A DNA stretch of 64,000 nt from Polychytrium aggregatum (Eukaryota > Chytridiomycota > Chytridiomycetes > Polychytriales), in assembly GCF_025602895.1 (NCBI RefSeq), contig NW_026516240.1, positions 124,001 through 188,000 of the forward strand. The letters are read 5' to 3'. Below, piece by piece: positions 1 to 64,000 of the stretch. Every line of letters starts with the position of its first letter. The first letter of the stretch is position 1. The notes beneath the pieces are model-generated. The model saw only the letters and a program-made list of their open reading frames with translations. It did no database searches and was not told the origin of the DNA. Both the position numbers and the translations under genes were made by a program.

Positions 1-11
1 CTGACCTGAAG

Positions 12-1254
12 CTGCGGCGACTCTGTCTTGTCGGGCCCGGTGCGGACAGATCCTTCTTTGGACCTGACGACTCTCCGCACCTACCTGAACAAAATCAACC
101 AGTCCCAAGCCATCCAGATCGAGAAGAGCGGCAGAGATGTCAACTACCACTACCAGGGCGTCATAAACGACCCCAACTTTGCTTCCCTCCACAAAGCCGC
201 ACAGACCTACATGGGCAGCCAGGGAATCTCCCCAAACGATCTCCAAAATCCTGCTACGCTTCAAACCGTTGTGAACAATGTTCAGGTATGCCCGTGCACT
301 TGTACTGCACACATAGCGGCTGGCCAAAACCGGCCGAGGCTGTGGCTGCATGCTCTGGGCCGTCGAGGCACATTCGCTGCACTGGCGAGAGCCACTCTCG
401 GTGCTGGTGTGCGCATATCAGCCCACGATCCTCGCATATTGTCAGACTAAGCCACTTCTCGCCCAAACAGACCGCTTCTCCGACGGCAAACTCTGAGGTC
501 GTGTATGCAGCAGTGCTGCCGTCGTCCTTCAGTCTGATCAGCAGCAACCGGGTCGGCGCAGTGAAGAACCAAGGCGGCTGCGCCAGCTGTGTGGGCTTCT
601 CGACCTCGTCGACACTCGAGAGCACCCTCAAGACCCAGGGGGTCAATATGGTCGTGTCGGCCGCCGATATTTTCTTCTGCGTCGGTTATGCCGATGCCAG
701 CTGCGCGAATGGCTGGTCGATCGACACTGCTGCTCGCAAGGTCAGCCAGTACGGGTTTGTGTCGGACAGCTGCTTTGCGTACAAACCGGTCCAGCAGGCA
801 TGCACCTTCGGCTGTCCCCAAGGCCGCCACCTTGGACTGGTCTCGCATCACATCCCGAGCACGGTGGAGGCCAAGCGACACATTCTCACCAACGGCGCCG
901 TGCTCACGGCCCTGACCGTCTGTGAGTACCAACCCATCCCGCAGCTGCCAAAGTAATGGCCGCACCTCCATATGCGTCGAATAGGATACTGACACATATC
1001 TACCCAATCACTCCGTCTCTTTGTGCTTGCCAGACGAGGATTTTATGAACTGCTGCTCGAACAACCAGGTGTACCATCAAGGTGCCAACCAGCCCCTTGT
1101 CGGAGGACATGCCGTCGCCTGCGTCGGATGGGACGACACCTTGCAAGCTTGGCTCTGCCAGAACTCCTGGGATACCTGGTGGGGCACCAAGGGCTTCTTC
1201 TGGATTGGATACGGCCAGAGCGGCATCATGGGCGATATGTACGGATTTGTGTAA
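12..1254 (+). CDS. Papain-like (C1A) cysteine peptidase, 5' partial
   Basis: 3' part of a secreted cysteine peptidase; the signal peptide and start lie before the window. The exons I read are <12-285, 498-921 and 1034-1254: CTGAC followed by AG at 1-11 looks like an intron end, GTATGC opens the next intron, and GTGAGT at 922 joins in phase to the acceptor at 1033. The first exon is pro-region. The mature part has the active-site Cys in QGGCASC, the His in GGHAV and the Asn in QNSWDTWWG, so the C-H-N triad is intact. The Trp that normally follows the active-site Cys (SCW) is Val. The protein closely matches the complete gene at 35240-36901, sharing the FFC, C-x-x-GW and YED segments and the last intron position. 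Peptidase identity is firm; the substrate and the vacuolar versus secreted location are unknown. Confidence 0.85.
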
Positions 1255-1336
1255 ACTCTTGTGGCGGACGGTCGAGACCTACATCCGAGTTGGAAGGGGG
1301 GATAAAGAAGGTGAAAGCGGGTCTTTCATGCGGTTT

Positions 1337-1510
1337 GTGTACAGTCTATCCAGAAAACCGGGATAGTCGTTTTCTAGTTTCAGGGGCCTGAAGCCTGCGG
1401 AACTTCCGTAGGCTGCTGTTGGCTTGCAGCTGTGCGGTTATTTCCCGTCCTGGTTGGCAATCTCTTTGTTTTGATTGGTTTTGGAAGCATGGTCTTGAAT
1501 ACACTTGATC
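1337..1510. repeat. Dispersed repeat, copy A (relic transposon end?)
   Basis: About 170 bp that matches 11126-11293 with scattered substitutions. Both copies begin with TGTACAGTCWATCCAGA, then an (A)nCCGGGA/(A)nCGGGC block resembling the left end of the Fanzor element at 26531-26560, and end at TTGAATACACTYGA. Each copy starts 70-85 bp after the stop codon of a gene. The rest of 1511-1955 has no supportable gene. At 1862-1876 it holds GGATGGTGCTCTTGG, shared with the transposase helix-turn-helix codons at 29951-29965. Confidence 0.6.
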
Positions 1511-1955
1511 TCCTGTGGTGATGTGGGAGTGTGATGGATGCATTCGACTCTGTGGACAGCTCCATGGTTTCTCGACATCAAGATACTCGGCCTTCTCGAG
1601 TCGCTTGGCTTCCCAGCACTGTGAGCACACCTGGAGATCGAGTCGCTTGAGTCGCCGTCGCCTCGTCAGGTTGAAGTGCAGTCCAGCATGTCTCCATCTG
1701 TGCGAGAGAGAAGCGCCGATGGCTGGTTCTGCCCTTCGGCAAGGGTGAATATCCTCGAAACCAGCGCATTTTGGGCTGACAGTGATGCTGCTCACAGAAG
1801 TGTCCTTGATTCAGTTCCAGAAGTGCATCACACGATCAATCAGCCAAGGCGGTGCGCCGGCAATGGATGGTGCTCTTGGGCATCGGATTGTGGATGCTTT
1901 TGGGACAAAACAGTGTCCTGCTCAGATCTGCATTCCCATCGATCCCACCACCAAG

Positions 1956-4900
1956 ATGAGCCAGGGTTTGTATCGACCTCCATACCTCCGCGGATCCAAC
2001 CAAGACTCATGCACCGCCGAAGGGACTTGCTGCTGACTCTCCGGGATTCGTATGAACAGCCGACTTTGATGAATTTTTGAAGCGATACGGGCTGGAGAAG
2101 AGCAAGAACCTGTTCCTGGAGAACGACTATGACACAATCGATCTTGTAAGTGACATTCCGGTCTGCAGATAAACAGGACTGCGGCTCATGCTTCTTGCCA
2201 TCATAGATCCTTGAGCTGACCGAGGAGGACATGAAGGAGATGGAAATGAAGGGCGGCACCATCAAGAAGGTCCTCAAGGCACAGAAAGAACACAGACTTG
2301 GCGGCCCAGATGCTCCACCCCTCGCAGCAGTAACTGGGGTCGCTGTGGCGAGTAGCAGCCAGCACGGCACTTCTGGAGTTACCGGCGAGACTTACAGCCT
2401 CGTGCCAGTCTCTCGCAGCCCAGAATATTATCAACCAGCCGAGATTCTACCACGCTGGGAGTGCCAGCTTGAGTGCAGCAACCACGATGTGTTCATCAGG
2501 TACGATCCGTCAACAGCCACCTGGACACTCAACATCATAGCACCAGACTATACTGACATCGATCGCCATGCAGCTATCGAGTTTCGAGCGAGAGCGATAA
2601 AGCCAATCTGCTCGTCGGCGCGCTCACGTCCAGGAAGAAGAGCGAGGAGGAGCTGCATCCCTATCTCGACCACCTGTGCCTTCGCGACGGCCAGGACTGG
2701 GAGCAGGGCTTCATCAACGGCCTCCATCGATCGCCAGTGATTGTGTTGCTGCTCTCCGAGGAGGGGTTAAAGCGAACGCATGAAGCCCATTTGGTCCCCG
2801 ATAACCAATTTCTCGAGGTAGGCCAATCGTGCATCGCATCGGCCCAACGGCGTTGTCTCCACAACGCCAGATCGTGTGAAGCTGATGGCCAGAAACGTTT
2901 TCGTCGCAGGTGCAACATGCTCTCAAGGCAATGATGGACGCTGCTGCCTCTGGCAGCACTATCATCACCCAACCCGTCTACGTCTGGTCGACAAAGCAAC
3001 TGGGCGGCGAGGTCCTCCAGAAGAAATACTTTCCCAACCCAAACGACTTCCCGGATTCAGCTCCCGCTCACCGAAAGAGCCCGCTGTTTGACGGCCGTCC
3101 AATGACCATCCGTCAGACTTTCAAGGAGCTGATGCAGATTCAGGCACTTGATGCTGTTGACGGAAACGCATTGAAGCGGTAGGTCCAAGACCAAGCAATA
3201 AGAAGTGAAGATGACACACTTCTGATCTATCTCTAGTACCACAGACTTGTGCCAAACATCCGCGAGCTCGTTTCCAAGTCAAAGAGAGCAACGTTCGATG
3301 GCGAGCTCTACCACCAGAGCCGACCCATCGTCCTCGCTGCCGACGAAGACTCGCAGCTCCGCGTCCTGCTCGATCCCATCGACTTTGACCCCGACAGGAA
3401 GGCGCTCGAGGATCTGTATGTCGAAGGCACCCGCCAGTGGCTGTTTGACCATGTCACTGCCTGGGTCGACGACGACGACAACGCCGACCGGGTCCTGTGG
3501 GTCAATGCCGTCGCCGGTGTCGGCAAGTCCGTCGCTGCTGCCCAGATCGCCAACATCCTGCTTGGCCGGGACCAGCTGGCGACATCGCTGTTCCTCAAGT
3601 ACAACGACACCCGCAAGAACAACCCCCGCATCCTGCTGACCACGATCGCATATGGACTGTGTCGCTGGTACGCACCGATCGGCCGTCGGTTCCTCGACGC
3701 TGGCCACACCAAGGACGACCTCGACAAGATGAGCATCCCGGACCTGTTCAAGGCCTTGATTGAGGATCCACTCGAGGCTCTTGGCCAGTACCGGCCCAAG
3801 GGAGCCGTCGTGGTGATGGTCGATGGACTGGACGAGTGCCATCCGCGCGACGAGATCCTGTCGCTCCTGGCCTGGCGACTCACACAGCTGAAGGACGAGT
3901 CCCGGATCAAGCTGCTGCTGACGTCCCGCCCCGAGGCCGACATCAGGGATGCCTTCCGAGGAGTGCCGACCACGACGATCGAGCCGTCGAGCGAGGACAA
4001 CATCCGCGACCTCCGGGTGTTCATCGACCATCGTCTCAGGGACCATCCCAGCCTCAGCGAGTCGGACCGCACCCAGGCGATCTCGGTGCTGCTGGACCAG
4101 TCCAAGACATTCGTGTGGATCAACCTGATCCTCAACACCGTCGAGCACGAGCTGGAGACTCCCGAGCCTGGATCGACGCCGTGCGAGGAGAGCGACGCAG
4201 CATCCACAGCCGGCCCAGTGACACTCACCACGATCAAGGACATCAACGACAGCGCCGCCGATGTCGGCCAGCTGTACCACAAGACATTCGCCAAGATCCA
4301 CTCGCAGTCGAACCACCCGGCCGAGCTGGTCACGGTGGTGTCGGCGATCGCCACGGCCCAGTCGATCTTGACCCCACAGATCATCGCTGATGTGTTTGGA
4401 CTCGAGATCGGCGTCGTTCGCGAGTGTCTCAAGAGCCTCAGTCTGGTCCTCGATCCTGGCGCCAATGGATTGGGTCCCCGAGGCAGCCAGTCCACCAACA
4501 CCGAGGTCAAGTTCAACCACAAGTCGGTGGCGGACTATCTCCTCGGCGATACATCGACTGGCCATCCATGGCATGTGTCGGACTCGTTCCACACGGTGTT
4601 TGCCAAGGGATGTCTCGGCGTGATCCTCTCGCACGAGCCAGTGATCAACATCTGCGAGATCTTCGACTTTCACGACGATATCCCAGACCTCGAGGACAGG
4701 GTCGCAGTCAAGATCACACCGTCGCTGCGATACAGCGTCGCGCACTGGATCACACACTTTGTGTGGTGTGTGGAAGGAGTGGCCGAGTCGAGTCCGGTGT
4801 GGCAGTCGGCCGAGATGGTCGATGTGGCAGCGGTGCTCACTCGGTTCGTCAAGACGCATGTGTTCTTCTGGCTCGAGTGTGGGTCGCTCACACATGTGGT

Positions 4901-7900
4901 CAGGCCGATCATCGAGCAACTGGCTGTGCTGCGAGGAGTGATCGCCAAGGCACCCAGCACCATCGTCGACGACACCACGAAGGAACTGGTCAAGGACACG
5001 TATCGATTCATCCGCGAGTTTGCCGACCCGATCATCAAGAGTGCACCACAGGTGTACAACTCGGGATATGCATTCACACCGAAGGAGACAACGATCTACA
5101 AGACATATGCCGACCAACTCGAGGACAAGATTCCGTTCCTGGTCACCTGCGGTCCAGCACCCACCTGGGATCCGTGTGTGATGACACTCACAGAACATAC
5201 CAGCGCCGCAACATCCGTCGCCATATCGACACTATGGAAAGTGGTCGTTTCCGGGTCCAGCGATGGCGCAGTCCGGATCTGGGACTCTGTCACAGGCATG
5301 CTGAAGTCTGTGCTGTATACCAAGAGAAGCTATGTGAACTCCGTGGCAATCTCCCTGGATGGCAAGTGGATCATATCAGGGGCCAGTGACAAGGCTGTTA
5401 GAGTATGGGAGACCACATCCGCTTGTCAGGTCGCAGTTTTAGAAGGGCATACCGACCACGTTCGCTCCGTCGCAATCTCATCCGATAGAAATTGGATCGT
5501 ATCTGGATCGAGAGACAAAACCGCGCGAGTTTGGAACGCCGTCACCGGGCAGTTGGTACACACTCTACAAGGCCATCGAGCAAGCGTCTACTCCGTCGTG
5601 TTTTCGCCAGACGGAAGACATATCGTGTCTGGATCCGGCGATGGCCAAGTTCGGCTCTATGATGTTCTGTCAGGCGAGCTGAAGCAAACGCTCCAAGGCC
5701 ACTCGGACTGGGTCAATGCCGTCGCAGTGTCCTCGGACGGATCCACAATCGTCTCAGGATCGAGCGACAAAACTGTCCGAATCTGGGAGTTCCAGAGCGG
5801 TCGGCTGCTCCAGATACTCGAAGGCAGCCCTGGCCTTGTGCTCTCTGTTGCAATTTCTCACTATGGTCTGTCGGTCGTCGCCGGCTCAAACGACGGAGCC
5901 ATCGCCGTCTGGAACCGCACTGTTTCTCAGAGTCCGGTGGTCCTCGAGGGACATTCCGCAGCAATCCGATCGGTGGTAATCTCCTCGGATGCTAGAACTG
6001 TCTGTTCAGCATCAGAAGACGGGCTAGTCAAGATATGGGAGGTCGCCGGCCTCGTGTATAGGCCGCCGTGTTTGCCAGGACGCACCGCTACGATGGACTC
6101 AGTCTTGGGAGAGCCATCGCTCCTGTGCCCCAAAGCGAACGATACGGCCGATAATTCGATTGGGGGACTGTCTCGACGTTCCAAGGGCCATACCGACTGG
6201 GTCACATCTACAGCCGCGTCGCTCGATGGCCGACACTATCTCACTGGCTCAGACGACGCGACCATTCGAGTCTGGAACGCTCAAACAGGCGAGCTGCAGA
6301 GGACGCTTCATGGCCAGAATGGATATATACTGTGCATTGCAGTTTCACCAGACGGAAGGACGCTGTATTCTGGGTCGAGCGACCACACTGTCAGAATATG
6401 GAATCTGACCACCATGAAGACCGAAGGCGAATACAAGGTGCACCACGACTGGGTTAGCTCCCTGGCCGTTGCTTCGGATAGCAACCACGTCGTTTCTGCC
6501 TCCAAGGATCGCACCGTCAAAATTTGGTGTGCTGCAAATGGACTGGTGAAACGAACGCTCGAGGGACACGGAGGCCATGTCAAGTCGGTGGCTCTGTCGG
6601 CGAACGATGAGATCGTCGCGTCGGTGTCAAACGACTGCACTATCAAGATATGGGACTTTGCGACCGGCCAGCTCCGAAAGTCACTCTCCGGAAACTCAAC
6701 CTCGCTGTGGGCTGTCGCCGTCTCGCCAGACGCACGGGTTGTCGTCTCGGGCTCCAACGACAGCATGATAAGGATGTGGGATGTTGCCTCGGGGACACTC
6801 CTCAGGGTTCTGTCCGGACATGGTGCCGATGTCCGGGGCTTGGCCATCACCCCAGACGGCAGGACGCTTTTCTCTTCCTCGAACGACAAAACCGTCAAGG
6901 TGTGGTCCACGACGACGGGCGAGCTGAAGCATACCCTTGAAGGTCACAGCGACTACATCCTCTCTGTTTGCGTGTCCTCTGACGGCAAAACGGCCATGTC
7001 AGGGTCCAGTGACAAGTCTGCTCGGGTTTGGGATGCTGAAACAGGTCGGCTGAAGCTGACGCTACAGGCCTTCTCCAGCCAGGTCTCCGCAGTCGACACT
7101 TCGTCCGATGGCGTGACGGTCGCTACCGGCTCGACTGACGCTTTTGTGAGAGTCTGGAACGGTGTGAGTGGACGACTCTGTCAGATTCTTGATGGACACG
7201 GCTGCGGCATTACCTCGGTCTCGGTGCGGCCAGATGGTCGGGTCCTGCGCTCAGTAGATGTCTCTGGCCGATGGATCACATGGGAGCTCGTTGATGCACT
7301 CTTTGTCCAAGCAAACGAGAACATCCAAGGGCATCCCTCAAGTCGCAGCCAGGCGAGCGCGGGCCTCTGGCAAAAGCACCCCAGCCCACCGTCTCCCTAC
7401 TGGATGCGGCATGGGCACCACATCCTCAAGATCCCGCCTCGACTCTTCTCGGACAAGGCACAAGTCACGAACGCATATGGAGCACTCGCTGTGGCAACTC
7501 GGGCGCTCTTGACGATCTGCGTAAGTAGGCAGGTGGTCTCATCGCAGGCTCGAAGAAGCGTTATCTGACCTGCGATTCTTCTCCTGCAGCCCATCTATCT
7601 CAAGTGCCCGCAGACCCATTTCTGGGCAGCACTCTGTTGGCAGAGCAACGCATTCTGTCAAGACAGTATGGACAAGGCTCGTCGGGCATATCGGATCGCT
7701 GCTGAGGCCGGCTTCGCTGACGCACAGTACCATCTGGGCATGTGCTTCCGAGATGGTATCGGGACGGCACCCGATCTGCCCCAGGCTCTCGGCTGGTTCT
7801 CTCGGGCTGCTCAAGCTGGCCATGTCCCAGCTCAATACCACACAGCGTTGTGCTTTGAGCAAGGAGCAGATCTAGCTCCAGACCAAGACAAGCTGGTTGA

Positions 7901-8900
7901 ATGGCTGGAACGAGCCGCTCGCGGCGGATATCTGGATGCACAAATCAAACTCGGCTGTCTGCTCGAAGAGCGGGCACAGAACGACGCGGACTGCCGGCGG
8001 GCATTTGAGCTGTACTTGGAAGCCGCCAACGGCCGAAGCACAGAAGCTCAATATCATCTCGGTCGCTGCTTCGAGAGAGGCATCGGTACCCCAGCCGACA
8101 TAACACATGCTCTTCACTGGTACGGACTCGCAGCCAATCAGGCCCACCCAGAAGCAAGACGCCGACTTCTGCCGCTCTCGCTCGAGTACTCCAGGCGCGG
8201 CAACACTGAAGCCGAGTTTGCTCTTGGGCTTTGCTTCGATCGGGGAATCGGTACCAGTCCGGAACAGGGCAAGGCCATCGAATGGTATCGCAAGGCGGCA
8301 AGACAAGGCCACACGGATGCGCAGAGTCGACTTTTTGACCTGCTGGAGGACATCGAGGGCTCAACCCCCGAGGAGCAATGCGAGTTGGCACGGTGTTTCG
8401 AGGATTGCAAGGGATACCAGGCCAGTAACCGGCTGGCGCTTGAGTGGCTCCTCAAAGCTGCCAAGCAAGGCTGTGCAGCTGCAGGGAGTCAGCTGCTTCG
8501 TCTATCGGGTTCACTGGCAGCCCAAAACGATAGAGATGCCAAGCTGTATCTTGGCATTTGCCTCCGTGACGGCTATGGAACCGAGCCGGATCTACACCAC
8601 GCGCTCTCCTGCTTCCGTGAGTCCGCTGAAGCAGCCGATCATCGAGGCCAACAAGCTCTCTTCCGATTATCCTTGGACATGGCCAAGCAGAGACACAGCA
8701 AGGAAACAGTTGGTCTCGGGCTCTGCCCCCACCAAGCTGATGGCATTACCCTGAACGTGGATTGGGCGACAGAGCCGCTTCAACAAGCAGCCGATGTTGG
8801 CCACGGCGAGTCCAGTCACGGGATTGAAGACGCGCTGGTAGACGATAAGCTAGTATCCGACCGGACATTGAGCACTCGAAATCAGCTGTTGAGCCAATGA
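1956..8900 (+). CDS. SAM-TIR-NACHT-WD40-Sel1 NLR-like receptor
   Basis: Exons 1956-1965, 2060-2145, 2207-2499, 2574-2817, 2910-3178, 3245-7520 and 7590-8900 join in phase to about 2162 residues. SAM domain ~4-63. TIR domain ~124-240: DVFISYR is assembled across the 2500-2573 intron and is followed by CLRDGQDWEQG and DNQFLE; Glu173 aligns with the catalytic Glu of NADase TIRs. NACHT ATPase from ~370: Walker A GVGKS at 392-396, Walker B VVVMVDGLDE, sensor LLLTSRP. About 15 WD40 repeats at ~949-1653, enough for two propellers. Sel1-like repeats at ~1727-2100. By family logic WD40/Sel1 sense, NACHT oligomerises on ATP and SAM-TIR is the effector, possibly cleaving NAD. The first exon encodes only MSQ plus one base, and its donor is GTTTGT. 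The order is unusual: SAM-TIR recalls SARM1, while NACHT-WD40 is typical of fungal NLRs. The domains are firm; the single-transcript model is strong because all six junctions keep phase. Confidence 0.85.
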
Positions 8901-9249
8901 GCTCGGATGGCTGGCTCGTTCATATACTGCTTATGGAACTGCCAACGCGATTGTTTGACTGGTCGTGACAAGACCAGGTGCAATACAGACGAAGACTGCA
9001 CTGAAAGCCATCGAGCAGAGTGCAGGCGGCGGAAACGCCAGTACTTCAAAGCTGCGGCCTCTCGGGCTGGAGCAATGTCAGGCGGGATGGACAGAGGAGC
9101 AGGCACATCCGACTGGACTGGATGTGGCGCAGTACAACGTGACTGACACATGACCGGCGCCATGCTTTCTGTCCAGCAACCCGTGTGTGCCTTCGACTCC
9201 ATCTGCCCAAGCCATTCTCGCCTGCAGCAGCCCTGGCGGCATCGCCTGA
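8901..9249. other. Intergenic, no gene seen
   Basis: The short ORFs here show no family features. It is the 3' flank of the receptor and the promoter side of the Myb gene. Confidence 0.5.
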
Positions 9250-11056
9250 ATGGAAAGCAGCGACAAATGCAGTGTCCTATCCGGCGCGGACCGAGACGCC
9301 AAACTTCGGGAGATTACGCAGGCTCTGGAGCTAAATCGGCGACTGCAGACCATCCTGCAGCAGTGCTTGGCTGATCTGGACAATTCCGAGATCATCGGAG
9401 ATCAATACAGGGTACCGAAATGCACAACCAGCCCCAGCTGACTCGCTACGAGGCACCGTGCTGATGGACTCTCCGGCTGTAGAGCGTCCTTGCGGATGAA
9501 TCTCCTCCATCGTCTGGCTTCTGGAAGCGGCATACCCCAGTCCACCTCAGACCACCCCATTTCCGCTTGGATCGACCAGGCCATGCTGTAAGAGCCACCC
9601 TGATACCTTGCCATTGTTTCGCTGCGAGTTCACCATCTCTTTCGTTCGACATGAGCTAACTCGCTCCCGGACGCTCCCAGGCGGCAACCGAGCCGCATCC
9701 AAATACCGACACCCTGCTGCTGCTCGCCTCCACCCCCATGCGCAAATGCCATGCCTTGAGCAGCCGCACGGCATGTACGAACTGCAAAGCTATCGGGCGC
9801 CTCCGAACCGGTCTTATTGTGCAGGCGCACTCGGTTCTGTCGCAAACGCCTGACGATTTCTTACATATCCCAGGACCGGTCGCAGATCGTCTGCAACTCG
9901 AGAAGGTTGTTCTGGTCCATCATCAGCGAACACAGTAAGTGCCGGTTGCTTGAGGAGCGTTCCTCCATGGAATCAGGAGGCACTTGCCTTTGAGTCTGAG
10001 CGCACTTGAATGAGACTGACTCTGTCGACCCCAGCCCCGAGATCCGCTTGCACGATCTGACCCCAGGACAGAAACAGCGGATACTCGAGCAAATCGACAG
10101 CGATGCGCTCGACTGGACTGAGATCCAGAGGGACCATGTGGGTGAGCTTGGCTTCCTTGATGTGCTCGATGTGCCTGATTTGCCCGATGTGCCCGGCTGT
10201 GTGATTCTTACCCATCCATGCCATGCAGTTCCCCCAACGGACAGCCCGAGCTTGCGAGATCCAGTGGCGGCTCTGCCAGTCACCACGGCATCATCAAGGA
10301 GCATGGACTCCTGAGGAAAAGACACACCTCCAGCGCATTGCCATCGCGCACCAAGAGCGGAACTGGCTTCAAGTCGCTGAGGATATGCATGCCCAGACAG
10401 GAGTATGTCGAAGGCGAATGCGTGGCAGGTCCTGATCGATGCTTGGCCGTTGCGGATGTTCTCACACGAGCGTCGCTCCCTCCAGATCCCGCGACTGCCG
10501 ATTGACTGCTTCCGCACATTTCAGCGAGAGTTTCGAACTCATTCTATCACTCGCGGGTACTATTGTCAGAACGCAGCACCGTCCGGGACCCATCGTTGGT
10601 TTATCAAGTGTATCGCACGAGACCCACTCAGCCCTCCTGACTTGACTGAATGGGGCCAAGTGCGCCGATCGCATCGGATGGATATGGTGGTCTGGAACGG
10701 AAGATTTACATCTGAATTCCGTGGCTCGGGCCATTTCGTCCTCTAGGCCATTTACGTCGGACGAAGACAGCCGCTTGCGAGAGGCCGTCGCCAGATTCGG
10801 CGAGAGCAACTGGCAGCAAGTGGCTCTGCATGTGCAGACGCGAACCAATATCCAGTGTTGGGACCGCTGGACAAAGATCAATCCAAAATTCCGCAAGGGC
10901 CAATGGCTGCCTGAAGAAATCCAGCGCTTCAATGCCGCCGTCCAGCACTTTGGCGCAGGCGTCGACGCCGCTACGCTTGCAGAGTGGGTTGGGACTCGCT
11001 CCAAGTCCCAGTGCAGCGATCGGCTCCGAATTGCTACCAAACGGAGGCGAGAGTGA
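9250..11056 (+). CDS. Multi-repeat Myb/SANT DNA-binding protein (SNAPC4-like)
   Basis: Starts at ATG 9250 with a short leucine-rich helix (LNRRLQTILQQCL), followed by several short exons. Myb-type repeats are visible as GAWTPEEKTHLQRIA (~10300), FTSDEDSRLREAVARFGE with NWQQVALHV and CWDRW (10752-10880), and a last repeat QWLPEEIQRFNAAV with QCSDR (10903-11030). The stop is at 11054-11056 after a basic tail (KRRRE). Several Myb repeats behind an N-terminal helix fit the large subunit of the snRNA-activating complex or a similar Myb protein; I cannot separate these by eye. Expected role: sequence-specific DNA binding in the nucleus. Clear exons include ~10010-10139 (ends before GTGAGC), ~10229-10430 and ~10745-11056; those between 9400 and 10000 and around 10440-10740 are uncertain. 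Confidence 0.6.
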
Positions 11057-11125
11057 TGACTGTTTCAGAATGCACACCAGCTTGGGCGATCCTCTCTTCC
11101 CCTCGTGCCTGAGCAAGGCGTGCTG

Positions 11126-11293
11126 AACTGTACAGTCAATCCAGAGAGAAACGGGCCAGTCACTTTCTGGCATCAGCGACCCAAGTCTGCTGATCCGTAG
11201 GCTCCAGTGAGCAAGCCATGCGATAGTTTCCCGCCCTGGTTAGCAACCTCTTTGATTTGGTTGGTTTAGTTTTGAATACACTCGACCGATCCA
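11126..11293. repeat. Dispersed repeat, copy B
   Basis: Second copy of the repeat at 1337-1510, same orientation, starting 70 bp after the Myb stop codon. It lacks 9 bp relative to copy A, so on the minus strand the open frame (SSVFKT...KRL.TR.GNYR) is kept in both copies. The remaining 11294-11841 shows no supportable gene. Confidence 0.6.
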
Positions 11294-11841
11294 TTATGGC
11301 GATGATCGACTGATATTGATGTGTCGATGTGGGTGTCAGCCCCAGGTACTCCCTCCGAAGACCCAAGACTCGGGGGTTTTGTTGAACGTGCTCGCTTTGC
11401 GATGGCGACGCAACCCTCACGGATTCACGGCGCTGCCTCGCCATTCTCGAAGCTCGGAATGGCGGTGCGAGTCGGCATGGGGGACATAGTGGATGTCACA
11501 ATCTCAGGCCAGCTGGATCTGCCCAGAAATCAGCCAGCACTTGGAAGTGTGGGCGCCGATCACGCATACGTCATTCGCACTGAGCAGCCACACAAGCCCT
11601 CGACAGGCGTGAAGCGCTCCGCTTCGGTTTGGAAAAGCCATTGGGTGTTTCATTTCGTTTTGGAAGCGCAGCATACCGGCCCGATTCAGGCGCCCAGCAT
11701 CGGCTACTTCGCTCTGCTGGTTTGTGCGCTTGGCAGACGCAGGGCTTTCTCACGCTCAGCCTCCCGATACCAACGGACGACCCACCATCGCTGCAGCAGC
11801 TGTCTCTCTATCCCCACCCCTCTCCACCCGGCCGAGCCAGT

Positions 11842-14800
11842 ATGAGTCGCAACTCAGTGGGAGCGCCCGCGCGTACTCACAAGCACAAGAAAGATGGCCT
11901 CAGGCCGTTTTTCTCAGAAAGTGCTCTCGCCCCAGCGCCTTCGGCATCGGATCCAGTCCCGGATGGATCTGCATGCTCACCGGCGCCGCTCCAAGCGCGA
12001 TCCGAACCCATCCTCTCGTCTCGCAAGCCCAGCTCATTCTTCGAGAGCGTCGACCTGGACGTAGCAAGCTCCTACCGCGAGATAATTCAAGCCGCCGAAG
12101 TTCTGGAGAGCATTGTCGCGGAGGGCTCCTTAGCTGGCATCACCATCACAAAGCGGCACTCGATGAGCCAAGGGGAGCTCTGGAGGGAGATGACCGACCA
12201 CGTCCTTAAACTTGTGTACGGCACGATGAAATGTAGGCCAGCCTCGGGCTTTGTCCTGCGAGCGAGCGCTCGCCCATGTTAACAGCGAATATTGGCGAGA
12301 GATGCCTCCATTCGATTCTGCCGAGTGGACGGGCTGCTGCCATCATCGAGAGCCGAGCCGCGTCGACACACTCGCCGACGACGGACGATTAACTTGTGCT
12401 GGCCCCTCGCTGCCGCCAGACCTGCCCTACATCGATATCATTTTGGTCAAGACACAGTTCTTGGTGTACAACAATCAGGTTTGGTCTTGTGGCGAGGTGG
12501 ATCGGAATTGCGAGCCACGATACTCACCCTTCTCGACGAATCGCGGACCGCTCCGAGATGCAAGATACGCAAGAGGTGAGCGCGATGCCGAACTGACCCA
12601 ATTGCTACCCAACTGGCACAGTTCCTCCACCACCTGTCGGTCGTCAAGGTATTTTTGTACCAACTCATGAAACACAACTTTGACTACCAAAGATTCCCCG
12701 GCATCCGCTTCGACGTGACCGATCCAACTCCTGGAGATCTCGAGCGGGTGGCAATGGTGCAGGAGCTCGACGAGTGCCTCAAGAGTCACCGCACTAAGCT
12801 CGCAGCCGCATTCGCACGCATCCGGATCGAAAAACAAGCCATCGGAAGTAGCTCGGTTGAGCAGCTCATGAATATCCTTCCCGAGGAAGTGAGGGCACGA
12901 GAGCAGATTGCAGGTAGAATGGGTCTCCTAGGCCCCAATATCGGTGCTGTCTGCTGGGCCCGGTCATAAATGCGACAGAACTGGCCGGGGCACAGACTTG
13001 CTCATCAGATTCAAACTCTTCGTGTTGCAGGGGAAATGCCAAAGATGGCCCGTATCAACACCGTCAAGACAAGCAAGCTCAAAATAACCGACGAGCTCAA
13101 GCGTCTCGGATTTCCCGTGCAACTTACAGCAAAGCATGTGCAAGGAGGATCGGAGGAGTAAGTTTCACGGCATTTGATCGAATTTGCAGCGGCGACGGAG
13201 AAGCAAAGCGTTCCCACTGCGACCCGTAATACCCGCAGAGATCACCTATGGCTGTGAATGGTGGTTTCGTGACAATCTGGATGAAGCCTGGCAAGATCGG
13301 CTTTGAACAGCGCAACGGCGCATGCGACACGCAGCTGACCCGAGGCTATCTTTGCTCCCTCAGCACACTGGCCGATGTCATTTGTCTGGACTTTGACTTT
13401 GACGACGTGCTGGTGATTCCGGCAGACTACTATGAGGCTCTAAAGCTGTCGCCGCCGGTGGTCGAAGGCCGCCTGATTTTTCAGGTTTGTACTCCGTGAT
13501 GTGTTTGAGCCTTGCTTAGCAATTGGAACGGCAGAATGTCTGACATACAGGCCGCTCCATGGATAGGACAAGGCCAGCATGTACGGACTCAGGCACCTCA
13601 AGACCCTGATATCTCCGGACGCTCAAGTTATTGATGCGCGCGCCGGATGCGGTATGCACGATGGGCATACCTGATGCGACACTGTCGATTTTAGTCCTGT
13701 CCTATCTGTATTCTCGTACAATCTGGCGAGCACTGTGTCGAGGGGGGGGGAGTATTTGGTGCTACCTGGCTTGGCCGAGCAATCACGACCCTGAGAGCCA
13801 GCTGGCAGGGATCAGCGCCACCGTGTTAGTGACGTATCCGCGCACTTGGTGCTGTGTCGTCGACCCACTCCAGGAACCAAAACCAGCCATCTTGCCGATA
13901 TCCTCGGAAGCAAAGGGAGAATCTTTGCGTTCGAGAGCCGCAAGAGCCGATATGAAACTCTGGTTTCGCGGCTCAAAACCCACGGGATCAAAAGTATGAG
14001 CGCGACCCCACCGGCCGCATGATCGCTGCGCCATGTTCTCTTGTGCTGGTGTACTAAGCATCCGTGGGACTGACTTGCCGAAACCCGTCTTTCAGATGTG
14101 GAGGCCGTGGATATGGATTTCATGAACATCGATGTCCGAGATCCACTCTATAGTCAGGTTAGTATCAAGCGAATGACAGCAAGAGTGCCAAAGCAGCCCG
14201 TCCTGTGGTGTGGCCCTTTGTGATACTGACAGATTCTCGTGGCAGGTGTCCGTTGTCGTTATCGAGCCGCCCAACTCAGGCACCAGCATCATCGACAAGC
14301 TTGGATATTTGCTCCAGGAGGAAGGTAGGCTGGAGATGGGGGCGCGAGTAAGCGATGCCAGTCCTGTACTTTGCAATGCTTTGGTAGCTGCGCCTCTCGG
14401 ACTGACGGGCAGAGCGCTCGCTCGTGTGCTGCAGAGTTCCCCTATGACCAACATACGCAGAAGGACCTGTTCTCGCTCAAGAGGCAGCAGTATAACATGA
14501 TCAAGCATGCGCTCCAGCGTAGGGATCCTCTCTTCTGTCTGTCTGCTGTGACGGCTCGCACTGCTCCATCAGCTCCAGGCACAAGTGTGCGCCATCAATC
14601 CAGCGCCGTGCCGTGCCTCGGTACTCTATTCACTTGATGCCTCCCGCGATAACCTGTAACCGTGCTGGCTTGCTGTCTCTGCTTCGGCTGCTCCAGTTCC
14701 CAGTGTCAAAACGATCCTGTACATCACAAGGTCAACGCACCAGGAAGAAAACGAGCAGGTTGTTGAGGAAATCATGGATCGCATGGGCGCCACATGGGAG

Positions 14801-15736
14801 CTGTCCTGCGTGCTACCGGAGATCATCAACGAGCGAACCGAGGAGTATGAATATGGTAGGATCAATTGATATTCGAGTGTCTGAATATGCCGCTGCTCAA
14901 ATGAGTCATTCTGGCGACTATTCTGGCGACTATTCTGGCGACTATTCTGGCGACTCGATGGGATCAGCATTCTGACAATCCGGCGGATCGATCACGGCCC
15001 CGGTGTTGGCTGAGCAGAGGAATGTCTCAAGATCTCGCCCTCGGACAGCGGCAACGGCGTCTTCATCGCGTGTATGCAGAAGGTTCCCGAGGAGACCGTC
15101 GAGAGCTCGGACGAAGAGGTGGAGGAGCTGGACGATGCCCCGGGAGCCGACACTGCTGCCGACCAGCCCAAGGTGCACCACGCCGAGGGAGTGGCCTTGC
15201 CGCGACGAAAGCGCCTCGTCAAGCTGCACTCAAAGTCATCTCAAGACACGATCGTAGTCGAGCCTGCAAAGTCAGGGAAAGCCCCGAGACTATCAAAGAC
15301 AAAGGCCTCGAGAACGACTCTTGTCCACCGCGTCGGCTCAAAAACATCGTCCCTGGAGCGCCTGTCGACTGAGAAGAGGCCGTCCAAAGTCAGCTCCAAG
15401 CTCGATAACGACGACGACGACGACGCCACACCGCCCCAGAGCAACTCGCCAGAGATGCCCGCCCAGAAGACACGCAGGCTCAGGAAAAGGGTGTCGCTCT
15501 ACGGCCAGGTGATGGACGACAACGGCGAGTACATCTTTGATCCAGCCTTTGGCATCTTTGGCTGCAGCCTGAAGCGATTCTATGCGCCACAGGCCGATGC
15601 TTTAAAGCGCATCAACAAAAACAGCGACAGTCAGCTCTATGTACGTCCGATCAAAATCAAGTGGAAGTATCCGGTAAGCAGCACCGCGAACTACGGCGCG
15701 ATCGGCAATGTGCAAACGGACATCGAGCTGTGCTGA
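11842..15736 (+). CDS. NSUN7-like RNA m5C methyltransferase relative (motif cysteines lost)
   Basis: About 13 exons. Well-supported ones: 11842-12232, 12420-12478, 13031-13157, 13874-13993, 14096-14157, 14245-14324 and a long last exon from ~15013 to the stop at 15736. The N-terminal part matches NSUN7 (MKYLPYIDI, LPEEVRARE, INTVKTS, DVLVIP). A Rossmann SAM-binding segment follows: DARAGCGTKTSHLADILG, GRIFAFESR and DMDFMNID. Motif IV, normally PPCSG or APCSG, reads PPNSG (14266-14280). Motif VI, normally TCS, reads TRS followed by EENE (14726-14748). Both catalytic-pair cysteines are therefore gone, so SAM or RNA binding may remain without normal m5C transfer. The C-terminal exon is acidic/basic and low-complexity, ending in a conserved-looking FGCSLKRFYAP block. 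The introns between 12480 and 13240 are approximate. Confidence 0.75.
14908..14955. repeat. 12-bp tandem repeat x4 in NSUN7-like intron
   Basis: Four perfect copies of ATTCTGGCGACT in the intron before the last exon. Confidence 0.95.
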
Positions 15737-16141
15737 CATCTTGTCTGCTCTCCCTTGCGCTGGGTTGCAACGTCTCTACCCAGGTTCCCAACCCGCGGCC
15801 TTGGAAGTGAAGGAAACAGGGGCTGGACACAGGGGCGGCTCCAGACTGCTGCGACCAGACGAAGGCCATCCTATAACGGTTAATCAACACATACGCTGTA
15901 TTCAGCTCGGGCTTTGCCGAATCAGAGCGCAGACACAGGAACGAAGAAAGCATATCTGCACGGAATAAAAAGTGATGAGGCCAACGAAGGCAGATTGTCG
16001 ATTGTACTAAAATGTTGCTGATCGGGTGGAGTTCAAGGGGGAACGAAGAGGATGGGGGTGGGGTGGGGAACAGCGAAGAGCAAGGCGCGATAGACTGGGC
16101 AAAGTCCCAAAGAGAATATTGGGCGATGGGCGATAGAAAGC
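15737..16141. other. Convergent 3' intergenic region
   Basis: Lies between the stop codons of two convergent genes. G-rich at 16040-16070; no gene or RNA recognised. Confidence 0.5.
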
Positions 16142-18123
16142 TTAGAGACCGACAAGACGGCGGCTGTGCTGGATAAAGTCAGCCTGGAGCTTGTCGTCCA
16201 GGATCTGTCCATCACGAGGGACGGGCTTGCGGATTTTGCAGTCGTGGAAGTACTCGCCAGTGACCTTCTCGCACTCATCCGAAAGCGCAACATGGAGGGT
16301 CGTCTGAGCACCTTCCCAAGGGGTCTTCATGAGGATCGTGCCGACGCTGAGCAGTACCTTCAAGATACCCGTATCAATGTATCGGGTGAGCTCTGTGTTC
16401 ACCTGCGGGGTTGGGCAGATGCGCCGTCAGTACTCTTTCAGCGATGGCCCATGCCGGAAGCGATGGGAGCCATATGGCATGCGCAAAGTGTCCTGCGTCA
16501 CGACTCGGGCAACGTGGAGGCTCACAGATGAGCTGAGGCGGTCCGCCAGCAAGAATATGCTCTACGTACCACACCAGGATGGACGGCGTTGACAGTGATG
16601 TTGGAGCCCTTGAGCTGCTTTGCCAAGTACTGGGCGTAGACAATGTTGGCCAGCTTGGACTGGCCGTAGACTTGCCAGGGCGAATACTCGCGCTGTATAC
16701 ATGGCAGTGATGATCGTAGCGGATTAGCAACTCTGGTTCTGTGCCCGAAGACGCTTCGCTCACCAGCCCGCTCCGTCTGCATTCTCTGATACATGCCTTT
16801 TCGTAGTTCAGATCTTCGGGGACGATGAAGCCTTGAGTGTGAGCGACAGAGCTGAGGTTGACGATGCGGGCAGCGCTGGTGCCCTCAGCACCCTTCTTGA
16901 CATAGGGCAGGAGGAGCTCGGTGAACAAGAAGTGACCTGTGGTCAAAGCGAGGCCGCAGATCCATTCACGTCAGTACTCATGGCGATCTTTCCACCAGCA
17001 GGGTGGCAATCGCGAGCAACGCAGACTCATCAACAGCAAGGATCGGTGCGCATGAAAGGGAGGCAGCAGCAGTCCGATCAAGGCGGCGCCAGGACGTTAC
17101 CCAGGTGGTTGGTGCCGATCTGCGCCTCGTTGCCATCGACGGTGAGGTTCTTCTCGGGCAGCGCCATGATACCAGCGTTGTTGATCTACAAGCGGGAACA
17201 AGTCTAGTTAGTTCCATGTGTGGCAGGTCTCTTGTCGAGGCGGGTCGCTATACCCGAGTGTGGGGGGACAGTCAGTGAGCTCCAGAGCTCGCCGGGATAT
17301 ATACCAGGATATGGATGGGTTTGCCATGCTTCTCCCAGCGCTGGGCAAAGTCGCGGACAGTCTGCAGACTGGAAAGATCGAGGGGTCTGTGACGCCGCAG
17401 CAATATCGGCAGCGATATCGGCAGCAGAGCAAGAGAGCCATCGTCAGTATGCTGGCCTCATTCACTAGCAATGCGCAGAATCTCTGTCTGGCGGAGAGCC
17501 ACCTCAGACCGACAATCATCCAGCACACATACTCGGCAAAGATGTTGGTGTTGCCGGACTGCTGCTTCAGCTTCTGGACGGCATTGTCGGTCTTTTGCGA
17601 AGGGCGGCAGGCCACATAGACACTGGCACCTTGCTTGGCCAGTTGGAGCGCCGTCTCTGATCGTTGGGACAGCCAGGCGGTAGTGTCAGCACATATCAGC
17701 ACCAACGGCCCAAGTACCGCTCCTTTCCAGCATCTGGTTCGCCTCGCCTCTTTGCCAGACGCGACTCCTTTGAGCTGGATGGGGTCCCTGTGATAGGACA
17801 GCACATGGGCGCCCAGCAGAACGGGGCAAAGTCGCCGACGACAACCTACCGTATCCGATACCGGTATTGGCGCCGGTCTGGAAATGAGAGGGGAGGGGAA
17901 GTGGTCAGTCGCAAGTGCCGGGGCTGTTCGAGCCACCACAAAAGGGGCTCGTATGCCAGGAGAAAAAACTCACAATGACGACGTTGCGGCCGCTGAGCGA
18001 CTTGGCGAGGTCGCGCTTGCTGGCCTTGCCTCCAGCAGCCCAGGAGCGGATGCCGTAGTAGGAGGCAGCGAGACCAGCCAGGCCGCCGACGACGTAGAAA
18101 GAGGCTGTTTGGGACGGGGACAT
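16142..18123 (-). CDS. Short-chain dehydrogenase/reductase, retinol-dehydrogenase type
   Basis: Start at 18123 (MSPSQTASFYVVGGLAG), giving an N-terminal hydrophobic anchor, then a lysine-rich segment and the Rossmann start NVVI joined across an intron (donor GTGAGT) to TGANTGIGY, the NAD(P)-binding glycine motif. Later exons give ALQLAKQGASVYVACR, a ...DLSSLQTVRDFA... segment, INNAGIM, RIVNLSSVAH (catalytic Ser) and YGQSKLAN (YxxxK), then NAVHPGVV. The last exon ends SRRLVGL. All catalytic residues (Asn, Ser, Tyr, Lys) are seen. It is expected to reduce or oxidise a lipophilic carbonyl/alcohol at a membrane with NADP(H). At least six introns interrupt it. Family confidence is high; the substrate is unknown. 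Confidence 0.88.
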
Positions 18124-18765
18124 GGTGGACACTTGCAGATGGCGATTTTGGATGGGAGAGACGAGGGTCTGATGCTGGGATTGCATCAAAAGCGGCTGCG
18201 GCGTTGCGCGGTGATCGCGCGACTCGAACACGTGGTCACTGCGCCATCAAACCCCGGGAAAGGATCTGCTTATCCAGTTTCCATGAGGATCGACCACCGT
18301 GCCCGACAGCGACACCATGCCCGACAGCGACAGCGGATGCCCCGTCGTCCAGATCGGCGGCCGTCAAGTGACGCAGGATCTCCGGATGGTGCTCTTGGGC
18401 ACATCGCACGAGGGTGTATATTCAGAATCCCGGAGCAAACACCGATCCTGAGCAACAGCGTGGCTGGGTTGATTTCTCAGCAAGAGCGATCGTTCGGGAC
18501 GACCCCTGTCACTCCACAACGACTAGATTTGTCGGAAGGATTGCACCACCAAAGTGCTGCATTTCATAGAGCATCCATGCCATGATGCTGTTACTTGGAG
18601 ACAGCCTGGTTTTGCAAAACACTCTCGCGGCGTGCTCGCTGTCCAGATCGATGCAGTTGTCCCGCGTCTGCGAGCCGGGTCGAGGAGCTTCGTCCCTCCA
18701 GGGGCTGGAAGGTTTGTTTTTTTCTTCCAGAGCCTATGCACATGTTCAGATGCGCCTCGACGCCG
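18124..18765. other. Intergenic with a transposase HTH-like scrap
   Basis: Upstream region of the SDR gene. On the minus strand, 18388-18411 reads VPKSTIRR, close to the VSKSTIHR helix-turn-helix of the transposase at 29258-30064 and sharing the 15-mer GGATGGTGCTCTTGG. No intact gene is visible around it. Confidence 0.4.
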
Positions 18766-20357
18766 TCAGTCGACACACTTGGTGTTGCTGGCCGCGCGGG
18801 TTGCAGTCAACTCCGGAGTGAGCCCAAACCAGCTGTCAAGAACTACCTGGGCGCTGGCCCATACGTATGCTCTGACCAAGAGAGTGGTGTCAACGACGGC
18901 GAAATCCTCGTTGAAAGTGACTCCTTCGGCCCAGTATAGCGACAGATTCTCATAGTCGAATCCGACAAGCGTCGTGATGACCCACGAGGTCAGCAGCTCG
19001 TTCATCAGATCGGTGTAGTAGAGAACAACCATGCTGAGGGCCATCGAGAGAAGCAGCGGTGTCACTGGAGAGACCGGGACGAGTCGTCCGACCACGGCCA
19101 CCAGCGCCAGAGCCGCCACCCTGGTCGAGTTCACTTGAGCAGCACTTGAGACATTGTGAACAATGAAGAGGCGGGAGCGCTAGTGAGTCGCCTTACCTTC
19201 CCAACATTTCCTCAAGAACGAAAGCAGCCAGGAGCAGTGGATCTTACCTGACTTGCGGTCGCAGGCCGCTCAGCTGACGGGCTGGGATGGGGATCGTGAG
19301 GGCACCAAAGATCAGGTAGAAGGAGAATCCAAGATAGAGTGTGACGCTTGTCGGAACCACATAGCCGCCGACCAGGACAGCCACTCGAGCCAGAGTAGAA
19401 CAGAGGTCACCAGAATGCTCAGAATGGAGCTCAGCATCACACGGAGCAATAGGAAGCCCGGGCTGCTGGACATAAATGAGGTCGCTGCGTCTGGAATATG
19501 CTGATGGCGTCGTTTGGTCGACCGCGCTCTCCGTTCGCTGGCCCGCAGCGCTCGGTGCGAATGGATAAATGCGCGCGCCGATTCGGGAACAGCACTCCAG
19601 AGATACTTACGGCAGACCCCAAAGGCCATCCCGAAATACACCGACGAGCCAACATATGCTACGATGCACACATGCAACTGGTGCCGCTTGGTCAGGAACA
19701 CGAGGAATAGCAGGATGGCGGCGGCTGAGTAATAGATGTGCAGCCTTATCAACGGAATAATGCTCGGGTATCTGGCCGCCCGATGGAAGAGGAAGGGTGA
19801 GCTTTCGGAAGGAGATGATCCGCGGGGCGATGCGCCTCGCAGATATTGGACCTTCCCTTTCGTCACAGCGCAGCGATAGAACTAGGAAACAGAGGCGGTT
19901 GGATGGACGCGTGGCATGGCCATCGCCGTCGATACCGTACATGGCTTCGGTCTGCTCGACATCTATGGCTTGTCCAAAGCACGTCAGGAGCCCAAAGACG
20001 GCCGAGAGAAACCACAGGGCGAAATCAAACTTTTGCAACTGTATGAGCTTCTCCGAGACCTCTGTAAAGCGGCAGGAGCGAGGCGAGCCCAGGTCGAGTC
20101 AGCGACCAGCAAAGTGCTCCGGCAAGCGAATCCGCCCATAGCCGATAGGCGAGATCCTCGACATCAGACATCGCGTCATGGAACGTGGGAGTACCCATTC
20201 GCAGCACGAGCGCCGATACAGATGTCCTGTCGAGTGTTAGGCGGTGCTTGTCGGGAGCGGATGCTGCTTCGGCGGAGACGAGCGCATCTGAATCGGCCGA
20301 TGAATTCGGTTGGCTGATGCTGAGAACAAACTCAGGCCCGCTGCCTTCGGATGACAT
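18766..20357 (-). CDS. Multi-pass membrane protein, unknown function
   Basis: Starts at 20357 (MSSEGSGPEF) with a hydrophilic N-terminus, then hydrophobic segments in successive exons: FDFALWFLSAVFGLLTCF, IYYSAAAILLFLVFL with VCIVAYVGSSVYFGMAFGV (ending before a GTAAGT donor), VAVLVGGYVVPTSVTLYL with FSFYLIFGALTIPIPA, LLLAAFVLEEML, and VAALALVAVVGRLV with LLLSMALSMVVLYY and LLTSWVITTLVGF. That suggests 7-9 membrane helices. I do not recognise the family; a receptor or transporter is possible. Exon borders are approximate, especially near 19380-19420 and after 18860. Confidence 0.55.
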
Positions 20358-21150
20358 GCTGTGGGTGGGTTCGTTGGGAGAGCACAGCGAACCGGGACGC
20401 GAACAGGAGCTTGCTGAATGGATGGAGCTGGACATGCGGGCAAGGCGACCAAGATGCAATGGGTTCGAGGCGAAAATGCGAATCCCCGTCACGGAGGCCG
20501 GGAGCTGCCGTAGTATACCAATCATGCGCCTCGATGGCCTCCGAGACCGATCGACAGCAACCTGGTTTCGAAGCGAGAGTCTGTCCGCGGATCCATCGAT
20601 TCGAATGCGGCGCCAGCAGCAGCAGGACATCAAGACGGTGGGCGCGACCGGGCCAGGGAAAGTTGGCTCCGGCAAGCGAGTGCAAGTCGACTGAGGCGGT
20701 GTCGCCCAGCACTGGCGACGACGGCCTGCGGCAGTGACAACCAACAGAGCGGCAAGTGAGACGTTGTGTGAGGCGGATTCCCACGACCTTGGCCAGACCG
20801 ACCATGTTCATCGGCGGCACAGAGCAGAACAACTGAACATCAACATCTGATAATATGAGGAACTGAACAACTGAACATCTGATCATCTAAGGAACTGAGC
20901 ATCTGGACATCTGGACAGCATCTGCTCTCCTCCAGATCCGCTGTCTTCCTGCCTGCGGTGTCGAGGTCAGGGCCTGGGGCAGCCACCCCCCCCGGCTCTG
21001 CGTTTGGGATACCGCGTCTGTTGGCCGCCAAGAGGGCGCCGTGGAGACCATTGCGGCTGGCTTCCCCTCACCCCCGCATCTGTCCTCAACAACGCATCTC
21101 CCGCCTTCCGCCTCATCGCCTCGACATCCGCCTCCTTCCCCTTCTTGGCC
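20358..21150. other. Divergent intergenic region with imperfect repeats
   Basis: Shared upstream region of the membrane protein (-) and SLA2 (+). 20825-20925 holds degenerate ~30-bp tandem units built on GAACTGAACATCTGATMATC. 20985-20993 is a C run. No gene is supported. Confidence 0.5.
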
Positions 21151-24100
21151 ATGTCTGACCTCTACAACGACCCGTACGCACCTCGCGGCGATGGGTACTC
21201 GTCTCGATCCCGCAACAGCCCGCCCTCCAGCAACTGGGGCCTCTCGCGCACGATGCTCACCAGCAGGGGCAACGACAAGTCCGAGGAGGAGCTGGCCACC
21301 CACATCAAGAAGGCCCTCTCTCCCGAGGAGACTGCCCCGAAGCAAAAGCACGTCCGGGCGGCGATCGTCTACACTTGGGATATCAAGAGCGTCGGCTCGG
21401 TGCTGATGGCTCTGAAGGCACACCCCATCATGGGTGATGAGGTCTTGACCTTCAAGGCCCTCATTGTCTTCCACAAGCTGGTCCGACAGGGACATCCTTC
21501 GGTAAGTCTCATTCCTGGCGGTATGGTCCGGTTCGTCTCGCAGTGGCCCTCGATCTGGATGCGTGGCAGCCGCACTTGTCGAGGAACGCTGTACTTCCAA
21601 TAACCGCCTCCCTCGATGCTGCTGCCCGCGGCGGTCTGTCGCTCCAGGTCCTGAAGCAAGCCATCCACGAGACCCAGTGGCTCAACGCCATCGCCCGCTC
21701 GGTGCCAAACCATGGAGGTACGTTTCGGCACTACGGCTCTTGCCTCTGTCTCTGGTTTGATCTGCATCGCTGCCGGCACGGCTCAGCGGCTGCTGGCTGC
21801 GACTCGCTTTGTTCTTCAGCAAACGAGCCTCCTGCTTGCCCGGCTAACCATGCGCTTCTGCATTCACATCCCGGCTTGCGCCAGGCTACGGAAACTTGAT
21901 CCAGGCCTATGTCCAATTTATTTTCGCCAAGCTGGAGTACCACAGCCTGCACCCGGATTTCAGCGGAACCTTTGATTATGAAGAATACGTCTCGCTGCGC
22001 GGCGTCGAGGATCCCAACGAAGGGTGGGTGGCTCCTTGGGCTGCTTGCTTGGGTTGCTTGGGTTGCTTGGGTTGCTTGGGTTGCTTGGGCTGCCTGAACG
22101 GCTCAAGGCGTGGTTCACATTAGAGCTGCTGCCCAACGGCGAGGTTTCACTGTGTTTTCGACGGTCTTTCTTGTTCTCAGCTGCGCTCGAGAGTGCTTTG
22201 ATCGACCTTCCCTCCATAGTTTCTAACGGACATGGCTTCTATGTCGATCGGTTGTCTCTCTCGTATCAGCTACGAGACCATCAATGACCTCATTTCGCTG
22301 CTGGACAAGATCGAGTCCTTCCAGAAGCTGCTCTTCTCGAGCTTCCGCTACAGTGGCAACAACGAATGCAAAATCTCTGCCTTGGTCCCGATCGTCGAGG
22401 AGAGCTACGGCATTTATCAGTTCTTGCTGAACATGCTCACATCGATGCATGAGAGTAAGTGTTATCAACACTCATCCCCTGCGTGTGCTTGCCCGTCGGG
22501 ACAATGCCCTTCGATGGGTTCTGGCTTCCGGTGGCGGACCCGCCCGCCAGACACTCTATCCGACACCGCCTCGTCCCTTGCCTGCAGCGCCATGCCGACC
22601 ATGGCTTCATCCACAGGCAGATCGCATATTCATTGACTTTTGTCGATATCTGTGTGCTCGTCGATACCCTAGTTATTGGCTCCGTCGAAGTTCTGGCTCC
22701 TCTCCGAGTCAAGTTCAACTCGGCCCACTACGCCCTGCAAAAGTTTTACTTTGAGTGCTCAACCCTGCGCTACTTGTCGTCCCTCATCACTATCCCAAGA
22801 CTGCCGGACGAGCCCGCGGACTTTTTGGCCAAGGGCCCTCCCACGATCCAGCCCAAGAAGCCCCAGGCAGAGCGTGTCGATCTCTACGAGGAGCAACAGG
22901 CCGCAGTAAGTCGATGATGCATGAAGTCGGTGCCGGAACTACTCTTTACCGACTGTCTCCAATCTCTGGCCACAGGCTCGCCAAGCTCTGGAGCAAAGTG
23001 CTTTGGAGCAGCAGCAAGCTTCATATGAGAACCTGCTCGCCCAGCAACGAGCCGCTCTGGAGGAGCAGCAGCAGATGGAAGCCCTCCAGCAGCAGCAACT
23101 CCAGCAGCAACTTGCTCTCCAGCGCCAGCAGGAGGAGGAGCGCCTCCACCAGCTTCGCATGCAACAGGAGCAAGCGTCCCGTCAGATGGAGGCACAGATG
23201 CTCCAACAGCAGTACGTCAATGCCATCCGAGAGCTGGAAAACACCAAGCTGCAAGCTGGTCGCGATCGCGACCTGGTTCAGCAGTACGAGCAGGTGGGCA
23301 TCGTCATCCTCCATCCTACGCTTTGATCTTGGCGACGCGCTTGCTATGTCAATTGCAGCATCGTTGCAAACTTACCGCGAATATCGCTCTTGATTCCAAC
23401 AGCGCGTGCGAGCTCTCGAAGGTCAGCTGAGCCAGCTGAACATGGGCAACCAGGAGACCAACCAGCGTCGCGACGATATGATCAAGAAGCTCCAAGGTAA
23501 ATCGCACCTGAGAGAGGTGTGAGACCTAGCATGTGCCAGAGGACTCTGCTCCCGATCAGCATGACCTGCACGCAGAAGCAGTGGCACCAGATACCAACCA
23601 GACCCGGCCAGCCTGGGATAGATTCGGCCAAGATGAGCATCTGCCCTCTGCTGGATCTAACCATCGCTTACGGGCTTGCCAGATGAGCTCAACGTCTGGA
23701 AACAAAAGTACGAGGCGATTGCCAAGCTCTACGCTCAGCTCCGCAAGGAGCACCTTGATCTCCTCAACAAGTTCAAAGAAATGAAGGAGGCCGGGGGCAA
23801 GTTTGTTGAGGAAGCGCGAAACCAGGCCAAGAGAGACATCGAGTCGGCCTCTACCGAGCTGAAGGTGGGTGGATACATGCCCACGCGACTGGAGTGGTTG
23901 CCCCGGAGGAGGCTGATAATTCGGCCGAGAAAGGCACCGAGCTGGCTGGGTTGTAGCACTCGATGCTCTTGTGGGCTTTTGCGATTCGATGTGCCTGTTC
24001 GAGCTGGCGGACTATCTTCCCGTACTCGACCAATACTGAACATGTGGTGCAACACACGCCAGGCAAAGAAGGCAGAAATGACCGATCTGCTGATCGAGCG

Positions 24101-26459
24101 CGACCGACTCAAAGGCGAGGCGGATCGCCTCCGCACCCAGTACGAGGAAGATTTGTTCAGAACCAGACGGGAGCTTGAAGATACCAAGGCCTCGCTTGCC
24201 GAGATGGGTCAATCCAAGGGCGCCGAGGTTCAGGGCCTGATCACACGCTTCAGTGCTGAAAAGGAGGAGCTCGAGCAGCTCAACAGGGTCAGTGAGCCGC
24301 CGATTCCGCGGTTGCCGATGCGGTTGCAGACACGTGTGCTCCCATCACCGACTCGATTGTTGACTGGTCGTTTGTATGCTGTCGAGTAGACTCGCCAGGC
24401 GCAAATTGAAGATCTGCGACGACGCCTCGATGACTTGGCCGCCGAAACACAAAAGCTGAAGCTGGTACGTCTCCGTGTGCAGGCATACAGCCTCAGGCGA
24501 TATGGGCCGGGCGATGCGGTGCCGATCACTTGGGTTTCCGAGCCGCACCTGGATCGACTGTGCTCTCGAGGCTGCACCACTCACGCCGTGACTGAACTTT
24601 TGATACAGAGCAAAGACCAAGAGTCATCCCTGCTCCAAGGCGGCCTCGATCAGACTCTGATTGCTCTCTCGACCTTGCAGAAGGTAGGCGCAGCGCATTT
24701 GAGTACAAGCAGCGGCAACGAACTCGACGTGCGATGCTGTGAAGATTTAAAGGGCTGTTGCAACCTATCTTGCTCGACACACTGGAGCAGTGGTAGCCAT
24801 ATTGCACGCCGGGTTGCATGTCCATACAAATCGCACGACCTCACTCTGTTTGGCTTGCTCCACAGACGTCGCAAGAGAAAGAACTGGTGCTGCAGGGTCA
24901 GCTCGACCGAATCAAAGGCGACCACAATGTCGTTGTCACCCGCATGCTTGGTAATACGGACTGGAGCAGTCAGCCGCGTGTGCCGATGCAATAGACTCAG
25001 GAAAGATGAATCGCAGAGCTGTGATATCCGCGAGCCCTCGTGAATGCTCTGTTCATTGCTGACTCGGTGCAACCGGAAAACACATCGGGCACGCAGATCA
25101 TGTTCTTCAGACCTGCGTCCTCAAGGTCGAGGATGCCATCTACGAGCTCGAAAGCCCTACCCACCAAGGAAATCAGACGGCGTCGCCAGAGTACGTCCTC
25201 TCGCTCCTCGAAAAGGTCCAGACCATCTGCAATGACTTTGGGCTCAGTGTCGTGCGCCTCAATACGGTGAGTGGCACTGTACATCCGCTGCTTGGGTTGT
25301 CTGCACTGCGACACGACAAGAGGGAGAGGGGGCTTGGCCGTCGGCTGTGTCGGCTAGGTCTGCTGCATGGCGGGCTTGAACTGACAAGATCCATTCGTGC
25401 GTCGCGCCGATGACGATCCAGGGCGGCGAGCCGTGGGATGTCATCAACACCTCAAACGCCTTTGCTCACGTTGTTGGCCAAGTCATGCACAACTCCAAGG
25501 GTGTTGTTCGTCTGGCTGCCGAGGACGAGCTGGCCGAGCAGATCCTTGCGATCGTCAAGGCCGGCGCCATGGAAGTCCGCGGCTTTTTCCTGCAAACCCA
25601 GTCGCACGCTCTGGCCTCAATGGCCCCCGACCAACGCTCAAGCAACGTCCTGCAGATCTCCAAGGAAACCCAGAATGTGCTTGCCAAGGCCGGGCCCGCG
25701 ATCGAAAAGCTGATCGTGAAAGACGTGAGCAACGTCCGCGCGGCCACCGATGACCTCGGCGATATTGTCGAGCGCGAGATGACCAACGCCGCCCGCGCCA
25801 TCGAGGAGGCTGCCAAGAAGCTCCAGGAGCTGATGAGCAAACCCCGCGCTGTCTCTGGAATCGACCTCAACGTCCACGACGCCATTCTTGCCGGCGCCAT
25901 GGCCATCACCACCGCCATCGCCAACCTCATCAAGTGCGCCACGGCTACGCAGAAAGAGATTGCCGCCCACGGCCGTGGATCCAGCACCACGGGTGCGTTC
26001 TACAAGAAGAACCACAAATGGACTGAGGGCCTGATCAGCGCCGCCAAGAGTGTTGCGGTTGCCACGACCTACTTGGTGGAGTGTGCCGACGGTGTCGTCA
26101 GCGGCACGCACACGATGGAGCAGCTGGTTGTGGCCGCCGGCGAGGTCTCGGTCGCCACGACGCAGCTGGTTGCGGCCTCTCGCGTGCAGTCCGTCCCGTT
26201 CAGCAAAACCCAAGACCAACTCGAGAACGCCGCCGTGGCTGTGCGGGAGGCCACCAAGCTTCTGGTCAAGGCCGCCAAGGACGCTGCCAAAAAGTCCAGC
26301 GAAGATCGCGTGGACGACGAGCTGGCCAAGATGGGCCGCCACGAGTTCAAGGTCAAGGAGATGGAGCAGCAGGTGCTGATTCTGGAGATCGAGAAGAAGC
26401 TCCAGGAGGCCCGATACCGCCTGGCCCAGATCCGCAAGCAGGGCTACCAGGAGCTGTAA
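21151..26459 (+). CDS. SLA2: SLA2/HIP1R endocytic adaptor (ANTH + coiled coil + I/LWEQ)
   Basis: Links clathrin coats to actin at endocytic sites. ANTH domain: 21151-21501 (KKALSPEETAPKQKHVR, VLTFKALIVFHKLV), 21648-21717 (VLKQAIHETQW) and 21885 on (GYGNLIQAYVQFIFAKLEYH). Exon 1 to exon 2 joins HPS to VLKQ in phase. Later ANTH parts include YETINDLISLLDKI and FYFECSTLRYLSSLITIP. A long Gln-rich coiled coil follows (22983-24700), split by about six short introns. The C-terminal I/LWEQ (THATCH) actin-binding module lies in one long exon ending at 26459 (NVHDAILAGAMAITTAIANL, KWTEGLISAAKSVA), followed by a terminal dimerisation helix with EIEKKLQEARYRLAQIRK. At least 14 exons. The Fanzor element sits 80 bp past the stop. 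Confidence 0.93.
22046..22095. repeat. 10-bp tandem repeat in SLA2 intron
   Basis: About five copies of TTGCTTGGGT just after the donor of the third exon. Confidence 0.9.
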
Positions 26460-26539
26460 ATCTGGGCCCGGACCCGCATCCGGCAGCGCTGATCGTGGCC
26501 TGCAACATCGCTCGGCTGATGTTACACTTTATTCAGAAA

Positions 26540-26550
26540 AAAACGGGACA
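26540..26550. repeat. Left inverted repeat of the Fanzor element
   Basis: AAAACGGGACA; exact reverse complement at 30123-30133. Similar blocks lie at ~1349, ~11141 and ~61290. Confidence 0.65.
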
Positions 26551-26585
26551 ATATAGCCGTTTCCATGAACAGGTAGTATGTGCTG

Positions 26586-26600
26586 TGCTTGCGTCAAGCA
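26586..26600 (-). ncRNA. Candidate omega-RNA hairpin in Fanzor 3' region
   Basis: TGCTTGACGCAAGCA on the minus strand is a perfect 6-bp stem with a 3-nt loop, 22 bases after the Fanzor stop and about 36 bases before the element end. In characterised TnpB/Fanzor loci the guide RNA scaffold comes from this 3' region and the guide from the flank beyond the element end, here the SLA2 3' flank below 26540. The hairpin is seen; its role is inferred. Confidence 0.35.
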
Positions 26601-26622
26601 AAGCCACAAGAAATAAAACAGA

Positions 26623-28989
26623 TCACTTTGGTAGCCTCCGAGTGAAGACCGCCGGTCGCTCTCCGGTCTCCACAATCGACCTCCACACTGCGATCATGTT
26701 GCGCGCCGCATTGACGTCGCGATTCCACACTGTCCGGCAGCTGGGATTCTTGCAGCTCCTGACAAAGTGGGAATTCGCAACACTGGGCGCATCGAGTCCT
26801 TCCAACCGAACTGGCTCCAGGCACTTGGAGCACACTTGCGAGGTGTTGAACTCGTTCGTCGAGACTACCTTGACGCTTCCATGATGGTGATTGGGACGGC
26901 GTCGGTGGTGCTCGAATTGCTCAAAGTACTGAGCAAATCGCTGCCTCCGAGGGCTGGATGCATAGCCCTTGCCTTGACGCCATGACGCATTGCCAAAGGC
27001 GATCACCACATCGGTCCGTATCGGGGCGTGCTTCAGGACGGCCTTGCACATCCTGTCAACGGCCACTTGGCGCCTCTTGTGACCCGTGAATCGATGGTGG
27101 CGAGTCTTCTTGCCAAGGTGGAAGTCGAGCTGCACTCGCAGCTCCGGTCGCAGGACATGGGTGAGATGGACCTTGAAGGCCTCCGAGGACGACACCTTGG
27201 GCGAGGGGGTGGTCGACATCCAGGTCTCGATGCCGAGTCGCTTCTTCATGGTGTTGTGCCACTCAGTATTGGACTTGTGGCCACACATGTGCTGGTAGTG
27301 GCCATTGGAGAATGAGACCACCTCGTCTTGGTGGCCCGGTGCTTGGATGACCGCCGTGAAGATGGAGCCGACTCCAGGATCGATGCCAATCCAAGTGGTC
27401 TTGTCGGGGTCTGGGTCGCCGATGTGGGCCTGGATACGCTGCTCGGCAGTCGGAGGAGGCTCGATGGTCTCGGTGTGATCGGTTCGAGGCAGAAACTTGA
27501 CGAGACCGATGGTGCATCCAATGCCATCGGTGCTGATCTCGTAGTTGAACAGCTTCTTGTTCACGTCCCGCTCTTGGAAGAGGGAACTACGCAGCTTGAA
27601 GCAACTGCGCCAGAGACGATCCTGGTTGTTGACACCGTCATCACCTTCTTCCTTGAGCTTGTCCCTGGTGAGTCCAAGGCGCTTCTTTGGACCCAGGAGA
27701 TTCCAGAGAGTGACGGTGTCAATCTTGACATACTTGGTCCTTGCAGTGCATAGAGGAACCATCGTGCACACGGCCGGAGGAGTGTCGACGGCGAGCTGCT
27801 TGAGTGCCCAGTTGATCCTGGCGGCCAGCTTGTTGATCTTGGACTTGGTGGTGCCGAGCTCAGACTTGGCCTTGGTGAACCTCTTGTCGTCGGAGGGAAT
27901 GCCTCGGGCAGTGAGCTCGTCCAGCTTGGCCTGGCGCTGCAGCTCGGTGACTCGGAGGGCGGGCATGTCACAGTCGATCCACTTGTGGACATTGTCGACC
28001 ATCTTGTCCCGGGCGAGGATTCCCACATGGTGTGAGAGGCGATGGAGGGCCCGGAAGCGGTCCTGGTCGCTGCTGTACCGAAACTCGTCCAGGACGTGGC
28101 CAAAGTCTGGATAGAGGAACTCGAGATCGGCCTTGGGTGGAGTCTGCCCTGGTTTCTCGAAGAGCTCGAGACAGGCCTCGATGGCTTCGTGCTTATGCTT
28201 GTTGGCTGGGAAGACGGCAGCGCAGAAGCGGCGAAGGAGTCGCCAGTAGGCCAGGTTGAGGTGGGTGGTGCAGTTGGTGGCATAGGCATTGACAGCCAGT
28301 GTGAGAAGCTGACTGTGAGCGCCATCAGGCAGACGAGGGGCCGGAGGCAGGTCTGCGTGCCGAGTGATCTGGTAGTCGCGAAAGGAAGCGACCAGATGCT
28401 CGTTGTATTTCTCATTGTCCCCGGTCGGGGAGAGGGCACCGGCCTCGACAATCGTGAAGCATTGGCGAACGAAAGCAGGTGTGGACTTGGAGATGACGGG
28501 GACGGGAAGATCCTGCTCGATGCACCGGAGGATGTGCAGGTTGAGCAGCCTGGATGCCTCGAACTGGATCTGGGTCATGGCCTCGACGGTGGCCTGGATC
28601 TTGTCGCGGAGAGCGGGATTGAGACAACAGCCATCCATCGTCTGCTTGAAGCAGCTGAACTGAGGGGCGGATGACCTTCCATCCACGAGTGGGACGACAG
28701 AACTCTTGAGGGGGTGATATTCGGGACATTTGCTGGTGTTGCTTCGCTCGTGATCGGTGCCATCGCACTGGCGACATCGCTTGACAGGACCAGATGAGGG
28801 ACCAGGCTCGGTGGGATCGACATCCATTGGATCTGCAGAAGCAGTGGTGGTGAGCGACGGAGCAACAGACGACCAAGCATGCGTGGGGTCAGAATACGAA
28901 CCAGAGACAGGCTCCGACTGTGACTTGGCTTTCTTGGGCCTGGGTGGCCGAGGCTGGCCATCACCGGTACCCTTGCGCTTCGGAGGCAT
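26623..28989 (-). CDS. Fanzor RNA-guided DNA endonuclease (eukaryotic TnpB homologue)
   Basis: Single 788-residue ORF without introns. The N-terminus is basic (PPKRKGTGDG, PPRPKKAK), a likely nuclear signal, followed by a CCHC-like knuckle at C72/C75/H80/C88. Split RuvC nuclease: RuvC-I WIGIDPG with Asp537; a strand VVIAFGNASW (661-670) where TnpB proteins usually carry the RuvC-II Glu but this one has Gly; VVSTNEFNTSQVCSKC with Glu713, the likely relocated Glu; a zinc ribbon C720-C723...C746-C751; and RuvC-III NRDVNAARN with Asp758. Family knowledge: Fanzors use an RNA from the 3' end of their locus to cut DNA. All catalytic acids are present and there is no stop or frameshift, so it is probably functional. 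A TATA-like box lies upstream. The long N-terminal region and association with a mariner-type transposase resemble transposon-linked Fanzors. Confidence 0.93.
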   Translation of the reverse strand: MPPKRKGTGDGQPRPPRPKKAKSQSEPVSGSYSDPTHAWSSVAPSLTTTASADPMDVDPTEPGPSSGPVKRCRQCDGTDHERSNTSKCPEYHPLKSSVVPLVDGRSSAPQFSCFKQTMDGCCLNPALRDKIQATVEAMTQIQFEASRLLNLHILRCIEQDLPVPVISKSTPAFVRQCFTIVEAGALSPTGDNEKYNEHLVASFRDYQITRHADLPPAPRLPDGAHSQLLTLAVNAYATNCTTHLNLAYWRLLRRFCAAVFPANKHKHEAIEACLELFEKPGQTPPKADLEFLYPDFGHVLDEFRYSSDQDRFRALHRLSHHVGILARDKMVDNVHKWIDCDMPALRVTELQRQAKLDELTARGIPSDDKRFTKAKSELGTTKSKINKLAARINWALKQLAVDTPPAVCTMVPLCTARTKYVKIDTVTLWNLLGPKKRLGLTRDKLKEEGDDGVNNQDRLWRSCFKLRSSLFQERDVNKKLFNYEISTDGIGCTIGLVKFLPRTDHTETIEPPPTAEQRIQAHIGDPDPDKTTWIGIDPGVGSIFTAVIQAPGHQDEVVSFSNGHYQHMCGHKSNTEWHNTMKKRLGIETWMSTTPSPKVSSSEAFKVHLTHVLRPELRVQLDFHLGKKTRHHRFTGHKRRQVAVDRMCKAVLKHAPIRTDVVIAFGNASWRQGKGYASSPRRQRFAQYFEQFEHHRRRPNHHHGSVKVVSTNEFNTSQVCSKCLEPVRLEGLDAPSVANSHFVRSCKNPSCRTVWNRDVNAARNMIAVWRSIVETGERPAVFTRRLPK

Positions 28990-29116
28990 GGGGGCAGAGG
29001 ATGCTGGATGCCTGCCAGTGGTACTGGTCAGAGCAGAGACTTTTTTTATCGTACAATAGCGCGATGGTCAGATCAAGGCGAGATGAGGGAAGAAAGCAGC
29101 AGGACGAAGGTGTGGC

Positions 29117-29123
29117 ATTTATA
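29117..29123 (-). promoter_or_regulatory. TATA-like box of the Fanzor gene
   Basis: TATAAAT on the minus strand, 128 bases before the Fanzor start codon; no other TATA is seen between it and the start. Confidence 0.4.
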
Positions 29124-29227
29124 CCCGAGAGCAGGAGCCCGTCTTTGCGGGCTGGTTGGAAGCGACCCTGTTCAAAAATCGCCGAGAGGTTCAAGCCAGG
29201 GATTTGAGCGTGAAAATGGCGGCTTGA

Positions 29228-29291
29228 TTGGAGGGACAACCCCAAATCGGTGGGGACTCAACCCCAAAATGATGGGGACTCAACCCCAAAG
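29228..29291. repeat. Alternating G4/C4 hairpin array
   Basis: Two full 22-bp-spaced units GGGGACTCAACCCC preceded by a shorter GGGACAACCCC. Each unit can fold as GGGG/CCCC with a 6-nt loop. The array begins exactly where the transposase reading frame loses family similarity (after NPIENFF) and ends before the Fanzor leader. Confidence 0.85.
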
Positions 29292-30064
29292 AAGTTCTCG
29301 ATGGGATTGAAGTCGGGTGAGGCAGGTGGGGTGAAGATCACTGACCATCCTCGGCGCTCGATGCAGTCCAGGACAGCCATTGTCTTGTGCATGCTGACAT
29401 TGTCCATCACAATCACAGAGTCGTCTGGGAAGCTCGCTCGCTCAAAGAACTCGACCATCGAGTGTGTCTTGAATGATGTGGGGATGTACATGCGATGCAG
29501 CACACCAGAGTGGTTGATGGCAAATGCAGCCGAGACAGACTTGTGTTTCATGTGATTGCGCTGGCGAAGCGGAGCACCCTTCGGTGAGTATCCGTAGAGA
29601 GAGAAAATGGATCTCCTGATCCCTGTCTCGTCGACAAAAACGAATCGCCGCAGGTCAATGGAGCGGGCCTGGTCCCTGAACTGTGCCACTCGCTCATCCA
29701 GTCGCTTGGACTTGTAGAGGTGTGTTGCCCTCTTGTGTGAGAGACCTGCTCGGTGGATGGCAGTGTGGCAGAGTGAGAGCGACACTTTCCTCTGGAGGAT
29801 GGACTCGAGCTTGCACCGCAGCACAGGACCAGTCTGGAACGGGTCCTGTTCAATCAGGGTGCGAATGACTGGACATGCCTGCTCAAAGAAAGTGGATCTG
29901 CGAGCTGGGACCCGGGATGGGTCATCCAGCTTGCATCCTCGGTGCCATCGATGGATGGTGCTCTTGGATACACTGAATATGGAGGCGACCTTACGCAGGC
30001 TATGGATGAGGGCGTAGCATCGCAATGCGGCGGTGCGAAAGTCGGATGTGTGGCGAATGGTCAT
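29258..30064 (-). CDS. DD34E transposase (Tc1/mariner-IS630 type), C-terminally truncated
   Basis: 268-residue intronless ORF. N-terminal helix-turn-helix: LRKVASIFSVSKSTIHRWH (23-41). Catalytic core: FVFVDETG with Asp145, VIVMDNVSMHKT with Asp221, and PDFNPIENFFG with Glu256; 34 residues separate the last two acids. Family members usually continue for several dozen residues after this Glu. Here the frame enters the G4/C4 hairpin array and stops 12 residues later (VESPSFWG), so the C-terminal helix is missing. It would cut and join the element ends in the nucleus; activity is doubtful. It lies upstream of Fanzor on the same strand, 268 bp away. Confidence 0.88.
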   Translation of the reverse strand: MTIRHTSDFRTAALRCYALIHSLRKVASIFSVSKSTIHRWHRGCKLDDPSRVPARRSTFFEQACPVIRTLIEQDPFQTGPVLRCKLESILQRKVSLSLCHTAIHRAGLSHKRATHLYKSKRLDERVAQFRDQARSIDLRRFVFVDETGIRRSIFSLYGYSPKGAPLRQRNHMKHKSVSAAFAINHSGVLHRMYIPTSFKTHSMVEFFERASFPDDSVIVMDNVSMHKTMAVLDCIERRGWSVIFTPPASPDFNPIENFFGVESPSFWG

Positions 30065-30122
30065 GGCCAGCGCGCGATAACATTGGGTAACAAAATATTC
30101 GATGAATGGTCAAAATCCCGGG

Positions 30123-30133
30123 TGTCCCGTTTT
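30123..30133. repeat. Right inverted repeat of the Fanzor element
   Basis: TGTCCCGTTTT, inverted match to 26540-26550, about 60 bp upstream of the transposase start codon. Confidence 0.65.
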
Positions 30134-30452
30134 ATATTGGATCGCCTGTTAATCTGCAGCGCTCATGAAATGTAACAGAGCACCCAAAAGGAAACAAGAG
30201 CACCTTGGGCTGTGCTGGGCTGGGCTGGGCTTGAGTGATGTGAGGGAGGGAAGCCCTTCTCTCTGTCCGCAGCAGACCAGGCGCCATCGATGGTGGCCCT
30301 CGCTCTTTGGCAATGGCACACGGCCCATCCACCACCAGCGAGACAGATGAACCTCAACTTCATGGCAGAACAATGTCTCAGACGAATCGCGTCGCTGGCC
30401 CTTTGGCGCGTCGCCTTTGTTTGCTGGCACAACCCTGTCTGGTTGCGACAAC

Positions 30453-30500
30453 CATCTTCCCAGCCATCTTCCCAGCCATCTTCCCAGCCATCTTCCCAGC
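30453..30500. repeat. 12-bp tandem repeat x4
   Basis: Four copies of CATCTTCCCAGC, the last with a base change at its edge. It is open in frame with the downstream transporter (IFPA x4), so it could be a translated N-terminal extension or 5' leader. Confidence 0.9.
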
Positions 30501-30540
30501 TATCACCATCGCCGCCATCGCCGCCATTACCGCCATCGCC

Positions 30541-32064
30541 ATGCTCACCGTCGTCGAGACACCGGCGACAGCCCACCCCGCTGCGCCCATAAGCAGCGAC
30601 CGAGACGATCCGTATTCGCTGGAAGCTTCGTCGTCGCTGTCGTCCGCAGAGCATGTCGCCGAGTCATACCCTCTCCGCAAGCCCGACTCCTCGCCGATAT
30701 TCACCATCACATCGTCGTTCACCATCGTGCCGCATCCCAACAACATCAACTGGGAGCTGCTTCGGTTTCTGGGGCTGTGTCTGTGCTGGTACCTCTGCTC
30801 GGCCGTCTCCAACAACATTGCCAAGCAGCTCATGAACATCTTCCAGTTCCCCGTTACCCTGACTTGGGTGCAATTTGGCTTTGTTTCGCTGTTCTCGGCA
30901 ACGGCGACGTGCATCCCGGGGCTGAGGCTCAAGAAGATCATGCCCATCTCCAATGCTCTGCTGCTGACGGTCGTTCCGCTGGCAGTCTTTCAGATCCTCG
31001 GCCACATCTTCTCCAGCATCTCGATCTCGACCATCCCTGTCAGCGTGTCCCATACGATCAAGGTAGTGCATCTTTGGCTTGTGCAGTTTTGACCGTCGCT
31101 ACTGCTGCCGCTGCGATCATCACTTTGATCGCCGCATCGCCCAGGGTTCGCGAACGAGATCCTCGCAGCTGACTTTCCCGATCCCCGATATCGCATTCGG
31201 AACCAATCCACCGCACGGCGTCGCATCTCACACTCCTTTCCCACTCCGGCGCTGCCCGCACTGCGGCTGCAGGCTCTGTCGCCTCTGTTCACCGTCCTGA
31301 TCTACCGCTCCGTCTTCAAGATCATCTACGGATCCAAGGTCTACGTCTCACTGATCCCCCTGACGCTCGGTGTCATGCTCGTCTGTCTGAACCGGGTTAC
31401 CTTCAACCTGGTGGGCTGCTCATGCGCCTTGGCAGCGACCCTCATCTTTGTGCTCCAGAACGTCTGGTTCAAGAAGCTCTTTGTGGCCTCGGCAATCAGT
31501 CAGCAGTCGCTACCGACGGCGGTGGCGAGCCTTCCCAGGCCCCAGGCTGCCCGGGGCAGCGGCACAGCGTTCAAGCTCGACAAGCTCAACATGTTGTTCT
31601 ATTCGTCAACGCTGGCATTTCTCTTCATGATACCCATATGGCTCTACAGCGACGGCACAAAGCTAATGGCAATGCTGCTGCCCAAGACCCTCGTCTCCAG
31701 CCTGACCGGAGGCATCGCTGTCGACAGCAACACAGGCTCGATTCCGAGGATCGTATACGGTCTCTTCTTCCTCAACGGACTCTCCAACTTTTTGCAGACC
31801 GTCATCGCCTTTCTGCTGCTCTCGCAGGTCTCGCCCGTCACCTACTCGATTGCGTCGCTGGTGAAGCGGATATTTGTGATTCTGGCGAGCATCGCCTACT
31901 TCCAGGACTCGATCTCGATCGTCCAGGCGTCTGGCATTGGTCTGACCTTTGTCGGCCTGTACATGTATGATACCGCCAAGAGCGACGTTGCCAAGGGCGA
32001 AGCTCAGTTCTATGCACTGGAGGCCAAGAAGGCGAGCCCGGGACACCGGCACCCAGGCCGATAA
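30541..32064 (+). CDS. SLY41-like triose-phosphate-translocator-family carrier, copy 1
   Basis: Exons 30541-31062 and 31273-32064 join HTIK to ALSPLF in phase (437 aa from this start). Multi-pass drug/metabolite transporter fold: LGLCLCWYLCSAVSNNIAKQ, VTLTWVQFGFVSLFSA, the TPT signature SVSHTIKALSPLFTVL across the splice, SLIPLTLGVMLV, and the C-terminal pair SQVSPVTYSIASLVKR and GIGLTFVGLYMYD. Relatives in fungi sit in ER/Golgi membranes and carry phosphorylated sugars or related anions. The frame stays open upstream to ATG 30307 through the 12-bp repeat, so the true start may be earlier. The next gene is a tandem paralogue. Confidence 0.88.
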
Positions 32065-32830
32065 GGAGCTTGGCCTTGCTGGCACTCATGCGGCCGCGAA
32101 TAGATAGACATTGACGACCCCATTCCCCCATGGCCGAGACAGCACATGGGGCAGCGAACAGCCCTGTCGAAATGTGTCCGCCGTCCCGCCATCGCACCGC
32201 CTCGCATGCACCGCCATTGTTCGCCCTGCCGCTTGCATCGCTCTTCCAGACCGCAGAGAAGAAGGTCCAGCACCACCAATCCAGCTGCTGGCGCTCTCGC
32301 GGGACCAGCAATCCTCCCTGGAGCGGCTCGTGCTGCGATTCCCGCCTCGGTCGCGGCTTCCTTCTGATTCGCCCCCAAAGGGCCGCCGCCCCGCTCCTCT
32401 GGCCTCTGGCCTCCATCTGCACTCATCTGCTCACCGACTCCCCTTTGCTCTGGCCGAGCACGAGCAGAGCAACCCAGCAATATCAAACGCCGCCCGTATC
32501 CTGTGTCCCGACTGTGCTTGGACAGCCCGCTCACAGCCTAGCCTGCCTCCAGAGGTTGGTTTCCGTCGACACATCCGCTGCGTTCACTCCATCGCCCACC
32601 GACACCATGATTTGTGTCCGTCCTCTCCCGTCTGCATTGACCGCTGCGCTTGTCTGGGCTTCATCTGCTCTCGCCAGTGAATTCTCCCTGCCGTATATCT
32701 GCATCCGCTCGTTTCCACACGCGCATTGGCAAGAGCATACCAACAGCAACGCTGGCTGCCGACATGGACGAGACCCGCTTGCTAACCGAATGGCTGCCTC
32801 TCAGTTGAAATCCAGCCCCGTGCTTCAGTC
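32065..32830 (+). other. Intergenic leader with a 14-codon uORF
   Basis: Region between the two carriers. 32764-32808 encodes MDETRLLTEWLPLS then stop, 22 bases before the ATG of copy 2; it could damp translation if included in the mRNA. Other ORFs here show no family features. Confidence 0.4.
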
Positions 32831-34172
32831 ATGATTTCCTACCTCAAGACGGACGGAGACCGCCAAGGCTCCTACACCAAGTTCATCCTTACTTGCCTGG
32901 CATGGTATCTGGCCTCCGTCGTCCAGAGCAACCTGACCAAGCTGATTCTCAACGCCTTTGCCTACCCAGTGACCGTCACCTTTGTCCAGTTTGGCTTCGT
33001 GATGTTCTGGATGCTGGTGACTGCCTTGATTCCCGGCCAGCAGTGGATCCGCCTGAGGACTCCGAGCGTCCGGGTCTTTGCCACAGTTCTGCCCCTCTCC
33101 GGGTTTCAGATCATGTGCCACTTGCTATCGTCGATCTCGCTGGCCAGGATTCCTGTGAGCATCGCCCACACCATCAAGGTATCTCATCGGACCCGTACGG
33201 CGGCCTCTGTGCTTGACGACGGCGTCGAGCCAAAATCAATGCAGCAGCTCCAGGAGAGAGCACCACTGCTTCCTTGGGCTGTCGCTTGAGTGCCGGTGTT
33301 GCCTCTCACTCACCCGGCATACTGACCAACCATTGCCCACCGCATCCATGGCTCCACAGGCCGGCGCCCCGCTCATCACAGTCTTCATCTACAGAACCCT
33401 CTTTGGCATCACCTACCAGAGCCAAGTCTATCAGTCGCTCATCCCTCTGACCCTTGGGCTTGTGTTTGTGTGCATGAACAAGCTCACATTCGATCTGGTC
33501 GGCTATGTCACCGGCATGGCTGCCACCACGGTCTTTGTGATGCAGAACATCTTCACCAAGAAGCTCTTTGTCGCCCACAAGACCCATCAGGACCTCCCCA
33601 GCCACGGCCGATCTTCGACGCCGTCCGAGGCGGTCTCATCGAAACCCTGGCTGGGCAACCTCTCCCTCAGGCCCGTGCACCTGGACGAGATGAATGTCCT
33701 GTTCTACACGTCCGTGCTTTCGACGCTCTTCATGTCGCCCATCTGGCTGTACTCGGACGGGGCTCTTCTTCTGCAGTCGACCGTGCCGCTCGGCAAGGAA
33801 ACATCGGCCCAGGATCTGCTCTTCATGTTTGTGCTCAACGGGTTCTTCCACTTCCTGCAGACACTCTTTGCGTTCTTGCTGCTCGCACAGGTGTCGCCTG
33901 TCACCTACAGCGTCGCATCGCTGTTCAAGCGAGTTGCGGTCATCAGCGTCAGCATCGTCTATTTTGGCGACAAAGTCACCTTCTTCCAGACGGTGGGAAT
34001 TGGCCTCACCTTCTATGGGCTCTGGCTGTATGATCGAGCCAAGGCTGAAGTTGCCAAAGGAGAGGCCCGCTTGGTGTCGCTCGAGGCTTCCAAGAACGAC
34101 GGATACGTCGCAGTTGCAACCCATGAAACCGAGCCCGAGAGTCGAGCCGACAAGGGAGACGACCAAGCATAA
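32831..34172 (+). CDS. SLY41-like triose-phosphate-translocator-family carrier, copy 2
   Basis: Exons 32831-33178 and 33360-34172 (386 aa). The intron falls at the same codon as in copy 1 (HTIK|AGAPLI), proof of tandem duplication. Shared landmarks: LACWYLAS-like first helix (LTCLAWYLASVVQSNLTK), VTVTFVQFGFVMFW, SLIPLTLGLVFVC, FTKKLFV, QVSPVTYSVASLFKR, GIGLTFYGLWLYDRAK. It lacks the long N-terminal extension of copy 1 and carries a longer hydrophilic tail (ETEPESRADKGDDQA). Same family role; the different tails may direct different sorting. Confidence 0.9.
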
Positions 34173-35239
34173 TTGTCCGCAAGTAGACTTGGCCTCAGAC
34201 AGCCTGAATCCAGCCGATCGGGAACGATCTGCAGGCCGAGTCCAAGACGGCGCTCTTGCAAATCTTATTTTCGCTGGGCGTGATGCCCAAAGACGACTAG
34301 GTCCGTCTCTTGAAGACGCCATCTGCTGCATATACTGCCGCTGTCTCTATCAAACATTCTCGTACCCGCTCCGAGTATAGACCCGTTGATTTTTGTCTCT
34401 GGATTTTGGGATTACTTGTTGATCATTCGGTGCTGGAAAGGGCTGGCTGCCGCCGTCCGCCTGGATGGAGGGCAGTCCCGCAAGCATCGAGCGACGCATT
34501 TTTGTAAACATCGGAATAGCTTCATACAGCCTCTCTGATGCCAAACGGGTCCCCCCGGATATCATGGTCATGGTCGAGGGAAAGTTGCTCGACTTCCATC
34601 AATGGGGGAGGCTCATCGAGATTTCGTCTTATTGAGCCATCCCGCCAGTCGTCCTGGCTGCGCTGATGCTTCGATATTGGAGTGATGTATAGAGTTGCCC
34701 GTATTCGCCACAATACGAGCGCACCGAGGTTGCTCGAAGACGGCGGGGGGTTGAGGGCATACCCCTCGCCCTGTCCGCACAAGTAGATGTTGGAAGATGG
34801 ATGAATGCGAATGTATTCACATCCAGGGCGCTGAGAATGCGAGTCGAGTCGACACAATCGCATGTGCTCGCGGGCCACAGCGACTGACGTCATGGCCGAT
34901 CGGACCAGAGACATATTACCATGGGCCATTGACAGCAAGCGAACGTGTCCCGCCATCGACATATCGTCCGAGCCTGGCTGGGCTCGTACATATGCCAAGG
35001 CTGGCGGATGGCGGATGGATGAATGAGACGGCTGACAAAATCGGATCCATGCCGCCGTGGGGCAGATGTATTTGAACCCTCCTCTCGTCAGGAGCAGGGC
35101 TGGTCACTTGCTCAACCTGTCCCTTCGATTCGGTGTCCCAAACCCCATCTGTTCCAGCGCAACTTGAGCGTGCCTCCACCAACAGGCCCCGACCGACTCT
35201 GTCTCTCGTTGCATATCGCTCTCTGCATTAGCCGCAGTA
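34173..35239. other. Intergenic, no supportable gene
   Basis: A 158-codon minus-strand ORF (34522-34998) has no hydrophobic, repeat or motif signal and I do not call it. It serves as the promoter side of the next peptidase gene. Confidence 0.5.
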
Positions 35240-36901
35240 ATGAAGCTGCTTCCTGGTAAGTCCAGAAGCGCAGAGGGGATGACGAGTGCTCAAAACACTA
35301 ACATGTCGCTCTCTCCGTGCGATGCTGCGGGCTGACTACCGCCCTGTTTTCGATCGATGGACATCGTTGTCGACGGGGCACTGCCATCGCCAGCCGTTTT
35401 GTCAGTGCTCCTTTTTACCGAGGTCGGAATGGGGTTCCCGCTCTTTGCTGCCCCCGGTGTCTCGAAGGGAGGTATGCACTTGGATCGCAAAATGCCCGGT
35501 GGTGTTCCCAAGAGTGGTCTCTGGCAATCGAGAGACTGAATGCTCAACCAGAACGCTTTGGCTGCCATTGACATGCATGTCTCCCTTGCCAGTCTTCAAG
35601 CGCGCAACTCGATATCCTGTGGACCATCGCATCGGAAACAACTCGGAGCTCATCGAAAACCTCTCGAGACAAATCCACACCGACTATGTGAACATGATTT
35701 CGGGTGATTTGTTCCAGACGATTCTGAAGGATGTGGAAGACTACTGCCAGGCACACGAAATCCCTCTTTCAGACCTGGTGGGCAACAGGACCCTCACACA
35801 CAGCATTGTTGATGGTATTCTGGTAGGTTGCCGATGCTCCGCAGCGCTGGATTGAAGACATGCACACCGTCGTGGATTCCAGTTGCACTATCGCCCCTGG
35901 TAGGCGGCATCTGAGTGCATATGGCAGCTGACCCTCGCTGACCTGTTCGCTGACCTGTTCACTGGCCTGTTCACTGACCTGTTCGCAGTCATCGCAAGAG
36001 GTGTTGCAAGGAACCGTTGTCCATCAGACCATGAGCAGCGTCGCCAAGACTGTGAGTCTGCCCAAAGCCTTTGACTCGCGCAAGCTCAACTGGGTGACCC
36101 CGGTCCGGGACCAAGGCAGCTGCTCGAGCTGTGTGGCCTTTGCCACGGCAGCCAACATCGAGAGTTCGCTCCTGGCCAGCAGCAAGGCCAGTTCGGTGGC
36201 CCCGGTGATTGTGTCTCCTTCGGACATCTTCTTTTGCCTCGGCTCTGGTGACGCAAACTGCAACGACGGATGGGACATTTCGGTGGCAGCCGCGGATGTC
36301 AGCAGCGCCGGATATGTCCAAGAGAAGTGCTTCCCATACCACGACACCCAGCAGCCGTGCCCTGCGAAGGAGGGATGCCATCGCCGCACCAACATCAAGA
36401 GCACGAGTCTCTTTGACATCAACGACATCAAGCACTTTATCCTCAAGCATGGCGCGGTGGTGACAGCGATTGTCGTATGTAAGTACCGTCGGTGGATCCG
36501 TGTGTCCTTGGTGGGTCCTTTGGGTGTTGGAATCGGTTGAGTACATTCCTAGAAGCAGTCTGGAACTGGTCCGGCTACACACCCAGCACGCAGTTTCGTG
36601 GTGTCGACGGGGCCTGTGGCTTACTCGACCGATCCACTCTCTCGACAATGCTTCTCGCTACGAATCGTGGCGACAAGACGAGGACTTTTATGATTGCTGC
36701 CAGAACGACCAGGTGTACCGCTACCGAAGGGGGGCACTCCAAGGTGGCCACGCGATTGCTTGCATCGGCTGGGACGACAGCAGGAACGCCTGGCTCTGCA
36801 AGAATTCGTGGTCCACGACCTGGGGAACGAATGGGTTCTTCTGGATTGCGTACGGAGAGTGCGGAATCATGGGCGAGGTGATGGGGTACTCGACCAAGTG
36901 A
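35240..36901 (+). CDS. Secreted papain-like (C1A) cysteine peptidase
   Basis: Full-length paralogue of the gene at the window start. ATG 35240 gives MKLLP, joined over an intron (donor GTAAGT) to AVLSVLLFTEVGMGFPLF, a good signal peptide. Further exons: 35593-35822 (pro-region, VFKRATRYPVDHR...), 35989-36478 and 36678-36901. Catalytic Cys in QGSCSSC, His in GGHAIACIGWDD, Asn in KNSWSTTWGTNGFFWI. As in the first copy, Val replaces the usual Trp after the Cys. The split Tyr codon before EDF (36478/36678) reproduces the last intron of copy 1. It likely acts in the vacuole or outside the cell as a digestive protease. Confidence 0.88.
35938..35985. repeat. 12-bp tandem repeat x4 at a 3' splice site
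   Basis: Four units of CTGACCTGTTCG (third is CTGGCC) directly before the acceptor CAG at 35986-35988. Three of the four contain a CTGAC branch-point-like motif. Confidence 0.9.
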
Positions 36902-37138
36902 AGGGCGTGTGGGAACAATCTCTGGCTGACGAAGGCCATGAGCTGCAAAGACCCACTGTTCGCACAAGCAGACTGCCTGGGCAGCTCGCTCGCTCACAAC
37001 TGGGCACCAGTGCCGATCAATAGCATCCTGGGCGAGTCCCTCAATCGTGCTCGCTTGTCCGTTTGCTCGTTGGCTCGTTTGCTGGATCGAGGAGAGGTGC
37101 TTTCCGCGTCCCCAGCTCAATCACATGCTGGCCCAGAA

Positions 37139-39289
37139 ATGTCAGATGGAAATTCGGGCTTGGTCTTGATCCGGACCAGCACCCTCCTCCTCGCCCCAGC
37201 GATCATCCGGACCCAAGGCGCTGCCTCGATTGTGCAAGCGCTCGTTGCCGACGGTGCCCACAAGTTGCCCGCAAAGTCACCACCGGTGCTTGATATGGAG
37301 AACCTGCTTGAGCATGAGGAGCCACCCTGGCCGCCAGAGTCGGCGCTCTCGAGCGAGTTCTCTCTGGTTGCCCTAAATGATCGAGCGAGCGAGCGGACAG
37401 CCCATCCATCGCCGTCGACCCTCAATCCGAGCCAACCAGAGACACCGTCCTTGATGCCGTCCTTGATGCCGTCCTTGATGCCGTCCTCTAGCGACCACAT
37501 GTTTGCGCTCGAGGGTCATGTCCAGCGGCTGACGATCGAAAACAGAGTCGTTAAGCAGCAATGCAGCGTCCTCGAGCAGCTCGTTCAGATGCGAGAGCAG
37601 GAGCGGGAGATGGAGGCATCGAACTGGAAAGCCCGAGAAGAAACCCTGGTCAATGCTCTCAAGCTCTGTCAAAACGGTAGGCACTCATCGCAGCCGGTAG
37701 TGCTGGGCAGGCCAGTCCGTCACCAATGCTCACCTCGTTTCTGTCCGCACCGACTTCCCGGCTCATCAGATATTGGGCATGCGTCTGGGCATCGCCATCG
37801 GATCCAAGAAACAATGTGCGAAGAGTCCTGGCGAGGGCCGCTTGGGCCTCAGGGCCTAGGTCATCGCCAGTCGATGCTGCCCCAGCTCCCGACCCGCTTG
37901 GAGCGAGAGAGGCAGCGGCGTCGGTCGCTGCAGCCCCAGTGCTCCGCGAGCAACGGCAACGCCTGTTTCGATGGCCCAGCGATCAGTGTCAGCAATGACA
38001 TCGAGTTTCACGGGCACCTCAGTAGCCTTTCGTCGACCCAGGACGCCGATGTCCGCAAACGACTCGCCCAACTCGAAGGTCTCGTCTTGGAGGCGACACA
38101 CAAGCTGGCGGACAAAGATCAGGAGCTGGGACTCAAGACGCAGCTGATCAACGAGCTGCGACTGTCGAACATGTGTTTGGTGAACGAAGTGGAGGTGCTG
38201 AGGAGCCTGAAGCTCGATCATCTCTCCTCGGGCTCTACCAAGGCTCCCATCACTGCTTCTCCGGGCCAAGCACACGATTCCTCGCTTCTGGTCTCATCCC
38301 ACGCCCAGCACACCGATGTCGACCACATCATTCAGCAGTATACGCTCTGGCGGCCCAATAGTGTAACCCTGCACGAAGAGCTGCAGTCTGTTCATCATCG
38401 AGAGGGCTCCATCGGATCCTCGCCTGCATCGAGTCGTATGAACTCCGAGTACGATTCCAGGTCTGCAGCGTCGGCCCGCGGCAGTCCATTTGAACCCTCG
38501 CTGCCAAAGCTAGAGTCAAGCCAGGGCCCACCTCGAAATCACAGCGTGCGCCGAGCGAGTATGCAGCTGGACCAAAAAGCCACTTTAGATCGCTGCGAAC
38601 ATCCAGAGCGGCTGGATCTCCAGTGGCCCGCGCTCATAGACGACCAATCGCCGAGGAGCATTCGCAACTCGGGGCGTATCAGCAAGGAGAGTACCTCGGT
38701 CATGGAGCCGAACCAACGAGATCGACCAAGCCAAGGTCTCACCAACTCCGAAGCAGATACAGAGCTGAGCTCGTCGGAAAAAGGTTGGGCCGGAATCCTG
38801 TGGTACTGGCTCAGCTATGGCAACGAGTCGGTCATTCAAAACTGGATTCTTCTTGGCGGGCCAGCCTGGAAATACGACGTTGCGAGCCACGATCCGACAT
38901 GGCTCGATATCGAGCAGGTGAGAACCGGCCTCATCCTATGGATACTGCTCGTTGGTGCAATTGCAGGGCCTTTGGTCGACAAAGGCTATTCAAGCCCTCG
39001 ATTGTCGCATATGATTCACGTATTGAGTTGGTGCCGCCTATGCGGCAACGCTTTCACAATCGCCATGCTTAGACTGGGAGGGCATCTGTGCAAACTTGGT
39101 GTCTCAGCTTGTGGTTGTAAAGTAACGTCGCATCGTACCTTGCTCACTCCGCCAGGCACCGATCTACTACTTCTGGTCATAGCCGGACGAGCCGCTTCCG
39201 AGGCGAGGCGTCAACGATTGCGAGCCGCTGGCGCTCCCAGAGCATCGGTTCACGAGCCAGCCATGGTCATAAGAAGCATCCTTCGATAA
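37139..39289 (+). CDS. Coiled-coil protein with C-terminal membrane segments, unknown
   Basis: One open frame runs 36938-39289; starts at 37139 and 37295 (MENLLEHEEPPWPP) are both possible and the first ATG is only 37 bp past the peptidase stop. Visible parts: LMPS repeats from a 12-bp tandem (37451-37486), a coiled coil GHVQRLTIENRVVKQQCSVL with VQMREQEREME, a possible intron from GTAGGC at 37675, a second coiled coil RKRLAQLEGLVLEATHKLAD, a Ser-rich linker, and hydrophobic segments WAGILWYWLSYG and TGLILWILLVGAIAGPLV near 38790-38980. No known family is recognised. The 3' end beyond ~39070 may be a different exon structure. Confidence 0.5.
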   Translation: MSDGNSGLVLIRTSTLLLAPAIIRTQGAASIVQALVADGAHKLPAKSPPVLDMENLLEHEEPPWPPESALSSEFSLVALNDRASERTAHPSPSTLNPSQPETPSLMPSLMPSLMPSSSDHMFALEGHVQRLTIENRVVKQQCSVLEQLVQMREQEREMEASNWKAREETLVNALKLCQNGRHSSQPVVLGRPVRHQCSPRFCPHRLPGSSDIGHASGHRHRIQETMCEESWRGPLGPQGLGHRQSMLPQLPTRLERERQRRRSLQPQCSASNGNACFDGPAISVSNDIEFHGHLSSLSSTQDADVRKRLAQLEGLVLEATHKLADKDQELGLKTQLINELRLSNMCLVNEVEVLRSLKLDHLSSGSTKAPITASPGQAHDSSLLVSSHAQHTDVDHIIQQYTLWRPNSVTLHEELQSVHHREGSIGSSPASSRMNSEYDSRSAASARGSPFEPSLPKLESSQGPPRNHSVRRASMQLDQKATLDRCEHPERLDLQWPALIDDQSPRSIRNSGRISKESTSVMEPNQRDRPSQGLTNSEADTELSSSEKGWAGILWYWLSYGNESVIQNWILLGGPAWKYDVASHDPTWLDIEQVRTGLILWILLVGAIAGPLVDKGYSSPRLSHMIHVLSWCRLCGNAFTIAMLRLGGHLCKLGVSACGCKVTSHRTLLTPPGTDLLLLVIAGRAASEARRQRLRAAGAPRASVHEPAMVIRSILR

Positions 39290-40662
39290 ACGCAGCTTTG
39301 CCTCGGGCACCTTTGCGATGATTCCGCCACGAATGCCACACAAGCAAACATCCAGTGCGACCCAAGCAACCCTGCTGCTACTTATACGGCCATACCAAGC
39401 CAGCAACATGGGGAAAGAGCAGCCTGGCATTCGACAGCCCGGGATCGGATAGCCCGGAATTGGACAACCCTGGAGCCCCCACCACAGGCTCGCTCGAGTC
39501 TCTGCCCACGAACCTGCATGACTTACCGTGGCCGTATCATGAAGATGAACGAGTGAGGAGCCCTGGCTCCCGACAATCGAGTGGCGCTCCCTTGATGCCC
39601 GGCTGTCTCGCATTTCGGACGCTTCGTGGGTGCTTCGTTATTGGGGAGACAACCTGAAGGATGAATGGGGAACGGGCATCCGGACATGCCTCAGTCTCCC
39701 CAGAGAGCGAGATATGTGATCTCGTTGGACATTGACGGTCGCTGCCTATGAGCTTGGATTCTGGAATATGCGCGCTCGGGCTCTTGAATACACGCGCGGA
39801 TCTGCGGTATCTTGATACCATGCCGAGTCCAGTTCGATGGGATGAATATCGCTTCCCGGTGTCTCGGTTTGGTGCGAGCATACTTTTATTGGACAGGGTT
39901 TCTTTACATGGATAAGCAGTGATGAGCAGTGCCCCGCTTTGAGGGTAAGATAGCGAGACACAACGTTTGAGAGCTCAGTTCAGGCGGAGTACAGAAAATA
40001 CATGAATTCGGGCAAGGGAATGGAGGAGGGAATGGAGGAGGGAATGGAGGAGGGAAAGGAAAGGGGGAGAGTGGGAGTAAGAGTGCCGAGACCGAGATCA
40101 GAGAGGCGGCTTGGAACATTGGCGGTGGCAGACGGGATGGTGCGTGGGATATGGAAGGAGATTACGGTATAGGATGTATGGCGGAAGAGAGCGTGGGAGA
40201 CAAGAAGAAGCGTTGGCAGTCTGTCCGGATGGAGCGACATCAAGGGATTGGAAATTGGGAAGGAGAAGAGCTGCGAGCTCGTATGCAGTGAAGCAGGGAT
40301 CAGTCGGATGGAGTGCGGGATCGTCGGCGAGGACACCACCGCAGATCGGCCGAATTATCGCATCGGTGTGGTGAACCGCGGCCGCGTTGTATCTAGAAGC
40401 CTGGAAGGGATTGTTTCGATCCTGAAAGAGCTAGGATTGTGAATGAATACAAACAACGGTGGCATAGCATCGCAGTCAGCAGTCCTCTGCGGTGTAGCAC
40501 TGTGGATAGCAGGTTGACAGGTGAGTCCCCAGACGCAGAAACGTGGTCCGCGAATGTTGCCGACAACCTCGAAAGCTTGAGGGACAGCCCTGACCGAGAT
40601 CGAAATGCAAAAGAACAAGAGCAGACGGCCTCGACGAGGCAGACGCAGCCGCAGCCGGTGCC
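39290..40662. other. Intergenic with purine-rich 12-bp repeat
   Basis: No gene supported. 40016-40051 is three copies of GGGAATGGAGGA plus a partial fourth. 39441-39480 has repeated AGCCCGGRAT-like units. Confidence 0.5.
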
Positions 40663-43459
40663 TCAGCGCCACGATCCCTTCAGACGATCTTGCACACCCG
40701 ATGCCTTGAACTCGCTCACAGTCGTGACCATGGTCAGAAACAGCTCCCGCGGCACATGTACTTCGCGCTCAAAGATGGATTGATCTGTATCCGGGAAGGA
40801 CTTCATAAAATCGGCCAGGAGACGGAATCCCATCCGCTCAAAATAGGCTTGGAGCCGGACATGCTCGTTTCGGACCAGAAGCCACAGGATAGTGATGGGC
40901 GGATAGGTGACTCCGTCGCAGGGCTGCGCAGCCTCGGCCTGGGCTCGATCCAGGATCCGCTCATCGAGCTCGCGGAGGATATTAAGGGTCGAGATTGTGG
41001 TGGTGCGGACATAGCCGTTGGCATAGAAGAGGGCGCCCTTGGATTTGTCCCATTGTGCGATCGAGTAGGCGACTTGGATCCGGTCGGTGGCAGGCAGGCT
41101 TGGCGGCGCAGGTGACGACGCTGACGGCGCTGCTGGATCGCTCGGGCTGGTGCCGGTGTAGGACGGTCCAGCGCCCGTCTCCTTCGCCGAGATCTTTTTC
41201 TTGGTAGCGCCCCGAACTTTGCCGTGGTGATTTGACATGTATGCCACAGACAGATAGCGCCTGCAGCCTTGTTGTTCAGACTCTTTTCGGAGAAGAGCCT
41301 CGGCGCGGTCCCAAAGGCCCTCGGCTTCGTGGTGGATGCTCGCAAAGTTCTGGAGCATAGTAGAGCTCTCCATGATTTCGGGAGCAGCATAGAGTCCGTA
41401 GAATCCGTCGATGTGGACTCCGTGGGTGTCCTCGAGAAGATTGTTGGTGAGTTCTTGGGGGGCTTTGTAGACCACAATGGTCACCGAGGCGCCGCTGAGA
41501 CGCACATGGGTGAGGCGACAGGTCCGCCGCCCAGCTGGAAAGAGATCGACGGGGCGATACTTTCCTGTCCGGAACTTGCCACCTCCACCACACTATTGGC
41601 ACGATCGAGGTGTTACGAGAGTTGACGGAATCACAAGCGTCAGCATCAGCGCCACGTTGCAGCGCGGACGGCATGTCGAGCAATGCAGATCAAAGTGGGC
41701 TAGAAGGCGCTGCGAATCGCATGCGCCAGTATCTAGTAGCTACATCCCATCCGATTCCACCCCCATTCCACTCCATCCCATTTCACCCCATCCGATTCCA
41801 TTCCAAGGGTCCAAGCGTGCGATGGCGACATTGCCGACAGCCCACTCTACAAACCTCGGTGCAGAAGCGATATCTTTCCTTGCACGAGTTGCATACGATC
41901 TCAATCTTCATATCTGGCGAATCGTACTGTCGGCCCTCCCGGTTCTCGATCGGTTTGGAGCCCTCGACGCTCCGGATACCACCGCGACCGAGGCGCCGCT
42001 TGCAGATGTTGCATTCAAAATTATCGTCGAGAGCTCGCTTTTTCTTGTTGGTGAGGGCGACGACGCCGGGTGCGGCCAGGTCCCGTGGGTCCTCGCATCT
42101 GTTGCAAACCAGCTCTATATAGTGGCCTGATCCGCCCTCGGGTGAGCGCCAGTCCATGTGGATGATCCTGGTGGCGATCTTTTCGCGGCAGCGCTCGCAA
42201 ATGCAGTCTTCTTCAGGCGCAGCCTTCCGGGAGATGGCCGACTCGCGGTCCTTGGAGAGCGGCAGCGGCGGCCTGGATGCAGAGGGTTGATTCAGCAGCG
42301 TCGGCGCTGATAAAGTTGACGATGCAGCCGCAGGGTGTGCAGAAAAGAGCGTGGGCGGACGCACGAGCGTCGAAACCGGTCTGTCTACCGCCCGGATGCT
42401 GTTGCCTTCGAGGATGGCAAGCGATGAAGCATCGCTAGCGGCGGAATGAGACTCGAGGTGTTGGAAGCTGGTATGATGGGGACCAGAGGCGCCAGGGGCC
42501 AAATGTGGGCGGACAGCATGCGACTTTGAACCACCAAGGGCCGAATCGACATACGGGTCGATAGGCGAAGACACCGGGCTGTTGCTGTAGGTGTGATCGA
42601 ACGAGGGGGGAAAGATCGGGGTTGAGAATTGGTTTGAAAACAGGTACGACTGGTTGACGATCTCGGGCATCGTTGTGGCAGTCAGATCCAAGTTGAATGG
42701 GGACGGGACGGAGTCGGCCGTGCCTGGGAGAGCGCTGGCGCCTGGGTTGCTGAGAACCATCGGGTAGAGCGTCGACGGAAACATCTCGGAGGGCGGTTCA
42801 ATCAAGGTGACCCACTGCGAGTCGACAAAGTATCCGGACGGACGGTGGTCGCGACCAGGATCAACAGAGACAGCCGTGAGCGACGGCGCAATGGAGGGGC
42901 CATTCTCGGGGATGCCTTGCGGGGCAGCCGAGGGAGGCATGTTGGGTGGAGGCGGAAAATGCGTTCGCTGGTCGAGCTGGGCCGTGTGCCTGTGGGTCTG
43001 ATGAAATGCATTGGCCGGTCCGGGGGAATGCTGGTGGTGGGGATTGGGTTGCGTGGCATCCAGGCAGTCGGGCGGCCGAGGCACCGACACCGACGGCGCT
43101 CGGTAGGCAAGATCGAAGGAACCCGAAGAATCCGGTGGCCCGACGGCTGGCGAGGTGCTGAGCCGCCGAGAGGCTGGGGGGTTGGGATGCTCCCTGAAGC
43201 GAAGAATCTCGAGCTCAATCTCCTTGGTTCTCCGGAGCTCTTCCTGGATTTTGCGCTCTTCCTCGAGGGCCTTGACGACCAGCTTGAGGGTGACGCACAT
43301 CTGCTCGGGCGATTGCGGCTGGCTCACGAGGTTCTTGAGGATGTTTTCCATCGGCAGCAGAGCGGGTGGGGGTGGGATGCGAGAGATACGGGGCGATTCC
43401 TGGCGATGAGCCGGACGAGACGGCTGAGGGGTCAAGTTCCGAGCGGGCTGGGCCAGCAA
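40663..43459 (-). CDS. Cys-rich zinc-binding protein with GNAT-like C-terminus
   Basis: Two exons, 43459-41855 and 41592-40663, joined in phase 0 by an intron with donor GTTTGT; 844 residues from the first ATG (MENILKNL at 43351 is an alternative). The N-terminal part has a helix with KALEEERKIQEELRRTKEIE and a long Pro/Ser-rich region. The middle holds CxxC pairs: CICERCREK, LVCNRCEDP, ECNICKRR, IVCNSCKER, and FCTECGGGG, whose last Cys is supplied by exon 2. Then FRTGKYRPVDLF and GRRTC lead to a region ending RLQAYFERMGFRLLADFM, which resembles the acetyl-CoA fold of GNAT enzymes. The splice restores a CxxC, strong support for one gene. Likely a fungal nuclear or chromatin factor; function is unknown and the GNAT reading is tentative. 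Confidence 0.7.
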
Positions 43460-44819
43460 ATAACAGCGACGACACAGGACGGGTCACAGCAAGCGAACAC
43501 GGCCGATCACAGAGCGGTGTGAGGAAGCAGCCGCACAGGACGGTTGCCGAGAAGCGCAGGAAGCGGTGGATGAACCCGAAAAGCAAGTCGGGGCGAGCGA
43601 CAAAGGTCGTTGGGCAGCCATGGGCCAGCAGCAATTGCGCTTTCTCAGCGGGGCAGCGGGCGTGACGACGGGGAACAACCACGGCGGGTGTGGACATCTG
43701 AACATGCTGCAGCGACGACATTCCCTCAAACGTGGTGTCGGTGTACTCGCTCTCGTCCAGAGGGCATAGCACTGAAAAAGCATTGCATGGCCGTTCTGGC
43801 AAATGCAGGCAGATCTGGCGAACGCAGTCAGTCTCGGCGATGAATATGCTGCAGACCGCATCGGCATCGGCATCGGCGTCGCAGAGACGGGCATCTGTGC
43901 ATTTCCTGATATCGTTCACCTCATTCCAGTCACTGAAAACAGACTCGCGATTGCTGAGCCCGTTCACCGAGGGGAGGTGCCACTGGTCGAGCTGGGGATG
44001 GCAGTGGGCCTTGTGCCTTCGAGACCAGGCCGAAGAATCGCAATGCCGCGGCACCGAGTGCATATGTACATTCTGGTGCATTAGCATAGCTCGTATGCTG
44101 GATATATCGGGTGCATTGGATATCTCGGGCACATTGGGGATGTGAAACAAATCGATTCCACCCTGCATCGGATCGGCGTCGCTGTGCTCGGGGTCCAGCA
44201 CGGCTGTGGTCGCTGCCCGCTTGGCGTGGCGGCACCGCAGCCCATGGTCTGTTCGTTGCGGATGCGGTTCGTTGGACTGGCCGTGGCGCAGAGCCGGTGA
44301 TTTCCACATGACCAGACGCCGCGACACCCAATCCGCGGTCCATATCAGCCCCAGAGGCGGCTGCTCTCTCTTTCCTCCTCCTCCTCCCCCTTAGTCTGCT
44401 TGATTCCGCGGTCTAATCGTTAAAGAAGGTCAGTCCAAACCCCGAGAGTGCTGCACGGCGGGCCGCCACGATCCTGCCTGGAGCAGGCGCTCGATCCGCC
44501 CGATCGGCGCAGACGGCCGAGCCAGCAGCGCGGTGTGTGTGTGCAGCCCAGTTGGTGTTACACGGGTATTTAACTCTCTGTGGGCTCTGGCATTTGTGAA
44601 TCTCTCTCTCTTCGCTCAGGTTTCAAGAACTGTGAGTATCAGCATCGATCCATCCATCCATCCATCCATCCATCCACCCATCCATCTATCGATCCATCCA
44701 TCTATCCATCCGTCCGCCCATCCATTCACCTGCCGCTGAACCCAGCCGATGGACATGTGCTGACCCTGTGACTTTGATACACATTCCTTCTTGGACAACG
44801 CCTTTCGACAACCAGAAAA
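43460..44819. other. Intergenic between zinc protein and P2
   Basis: A 370-codon minus-strand open frame (43215-44327) overlaps the start of the zinc gene but shows Cys/His/Pro-rich noise, not a family; I leave it uncalled. The right part is the P2 promoter with an ATCC microsatellite. Confidence 0.4.
44648..44735. repeat. ATCC microsatellite in the P2 promoter
   Basis: About 20 near-perfect ATCC units, 85-170 bp upstream of the P2 start codon. Confidence 0.9.
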
Positions 44820-45474
44820 ATGAAGTACCTTTCTGCTTACCTCCTCGCCACTCTCGGTGGAAACGCCACTCCCTCCGTTGAGGACATCACCAACATCCTC
44901 GGATCCGTTGGTATTGAGGTCGAGACCGAGCGCGTCGAGGCTCTGGTTGCTGAGCTCAACGGCAAGGACATCAACGAGGTTAGCATCGCGATGCAACTCA
45001 TGGCAGAATCGGCAAGACTGGCCGGGATGATGAACTCGGCCGTCCGTGAATGTGAATCCGGGAGGTGGCAGAGCTTGTCGAGGATCATCCCGGAGGATGT
45101 GATTTGCCGATCGCATTGGCAGGATCGAGTGGAACAGTAGATCTGGAACCTCCCGCTGTCGTTACTGATGCCGTTTTGTTGGGAAATCTGTTGCATCGCA
45201 GCTCATCGCTGAGGGCTCTGCCAAGCTGGCCTCCGTCCCCGCCGGTGGTGCCGTTGCTGCCTCTTCTGGCGCCGCCCCCGCTGCTGCCGCTGCCCCCGCT
45301 GGTGGTGCTGCTCCCGCCAAGGCTGCCGAGAAGGCTCCTGAGCCCGAAGAGGAGGAGGATGACGACATGGGCTTCGGTAAGTGCCTGATTCTGGACACGA
45401 TGTGTGCGCCGACGCTCCAGGCAAGTGTACTGACCGATCAATTCCCTCCTCACACAACAGGTCTCTTCGACTAA
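44820..45474 (+). CDS. RPP2: 60S acidic ribosomal protein P2
   Basis: Exons 44820-44978, 45202-45376 and 45461-45474 give 115 residues, the normal P2 size. N-terminal dimerisation domain [14 protein letters not shown] and [15 protein letters not shown], an Ala/Gly/Pro hinge, and the universal stalk tail [14 protein letters not shown] assembled across the last intron (GF-G split codon). It forms the lateral stalk of the large ribosomal subunit with P0 and P1 and recruits GTPase elongation factors. The last coding exon is only 14 nt. Confidence 0.97.
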
Positions 45475-45988
45475 ACGCCTCTGTGTATAGTTTATTCGCC
45501 CACAATAAATATCACACATTGTCATCTGCGTCGTTTCACATGTGCCCTGATCCCTTTCCACAGCGAGCGATGTGCATGCGTGGGATGAACCAGCGAGCGG
45601 TCATGTCTGCGATGTCGGGTATCCGATGCTCGATCGCAGAGTGCATGGCAGTCTCCGCGATCTGTGTGCCAGTCGAGCGGACATGGCGGCGCTGCGGATG
45701 TGTTCTCACTGTTCGCCAAGTGTTCGCAGACCCATTCACACTCGCCGCGCGATTGGCTGCCGGTCGGTGACACGAACTTCGCCTCCCGCGCCCCAGCCGT
45801 CCCGGCTTCGTCCAGCCGCCGGTTCGAATCGGCGCGTTTTTCTTCTTCTGTGTTGCGGCGCCCTTTTTTTTTTTTCGGTGCTGTCCCAGGCACACACGGC
45901 CAGTATAAAGCCCGAGGACGTGCTGCTGGCCCGTCGACCCGCATCTGCTTTCTGCGTCTGCTCAACAGCCCGATCAACGCAAGCCATC
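45475..45988. other. Promoter region of the eIF1A gene
   Basis: No gene in it. Contains a T tract at 45865-45876 and the TATA box listed next. Confidence 0.6.
45904..45909 (+). promoter_or_regulatory. TATA box upstream of eIF1A
   Basis: TATAAA, 80 bases before the eIF1A ATG, preceded by a T tract. Confidence 0.5.
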
Positions 45989-47339
45989 ATGCCCAAGAAC
46001 AAGGGAAAGGGAGGAAAGAACCGAAAGAAGTAACCCGTCGTTCCTGGCTGCCGCTGCATCCGTGTCAACTGTGGGACGGCTTCGGACTCGCAGCTGCGAT
46101 CTCTGGCTTCTCCCAGCTGTGCATTCATCGAGCTTCGGACGAGGACCGGACCACGAGAGGAGCCAGGCTTCCCCAGCCGATTGCCCAGGCTGTGTTCTCT
46201 CTACTCCCCTCCCACCTGCCTTTCCATCGTCTGCTCGCTTGCCCCCGATTCCTTTGCCTTTGACGAACAGAATCGGCCGTCTCCCGGCCATCAATATTCG
46301 TGGGGTCTTCCTATCCCCGCCCTCCCTCTTGATCGAATCTCCCTCCTGCTTCATCGATTCAGCAAGCCGGTTGCTGGCTGTCTATAGCACCTGTCTTCAG
46401 TGCTTTGCTTCTCTTGACCATGTACCTTTCAGTGGCACCTTGCTTTTATCGGGCTTTCGGCTTGTGGGGGGCCCCTCTTTGACGCCGCCTCGGGTGATGG
46501 GTCCTCCCCGGTGTCGTCCGCAGAGATGAAGAGCGCCTCTCGAGCATGAGCGTGTGGCTTCCGAAATCCATCCTCAACCGTTTCTTATCGTTGCGTGTGC
46601 CTCTGCAGGGGAAGAAACGAGAACGAGTCGGAGAAGCGCGAGCTCGTTTTCAAGGAGGAGGGTCAAGAATATGCCTCTGTCACCAAGATGCTCGGCAACG
46701 GCTGGATCGAGACCACATGCTGCGACGGCAGCAAGCGCATGGCTCATATTCGTGGCGCCTTCAGAAAGAAGGTCTGGTAAGTACTTTTGCGAAAATGTGG
46801 TTGAGGCAGATGTCCCTGCGACACCTTCCCAGCAACACCCTCCCAGCAACACCCTCCCAGCAACACCCTCCCTGCGACACCTTCCCTGCGACACCTTCCC
46901 TGCGGCTGCGGGACGAATCGCGCAAGCAGAGTCAGTGTGTTCGATTTCGCTGACCCGTCTCCCCAATGCCAGGATCACGGTCGGAGACGTTATTCTGCTG
47001 GGTTTGCGAGACTACCAGGACACCAAGGCCGACGTTATCCTGAAATACACTCCCGACGAGGCCCGTCTGCTCAAGTCGTACGGCGAGCTGCCCGACAACC
47101 TGAGAATCAACGAGACCGAGCTCGCCGCCGGCGAATCGGATGAAGGTAATATTTGCACTTGCCAGCGCATGTTCGCCGCCATCGGCATCGGCAGCGCGAG
47201 CCTCTCTGTCCTGCGGCTGTCTCCGGACTCGCACAGCGCCACTAACGCCATCGTATCTCTGCCGCGCACTCATGTGCCATGGCGATTGCCTTTGGAACCC
47301 GCAGAGGATGTTGTCGAGTTCGATATTGATGATATTTAA
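45989..47339 (+). CDS. TIF11: Translation initiation factor eIF1A
   Basis: Exons 45989-46029, 46609-46776, 46973-47145 and 47305-47339 join in phase to 138 residues. The basic tail [18 protein letters not shown] spans the first intron. The OB fold carries [31 protein letters not shown] and [20 protein letters not shown]. The acidic end VVEFDIDDI is the conserved C-terminal motif that contacts eIF5B. It binds the ribosomal A site during scanning. The first coding exon has only 41 nt, so it is easily missed. Confidence 0.97.
46816..46912. repeat. Tandem ~15-bp repeat in eIF1A intron 2
   Basis: Units of the type CCCAGCAACACCCT and CCTGCGACACCTT, about six copies. Confidence 0.85.
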
Positions 47340-48031
47340 GCCTTGCGGACCCCGTGAAAAGAAGAAATGTGTCTCCAACGCTGCACGAAGAGAACGCCTG
47401 TGGGTGGTCCACCCGTCCGTCCTACCATTGCGCATCGCTCACGATATTTGGAGCATGGTCGATAATCCTATTGCCATATACATATGAACCATTCTTGTAC
47501 TTTCTTTTGCCTGTTTTGATTGCCCCGACCCTCTGTGGGGGGGAGGAGGCCTGGATAACCCCGGGTCTCGGCCGGGCTGTCCTTCCACTCCTTCTCCTCC
47601 TTTGACCCTCTGGCTCGCTGTCTTGGTTTCCCCAGAAATGAATACAGAGCCCTTTTGACCAGACTCGCCCCTTTGACCAGACTCGCTCTCGTCTGCTCCC
47701 CATTCCGTGTGCCGCCGTCGTTGCTGTTGGGGGCCACTCCAACAATCACGTATTTGATGATTTTGCCGGTTTCGGTGCAAGAGTGGCAATGTATTGTGGA
47801 TGTGTTTGACAAAATGCTTGAGGAATAGCCTTGAGCCGGACCGGTGCCGGCGACGCAAAGGGAAGAGGATGAGCAATCAACGGCGCCGAATCGGCTACGG
47901 CTCAAAAAAGTCGGGTTTGTACGATAGCTCTCCGGCAGCGGCGGCAACCTTTTGTTGTGAGCAAGACCAGACCATTCGAGTTAGAGCAGTGTCATGCCGG
48001 CCAGCGATCTGGATCCCGATTCAGTCAACCG
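47340..48031. other. Convergent 3' intergenic region
   Basis: Lies between the eIF1A and UXT stop codons. Only low-complexity tracts (repeated TTTGACCAGACTCGC at ~47655-47690); no gene supported. Confidence 0.5.
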
Positions 48032-49012
48032 TCAAGATCCAGATCCAGATCTAGATCCAGAGAGCTGCCATTGCCGGATTTGCCGCAGTAGCTCTCTCAG
48101 ACACAAGCACGATAGCCACATTGGTACCTCTTGAATGGCTTCGAGCACCAGCTTGATGTGTGCCTTGATTTGGGCGGCCTGTTCGGTGAGCTTGTCGGCC
48201 CGTCTGGTTGGGCATGAGAACATCATAAGTCTGGCGGTGCAGCCAACGCTCTGTCGCCTTGGGCTCACACACACCCTGCAGGCTACCTTCAGCCGATCAT
48301 AAAAGCAGGTCAGGGTGAACGCACAAGCTTACCTGAGCATGAACTTCTCGTACCGGTCGATAAATGCGATGGCCTCATCCAGCGTCAATTCGGGATAGAA
48401 GCCGTACCCAATATCGACAAAGATCCGCGAGGCATCTGGACTGGACCGTCACGTAAGGTGCATCAGCAATCGATCGGCAATAGCAGCAGCCGCAACACGG
48501 GTCTGTCAGAGACCAGGCGGGGGCAAGGACCATTGCCAGCCGGACCAAAACCGCCATAATGCGCTCAACATACACTTTGGCTTGGACGTAAAAGTCGCAT
48601 CCGATATCGACTTGGGTTTTAAGCTGCTGTGCGCCCTGTGCTTTGATCGTCTCGATCTGAACCTTGAGCTTCAGGCTATCGACGAATCGACACCACCCGG
48701 CCGGGGACAGGGTTACTCTTCCATTCAAATCGGGCCACCATCGAGTCTCGCTGTGTCTGCAGCGGCTCCACATGCCGGGATCATCCCGAACCGAGTCCCG
48801 TGGGTTGTCTGGCAAAAGCTCACAGCAGAATGCATACTATTCCGAGATCTTGTCATAGAGCGCATCACGCTGATCGAGAGTGTCTTGCAGGTCCACTCGC
48901 AGCCGGTCGTTGATGAAGCCATCGTATTTCTTGATTTGCTCCTGCAGAAGCCAGAGTAAATCACTTGCTCCACTGCCGCAAATTCCGCAGCGAGAACCAG
49001 CGCCGGAGCCAT
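48032..49012 (-). CDS. UXT-like prefoldin-family protein
   Basis: Start 49012 (MAPAL). The exons rebuild the UXT protein: [20 protein letters not shown] with [12 protein letters not shown], then [55 protein letters not shown] with [11 protein letters not shown], and [20 protein letters not shown]. The phases close at SEY (donor GTATGC), AKV-PDASR (donor GTATGT) and LR-RADKL (donor GTAAGC). It is an alpha-class prefoldin: two coiled-coil arms around a beta hairpin. In animals it belongs to the URI/R2TP prefoldin-like complex. The first intron is unclear, since either 23 or 59 nt keeps the phase. The 3' end uses the stop at 48032. Confidence 0.88.
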
Positions 49013-49580
49013 TCTGACCCGGACGATGGATTGGCGGCTCTTGCTGACGGGAAGCACACCTGGACCGAGGCTTTCGAGGGCTTGCTCTGGCTCATGGCTG
49101 TGTTCTGAGGGGCTTGGGCGTATGGCGTGGTTGCCGAGCGGTGGACCAGAGGCAGATCTGCTGCTCAAGTTCGGGTCGGCACGAAAGTCGGTGACACATG
49201 ATCCGCGCCGGCTCGAGTGCGGATCGATCCGCCACCGACCCTTTCGCCTTGCGCTTCCGCCTTGCGCTTTCGCCTTGCCTACCCTGGCTTTTCTCTTGCC
49301 GTCACACACAGGCCCTGGTCCAAATCGGCCTCGCTTTTCTGCCTCGTTGCTGCGACCCTGTTTCTGCCGGCCTGTCTGCCCTTGTGCGCCATCATCCCCG
49401 ACCAAGTAAGCCCGCTCGCTCGCCCGACCAGCCTCTGGACACATCCGAGCTGCATCTCTGCTCCGACCTGCTCCGACCTGCTCCGACCTGCAGCTCCTCT
49501 GACCTATTTGCTCGAATCGACTGGCTGGATCATCGTCCGCAGCTCCAGAACCGCTCCACTCCCTCGCCGCACTCTCCGCC
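49013..49580. other. Divergent promoter region of UXT and RPN6
   Basis: CT-rich; CTGCTCCGAC is repeated about three times at 49460-49490. No gene supported. Confidence 0.6.
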
Positions 49581-52500
49581 ATGTCTCTGCTTCCCGATCT
49601 CGCTCGCGCAGAGGAGCTCGCCAAGTCCAGCCAGCGACAGCAAGCCATTGCTCTCTTCCAGACTCTGCTCACTACGGCCCAATCTCGAGGTACCCGGCTT
49701 CCGTCTCCATGGCCTGCTCACTCCATCCGTTGGCACACGATTGCTGGCACCACACCCCCGATCGGCTTGCTGAAGTGTCAGGGGGGGGAAGCGACACCAG
49801 ATCAGCGTCCAGGAATGTCCTTATTCTACCCCGACCTGGATCGTCGGATGCGCGACTGGGCAACCGCCGTTAATTCGATCGCTATTATTGCCACTGCCGC
49901 CGTGTAAATCGCGGCTTCAGAGTCGAGCACAGAGGAAGATCTCAAGGTCAAGGAAACCGCCATCACCCAGCTTGGCTCTCTCTACGGCACCGAAAAGTAA
50001 GGACGCTCTCACTATATCGTACGGATTGCCTCGTGGTGGACGTGAGGGCTTGGTCATTGCTCGTACTCATTCGCATGTCCCCGATGTGTGTCTTTTGCCA
50101 ACATCAACGCCGTTATGCCCCCGGTTCAAATCGCTCACGAGCAGAAAGCCTGAGGACCTTGCCAACCTCATCAGATCGTCTCGGACCTTCCTCGCCACGA
50201 TTCCCAAGGCCAAGACTTCGAAAATCAGTATGCAACCTCGTGTTCTTTACTCACTTTCTGACAGCACTTCTTCCTCAGTTCCTGCCATACCTGCTCTCAA
50301 GGGTCCTATTGACACAGTCGTCTTTGTTCAGTTCGAACCTTGCTGGAAAACTTCTCCGAGATCCCGGACTCGCTGCCACTGCAGGTGCAAGTCTGCCGAG
50401 AGTCGATCGAGTGGGCCACGACTGAGAAGCGGATCTTTCTGAAGCAGCAGCTCGAGACCAAGATGATTGCCCTGTACGTCCGAATCCGTTGGCGGTGACC
50501 TTGTCGCTGTTGCTGGGTCATGGATTGCCCATGGAGTCAGTTGGCGATGCTTATGGCCAGACAGCGACTTCATCCGAATAGCGGACTTGGCTAAGCTGTG
50601 GCGTTGGCTCGGGTGTTCCTGGATCGATTCTCGGTCGCCCGTTGATGCCCTGGGATGTCATCGAATCGCCCTGGGGCTTCTCCGGATCGGCAGGATATTG
50701 AACCGAGTCACCAGGACATCGCTCCGAATAGCACGCGGCCTTGCGTCGAGTGTCGTGTTTTATTGGTCAACTCATCAGGCTCCCGTGGAATGTGTCCGGT
50801 GATGTAGGTTCTTGGATAACAAGATGTACTCGGATGCCTTGACCCTGATCGGCACGCTCTTGAAGGAACTGAAACGACTGGACGACAAGGCCGTCTTGAT
50901 GGAGGTTCAGCTTCTGGAGAGTCGAGTGTATCACTGTCTCCGCAACCAGGCAAAGTCGAGGGTAAGTTGCGTTGTTGCCAGTGCCGTGGACGTGGCAGTG
51001 GATTTGCCGTGGCGCCCACTAGGTCAGGAGTTATTGAGCACATGAATTCATCTGCCCTTCTGTCCTCCAGGCTGCTCTCACCTCGGCCCGTACGTCCGCC
51101 AATGCTGTGTACTGCCCTCCTCTGATGCAAGCCCAGCTGGATATGCAGTCGGGCATCCTGCATGCCGAAGAGAAGGATTACAAGACTGCGTAAGCATCCG
51201 CAGCACCGACTAGATACGTTCCAGCGACAGAGTGCCACTGTTCCCAAGCCAACTTGAACTCATTTGGCTTGTGCTCTTATTGGCGCAGTTACTCGTACTT
51301 TTACGAGGCTCTCGAAGGATTCTCGTCGCAAGATGACCGCCGAGCCCTTCTGGGACTCAAGTACATGCTCCTCTGCAAGATCATGCTTAACCTGGTAAGT
51401 CCATGGCGCTCAAGTCGCCGCGCTGCACGTCTTCCAGATCTTTCAACCGGGTGTCATTACATAATTCGGATTCTTTGGTCCCTTCAAATACGAACGAATG
51501 AGCTCCGGAGACAAAGTCCGCCATATCGCGCCAAATCCAGGCTATTTGATTCTGTCGATGCCAGTCCTAATTGACCTTCCTCCAATACTACGACTTCCTT
51601 TGATAAATCCGACCATCACAGACGGACGACGTTCATTCCATCATCAACGGCAAGCTGGCCCTCCGATACGCTGGCCCTGAAATCGAGGCCATGCGTGCTG
51701 TTGCCAATGCGCACCAGAACCGCTCCCTGTTGGAGTTTGAGCAAGCGCTATCAAAGTACAAGGACGGTGGGTCTCCTTGAGTTGATCCAGCCGCTGCAGG
51801 GGGTGCCACGGAAGCGATCTGGATTTGCTCAGCGATATCTTCGCAGTTGCTGTTCAAACTTCCAGTGATGCTCATGTTACAATGCCGCCTTCTTCCGCAG
51901 AGCTCGGCAACGATCCCATCATCCGCTCTCATCTGGCGGACCTGTACGATACGCTGCTGGAGCAGAACCTGCTGCGAATCATCGAGCCGTTCTCCAAGGT
52001 CGAGATTGCCCACGTCGCAGCGCTGGTGAAGCTGCCTGTGACAACTGTGGAGAGCAAGTAAGCACTCGGGTTCCAGCCCTCTTCCGCCATCGCATTGCAG
52101 CGTCGCGACTACTTCGATGCAGCGAGCGTTCCTTAAGGCTGAACATGCGCCTCCGTCTCCCTGTGCCAATCTACAGGCTCTCGCAGATGATCCTGGACAA
52201 GGTGTTCCACGGTATACTGGACCAGGGCGCAGGATGCTTGATCGTCTTTGACGAGCCCATTTCTGATGTAAGTGGAGTGATGTACGCTGTTGGGTGGTGA
52301 GATAGGATTGGCCCAACCCCAAATCCTGGTGGCTTGACTGACGAGTGCTTGCCGCCATGCCATGCCATGCCATCCAGAAAACATACGAACTTGCACTCGA
52401 TACCTTGAAGCATATGAGCCAGGCTGTCGAGTCGCTGTACGAAAAGGTGGGTATCGCCCATTCGCCCGAGACACCAGCGCCTCGAGTCCGACTCTTTGGC

Positions 52501-52680
52501 TGCTACTGTGACTTTGAGCCGGCACCGTGCGATCTCGACGCTCCATGGCATCGATGTGCTCGCTTCTGCTTCATGCTGTTCATGTGGACCGAGTAGTTGT
52601 ACGTGGGATTACTAACGGCTCCACTTTTGTTTCGTCTGTTTCCAATATTTTTCACATAGGCTGCAAACTTGACCTACTGA
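49581..52680 (+). CDS. RPN6: 26S proteasome lid subunit RPN6/PSMD11
   Basis: Twelve exons. Confident ones: 49581-49689, 49921-49996, 50145-50227, 50332-50473, 50808-50961 and 52660-52680. Landmarks: [95 protein letters not shown], then the PCI region [17 protein letters not shown] and [19 protein letters not shown], ending ESLYEKAANLTY. The N-terminal helical repeats and PCI winged helix clamp lid to base in the regulatory particle. Complete, with a 21-nt last exon. Confidence 0.95.
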
Positions 52681-53293
52681 GCTCGCGATCGGGCTTGTGG
52701 ATCTGGCCCATTCATATGCCATTGATCCGATCGGTAGCCGCGATCGCCCGATTTCGGATCGTGGCTCTAGAGTCTGGGTACTGAGGGAGGGCCGCGGTTC
52801 ATCCCGGACTGAGGCATCGCTGAGGCATCGCTGAGGCATCGCCGACATGGCACTCAAGCCGTGCATGTTCCCTCATCAAACGAGCAAACGAGCAAACGAG
52901 CAACACGAGCACTCTTCGCGACCCGTCAGCGCACACATATCCACTCGATTAACTTTGGCCTCCATCCCACACGCACGGGTGACGAGAGTCCTGATCAATG
53001 TGCAATTATCGGCATACTGCGTTTTGAACTGGGTACATGGTGGAGATGCAAACGGTCTCGGTGTGCAAGCCCGCTGTTTCAGCCAAAGGTCATCCTGGCA
53101 CTGTCCGAGGGCTATTGTCGAGTAATCGCCATCAAAGTCCGATGTCTCCCGATCTCCTCCGGGTGGATCGGGCACGAAGCAGCAGTCGTTTCGGGATGCT
53201 TCGGTCGCGGGTCTCACGGATGGTGGGGAGGGTTGCAGGATGGCCGTAAGCCTGACCCGGCTCGCTCCGGCTTCGCAAGAAGTCTCGTTGCCT
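52681..53293. other. Convergent 3' intergenic region
   Basis: 52809-52841 is three copies of the 11-mer CTGAGGCATCG; 52876-52899 repeats GAGCAAAC. No gene supported. Confidence 0.5.
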
Positions 53294-54064
53294 CTAGTAC
53301 TTGCTGGTCTTGGAGATGACATCCTTCATAGAGTCTCCAATCTTGAGGGTGGTGTGGCGGATTAGATTTTCTTCGTAATTCAGCTTCTCCTGCAGTTCCG
53401 GCAACAGCTTTGGCGCCGAGTAAAACTGCATCGCCCAGTATCTGCGCGCGGTCGTGGTTGTGATAGAGCGGTCCGGTGAGTCGAGTGTGGAGAGAATGGG
53501 CTGGATGCGGGTCATCGGTTTGGAGCCAATCCAGAGGAACCATCCAGAGCAACCGATAGCGAGGACACCTTCAATCACGCCATCACTCATGCCACACATC
53601 CGATGCTGCTCAGCCTGAGAATCTTGGACCATCGCCCAGAATCCAAACCGAACATTCCAGGGTCATCGCGTCCATCTATGCATCCGTTGATTTGCAGAGC
53701 CAGGGCAGTCGCGCCGGCACGCAGTCCGCTTCACTGAACACGCAAGCCAGAATGCATGACGGGGAGCAGAAAATATGCGTACTGTCCGTGAACTTCGACG
53801 TTGCCATGCCTCTTGATCCGATAGGGTAGGGTTTGGTATCCGAGGTTCTGGAAGGTCCGGACGACGCCGCCATTGTCGAGGACATGCTTGGCCGCTAGCC
53901 GCATGGTGGCCTGCGCCGTGTAGGCCTGAGGCGGGCCACCGATCGAAAGAAAAGGCAATGAAGAGCGATCGTCAGAATCAGAGTTGAGCAAGAGGGCAGC
54001 GAGGCGCCGGGAGCAAGGACACGGAACTGACCCGCGAGATGCACACGAGTTCGTAGAGAGGCAT
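53294..54064 (-). CDS. Mitochondrial ribosomal protein bS6m
   Basis: Exons 54064-54032, 53925-53783 and 53441-53294 join in phase to 107 residues. MPLYELVCISR is the typical first strand of S6. The middle carries RLAAKHVLDNGGVVRTFQN and LPYRIKRHGNVEVHGQYW; the last exon carries MQFYSAPKLLPELQEKL and LIRHTTLKIGD. It is a small-subunit protein of the mitoribosome, and its length suits the family. The MPLYE start doubles as the N-terminal targeting region, as in other bS6m proteins. Confidence 0.92.
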
Positions 54065-56499
54065 GTCTGCGGTGTGTCGGAGGGTGGCGGTGGATCGACG
54101 GACTAGGCTGGGCTGGGCTGGGCTGGATGGATCGGCCCGAGGACAGGTGTGGTTGATGGACGAGCGAATTGCAGCCGCAGATCGCCTGTGCTTGGCTCGG
54201 AACAGTGTGCAAGGACGACAAGCATGGCGACGACGAAAAAAACGACAAGAGCGCTTACGTAACAGGGTTAGGCACGAGCCCTAGGGCTGGGGTGCCAAGC
54301 CCTGGCGAACACACACACACGCAATCCCAGACACGTGCACCAGTGCACGTGGCAGATCCGAAATGCGCCACGCGCAAGACTGGAGCGCACCAGCCCCAGG
54401 ACAAGGCATCGAGTGTCCAGCGCTCCAATTGGTGCGGCAAGCCCGCTGATTGGCACCGCCAGGTCCGAAAAAAAGACAATTGCCGTTTGCAAGGGGCTCG
54501 GCTCATCGACAGAGTTGGTCTGGCAATCGAACCCGGCCAGGGACTAAACAGTGGGCGGGTGCTGCCAAACAAACGAAGTCAAACGCAAACGTGCGCAAAC
54601 GTGCGCAAGCGAACCAGCCCGCAGCGCTGATCCTGTCGCCGGCTCGGAATGCGAGTCGTCTCCGCCGCGACGTCGCGATGACAGGGATGCGAGAGCCGAG
54701 GAGTCAGGCTCGCGGCGGAGCAAAGGCATCGCGCTGCGCTGCGCCGCGTCGGTGTTGTGTGTGTGCTGCATATGTGACTGCGTCGACTGAGCTTCGACAG
54801 CACAGCCCACAATCACAGAACAGAGAAGGAGAACAGAGAAGGAGAACAAAGCAATCATCCGTCAGTCAGAGGGCCGTTGCCAATCGAGCCCGCTGCAGCC
54901 AACAATAGTCTGTTTCCCTCCGCCGAGTTGTGGGAGGTTTCTGTGCCTCTGGCTGGATACCCTGTTCTTCGCAGACCGTCTGCCCAGGAGGTATCTGCCT
55001 CGCCTCGATACCGATCACGGATACCCAACCCGGGACAGCCTTCTCCGCGCCATGTTCGGCCGAGAGCTGATACCGGATTCATCCGCGACCATTCGCGATG
55101 TGCACTGCCGCATACCGGGGTATCTGTGCCCAGGGCGGACGGTATCTCGCGGCTGACTCTCTGCAGAGTTTGGCGCCCTGTGTCTGCCCAGCTGTCCAAA
55201 ACCTTCACAGCAGACCAGAAAGAGCTCTCCATCTATACCCGAACAGCGGATGCACAGCGCGCGCTGCTCAGAACCTCAGGATAGTATTCCCACAAGCGCC
55301 ATAACAAAGGTCACTCCCACCCCTGACCCGCTGCCGAGTCGGGCTTGCGGGCTGTTCGACCAACCGAATGGTTTGTCGTCCCTTGTATCGTCTGTATTGA
55401 ATACAGATACCGCAGGTATCCGGTGTCTTCGCGAACTTATGGCACATATGATACCTGGCCATCTGCCCTTGCCCCGAGTCCAACCTTCATTCGTCAAAGC
55501 CCACTGACCGCATCGATCGGCTGCACCAATCGACCACACTCGCCGACCGCGCCAGCGAGCACTGTCTGTGCTTGTCTGTCTGATCACAGAAGACTGTGGT
55601 CACAACGACAACACAGCCAGGGCTTGTTCAGCGGCTGATTGCTGTCGCCTTTTTTGCCCACGCCTTTCATCCCGCGACAGGAGCAATAGTGGTCGCTGGA
55701 TATCCCGTCCTGGGGGAAGGCCTATATCACTCACCGAGTTTGCCCCTCGCCTGCTGCTCCCTTTCGCTATCGCCCGCCATCGTCGTCCTCGCTACCTTTC
55801 CTATCCCCGCAGCTTGCGTATCGCGCCGTCCATCGACCCAGAGGATCCCTGCCTGACCTCGATCCAATTCGATTTGACAGTTTGTCGGCGCCAGCATCTC
55901 GTTCCATCGTAAAGCTTGAGCCTTGCGCTTCATACTTCCAAGGTATGTTGGGCCGCTATAATGCCATGTCGTTGGCCATCGTCAAGAAGAGAGCATTCGT
56001 GCCAGGCGCTGGCATCGTCGGTCCTGGGGAGTTTTGGCCGTTTCGTTCGCCCGGTCTGCGTCTCGGTGCTGCGACACTGCCCGGGGTTTGTGTCTTGCCG
56101 GAACAGCGTTGGATATTGGCCGGCTTCGGTCGCTGGGCTGCCTCATTATGCCTCCGTTAAGCCTTCGCCGAGCCTTCGCTGTGCATTTGTCATGCATGGA
56201 TTCTGGTTCGTGGCTTTGGACGGCCATCGCCAGGCGGCCCTGACGCCGGCCCAGGATAGCTCTGGTCGTGTAGCGGCGGCTGGCACTCGCAGATTCATCG
56301 ATATTCGATTCGCTTGCTGATCCGATTGATCTTTCGGCTCCGCTAGTTCCCTGGAAGACTCTGCCCATCGCACCTTTGCAGCTTGATACCGGTCCGTGGG
56401 GTTGTGTTGGACTCCCCTCTTCTTCGACTTGCTTGACCCGGCACTCTCGGCCGTTTGACCCGTTTGACGATCCGCACTGCACTTGACGTTGGCTCTCCA
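54065..56499. other. Long intergenic region upstream of the velvet gene
   Basis: 2.4 kb without a supportable gene. 54107-54126 is a GGCTG repeat. Short ORFs (for example 55916-56320) carry no family signal; some of this may be a spliced 5' leader of the velvet gene. Confidence 0.45.
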
Positions 56500-58907
56500 A
56501 TGGAAATTTCAAATACGCACCCTGTCGATGAGCCCACTGAAGGGGTATGTTCTTGAAAGACTTCGAGAGGGATGCCTCGAGCCAGCGCCGAATGAGCCGG
56601 CGATGCCGGCTGGTCTTGTTGTCGTATATCCGCCGGATCTAACTCTTGCCCCTGAGCCGATCACCATGGGTGTCAGTCCTCCCCAGTCGACGCCGGATTC
56701 ACTCACATGGCTTCTCGCTGTCTTATCCTTCCGGCAACTGCATGTTCAGTTTTTCCTCATCATCCTCGAGCACCCAGGCAGAGTGCGATCCTCGGGCTAC
56801 ACGAGCATTAGCACCGCCCGCTCCATAGATCCCATCCCGATCATCCAGCTGGCTTACCGAGACGAGAATGGCAATGTCATCACAGAGTAAGCCGCGGGCT
56901 ATGGGCTTTCTGTGGACTTTTAGCTGCTTGCTACCTTGGTGTGTGCGGGATAGAGAAGGGCGTCGGTCGGGGCGACGGTGAGCAACCCGTTGTCGGTTGT
57001 GCTTCGGAGGACTGCGGGAGCATCGGATATCGTAGGCACACACCCACCTGGACCGCTGGTCCCTTGAGTCGCTCATGGCCGACACAGGAGGTGGGATGGT
57101 ATGGCTCTCCTGTACGCAACCTGGAAGCATTGGATGGCGCCAGCCAGGCTCGGAGACAACCAATGGCGCCTGGACTGTACACTGTTACAAGTCAAGCCAA
57201 ACCGAGCCGACGGAACAACGAAACAGAGCCCAGGCTTGATCGACTAGATCCCCCCGGCATGCCACAGCCATCCCAATCCAACGTCAGGTCGATTTTTCAC
57301 CCAGCTTACCGTCTGTTGGTGGTCAGTGTTCTTCGTCCGGCGGGCTTGTGTCGCTAACCTGATGCTTCATGACTATGCTGTCAGTCCCAGGTATCCGGCG
57401 TTCGCGGAGAGTGTCTCCTTTGTCGTCTCTGCCACACTTGCATCCAAGGATGGCTCCAAGGACATTCTCAGCATCAACTCGATCTATCGCTACAGCGATA
57501 CGTTGGATTCCCCAACCACCTCGACATCGTCTAAGCCTTCAAACACTGCCCTGCAATATCCCGAAGCGAGCCGTGTTTCGGGTGACATAGAGAGCCAACC
57601 CGACCCAAGCAGCAGCGATGGATCGTCACCGGCCCAGCGACGGCCACCAGCCGTTCCGGGCTCATCCGGAACCTCAAGCTTCACCGACCCTGTCCGCGCG
57701 CCTTCCTTCCCCAGCATGCTCGATACCAATCCGGCCGCCGTTCCAGTTGCATCCCAAGACCACCATCCTCTGTTTGGCAACACTGTCTCTCCGAGCTACT
57801 CCGCCAAGGACCTCGTCGGCCGGCAGGGTATCTTTTTCGTGTTTGGTAACCTGTGCGTTCGGCTTGAAGGAATCTTCCGCTTGAAGTTCAAGCTGGTGCA
57901 CCTGATGCTGTATGTACCGAGTCCATGCTTGCTGATCTGCTGCTTTGTCGAGCGTCGCTTGCAGTCTGATTCGCAAAGAGGCGAGCCTTCCAGCGGCGAG
58001 TCGTTGTTTGCCCCAGGGCCAGGATCGGACCAGCCCGTTGGTCTGTGGGCGATCCGGGGTGGGCATGCTTGGGGTTGGGCGACGCGCCATCCCGAGGCCC
58101 AGCCCGCTGGCTTGCCAACCAGCACAAACAGCGAACTGGCACTCGCCGGATATGATAAATCGTGCATAGTACCTACCTGCTCGTTCCGCCTGTCCGTTGG
58201 GCCGCCGGACGGCTTTCGGCAGTATGGCTTTGTTTCCCCGAGCCTATCATCCGGCACGAATCTGATGGCCACATCGCTTGGTCTCTGGACAGGCCCAAGC
58301 GGGACAGCTCGCAGGGCCGCTTTAGCATGGCCCGTCTTACTGACTCCGTCTCGGATTTTCTCCTCCTCCTTTGCACTAGTGGCCTGAACCCGCCGCTGCC
58401 TCGAACGTTGACGACTGTGATTTCAAATCAGTTCGAGTCGCATAGCTGGAGGACGTTCCCCGGAATGGGCAGTAGGTTGACTCTGATTTGAGCGGAGCCT
58501 TCTCGACACCCTTGCAACGAGCCTTTCATTAGAGCCAGTGCCTATACGATCGTTGTCGCCGTCATCGTCGTAGCCATCGTCGCTGCTGTCATTGCCGTTG
58601 CCGTCGCTGCTGTCGGCGCTGTTGCCGGCGTTACTTGCGAGGGGAGTCTCGATGCTGCGTGCGCAAATCGGTGAGGTTACCATTCGAGCAGTCTTTCCTT
58701 CCCCCCCGTTGGTCCCTCACCACAAACTCGCTGCCCTGATCGATCCGCTTGCTGACCTACCAAACTCCTGCGCAACCCGTAGAGATATCCGATCTGGCTC
58801 GAAATTTTGTTGATCAAGGCGTCGTCAAGATCATCCGCAAGGCACAGCCGGCCAAGCGGGCTCGATCCTTGGACGAGGGCGACTCAGCAAGGGAGCGCAC
58901 CCGATAG
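56500..58907 (+). CDS. Velvet-domain transcription regulator
   Basis: Starts MEISNTHPVDEPTE at 56500. Velvet domain pieces: FLIILEHPGRVRSSG with IDPIPIIQLAYRDENGNVI (ends before GTAAGC at ~56888), joined as E-YPAFAESVSFVVSATL at 57391 on; a Ser/Pro-rich insert of about 100 residues; GRQGIFFVFGNLCVRLEGIF with RLKFKLVHLM; then QFESHSWRTFPGM (~58430-58470) and EISDLARNFVDQGVVKIIRK, ending in a basic tail at stop 58907. Velvet proteins are fungal NF-kB-like DNA-binding factors that control development and secondary metabolism. The long insert between strands resembles VelB-type members. The exons around 56550-56740 and 57920-58430 are uncertain. Confidence 0.85.
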
Positions 58908-61282
58908 CTCCTCGGACCTGCAGCCGAAGCCTTGCCTACCCCACCCGCCAGGGCCCAACACAGCCGTGATCGCCTTCCGTGATTCCTTTTGTTGAATTGT
59001 GTCCGTCGTTGTCGATAAACCCGCCTCCTGAAGCCATGATACCTGTGCTGGAGTCGATCCAGGTAACATTGCGTCTATGTGCTGTTGGACGAACCGTATG
59101 AGTGTGTGTTGGGGAGAGGCAATTGCATTCCGGTTGGCACGAGCTCCTCCCCTGCTCAAGAAAGAGTCGTCTCAACATCAGTAAGCGATCGGCACAATGG
59201 CAACCCAACTTTGTCCGCTGCCCGTCGTCGCTGTTCATTGCCCGTTATCCATCGAACGATGCAGAGGGGCCTTGAGCCGAATCGAAAGGACGACATACAC
59301 GATAATGTGACGGATATGGCTCTCGGGCGAGCGACCGATGCGTATAGGAATGTCCCGAGAGCCACTCGAAACTGAAAGCAGCTCGCCAACGGGCTTCATA
59401 CCAAGCTCGCCGCTCATCAAAGCTGAATCGCTGCCCGTCCTGGATAACGTGTGGCCCGACGTGCCTGCAGCTCGCTTTGCTAGCTGCTCTGCATTACTTA
59501 GCCAACGCTCCCGTATCGTCTCCTTCCTCGTCACCTTTGACTCGGCACCACTCACCCGTTAGGCCCCATACCTGGGTTTGTCGACGACGAGGATGCTCCG
59601 GTCCGAAGGCGAAACGACCCGTGAAGTTCCCGGCTCGAAGCTCTTTGCGTCAGATAGCTTATGGAAAGTGGTTGTGGTGGCTTGCTCCTGGCGCTGAGTC
59701 GTCCGTCGAATCGCTTCGTTTGATCCTTTCGCTCGTTGTCTGATTTACCTGCTTTGCCCGTTTTTAGTTTCTAACTATCGTCAGTTCGTCCATAACGGTT
59801 TGGTGCCTCGCGCGCATTGTTTTACGAGATTCCTCTTTTTTTCTCTCTCTCTCTCCCTCGCTGTATGTGTCTGTCAGCCCAAACGGAATCTCGGCGCCCC
59901 TCGAGCGGTGGCACCATGTCTTGCTCCGCTCTGTGGAAAAAGCGATCACTAAAACAATCTCGTTTTGAGTTTCCAACGCAACAGACGACCGAGCGGGACG
60001 ATGGAGCCGACTTGGGTTCGCAGCGGCAGCGTTGCGGTGCGGTCTCGACCTGCATCTTAGCCTCGAGGACAGGAAACGAATGAGGGAGAGCGCAAGAGAG
60101 AGAGAGAGAGAGAGAGAGAGAGCGGCTCTGCATCCGGTGCTTCTGGGTGGAGCGCCAGTGCCTTGTGGGAGGGAAAATACCGGGACCTGCCAGAATCTCG
60201 GGAATATTGGGAGCCGTGACAAATCCGTTTTGGCCGCGGGCATTCTGACTCCATTTGCTCCAAGCAGCTCTGTACTGGCGACAAGCGTAGCAAGATGTCC
60301 AGGACGAACTAGTTGTCGCAGCGAGCAAGCGATATCCTCCTCCGGCCGTCAATAGCGAGGCTGCGGCCGAATTGAATCCAAATGAGCACAGCATTACAGC
60401 CCGACGGTTACCTGGAAAATGTAACATGATGAAAACGAAGCTCAAGGGACTGTTGGGATGCCAAGGCAGGCCAAGAAGGCATGAATGCAAGAGCAGACAT
60501 ATGCAGTATACGCAACACCGAGGGTGAGTGTTTTAACGACCCACAGCGGCTCAAACGGGGTGTGTTCGAGAAGACATGCACCATTCATCTTCGAGAGTCG
60601 CAAAGGACTGACTCCCCAGATGTGGTCCTCCGGCCCCGAGCAGGGTTTTCAAGCTTGAGCCCAAATGTTCCAAGTAAAGCGTGCCGGCAAACGAGGGCAG
60701 CGGGTTTCGCCAAAGCCTTCGAGAATGATGATAGTCGCCAATGATACCATCTGGGCTCGTTCCTGAGGCAGCACAACCCCATTCCTTTCTATGAAAGCGG
60801 ACCAAAGTCGATCGAGTCACAAGCTAAATTTCGCGAAGCATCTGTTCCAAGAGCCACCTCGTCAGCGGAAACCAATTCGGTGAAATACCTGCGCTCAGAA
60901 CGTAGCAGCAGCCTGATCTTTGGACCGAAACTCTGAGCCCCTCTGCGAATCACCACGGTCGGCCTGAGGAACGAGTGATTCGACATTATCCCACGGACTC
61001 GCCCATCGGGTGCAAGGATGTCAAATGCCGAGCGGTTTGTATCGAGAGTGCGACAGGTTTGAGGGCAAGGCGAATGCGGTGAATTGATCAGCCCAGGTGC
61101 CGAATCCATACCAACCGAGCAGCCAACCCCCCAGAGACCACGAGAAACAAGCAAGTCGCATCAGAGGACACATGCTGTGTTTTGTTGACAAGCGCATCCG
61201 GCATTGTTGGATCTCACAATGTCTACAAAGTCGCAGCGAAGCCCCTGCTGGCATCCCTGGCGACCTCGTCTGCATCGTGATA
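58908..61282. other. Gene-poor region
   Basis: 2.4 kb without a supportable gene. An (AG)n run at 60095-60122 accounts for the Ser-Leu-rich 222-codon minus-strand ORF there. Confidence 0.5.
60095..60122. repeat. (AG)n microsatellite
   Basis: 14 dinucleotide units. Confidence 0.95.
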
Positions 61283-61750
61283 TATTCACAAAATTAAACG
61301 GGACGGTACGAGACCGCTGATCTCTTTCGAATTATATCCTCACATCAATTATTCACAACGACCATTCACCTCCGTGGAAACAAAGCAAGGTCCATGTCTC
61401 CAATCCCTATCGTTTGAGGCCCCTTTGCTCTTTCAAGCGGTTCCACTGCCCCCCCCCAAAAAAAAATGAGAGTTAGCCTGCATAGGTTTATCAGGTAGGT
61501 TCAAAGCGATGTGGCCAGCGAACCAAAATCCGGCATCAAGACATCAACGCGACCAAGAGCATGGTTGTGGTGTGCAAATCGATCACCACTCATCGAGATC
61601 GATCGCTTGTTCAAGACCGGCATCCTCAAAGCCAGATTTCTGTCAATGAATGGATTCGGCAACCTCCGAGTGAGGATCGCAGATCGCCCCCTGGTTTCCG
61701 CAATCGCCCTGTGGTCTCCACGCAGCCATGGCCAGCGCACGATTGAATGA
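61283..61750 (-). mobile_element. Possible relic of the Fanzor-linked transposon family
   Basis: 61286-61298 (TTAAACGGGACGG) resembles the left inverted repeat at 26540. At 61724-61750, CATGGCCAGCGCACGAT followed by CATTG matches the transposase start region at 30062-30085, in the same orientation. The span between is only ~450 bp and holds no intact transposase or Fanzor frame, and no right inverted repeat is seen. Best read as a deleted, decayed copy. Confidence 0.35.
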
Positions 61751-62435
61751 CATTGATCGGCCTCCGGGCTGGACGATGTCGATCGGCATTTGCACTATTG
61801 AGCCTGGGGATTTGGACCGACTCTGTGAGGCAGACCGGTTTCATGAGACGGGCGCCCAGGCAGATGATTTGACCCACTTGTCGTTCTCAGACAAGTGGGT
61901 GATATGATCCGTGTGGTATTGTCCGAGCAGACTCTGTGACCCATTGCCTTTTCAACATGCCGAAACTGCAATCAATGCGGCAACCACAGTCTGAGCGTGA
62001 TTGGCTGCCGCCTGGTTAGAAGAACAGCCACTGCCATCACACCCAAGGTGAGATTGAGTCATTGATGGCGTCAGCCCAACTCAGTCATGAGATGGGCTGG
62101 CCGCCATTGTAATCGCCGAGGCTGATACAAGTATCGAACCTGACAGTGTACGAGCGCGCTTCGGTGAATATCGGCGCCCATCCTCGCCGATCGTTGGCGG
62201 CTGCGACTGCACCTGGCGCCGCCTATCCTCCCGGTAATCGCTATTGATTGGGAGCACGGAGCTGACGCCGTGCGGGCTCTGGCGTACCGATCATGTCTCC
62301 CTCGGTCAATCGGTCGCTGGCAGGCATGTCCCTCGGCCGATCGAGCTGCGGGGACTCGGGAGTAAGAAGGAATCGAGCTGCTGGGTTTCTTTCTTTCCCC
62401 CATCGCACGCTTATCCTCGGGTTCCTCCACCAGCG
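61751..62435. other. Intergenic, promoter side of receptor gene
   Basis: No gene supported. Confidence 0.45.
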
Positions 62436-64000
62436 ATGCGTCTCTACGCTGCGATTATCTGGTTTTACGCCAGTTTGGTGACTCTGGCGGGTTGCCAAAC
62501 CTTCCCGCCGGAAACTGTCCGGGCAAACCCATACTTTCCTGTCAGCGCTGCCAAGGCGAATGCCCCTGTTTACAATATCGCGCTTTTGACCTCCTACAAC
62601 ACAACGACGCAGCTCTATGGGATGAATCCCGTCTGGATCGTGCGTCAGGTGCGCTTGGATGTGGTTTGCCCGTTTGCACCGATCAGCAGCTTCCGTGTTT
62701 TGTCGCTGTTGGAGAGTGTGCCATAGCCACTCCATTGGAAATCGGCTGTTTCGATGGCTCGCACACGCGACTGCATCAACCTTTCCAGGCGGCAGTGCCC
62801 GTCTTGGGCGCCTCGGCCATGCCACCGTAGTTGATTCTGCGAGTACCCCGTACAAGCTCAGGCCAATCGATACGAGAGTGTCCAAGTCTCGGCCGATGAT
62901 ATTCCGCGACTTCTCACGCGTTATTCCCGCCAACAGATCCAGGTTTTCCAGATGGCCTTGGATTACTACAACTCCATCGACACCGTGATTCCTGGCCTGG
63001 TACGGGCAACACAACTCTACTGGGCTCAATCCAGCATATGATCCATCATGGCCGCAATCAACACGGCAGGCACCTTGCCGGTCCAATGCTAACTCGAATC
63101 TTTCGTCCAGCGCCTCAACTTTTCATGCCACTACACCAACTACCTGATTCCTGTTAGATCGGTATGATCATATCCATCGTGTGACAATGATTTGCAAAGC
63201 CGGAGGGCTGTGAGACGCCTTATTTGTGATTGGCAGAGATCGCGGCAGCCCCTGTCTTGCGTTCCGTTGGATATACTGGAGCGGCGGTCGCACTGCTCAG
63301 AATCATCGTCCAAGTCCTACCGCTCCGATCGCCCTCACTCTAGATCTGCATTCCAGCTCGCGTTCTCGCTCGACCGTCACGTATCCCATCATTCATCCGC
63401 TGTTACTGTCGGGCAACTTTGATTCATGCTTATCGACGGCATACTCTTCATTGCACTACACCCAGATCAACAATGTCATCCAAGCGCTGCAGAGCTTTCC
63501 CGTAAACGCCTTTGTCAGTGGCGGGTTTTCCGTCGAGTACCCGGGCATGGTTTCCAATGCACTCGGCTATCCGTTCCTTGCATCGACAGGATCTCTTGCC
63601 CTAGCAGTAGGTTGTGCATGAGGAGACTCGTGCCAAAGGCCACTTGGTACCGTGCCTGGCTGACGCTGCTCATATCTTGGCGACACTCGACCAGCCTGGC
63701 AATCCAGAGTGGGCAATGTTTCCTCAAACCATCAGGTATGTTCACATGATGCTCCATTAGTTTGGGTGTCATAAAGCGTTTGCCCTAATCCACAGCTAAC
63801 CTTGTGGTATAATCACAGCTTTGGCACCGTGCTCAGGTACGCCGAGCTCTGCTTGATCCCATCAAGATTGTGTTTGTGCGGATATCGCCACGACCGAAGC
63901 TCTTCCGTGATTCGAAAACTGATACCACACTTTGTTTTCGACCCCGTTGAACCCTCGGCTGAAAGTTATGTTGCCACAGGTACGTCATAACGGCTATGCA
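62436..64000 (+). CDS. ANF-receptor-like extracellular ligand-binding protein, 3' partial
   Basis: Exon 1, 62436-62648: MRLYAAIIWFYASLVTLAGC is a signal peptide, then VYNIALLTSYNTTTQLYG (a type 1 periplasmic-binding-fold start), ending before GTGCGC. A later exon (~62840-62999) reads CEYPVQAQANRYESVQVSAD with MALDYYNSIDTVIPGL. Another (~63440-63608) reads INNVIQALQSFPVNAFVSGG and GYPFLASTGSLALA, matching the part of ANF-receptor domains where alternative ligand sites are listed. The gene runs off the window, so a following membrane or signalling domain (class C GPCR or cyclase) is unseen. The family call is tentative and most exon borders are unresolved. Confidence 0.5.

Follow-up and report, generated by a model that had tools for sequence, protein, structure and literature searches.

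A Fanzor1-type and IS630/Tc1-mariner transposon family of Polychytrium aggregatum with a one-sided target motif and a predicted Fanzor TAM

What does a transposon gain from carrying an RNA-guided nuclease? The service that Fanzors render to eukaryotic transposons was described as unknown in work from 2023, and the best-studied Fanzor, SpuFz1, resides in an element (SPu-1 of Spizellomyces punctatus) whose repeats, as described there, enclose no transposase (PMC10432273). In the window analysed here, a stretch of 64,000 nucleotides from Polychytrium aggregatum, a Fanzor and a transposase share one pair of inverted repeats. This kind of element is already known, as a Fanzor1 and a mariner transposase within one element were published in 2013 (Bao and Jurka, PMC3627910). 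According to the descriptions given there, PGv-1 and PUl-1 resemble the window family in combining Fanzor1 with a Mariner-like transposase, terminal inverted repeats and a TA duplication, while the IS630-scoring transposase, the deletion derivatives and the one-sided target motif set the window family apart; moreover, the related group that includes PGv-1 is described as single-copy, whereas the window family has hundreds of ends. The window family adds a target-motif prediction for the cutter and makes its role open to testing.

Encoded on a single strand and enclosed by imperfect inverted repeats of 26 bp, Fanzor and transposase form a real element (Table 1). Alignment of the ends across 30 loci of this genome, one of them that of the window, gave CACTTTATTCAG... 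at the left and ...GGAT(T/C)GCCTG at the right with TA outside, which corrects the limits of the element to 26525-30148 with a TA duplication. TA duplication and terminal inverted repeats are both as in IS630/Tc1-mariner elements. The shorter ends given in the earlier note, AAAACGGGACA / TGTCCCGTTTT, are indeed present, but these 11-bp stretches are merely the inner part of the repeats and were rejected as true ends, since similarity among copies extends outward to the TA. Genome-wide, at least 416 right and at least 261 left ends were found with up to three mismatches (counts which take in both contigs of duplicated or diploid sites and are non-independent); as a reversed-pattern control gave none, they are not chance matches. 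The search for further copies proposed in that note thus found what it had looked for, copies sharing ends and TA, and these shared ends support its view of both genes as parts of one inverted-repeat element; one comparison of the ends drew on 85 out of 100 right ends listed and on all of the 100 left ends. Among the best 40 of 1,257 candidates scored in the element DNA search, so that counts are lower bounds, the alignment of 25 main matches is interrupted at the spacer (about 140 bp in copies, about 36 bp in the window), and the 22-bp direct repeats there adjoin the point at which the transposase C-terminus was lost.

Table 1 Features of the element in the window (strand as given; a point marks features without strand)
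Feature	Position	Strand	Remarks
TA target duplication, Fanzor side	26523..26524	.	TA precedes CACTTTATTC in 25/27 distinct left flanks
Left (Fanzor-side) terminal inverted repeat CACTTTATTCAGAAAAAAACGGGACA	26525..26550	+	at least 261 genome matches, control 0
Candidate guide-RNA scaffold	26525..26622	-	non-coding, Fanzor stop codon to element end
Fanzor1-type nuclease, predicted to be RNA-guided; single ORF of 788 aa	26623..28989	-	ORF, domain and residue evidence
Spacer	28990..29257	-	two 22-bp direct repeats at 29237-29280
IS630/Tc1-mariner DD34E transposase, 268 aa, C-terminally truncated compared with the 310-aa form	29258..30064	-	
Right (transposase-side) terminal inverted repeat TGTCCCGTTTTATATTGGATCGCCTG	30123..30148	+	at least 416 family-form matches, control 0
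TTAA: TA duplication (30150-30151) and extra T before it, relative to the usual TAA	30149..30152	.	A at 30152 belongs to the TAA motif

The claim of an intact Fanzor of 788 aa with RuvC acids and zinc ribbon is borne out by the minus-strand open reading frame. Its TnpB/Cas12f zinc ribbon (PF07282) scores 38.1 bits against a cut-off of 26.3, and the protein has D537 within GIDPG (535-539), E713 and R757-D758. The Fanzor motif printed in PMC3627910, D-X(125-275)-[TS][TS]-XX-C4 finger-X(5-50)-RD, is found in the protein as D537, T716-S717 (178 residues between this pair and D537), C720/C723/C746/C751 and R757-D758. A DPG signature and a displaced catalytic glutamate (Ealt) have been named for Fanzor (PMC10711439), and here VVIAFGN (661-667) lacks a glutamate while E713 lies shortly before the finger; E713 was assigned as the displaced residue by our own reading and not by alignment to a solved Fanzor. 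NCBIfam TnpB models stayed below their cut-offs (guided_TnpB 26.5 bits vs. 100, in the finger region alone). Against solved structures, a profile search gave SpuFz1 (8gkh) as sole, weak match (E 0.15), and a single-sequence search LaTranC alone (E 0.2). In IMG/VR, no close viral relatives of Fanzor or transposase could be confirmed with short exact peptide patterns, which reach close relatives only.

Likewise, the Tc1/mariner-IS630 transposase reported beside the Fanzor on the same strand is confirmed by domain and profile: DDE_3 scores over its cut-off, the IS630 model NF033545 gives 114.7 bits in the window and 121.4 bits in locus L017 (cut-off 100), and 34 residues separate the second aspartate, D221, from E256. 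In the window copy, however, the last ~50 residues of the 310-aa form are swapped for eight, and the protein ends in VESPSFWG. The family does include full-length copies, and the window copy probably needs full-length transposase supplied from elsewhere. This copy differs by 3.3% from the closest relative sampled, and its site on a second contig is occupied by a 308-bp deletion derivative that shares its junction with a derivative at another site. With this distance, the truncation and the derivative, the proposal of a recent and perhaps still active copy is not upheld, even though its Fanzor may still work.

In the set of 45 distinct sites, from which duplicate or diploid sites had been removed, the transposase-side TA continues with A in 38 of 42 TA-flanked sites, against a background of 13%, and genome-wide these flanks read TAA in 192 cases and TAB in 8. 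Of 27 distinct Fanzor-side flanks, 8 have a T ahead of the TA, and genome-wide the matching T occurs in 35 of 188 (19%, where 13% is background; p 0.03, from counts that are non-independent). Hence, the left side cannot be called entirely neutral, but its matching bias is slight at most. That the constant A might be a base of the element was rejected: six paralogous empty sites of locus L009, in which TA is single, match the joined flanks gaplessly across the junction, which indicates a genomic A. At this site, the junction falls within an A run, and an A run ~15 bases leftward holds a 1-bp gap, which makes it imperfect evidence alone, and as the repeat of L009 took all 40 scored places in the empty-site search with 20 joined sites, that search is informative for L009 only.

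Viewed on the Fanzor strand, the motif reads 5'-(A/T)TTA adjoining the guide, arranged as in the TAM tested for SpuFz1, and WTTA is predicted from the genome alone as the TAM of this Fanzor. In SPu-1, by its published description, a CA conserved even at ghost loci stands beyond the left inverted repeat, and the TAM is CATA (PMC10432273); as in the window family, the conserved bases stand outside the end opposite the RNA, but there they are CA instead of (A/T)T. The A/T-rich TAM of GtFz1 from Guillardia theta, TTAA, comes near the predicted one (PMC11423790, PMC10432273), although its locus, as far as described, seems to have neither inverted repeats nor transposase, unlike the window family. 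No Fanzor-mariner element with a one-sided target motif was found in the open-access literature, as far as its text was covered (including PMC3627910, PMC10711439, PMC10432273, PMC11423790, PMC11870625 and PMC12633428). The same one-sided-flank test could predict TAMs of other multi-copy Fanzor elements without experiment.

Alternatively, the transposase complex could itself prefer TAA and distinguish its two unlike ends, with the Fanzor TAM merely fitting or the Fanzor being a passenger selected for other reasons. We regard this as a serious competitor, yet the less probable account. It gains from the repeats, which agree mainly over their inner half, from the Fanzor-less deletion derivatives L061 and L062, also inserted at TAA, and from a diverged relative, both right-end matches of which stand at TAA (with a search pattern that could not have revealed G). 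The target preferences of Tc1/mariner transposases past the TA are roughly palindromic, however, and the left side shows little of this with its 19% T. The derivatives retain the putative RNA region, so that Fanzor could work on them in trans. SPu-1 has the same one-sided layout, there with a tested TAM (PMC10432273).

The reading favoured here, which we consider probable, is that an IS630/Tc1-mariner cut-and-paste transposon keeps its Fanzor1-type gene because it protects or spreads the insertions, its predicted role being copy retention or homing. The left end would be transcribed on the minus strand as guide RNA, with the flank past the element end as guide, and Fanzor with this RNA would cut chromosomes whose site is empty, where 5'-(A/T)TTA runs on into the guide sequence, for instance a sister or homologue emptied by excision. 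Repair would restore the element by copying, while occupied sites would escape, because the element parts the TAM from the guide target. The candidate scaffold has the position and size of its counterpart in SPu-1, where the ~80 nt from the stop codon to the element end encode the RNA (PMC10432273), an element also sharing the Fanzor1 ORF, ~30-bp inverted repeats, a putative TA duplication and ghost loci with this family (PMC3627910, PMC10432273). It is retained in the three deletion derivatives read, and its diversity is 2.2% (1.4% across the left repeat, 26525-26553) compared with 5.5-6.5% at the right non-coding end. A terminal hairpin is predicted, but over the whole stretch the fold does not clearly surpass that of shuffled sequence (z-score -1.23, with 24 of 200 shuffles folding equally well), and Rfam matched nothing in 26300-30300.

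A bacterial parallel exists in IS200/605 elements, whose TnpA is a single-strand HUH transposase, whereas the window family uses a DDE transposase with TA duplication. There, the flank serves as nuclease guide, as proposed for the window family, and TnpB is described as a drive or retention factor with a TAM identical to the insertion motif (PMC11870625). Because the window family pairs a full-length Fanzor with a full-length cognate transposase in 8 of the 30 loci (the same-site pairs L025/L028 and L026/L027 taken as four), has both genes under selection and yields a numerical TAM prediction based solely on genome sequence, the question of whether Fanzor aids transposon persistence like TnpB becomes directly testable in yeast.

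Selection acts on both genes. Across 27 copies, Fanzor pN/pS is 0.46 among singleton, 0.36 among intermediate and 0.38 among common variants, and the corresponding values for the transposase are 0.74, 0.31 and 0.32. The loci were those most similar in DNA to the window copy and hence a non-random sample; the same-site duplicates L020, L027 and L028 were dropped for selection, linkage and diversity, while both members of L002/L003 (common site) and L017/L019 (common right flank) were kept. Among the best 57 of 1,256 candidate protein matches, all of which span the Fanzor, 51 have no internal stop. It is rather improbable that the family is decaying with a Fanzor fallen out of use, as might be read from a mean divergence of ~4% between copies and from the frames preserved among the 30 loci (Fanzor >780 aa in 23, the 310-aa transposase in 9), since pN/pS of Fanzor stays far under 1 and stop variants number 7 where 14.9 were expected. 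This purifying selection points to a Fanzor that is functional in the family, or was until recently. Least of all do we expect the Fanzor to act against competitors through guides cutting the repeat families in which copies are nested: L017, L019 and probably L013 do lie in a second Fanzor family and L009 within a repeat with many empty paralogues, but merely 5 of 30 joined flanks match another examined locus besides their same-site partner, and the six L009 paralogues examined are intact.

In line with the favoured reading, nine of ten sites tested are on two contigs, both occupied and none empty (judged by the distance between flank matches), although this is expected anyway if the contigs are near-identical haplotypes. 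Element interiors look patchwork, with linkage mostly gone beyond ~100 bp; the intactness of any single copy is therefore provisional. The pattern may be an assembly artefact, for example of short-read polishing, which would blur the selection estimate. CpG decay was rejected as its source, since transversions alone and non-CpG sites alone lose linkage equally. As a more speculative extension, which we hold to be unlikely, the DDE transposon would home under RNA guidance: insertions without a transposase-side WTTA would neither be re-copied nor persist, and repeated excision, cutting and repair templated by other copies would overwrite interiors, making the copies one freely recombining population. 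In same-site pairs, flanks are near-identical (0-0.6% difference in four pairs) with interiors up to 3.2% different. As short-read polishing would lead one to expect, these differences thin out toward the right end (25 pairs, the same loci fetched twice among them), but two pairs have some only 33-76 bp from the end, and at the window site the second contig differs structurally.

The element under study is a member of a new, large family of an already published kind, in which Fanzor1 and a mariner transposase lie within one TA-flanked element (PMC3627910), and is accompanied here by a prediction of the target-adjacent motif (TAM). Both ORFs and the core of the inverted repeats were located where an earlier note had placed them, while the limits of the window element were derived from the ends shared by the copies, their TA flanks and the single TA found at an insertion site of which six empty paralogues exist. 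Profile matches above cut-off were obtained with PF07282 (TnpB/Cas12f zinc ribbon) for the Fanzor and with DDE_3 for the transposase, the latter displaying D-75-D-34-E spacing and also scoring above cut-off with the IS630 model of NCBIfam, as does the longer form at locus L017. NCBIfam TnpB models matched the Fanzor below cut-off and in the finger region only. The protein has GIDPG, a finger with four cysteines and a Glu immediately ahead of it, and RD, in agreement with the published Fanzor motif (PMC3627910). Among solved structures, weak matches were to LaTranC (single sequence, E 0.2) and to SpuFz1 (profile of 12 copies, E 0.15). In the window copy, the last 50 residues of the 310-aa transposase are replaced by eight (VESPSFWG), and 25 of 40 main matches (best 40 of 1,257) break at a window stretch of ~36 bp where the copies have ~140 bp; its nearest sampled copy differs by 3.3%.

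Features of the element, its surroundings and its 308-bp deletion derivatives (window coordinates unless a contig is named)
Feature	Position	Strand	Remark
Window element	26525-30148
Candidate guide-RNA region	Fanzor stop codon to left end		98 bp
Fanzor ORF	26623-28989	minus	788 aa
Transposase ORF	29258-30064	minus	268 aa
I/LWEQ-domain gene	ends at 26459		flanks element
Triose-phosphate-transporter-like ORF	from 30307		flanks element
308-bp deletion derivative	C1:868244-868551
308-bp deletion derivative	C146:518257-518564
308-bp deletion derivative	C368:84247-84554

Many copies with ~96% DNA identity are present in the window's own, probably fungal genome (64.7 Mb, 418 contigs), where at least 416 right (transposase-side) and at least 261 left (Fanzor-side) ends were found with up to 3 mismatches, a reversed-pattern control giving 0 matches. 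The junctions of the copies read TA|CACTTTATTC on the left and GCCTG|TA on the right; TA is found in 25 of the 27 distinct flanks on the left and in 42 of the 45 on the right. When 85 exact right ends were compared with the listed exact left ends, 51 were paired within 6 kb, spanning 3.2-3.8 kb (43), 1,110 bp (3) or 279-381 bp (5). At L005 and L016 the last element bases are, by eye, replaced by a target duplication of ~11 bp, and these right ends look as if joined by repair, not by the transposase.

All of the best 57 of 1,256 candidate Fanzor protein matches start at residue 1 or 2 and reach residue 788, and 51 lack an internal stop; among the 30 loci fetched with both ends, a Fanzor ORF above 780 aa occurs in 23 and a 310-aa transposase in nine. 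Selection was assessed in 27 copies, left after three same-site duplicates had been removed from the 30. Fanzor pN/pS was 0.46, 0.36 and 0.38 for singletons, intermediate and common variants (N/S counts 109/97, 79/91 and 52/54), with 7 stop variants observed vs 14.9 expected; the corresponding transposase values were 0.74, 0.31 and 0.32, with 4 stops vs 4.6 expected. Both genes are therefore about equally strongly conserved. Diversity was higher at third than at first and second codon positions in 11 of 12 Fanzor bins. Given this selection and the full-length copies, the family was apparently active until recently.

The target motif is one-sided. Among 45 distinct right flanks (from 62 loci), 38 of the 42 starting with TA start with TAA (exceptions L007, L026, L030 and L041; off-register flanks L001, L016 and L043), and 36 of the 45 have A or T as their fourth base; among the 2,682 TA dinucleotides of the window, 13% have A as the next base. 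Next to the Fanzor-side ends, the complementary T stands before TA in 8 of 27 distinct flanks, compared with A in 41 of 45 on the right (Fisher p 9e-8). Genome-wide, exact right ends are adjoined by TAA in 192 cases vs 8 with TA plus another base, and exact Fanzor-side ends by T-TA in 35 vs 153 others. In the orientation of the Fanzor gene, an empty site reads 5'-(A/T)T-TA-guide. The same geometry is described by Saito et al. (PMC10432273) for SPu-1, the element with SpuFz1, where two conserved bases, CA, lie outside the left inverted repeat, ghost loci included, and the measured TAM is CATA. Because of this equal geometry, the TAM of the present Fanzor is predicted to be WTTA. That of GtFz1 is TTAA (PMC11423790, PMC10432273).

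Gene content, TA insertion, the one-sided motif and selection are established here; in the remaining, proposed steps of the cycle the element end would yield an RNA, Fanzor would recognise a TAM and cleave empty sites, and the element would be copied back into the cut site. Of ten sites examined, nine lay on two contigs, where the spacing of the flank matches showed both to be occupied and none empty, and the tenth on a single, occupied contig. This double occupancy agrees with homing, while near-identical haplotypes predict it equally.

Diversity in the candidate guide-RNA region is 2.2% vs 5.6% in the spacer and 5.5-6.5% in the right non-coding end. A pairing of the terminal repeat with a sub-terminal stretch is predicted for the family and for a diverged derivative in the flank of L007, much like that described for other Fanzor1 RNAs (PMC10711439), and in a different form for a second Fanzor family. 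Taken as a whole, the predicted 150-nt fold is unremarkable (z -1.23), and no Rfam match to the region was obtained on searching 26300-30300. Each of the three derivatives whose sequence was read (L061, L062, L069) has lost internal parts and retains 166 bp or more on this side. On C368, which carries the insertion site of the window copy, the same flanks enclose a 308-bp element in which 214 bp remain from the left side and about 94-97 bp from the right, with the right-end variants that the window copy itself has. Its internal junction is common to L061, located at another site; L061 and L069, the two 308-bp derivatives read, share one junction with a 3-bp overlap.

Copies lie ~4% apart in a star-like manner, and association between common variants is largely gone within about 60-120 bp (L001-L030, same-site duplicates dropped), r2 falling from 0.47 below 10 bp to 0.05 at 60-120 bp and to 0.04 beyond 250 bp (shuffled 0.04), where 98% of common-variant comparisons give a four-gamete result. 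Same-site pairs with flanks 0-0.6% apart show 46 (L016/L020), 40 (L026/L027), 128 (L002/L003, gaps included) and 1 (L025/L028) internal differences; in several, not all, such pairs the interiors differ far more than the flanks. L017 and L019, with a common right but not left flank, show 122, and in the right-hand 2.3 kb 78, 7 and 0 differences separate L021/L053, L051/L060 and L055/L058, respectively. This patchwork could stem from repeated ectopic repair from other copies or could reflect consensus errors of the assembly.

Judged by their left flanks, the copies at L013, L017, L019 and L062 are nested in further repeats, which in some cases belong to the second Fanzor family; as L017 and L019 have a common nesting site and different outer flanks, this composite seems to have been mobilised as a whole. 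The second family has the left end TACAGTCTATCCAG and a Fanzor 53-65% identical over matched C-terminal parts, and decayed pieces of it lie at 1338-1843 and 11131-11312 of the window. At 61655-61711, 56-57 bp are 77-79% like the 3' end of the element's Fanzor and guide-RNA side, without the rest. A 1,439-aa ORF (3249-7568), resembling by eye an NTPase with WD40-type repeats, is adjoined by a Sel1-like repeat ORF (7668-8900).
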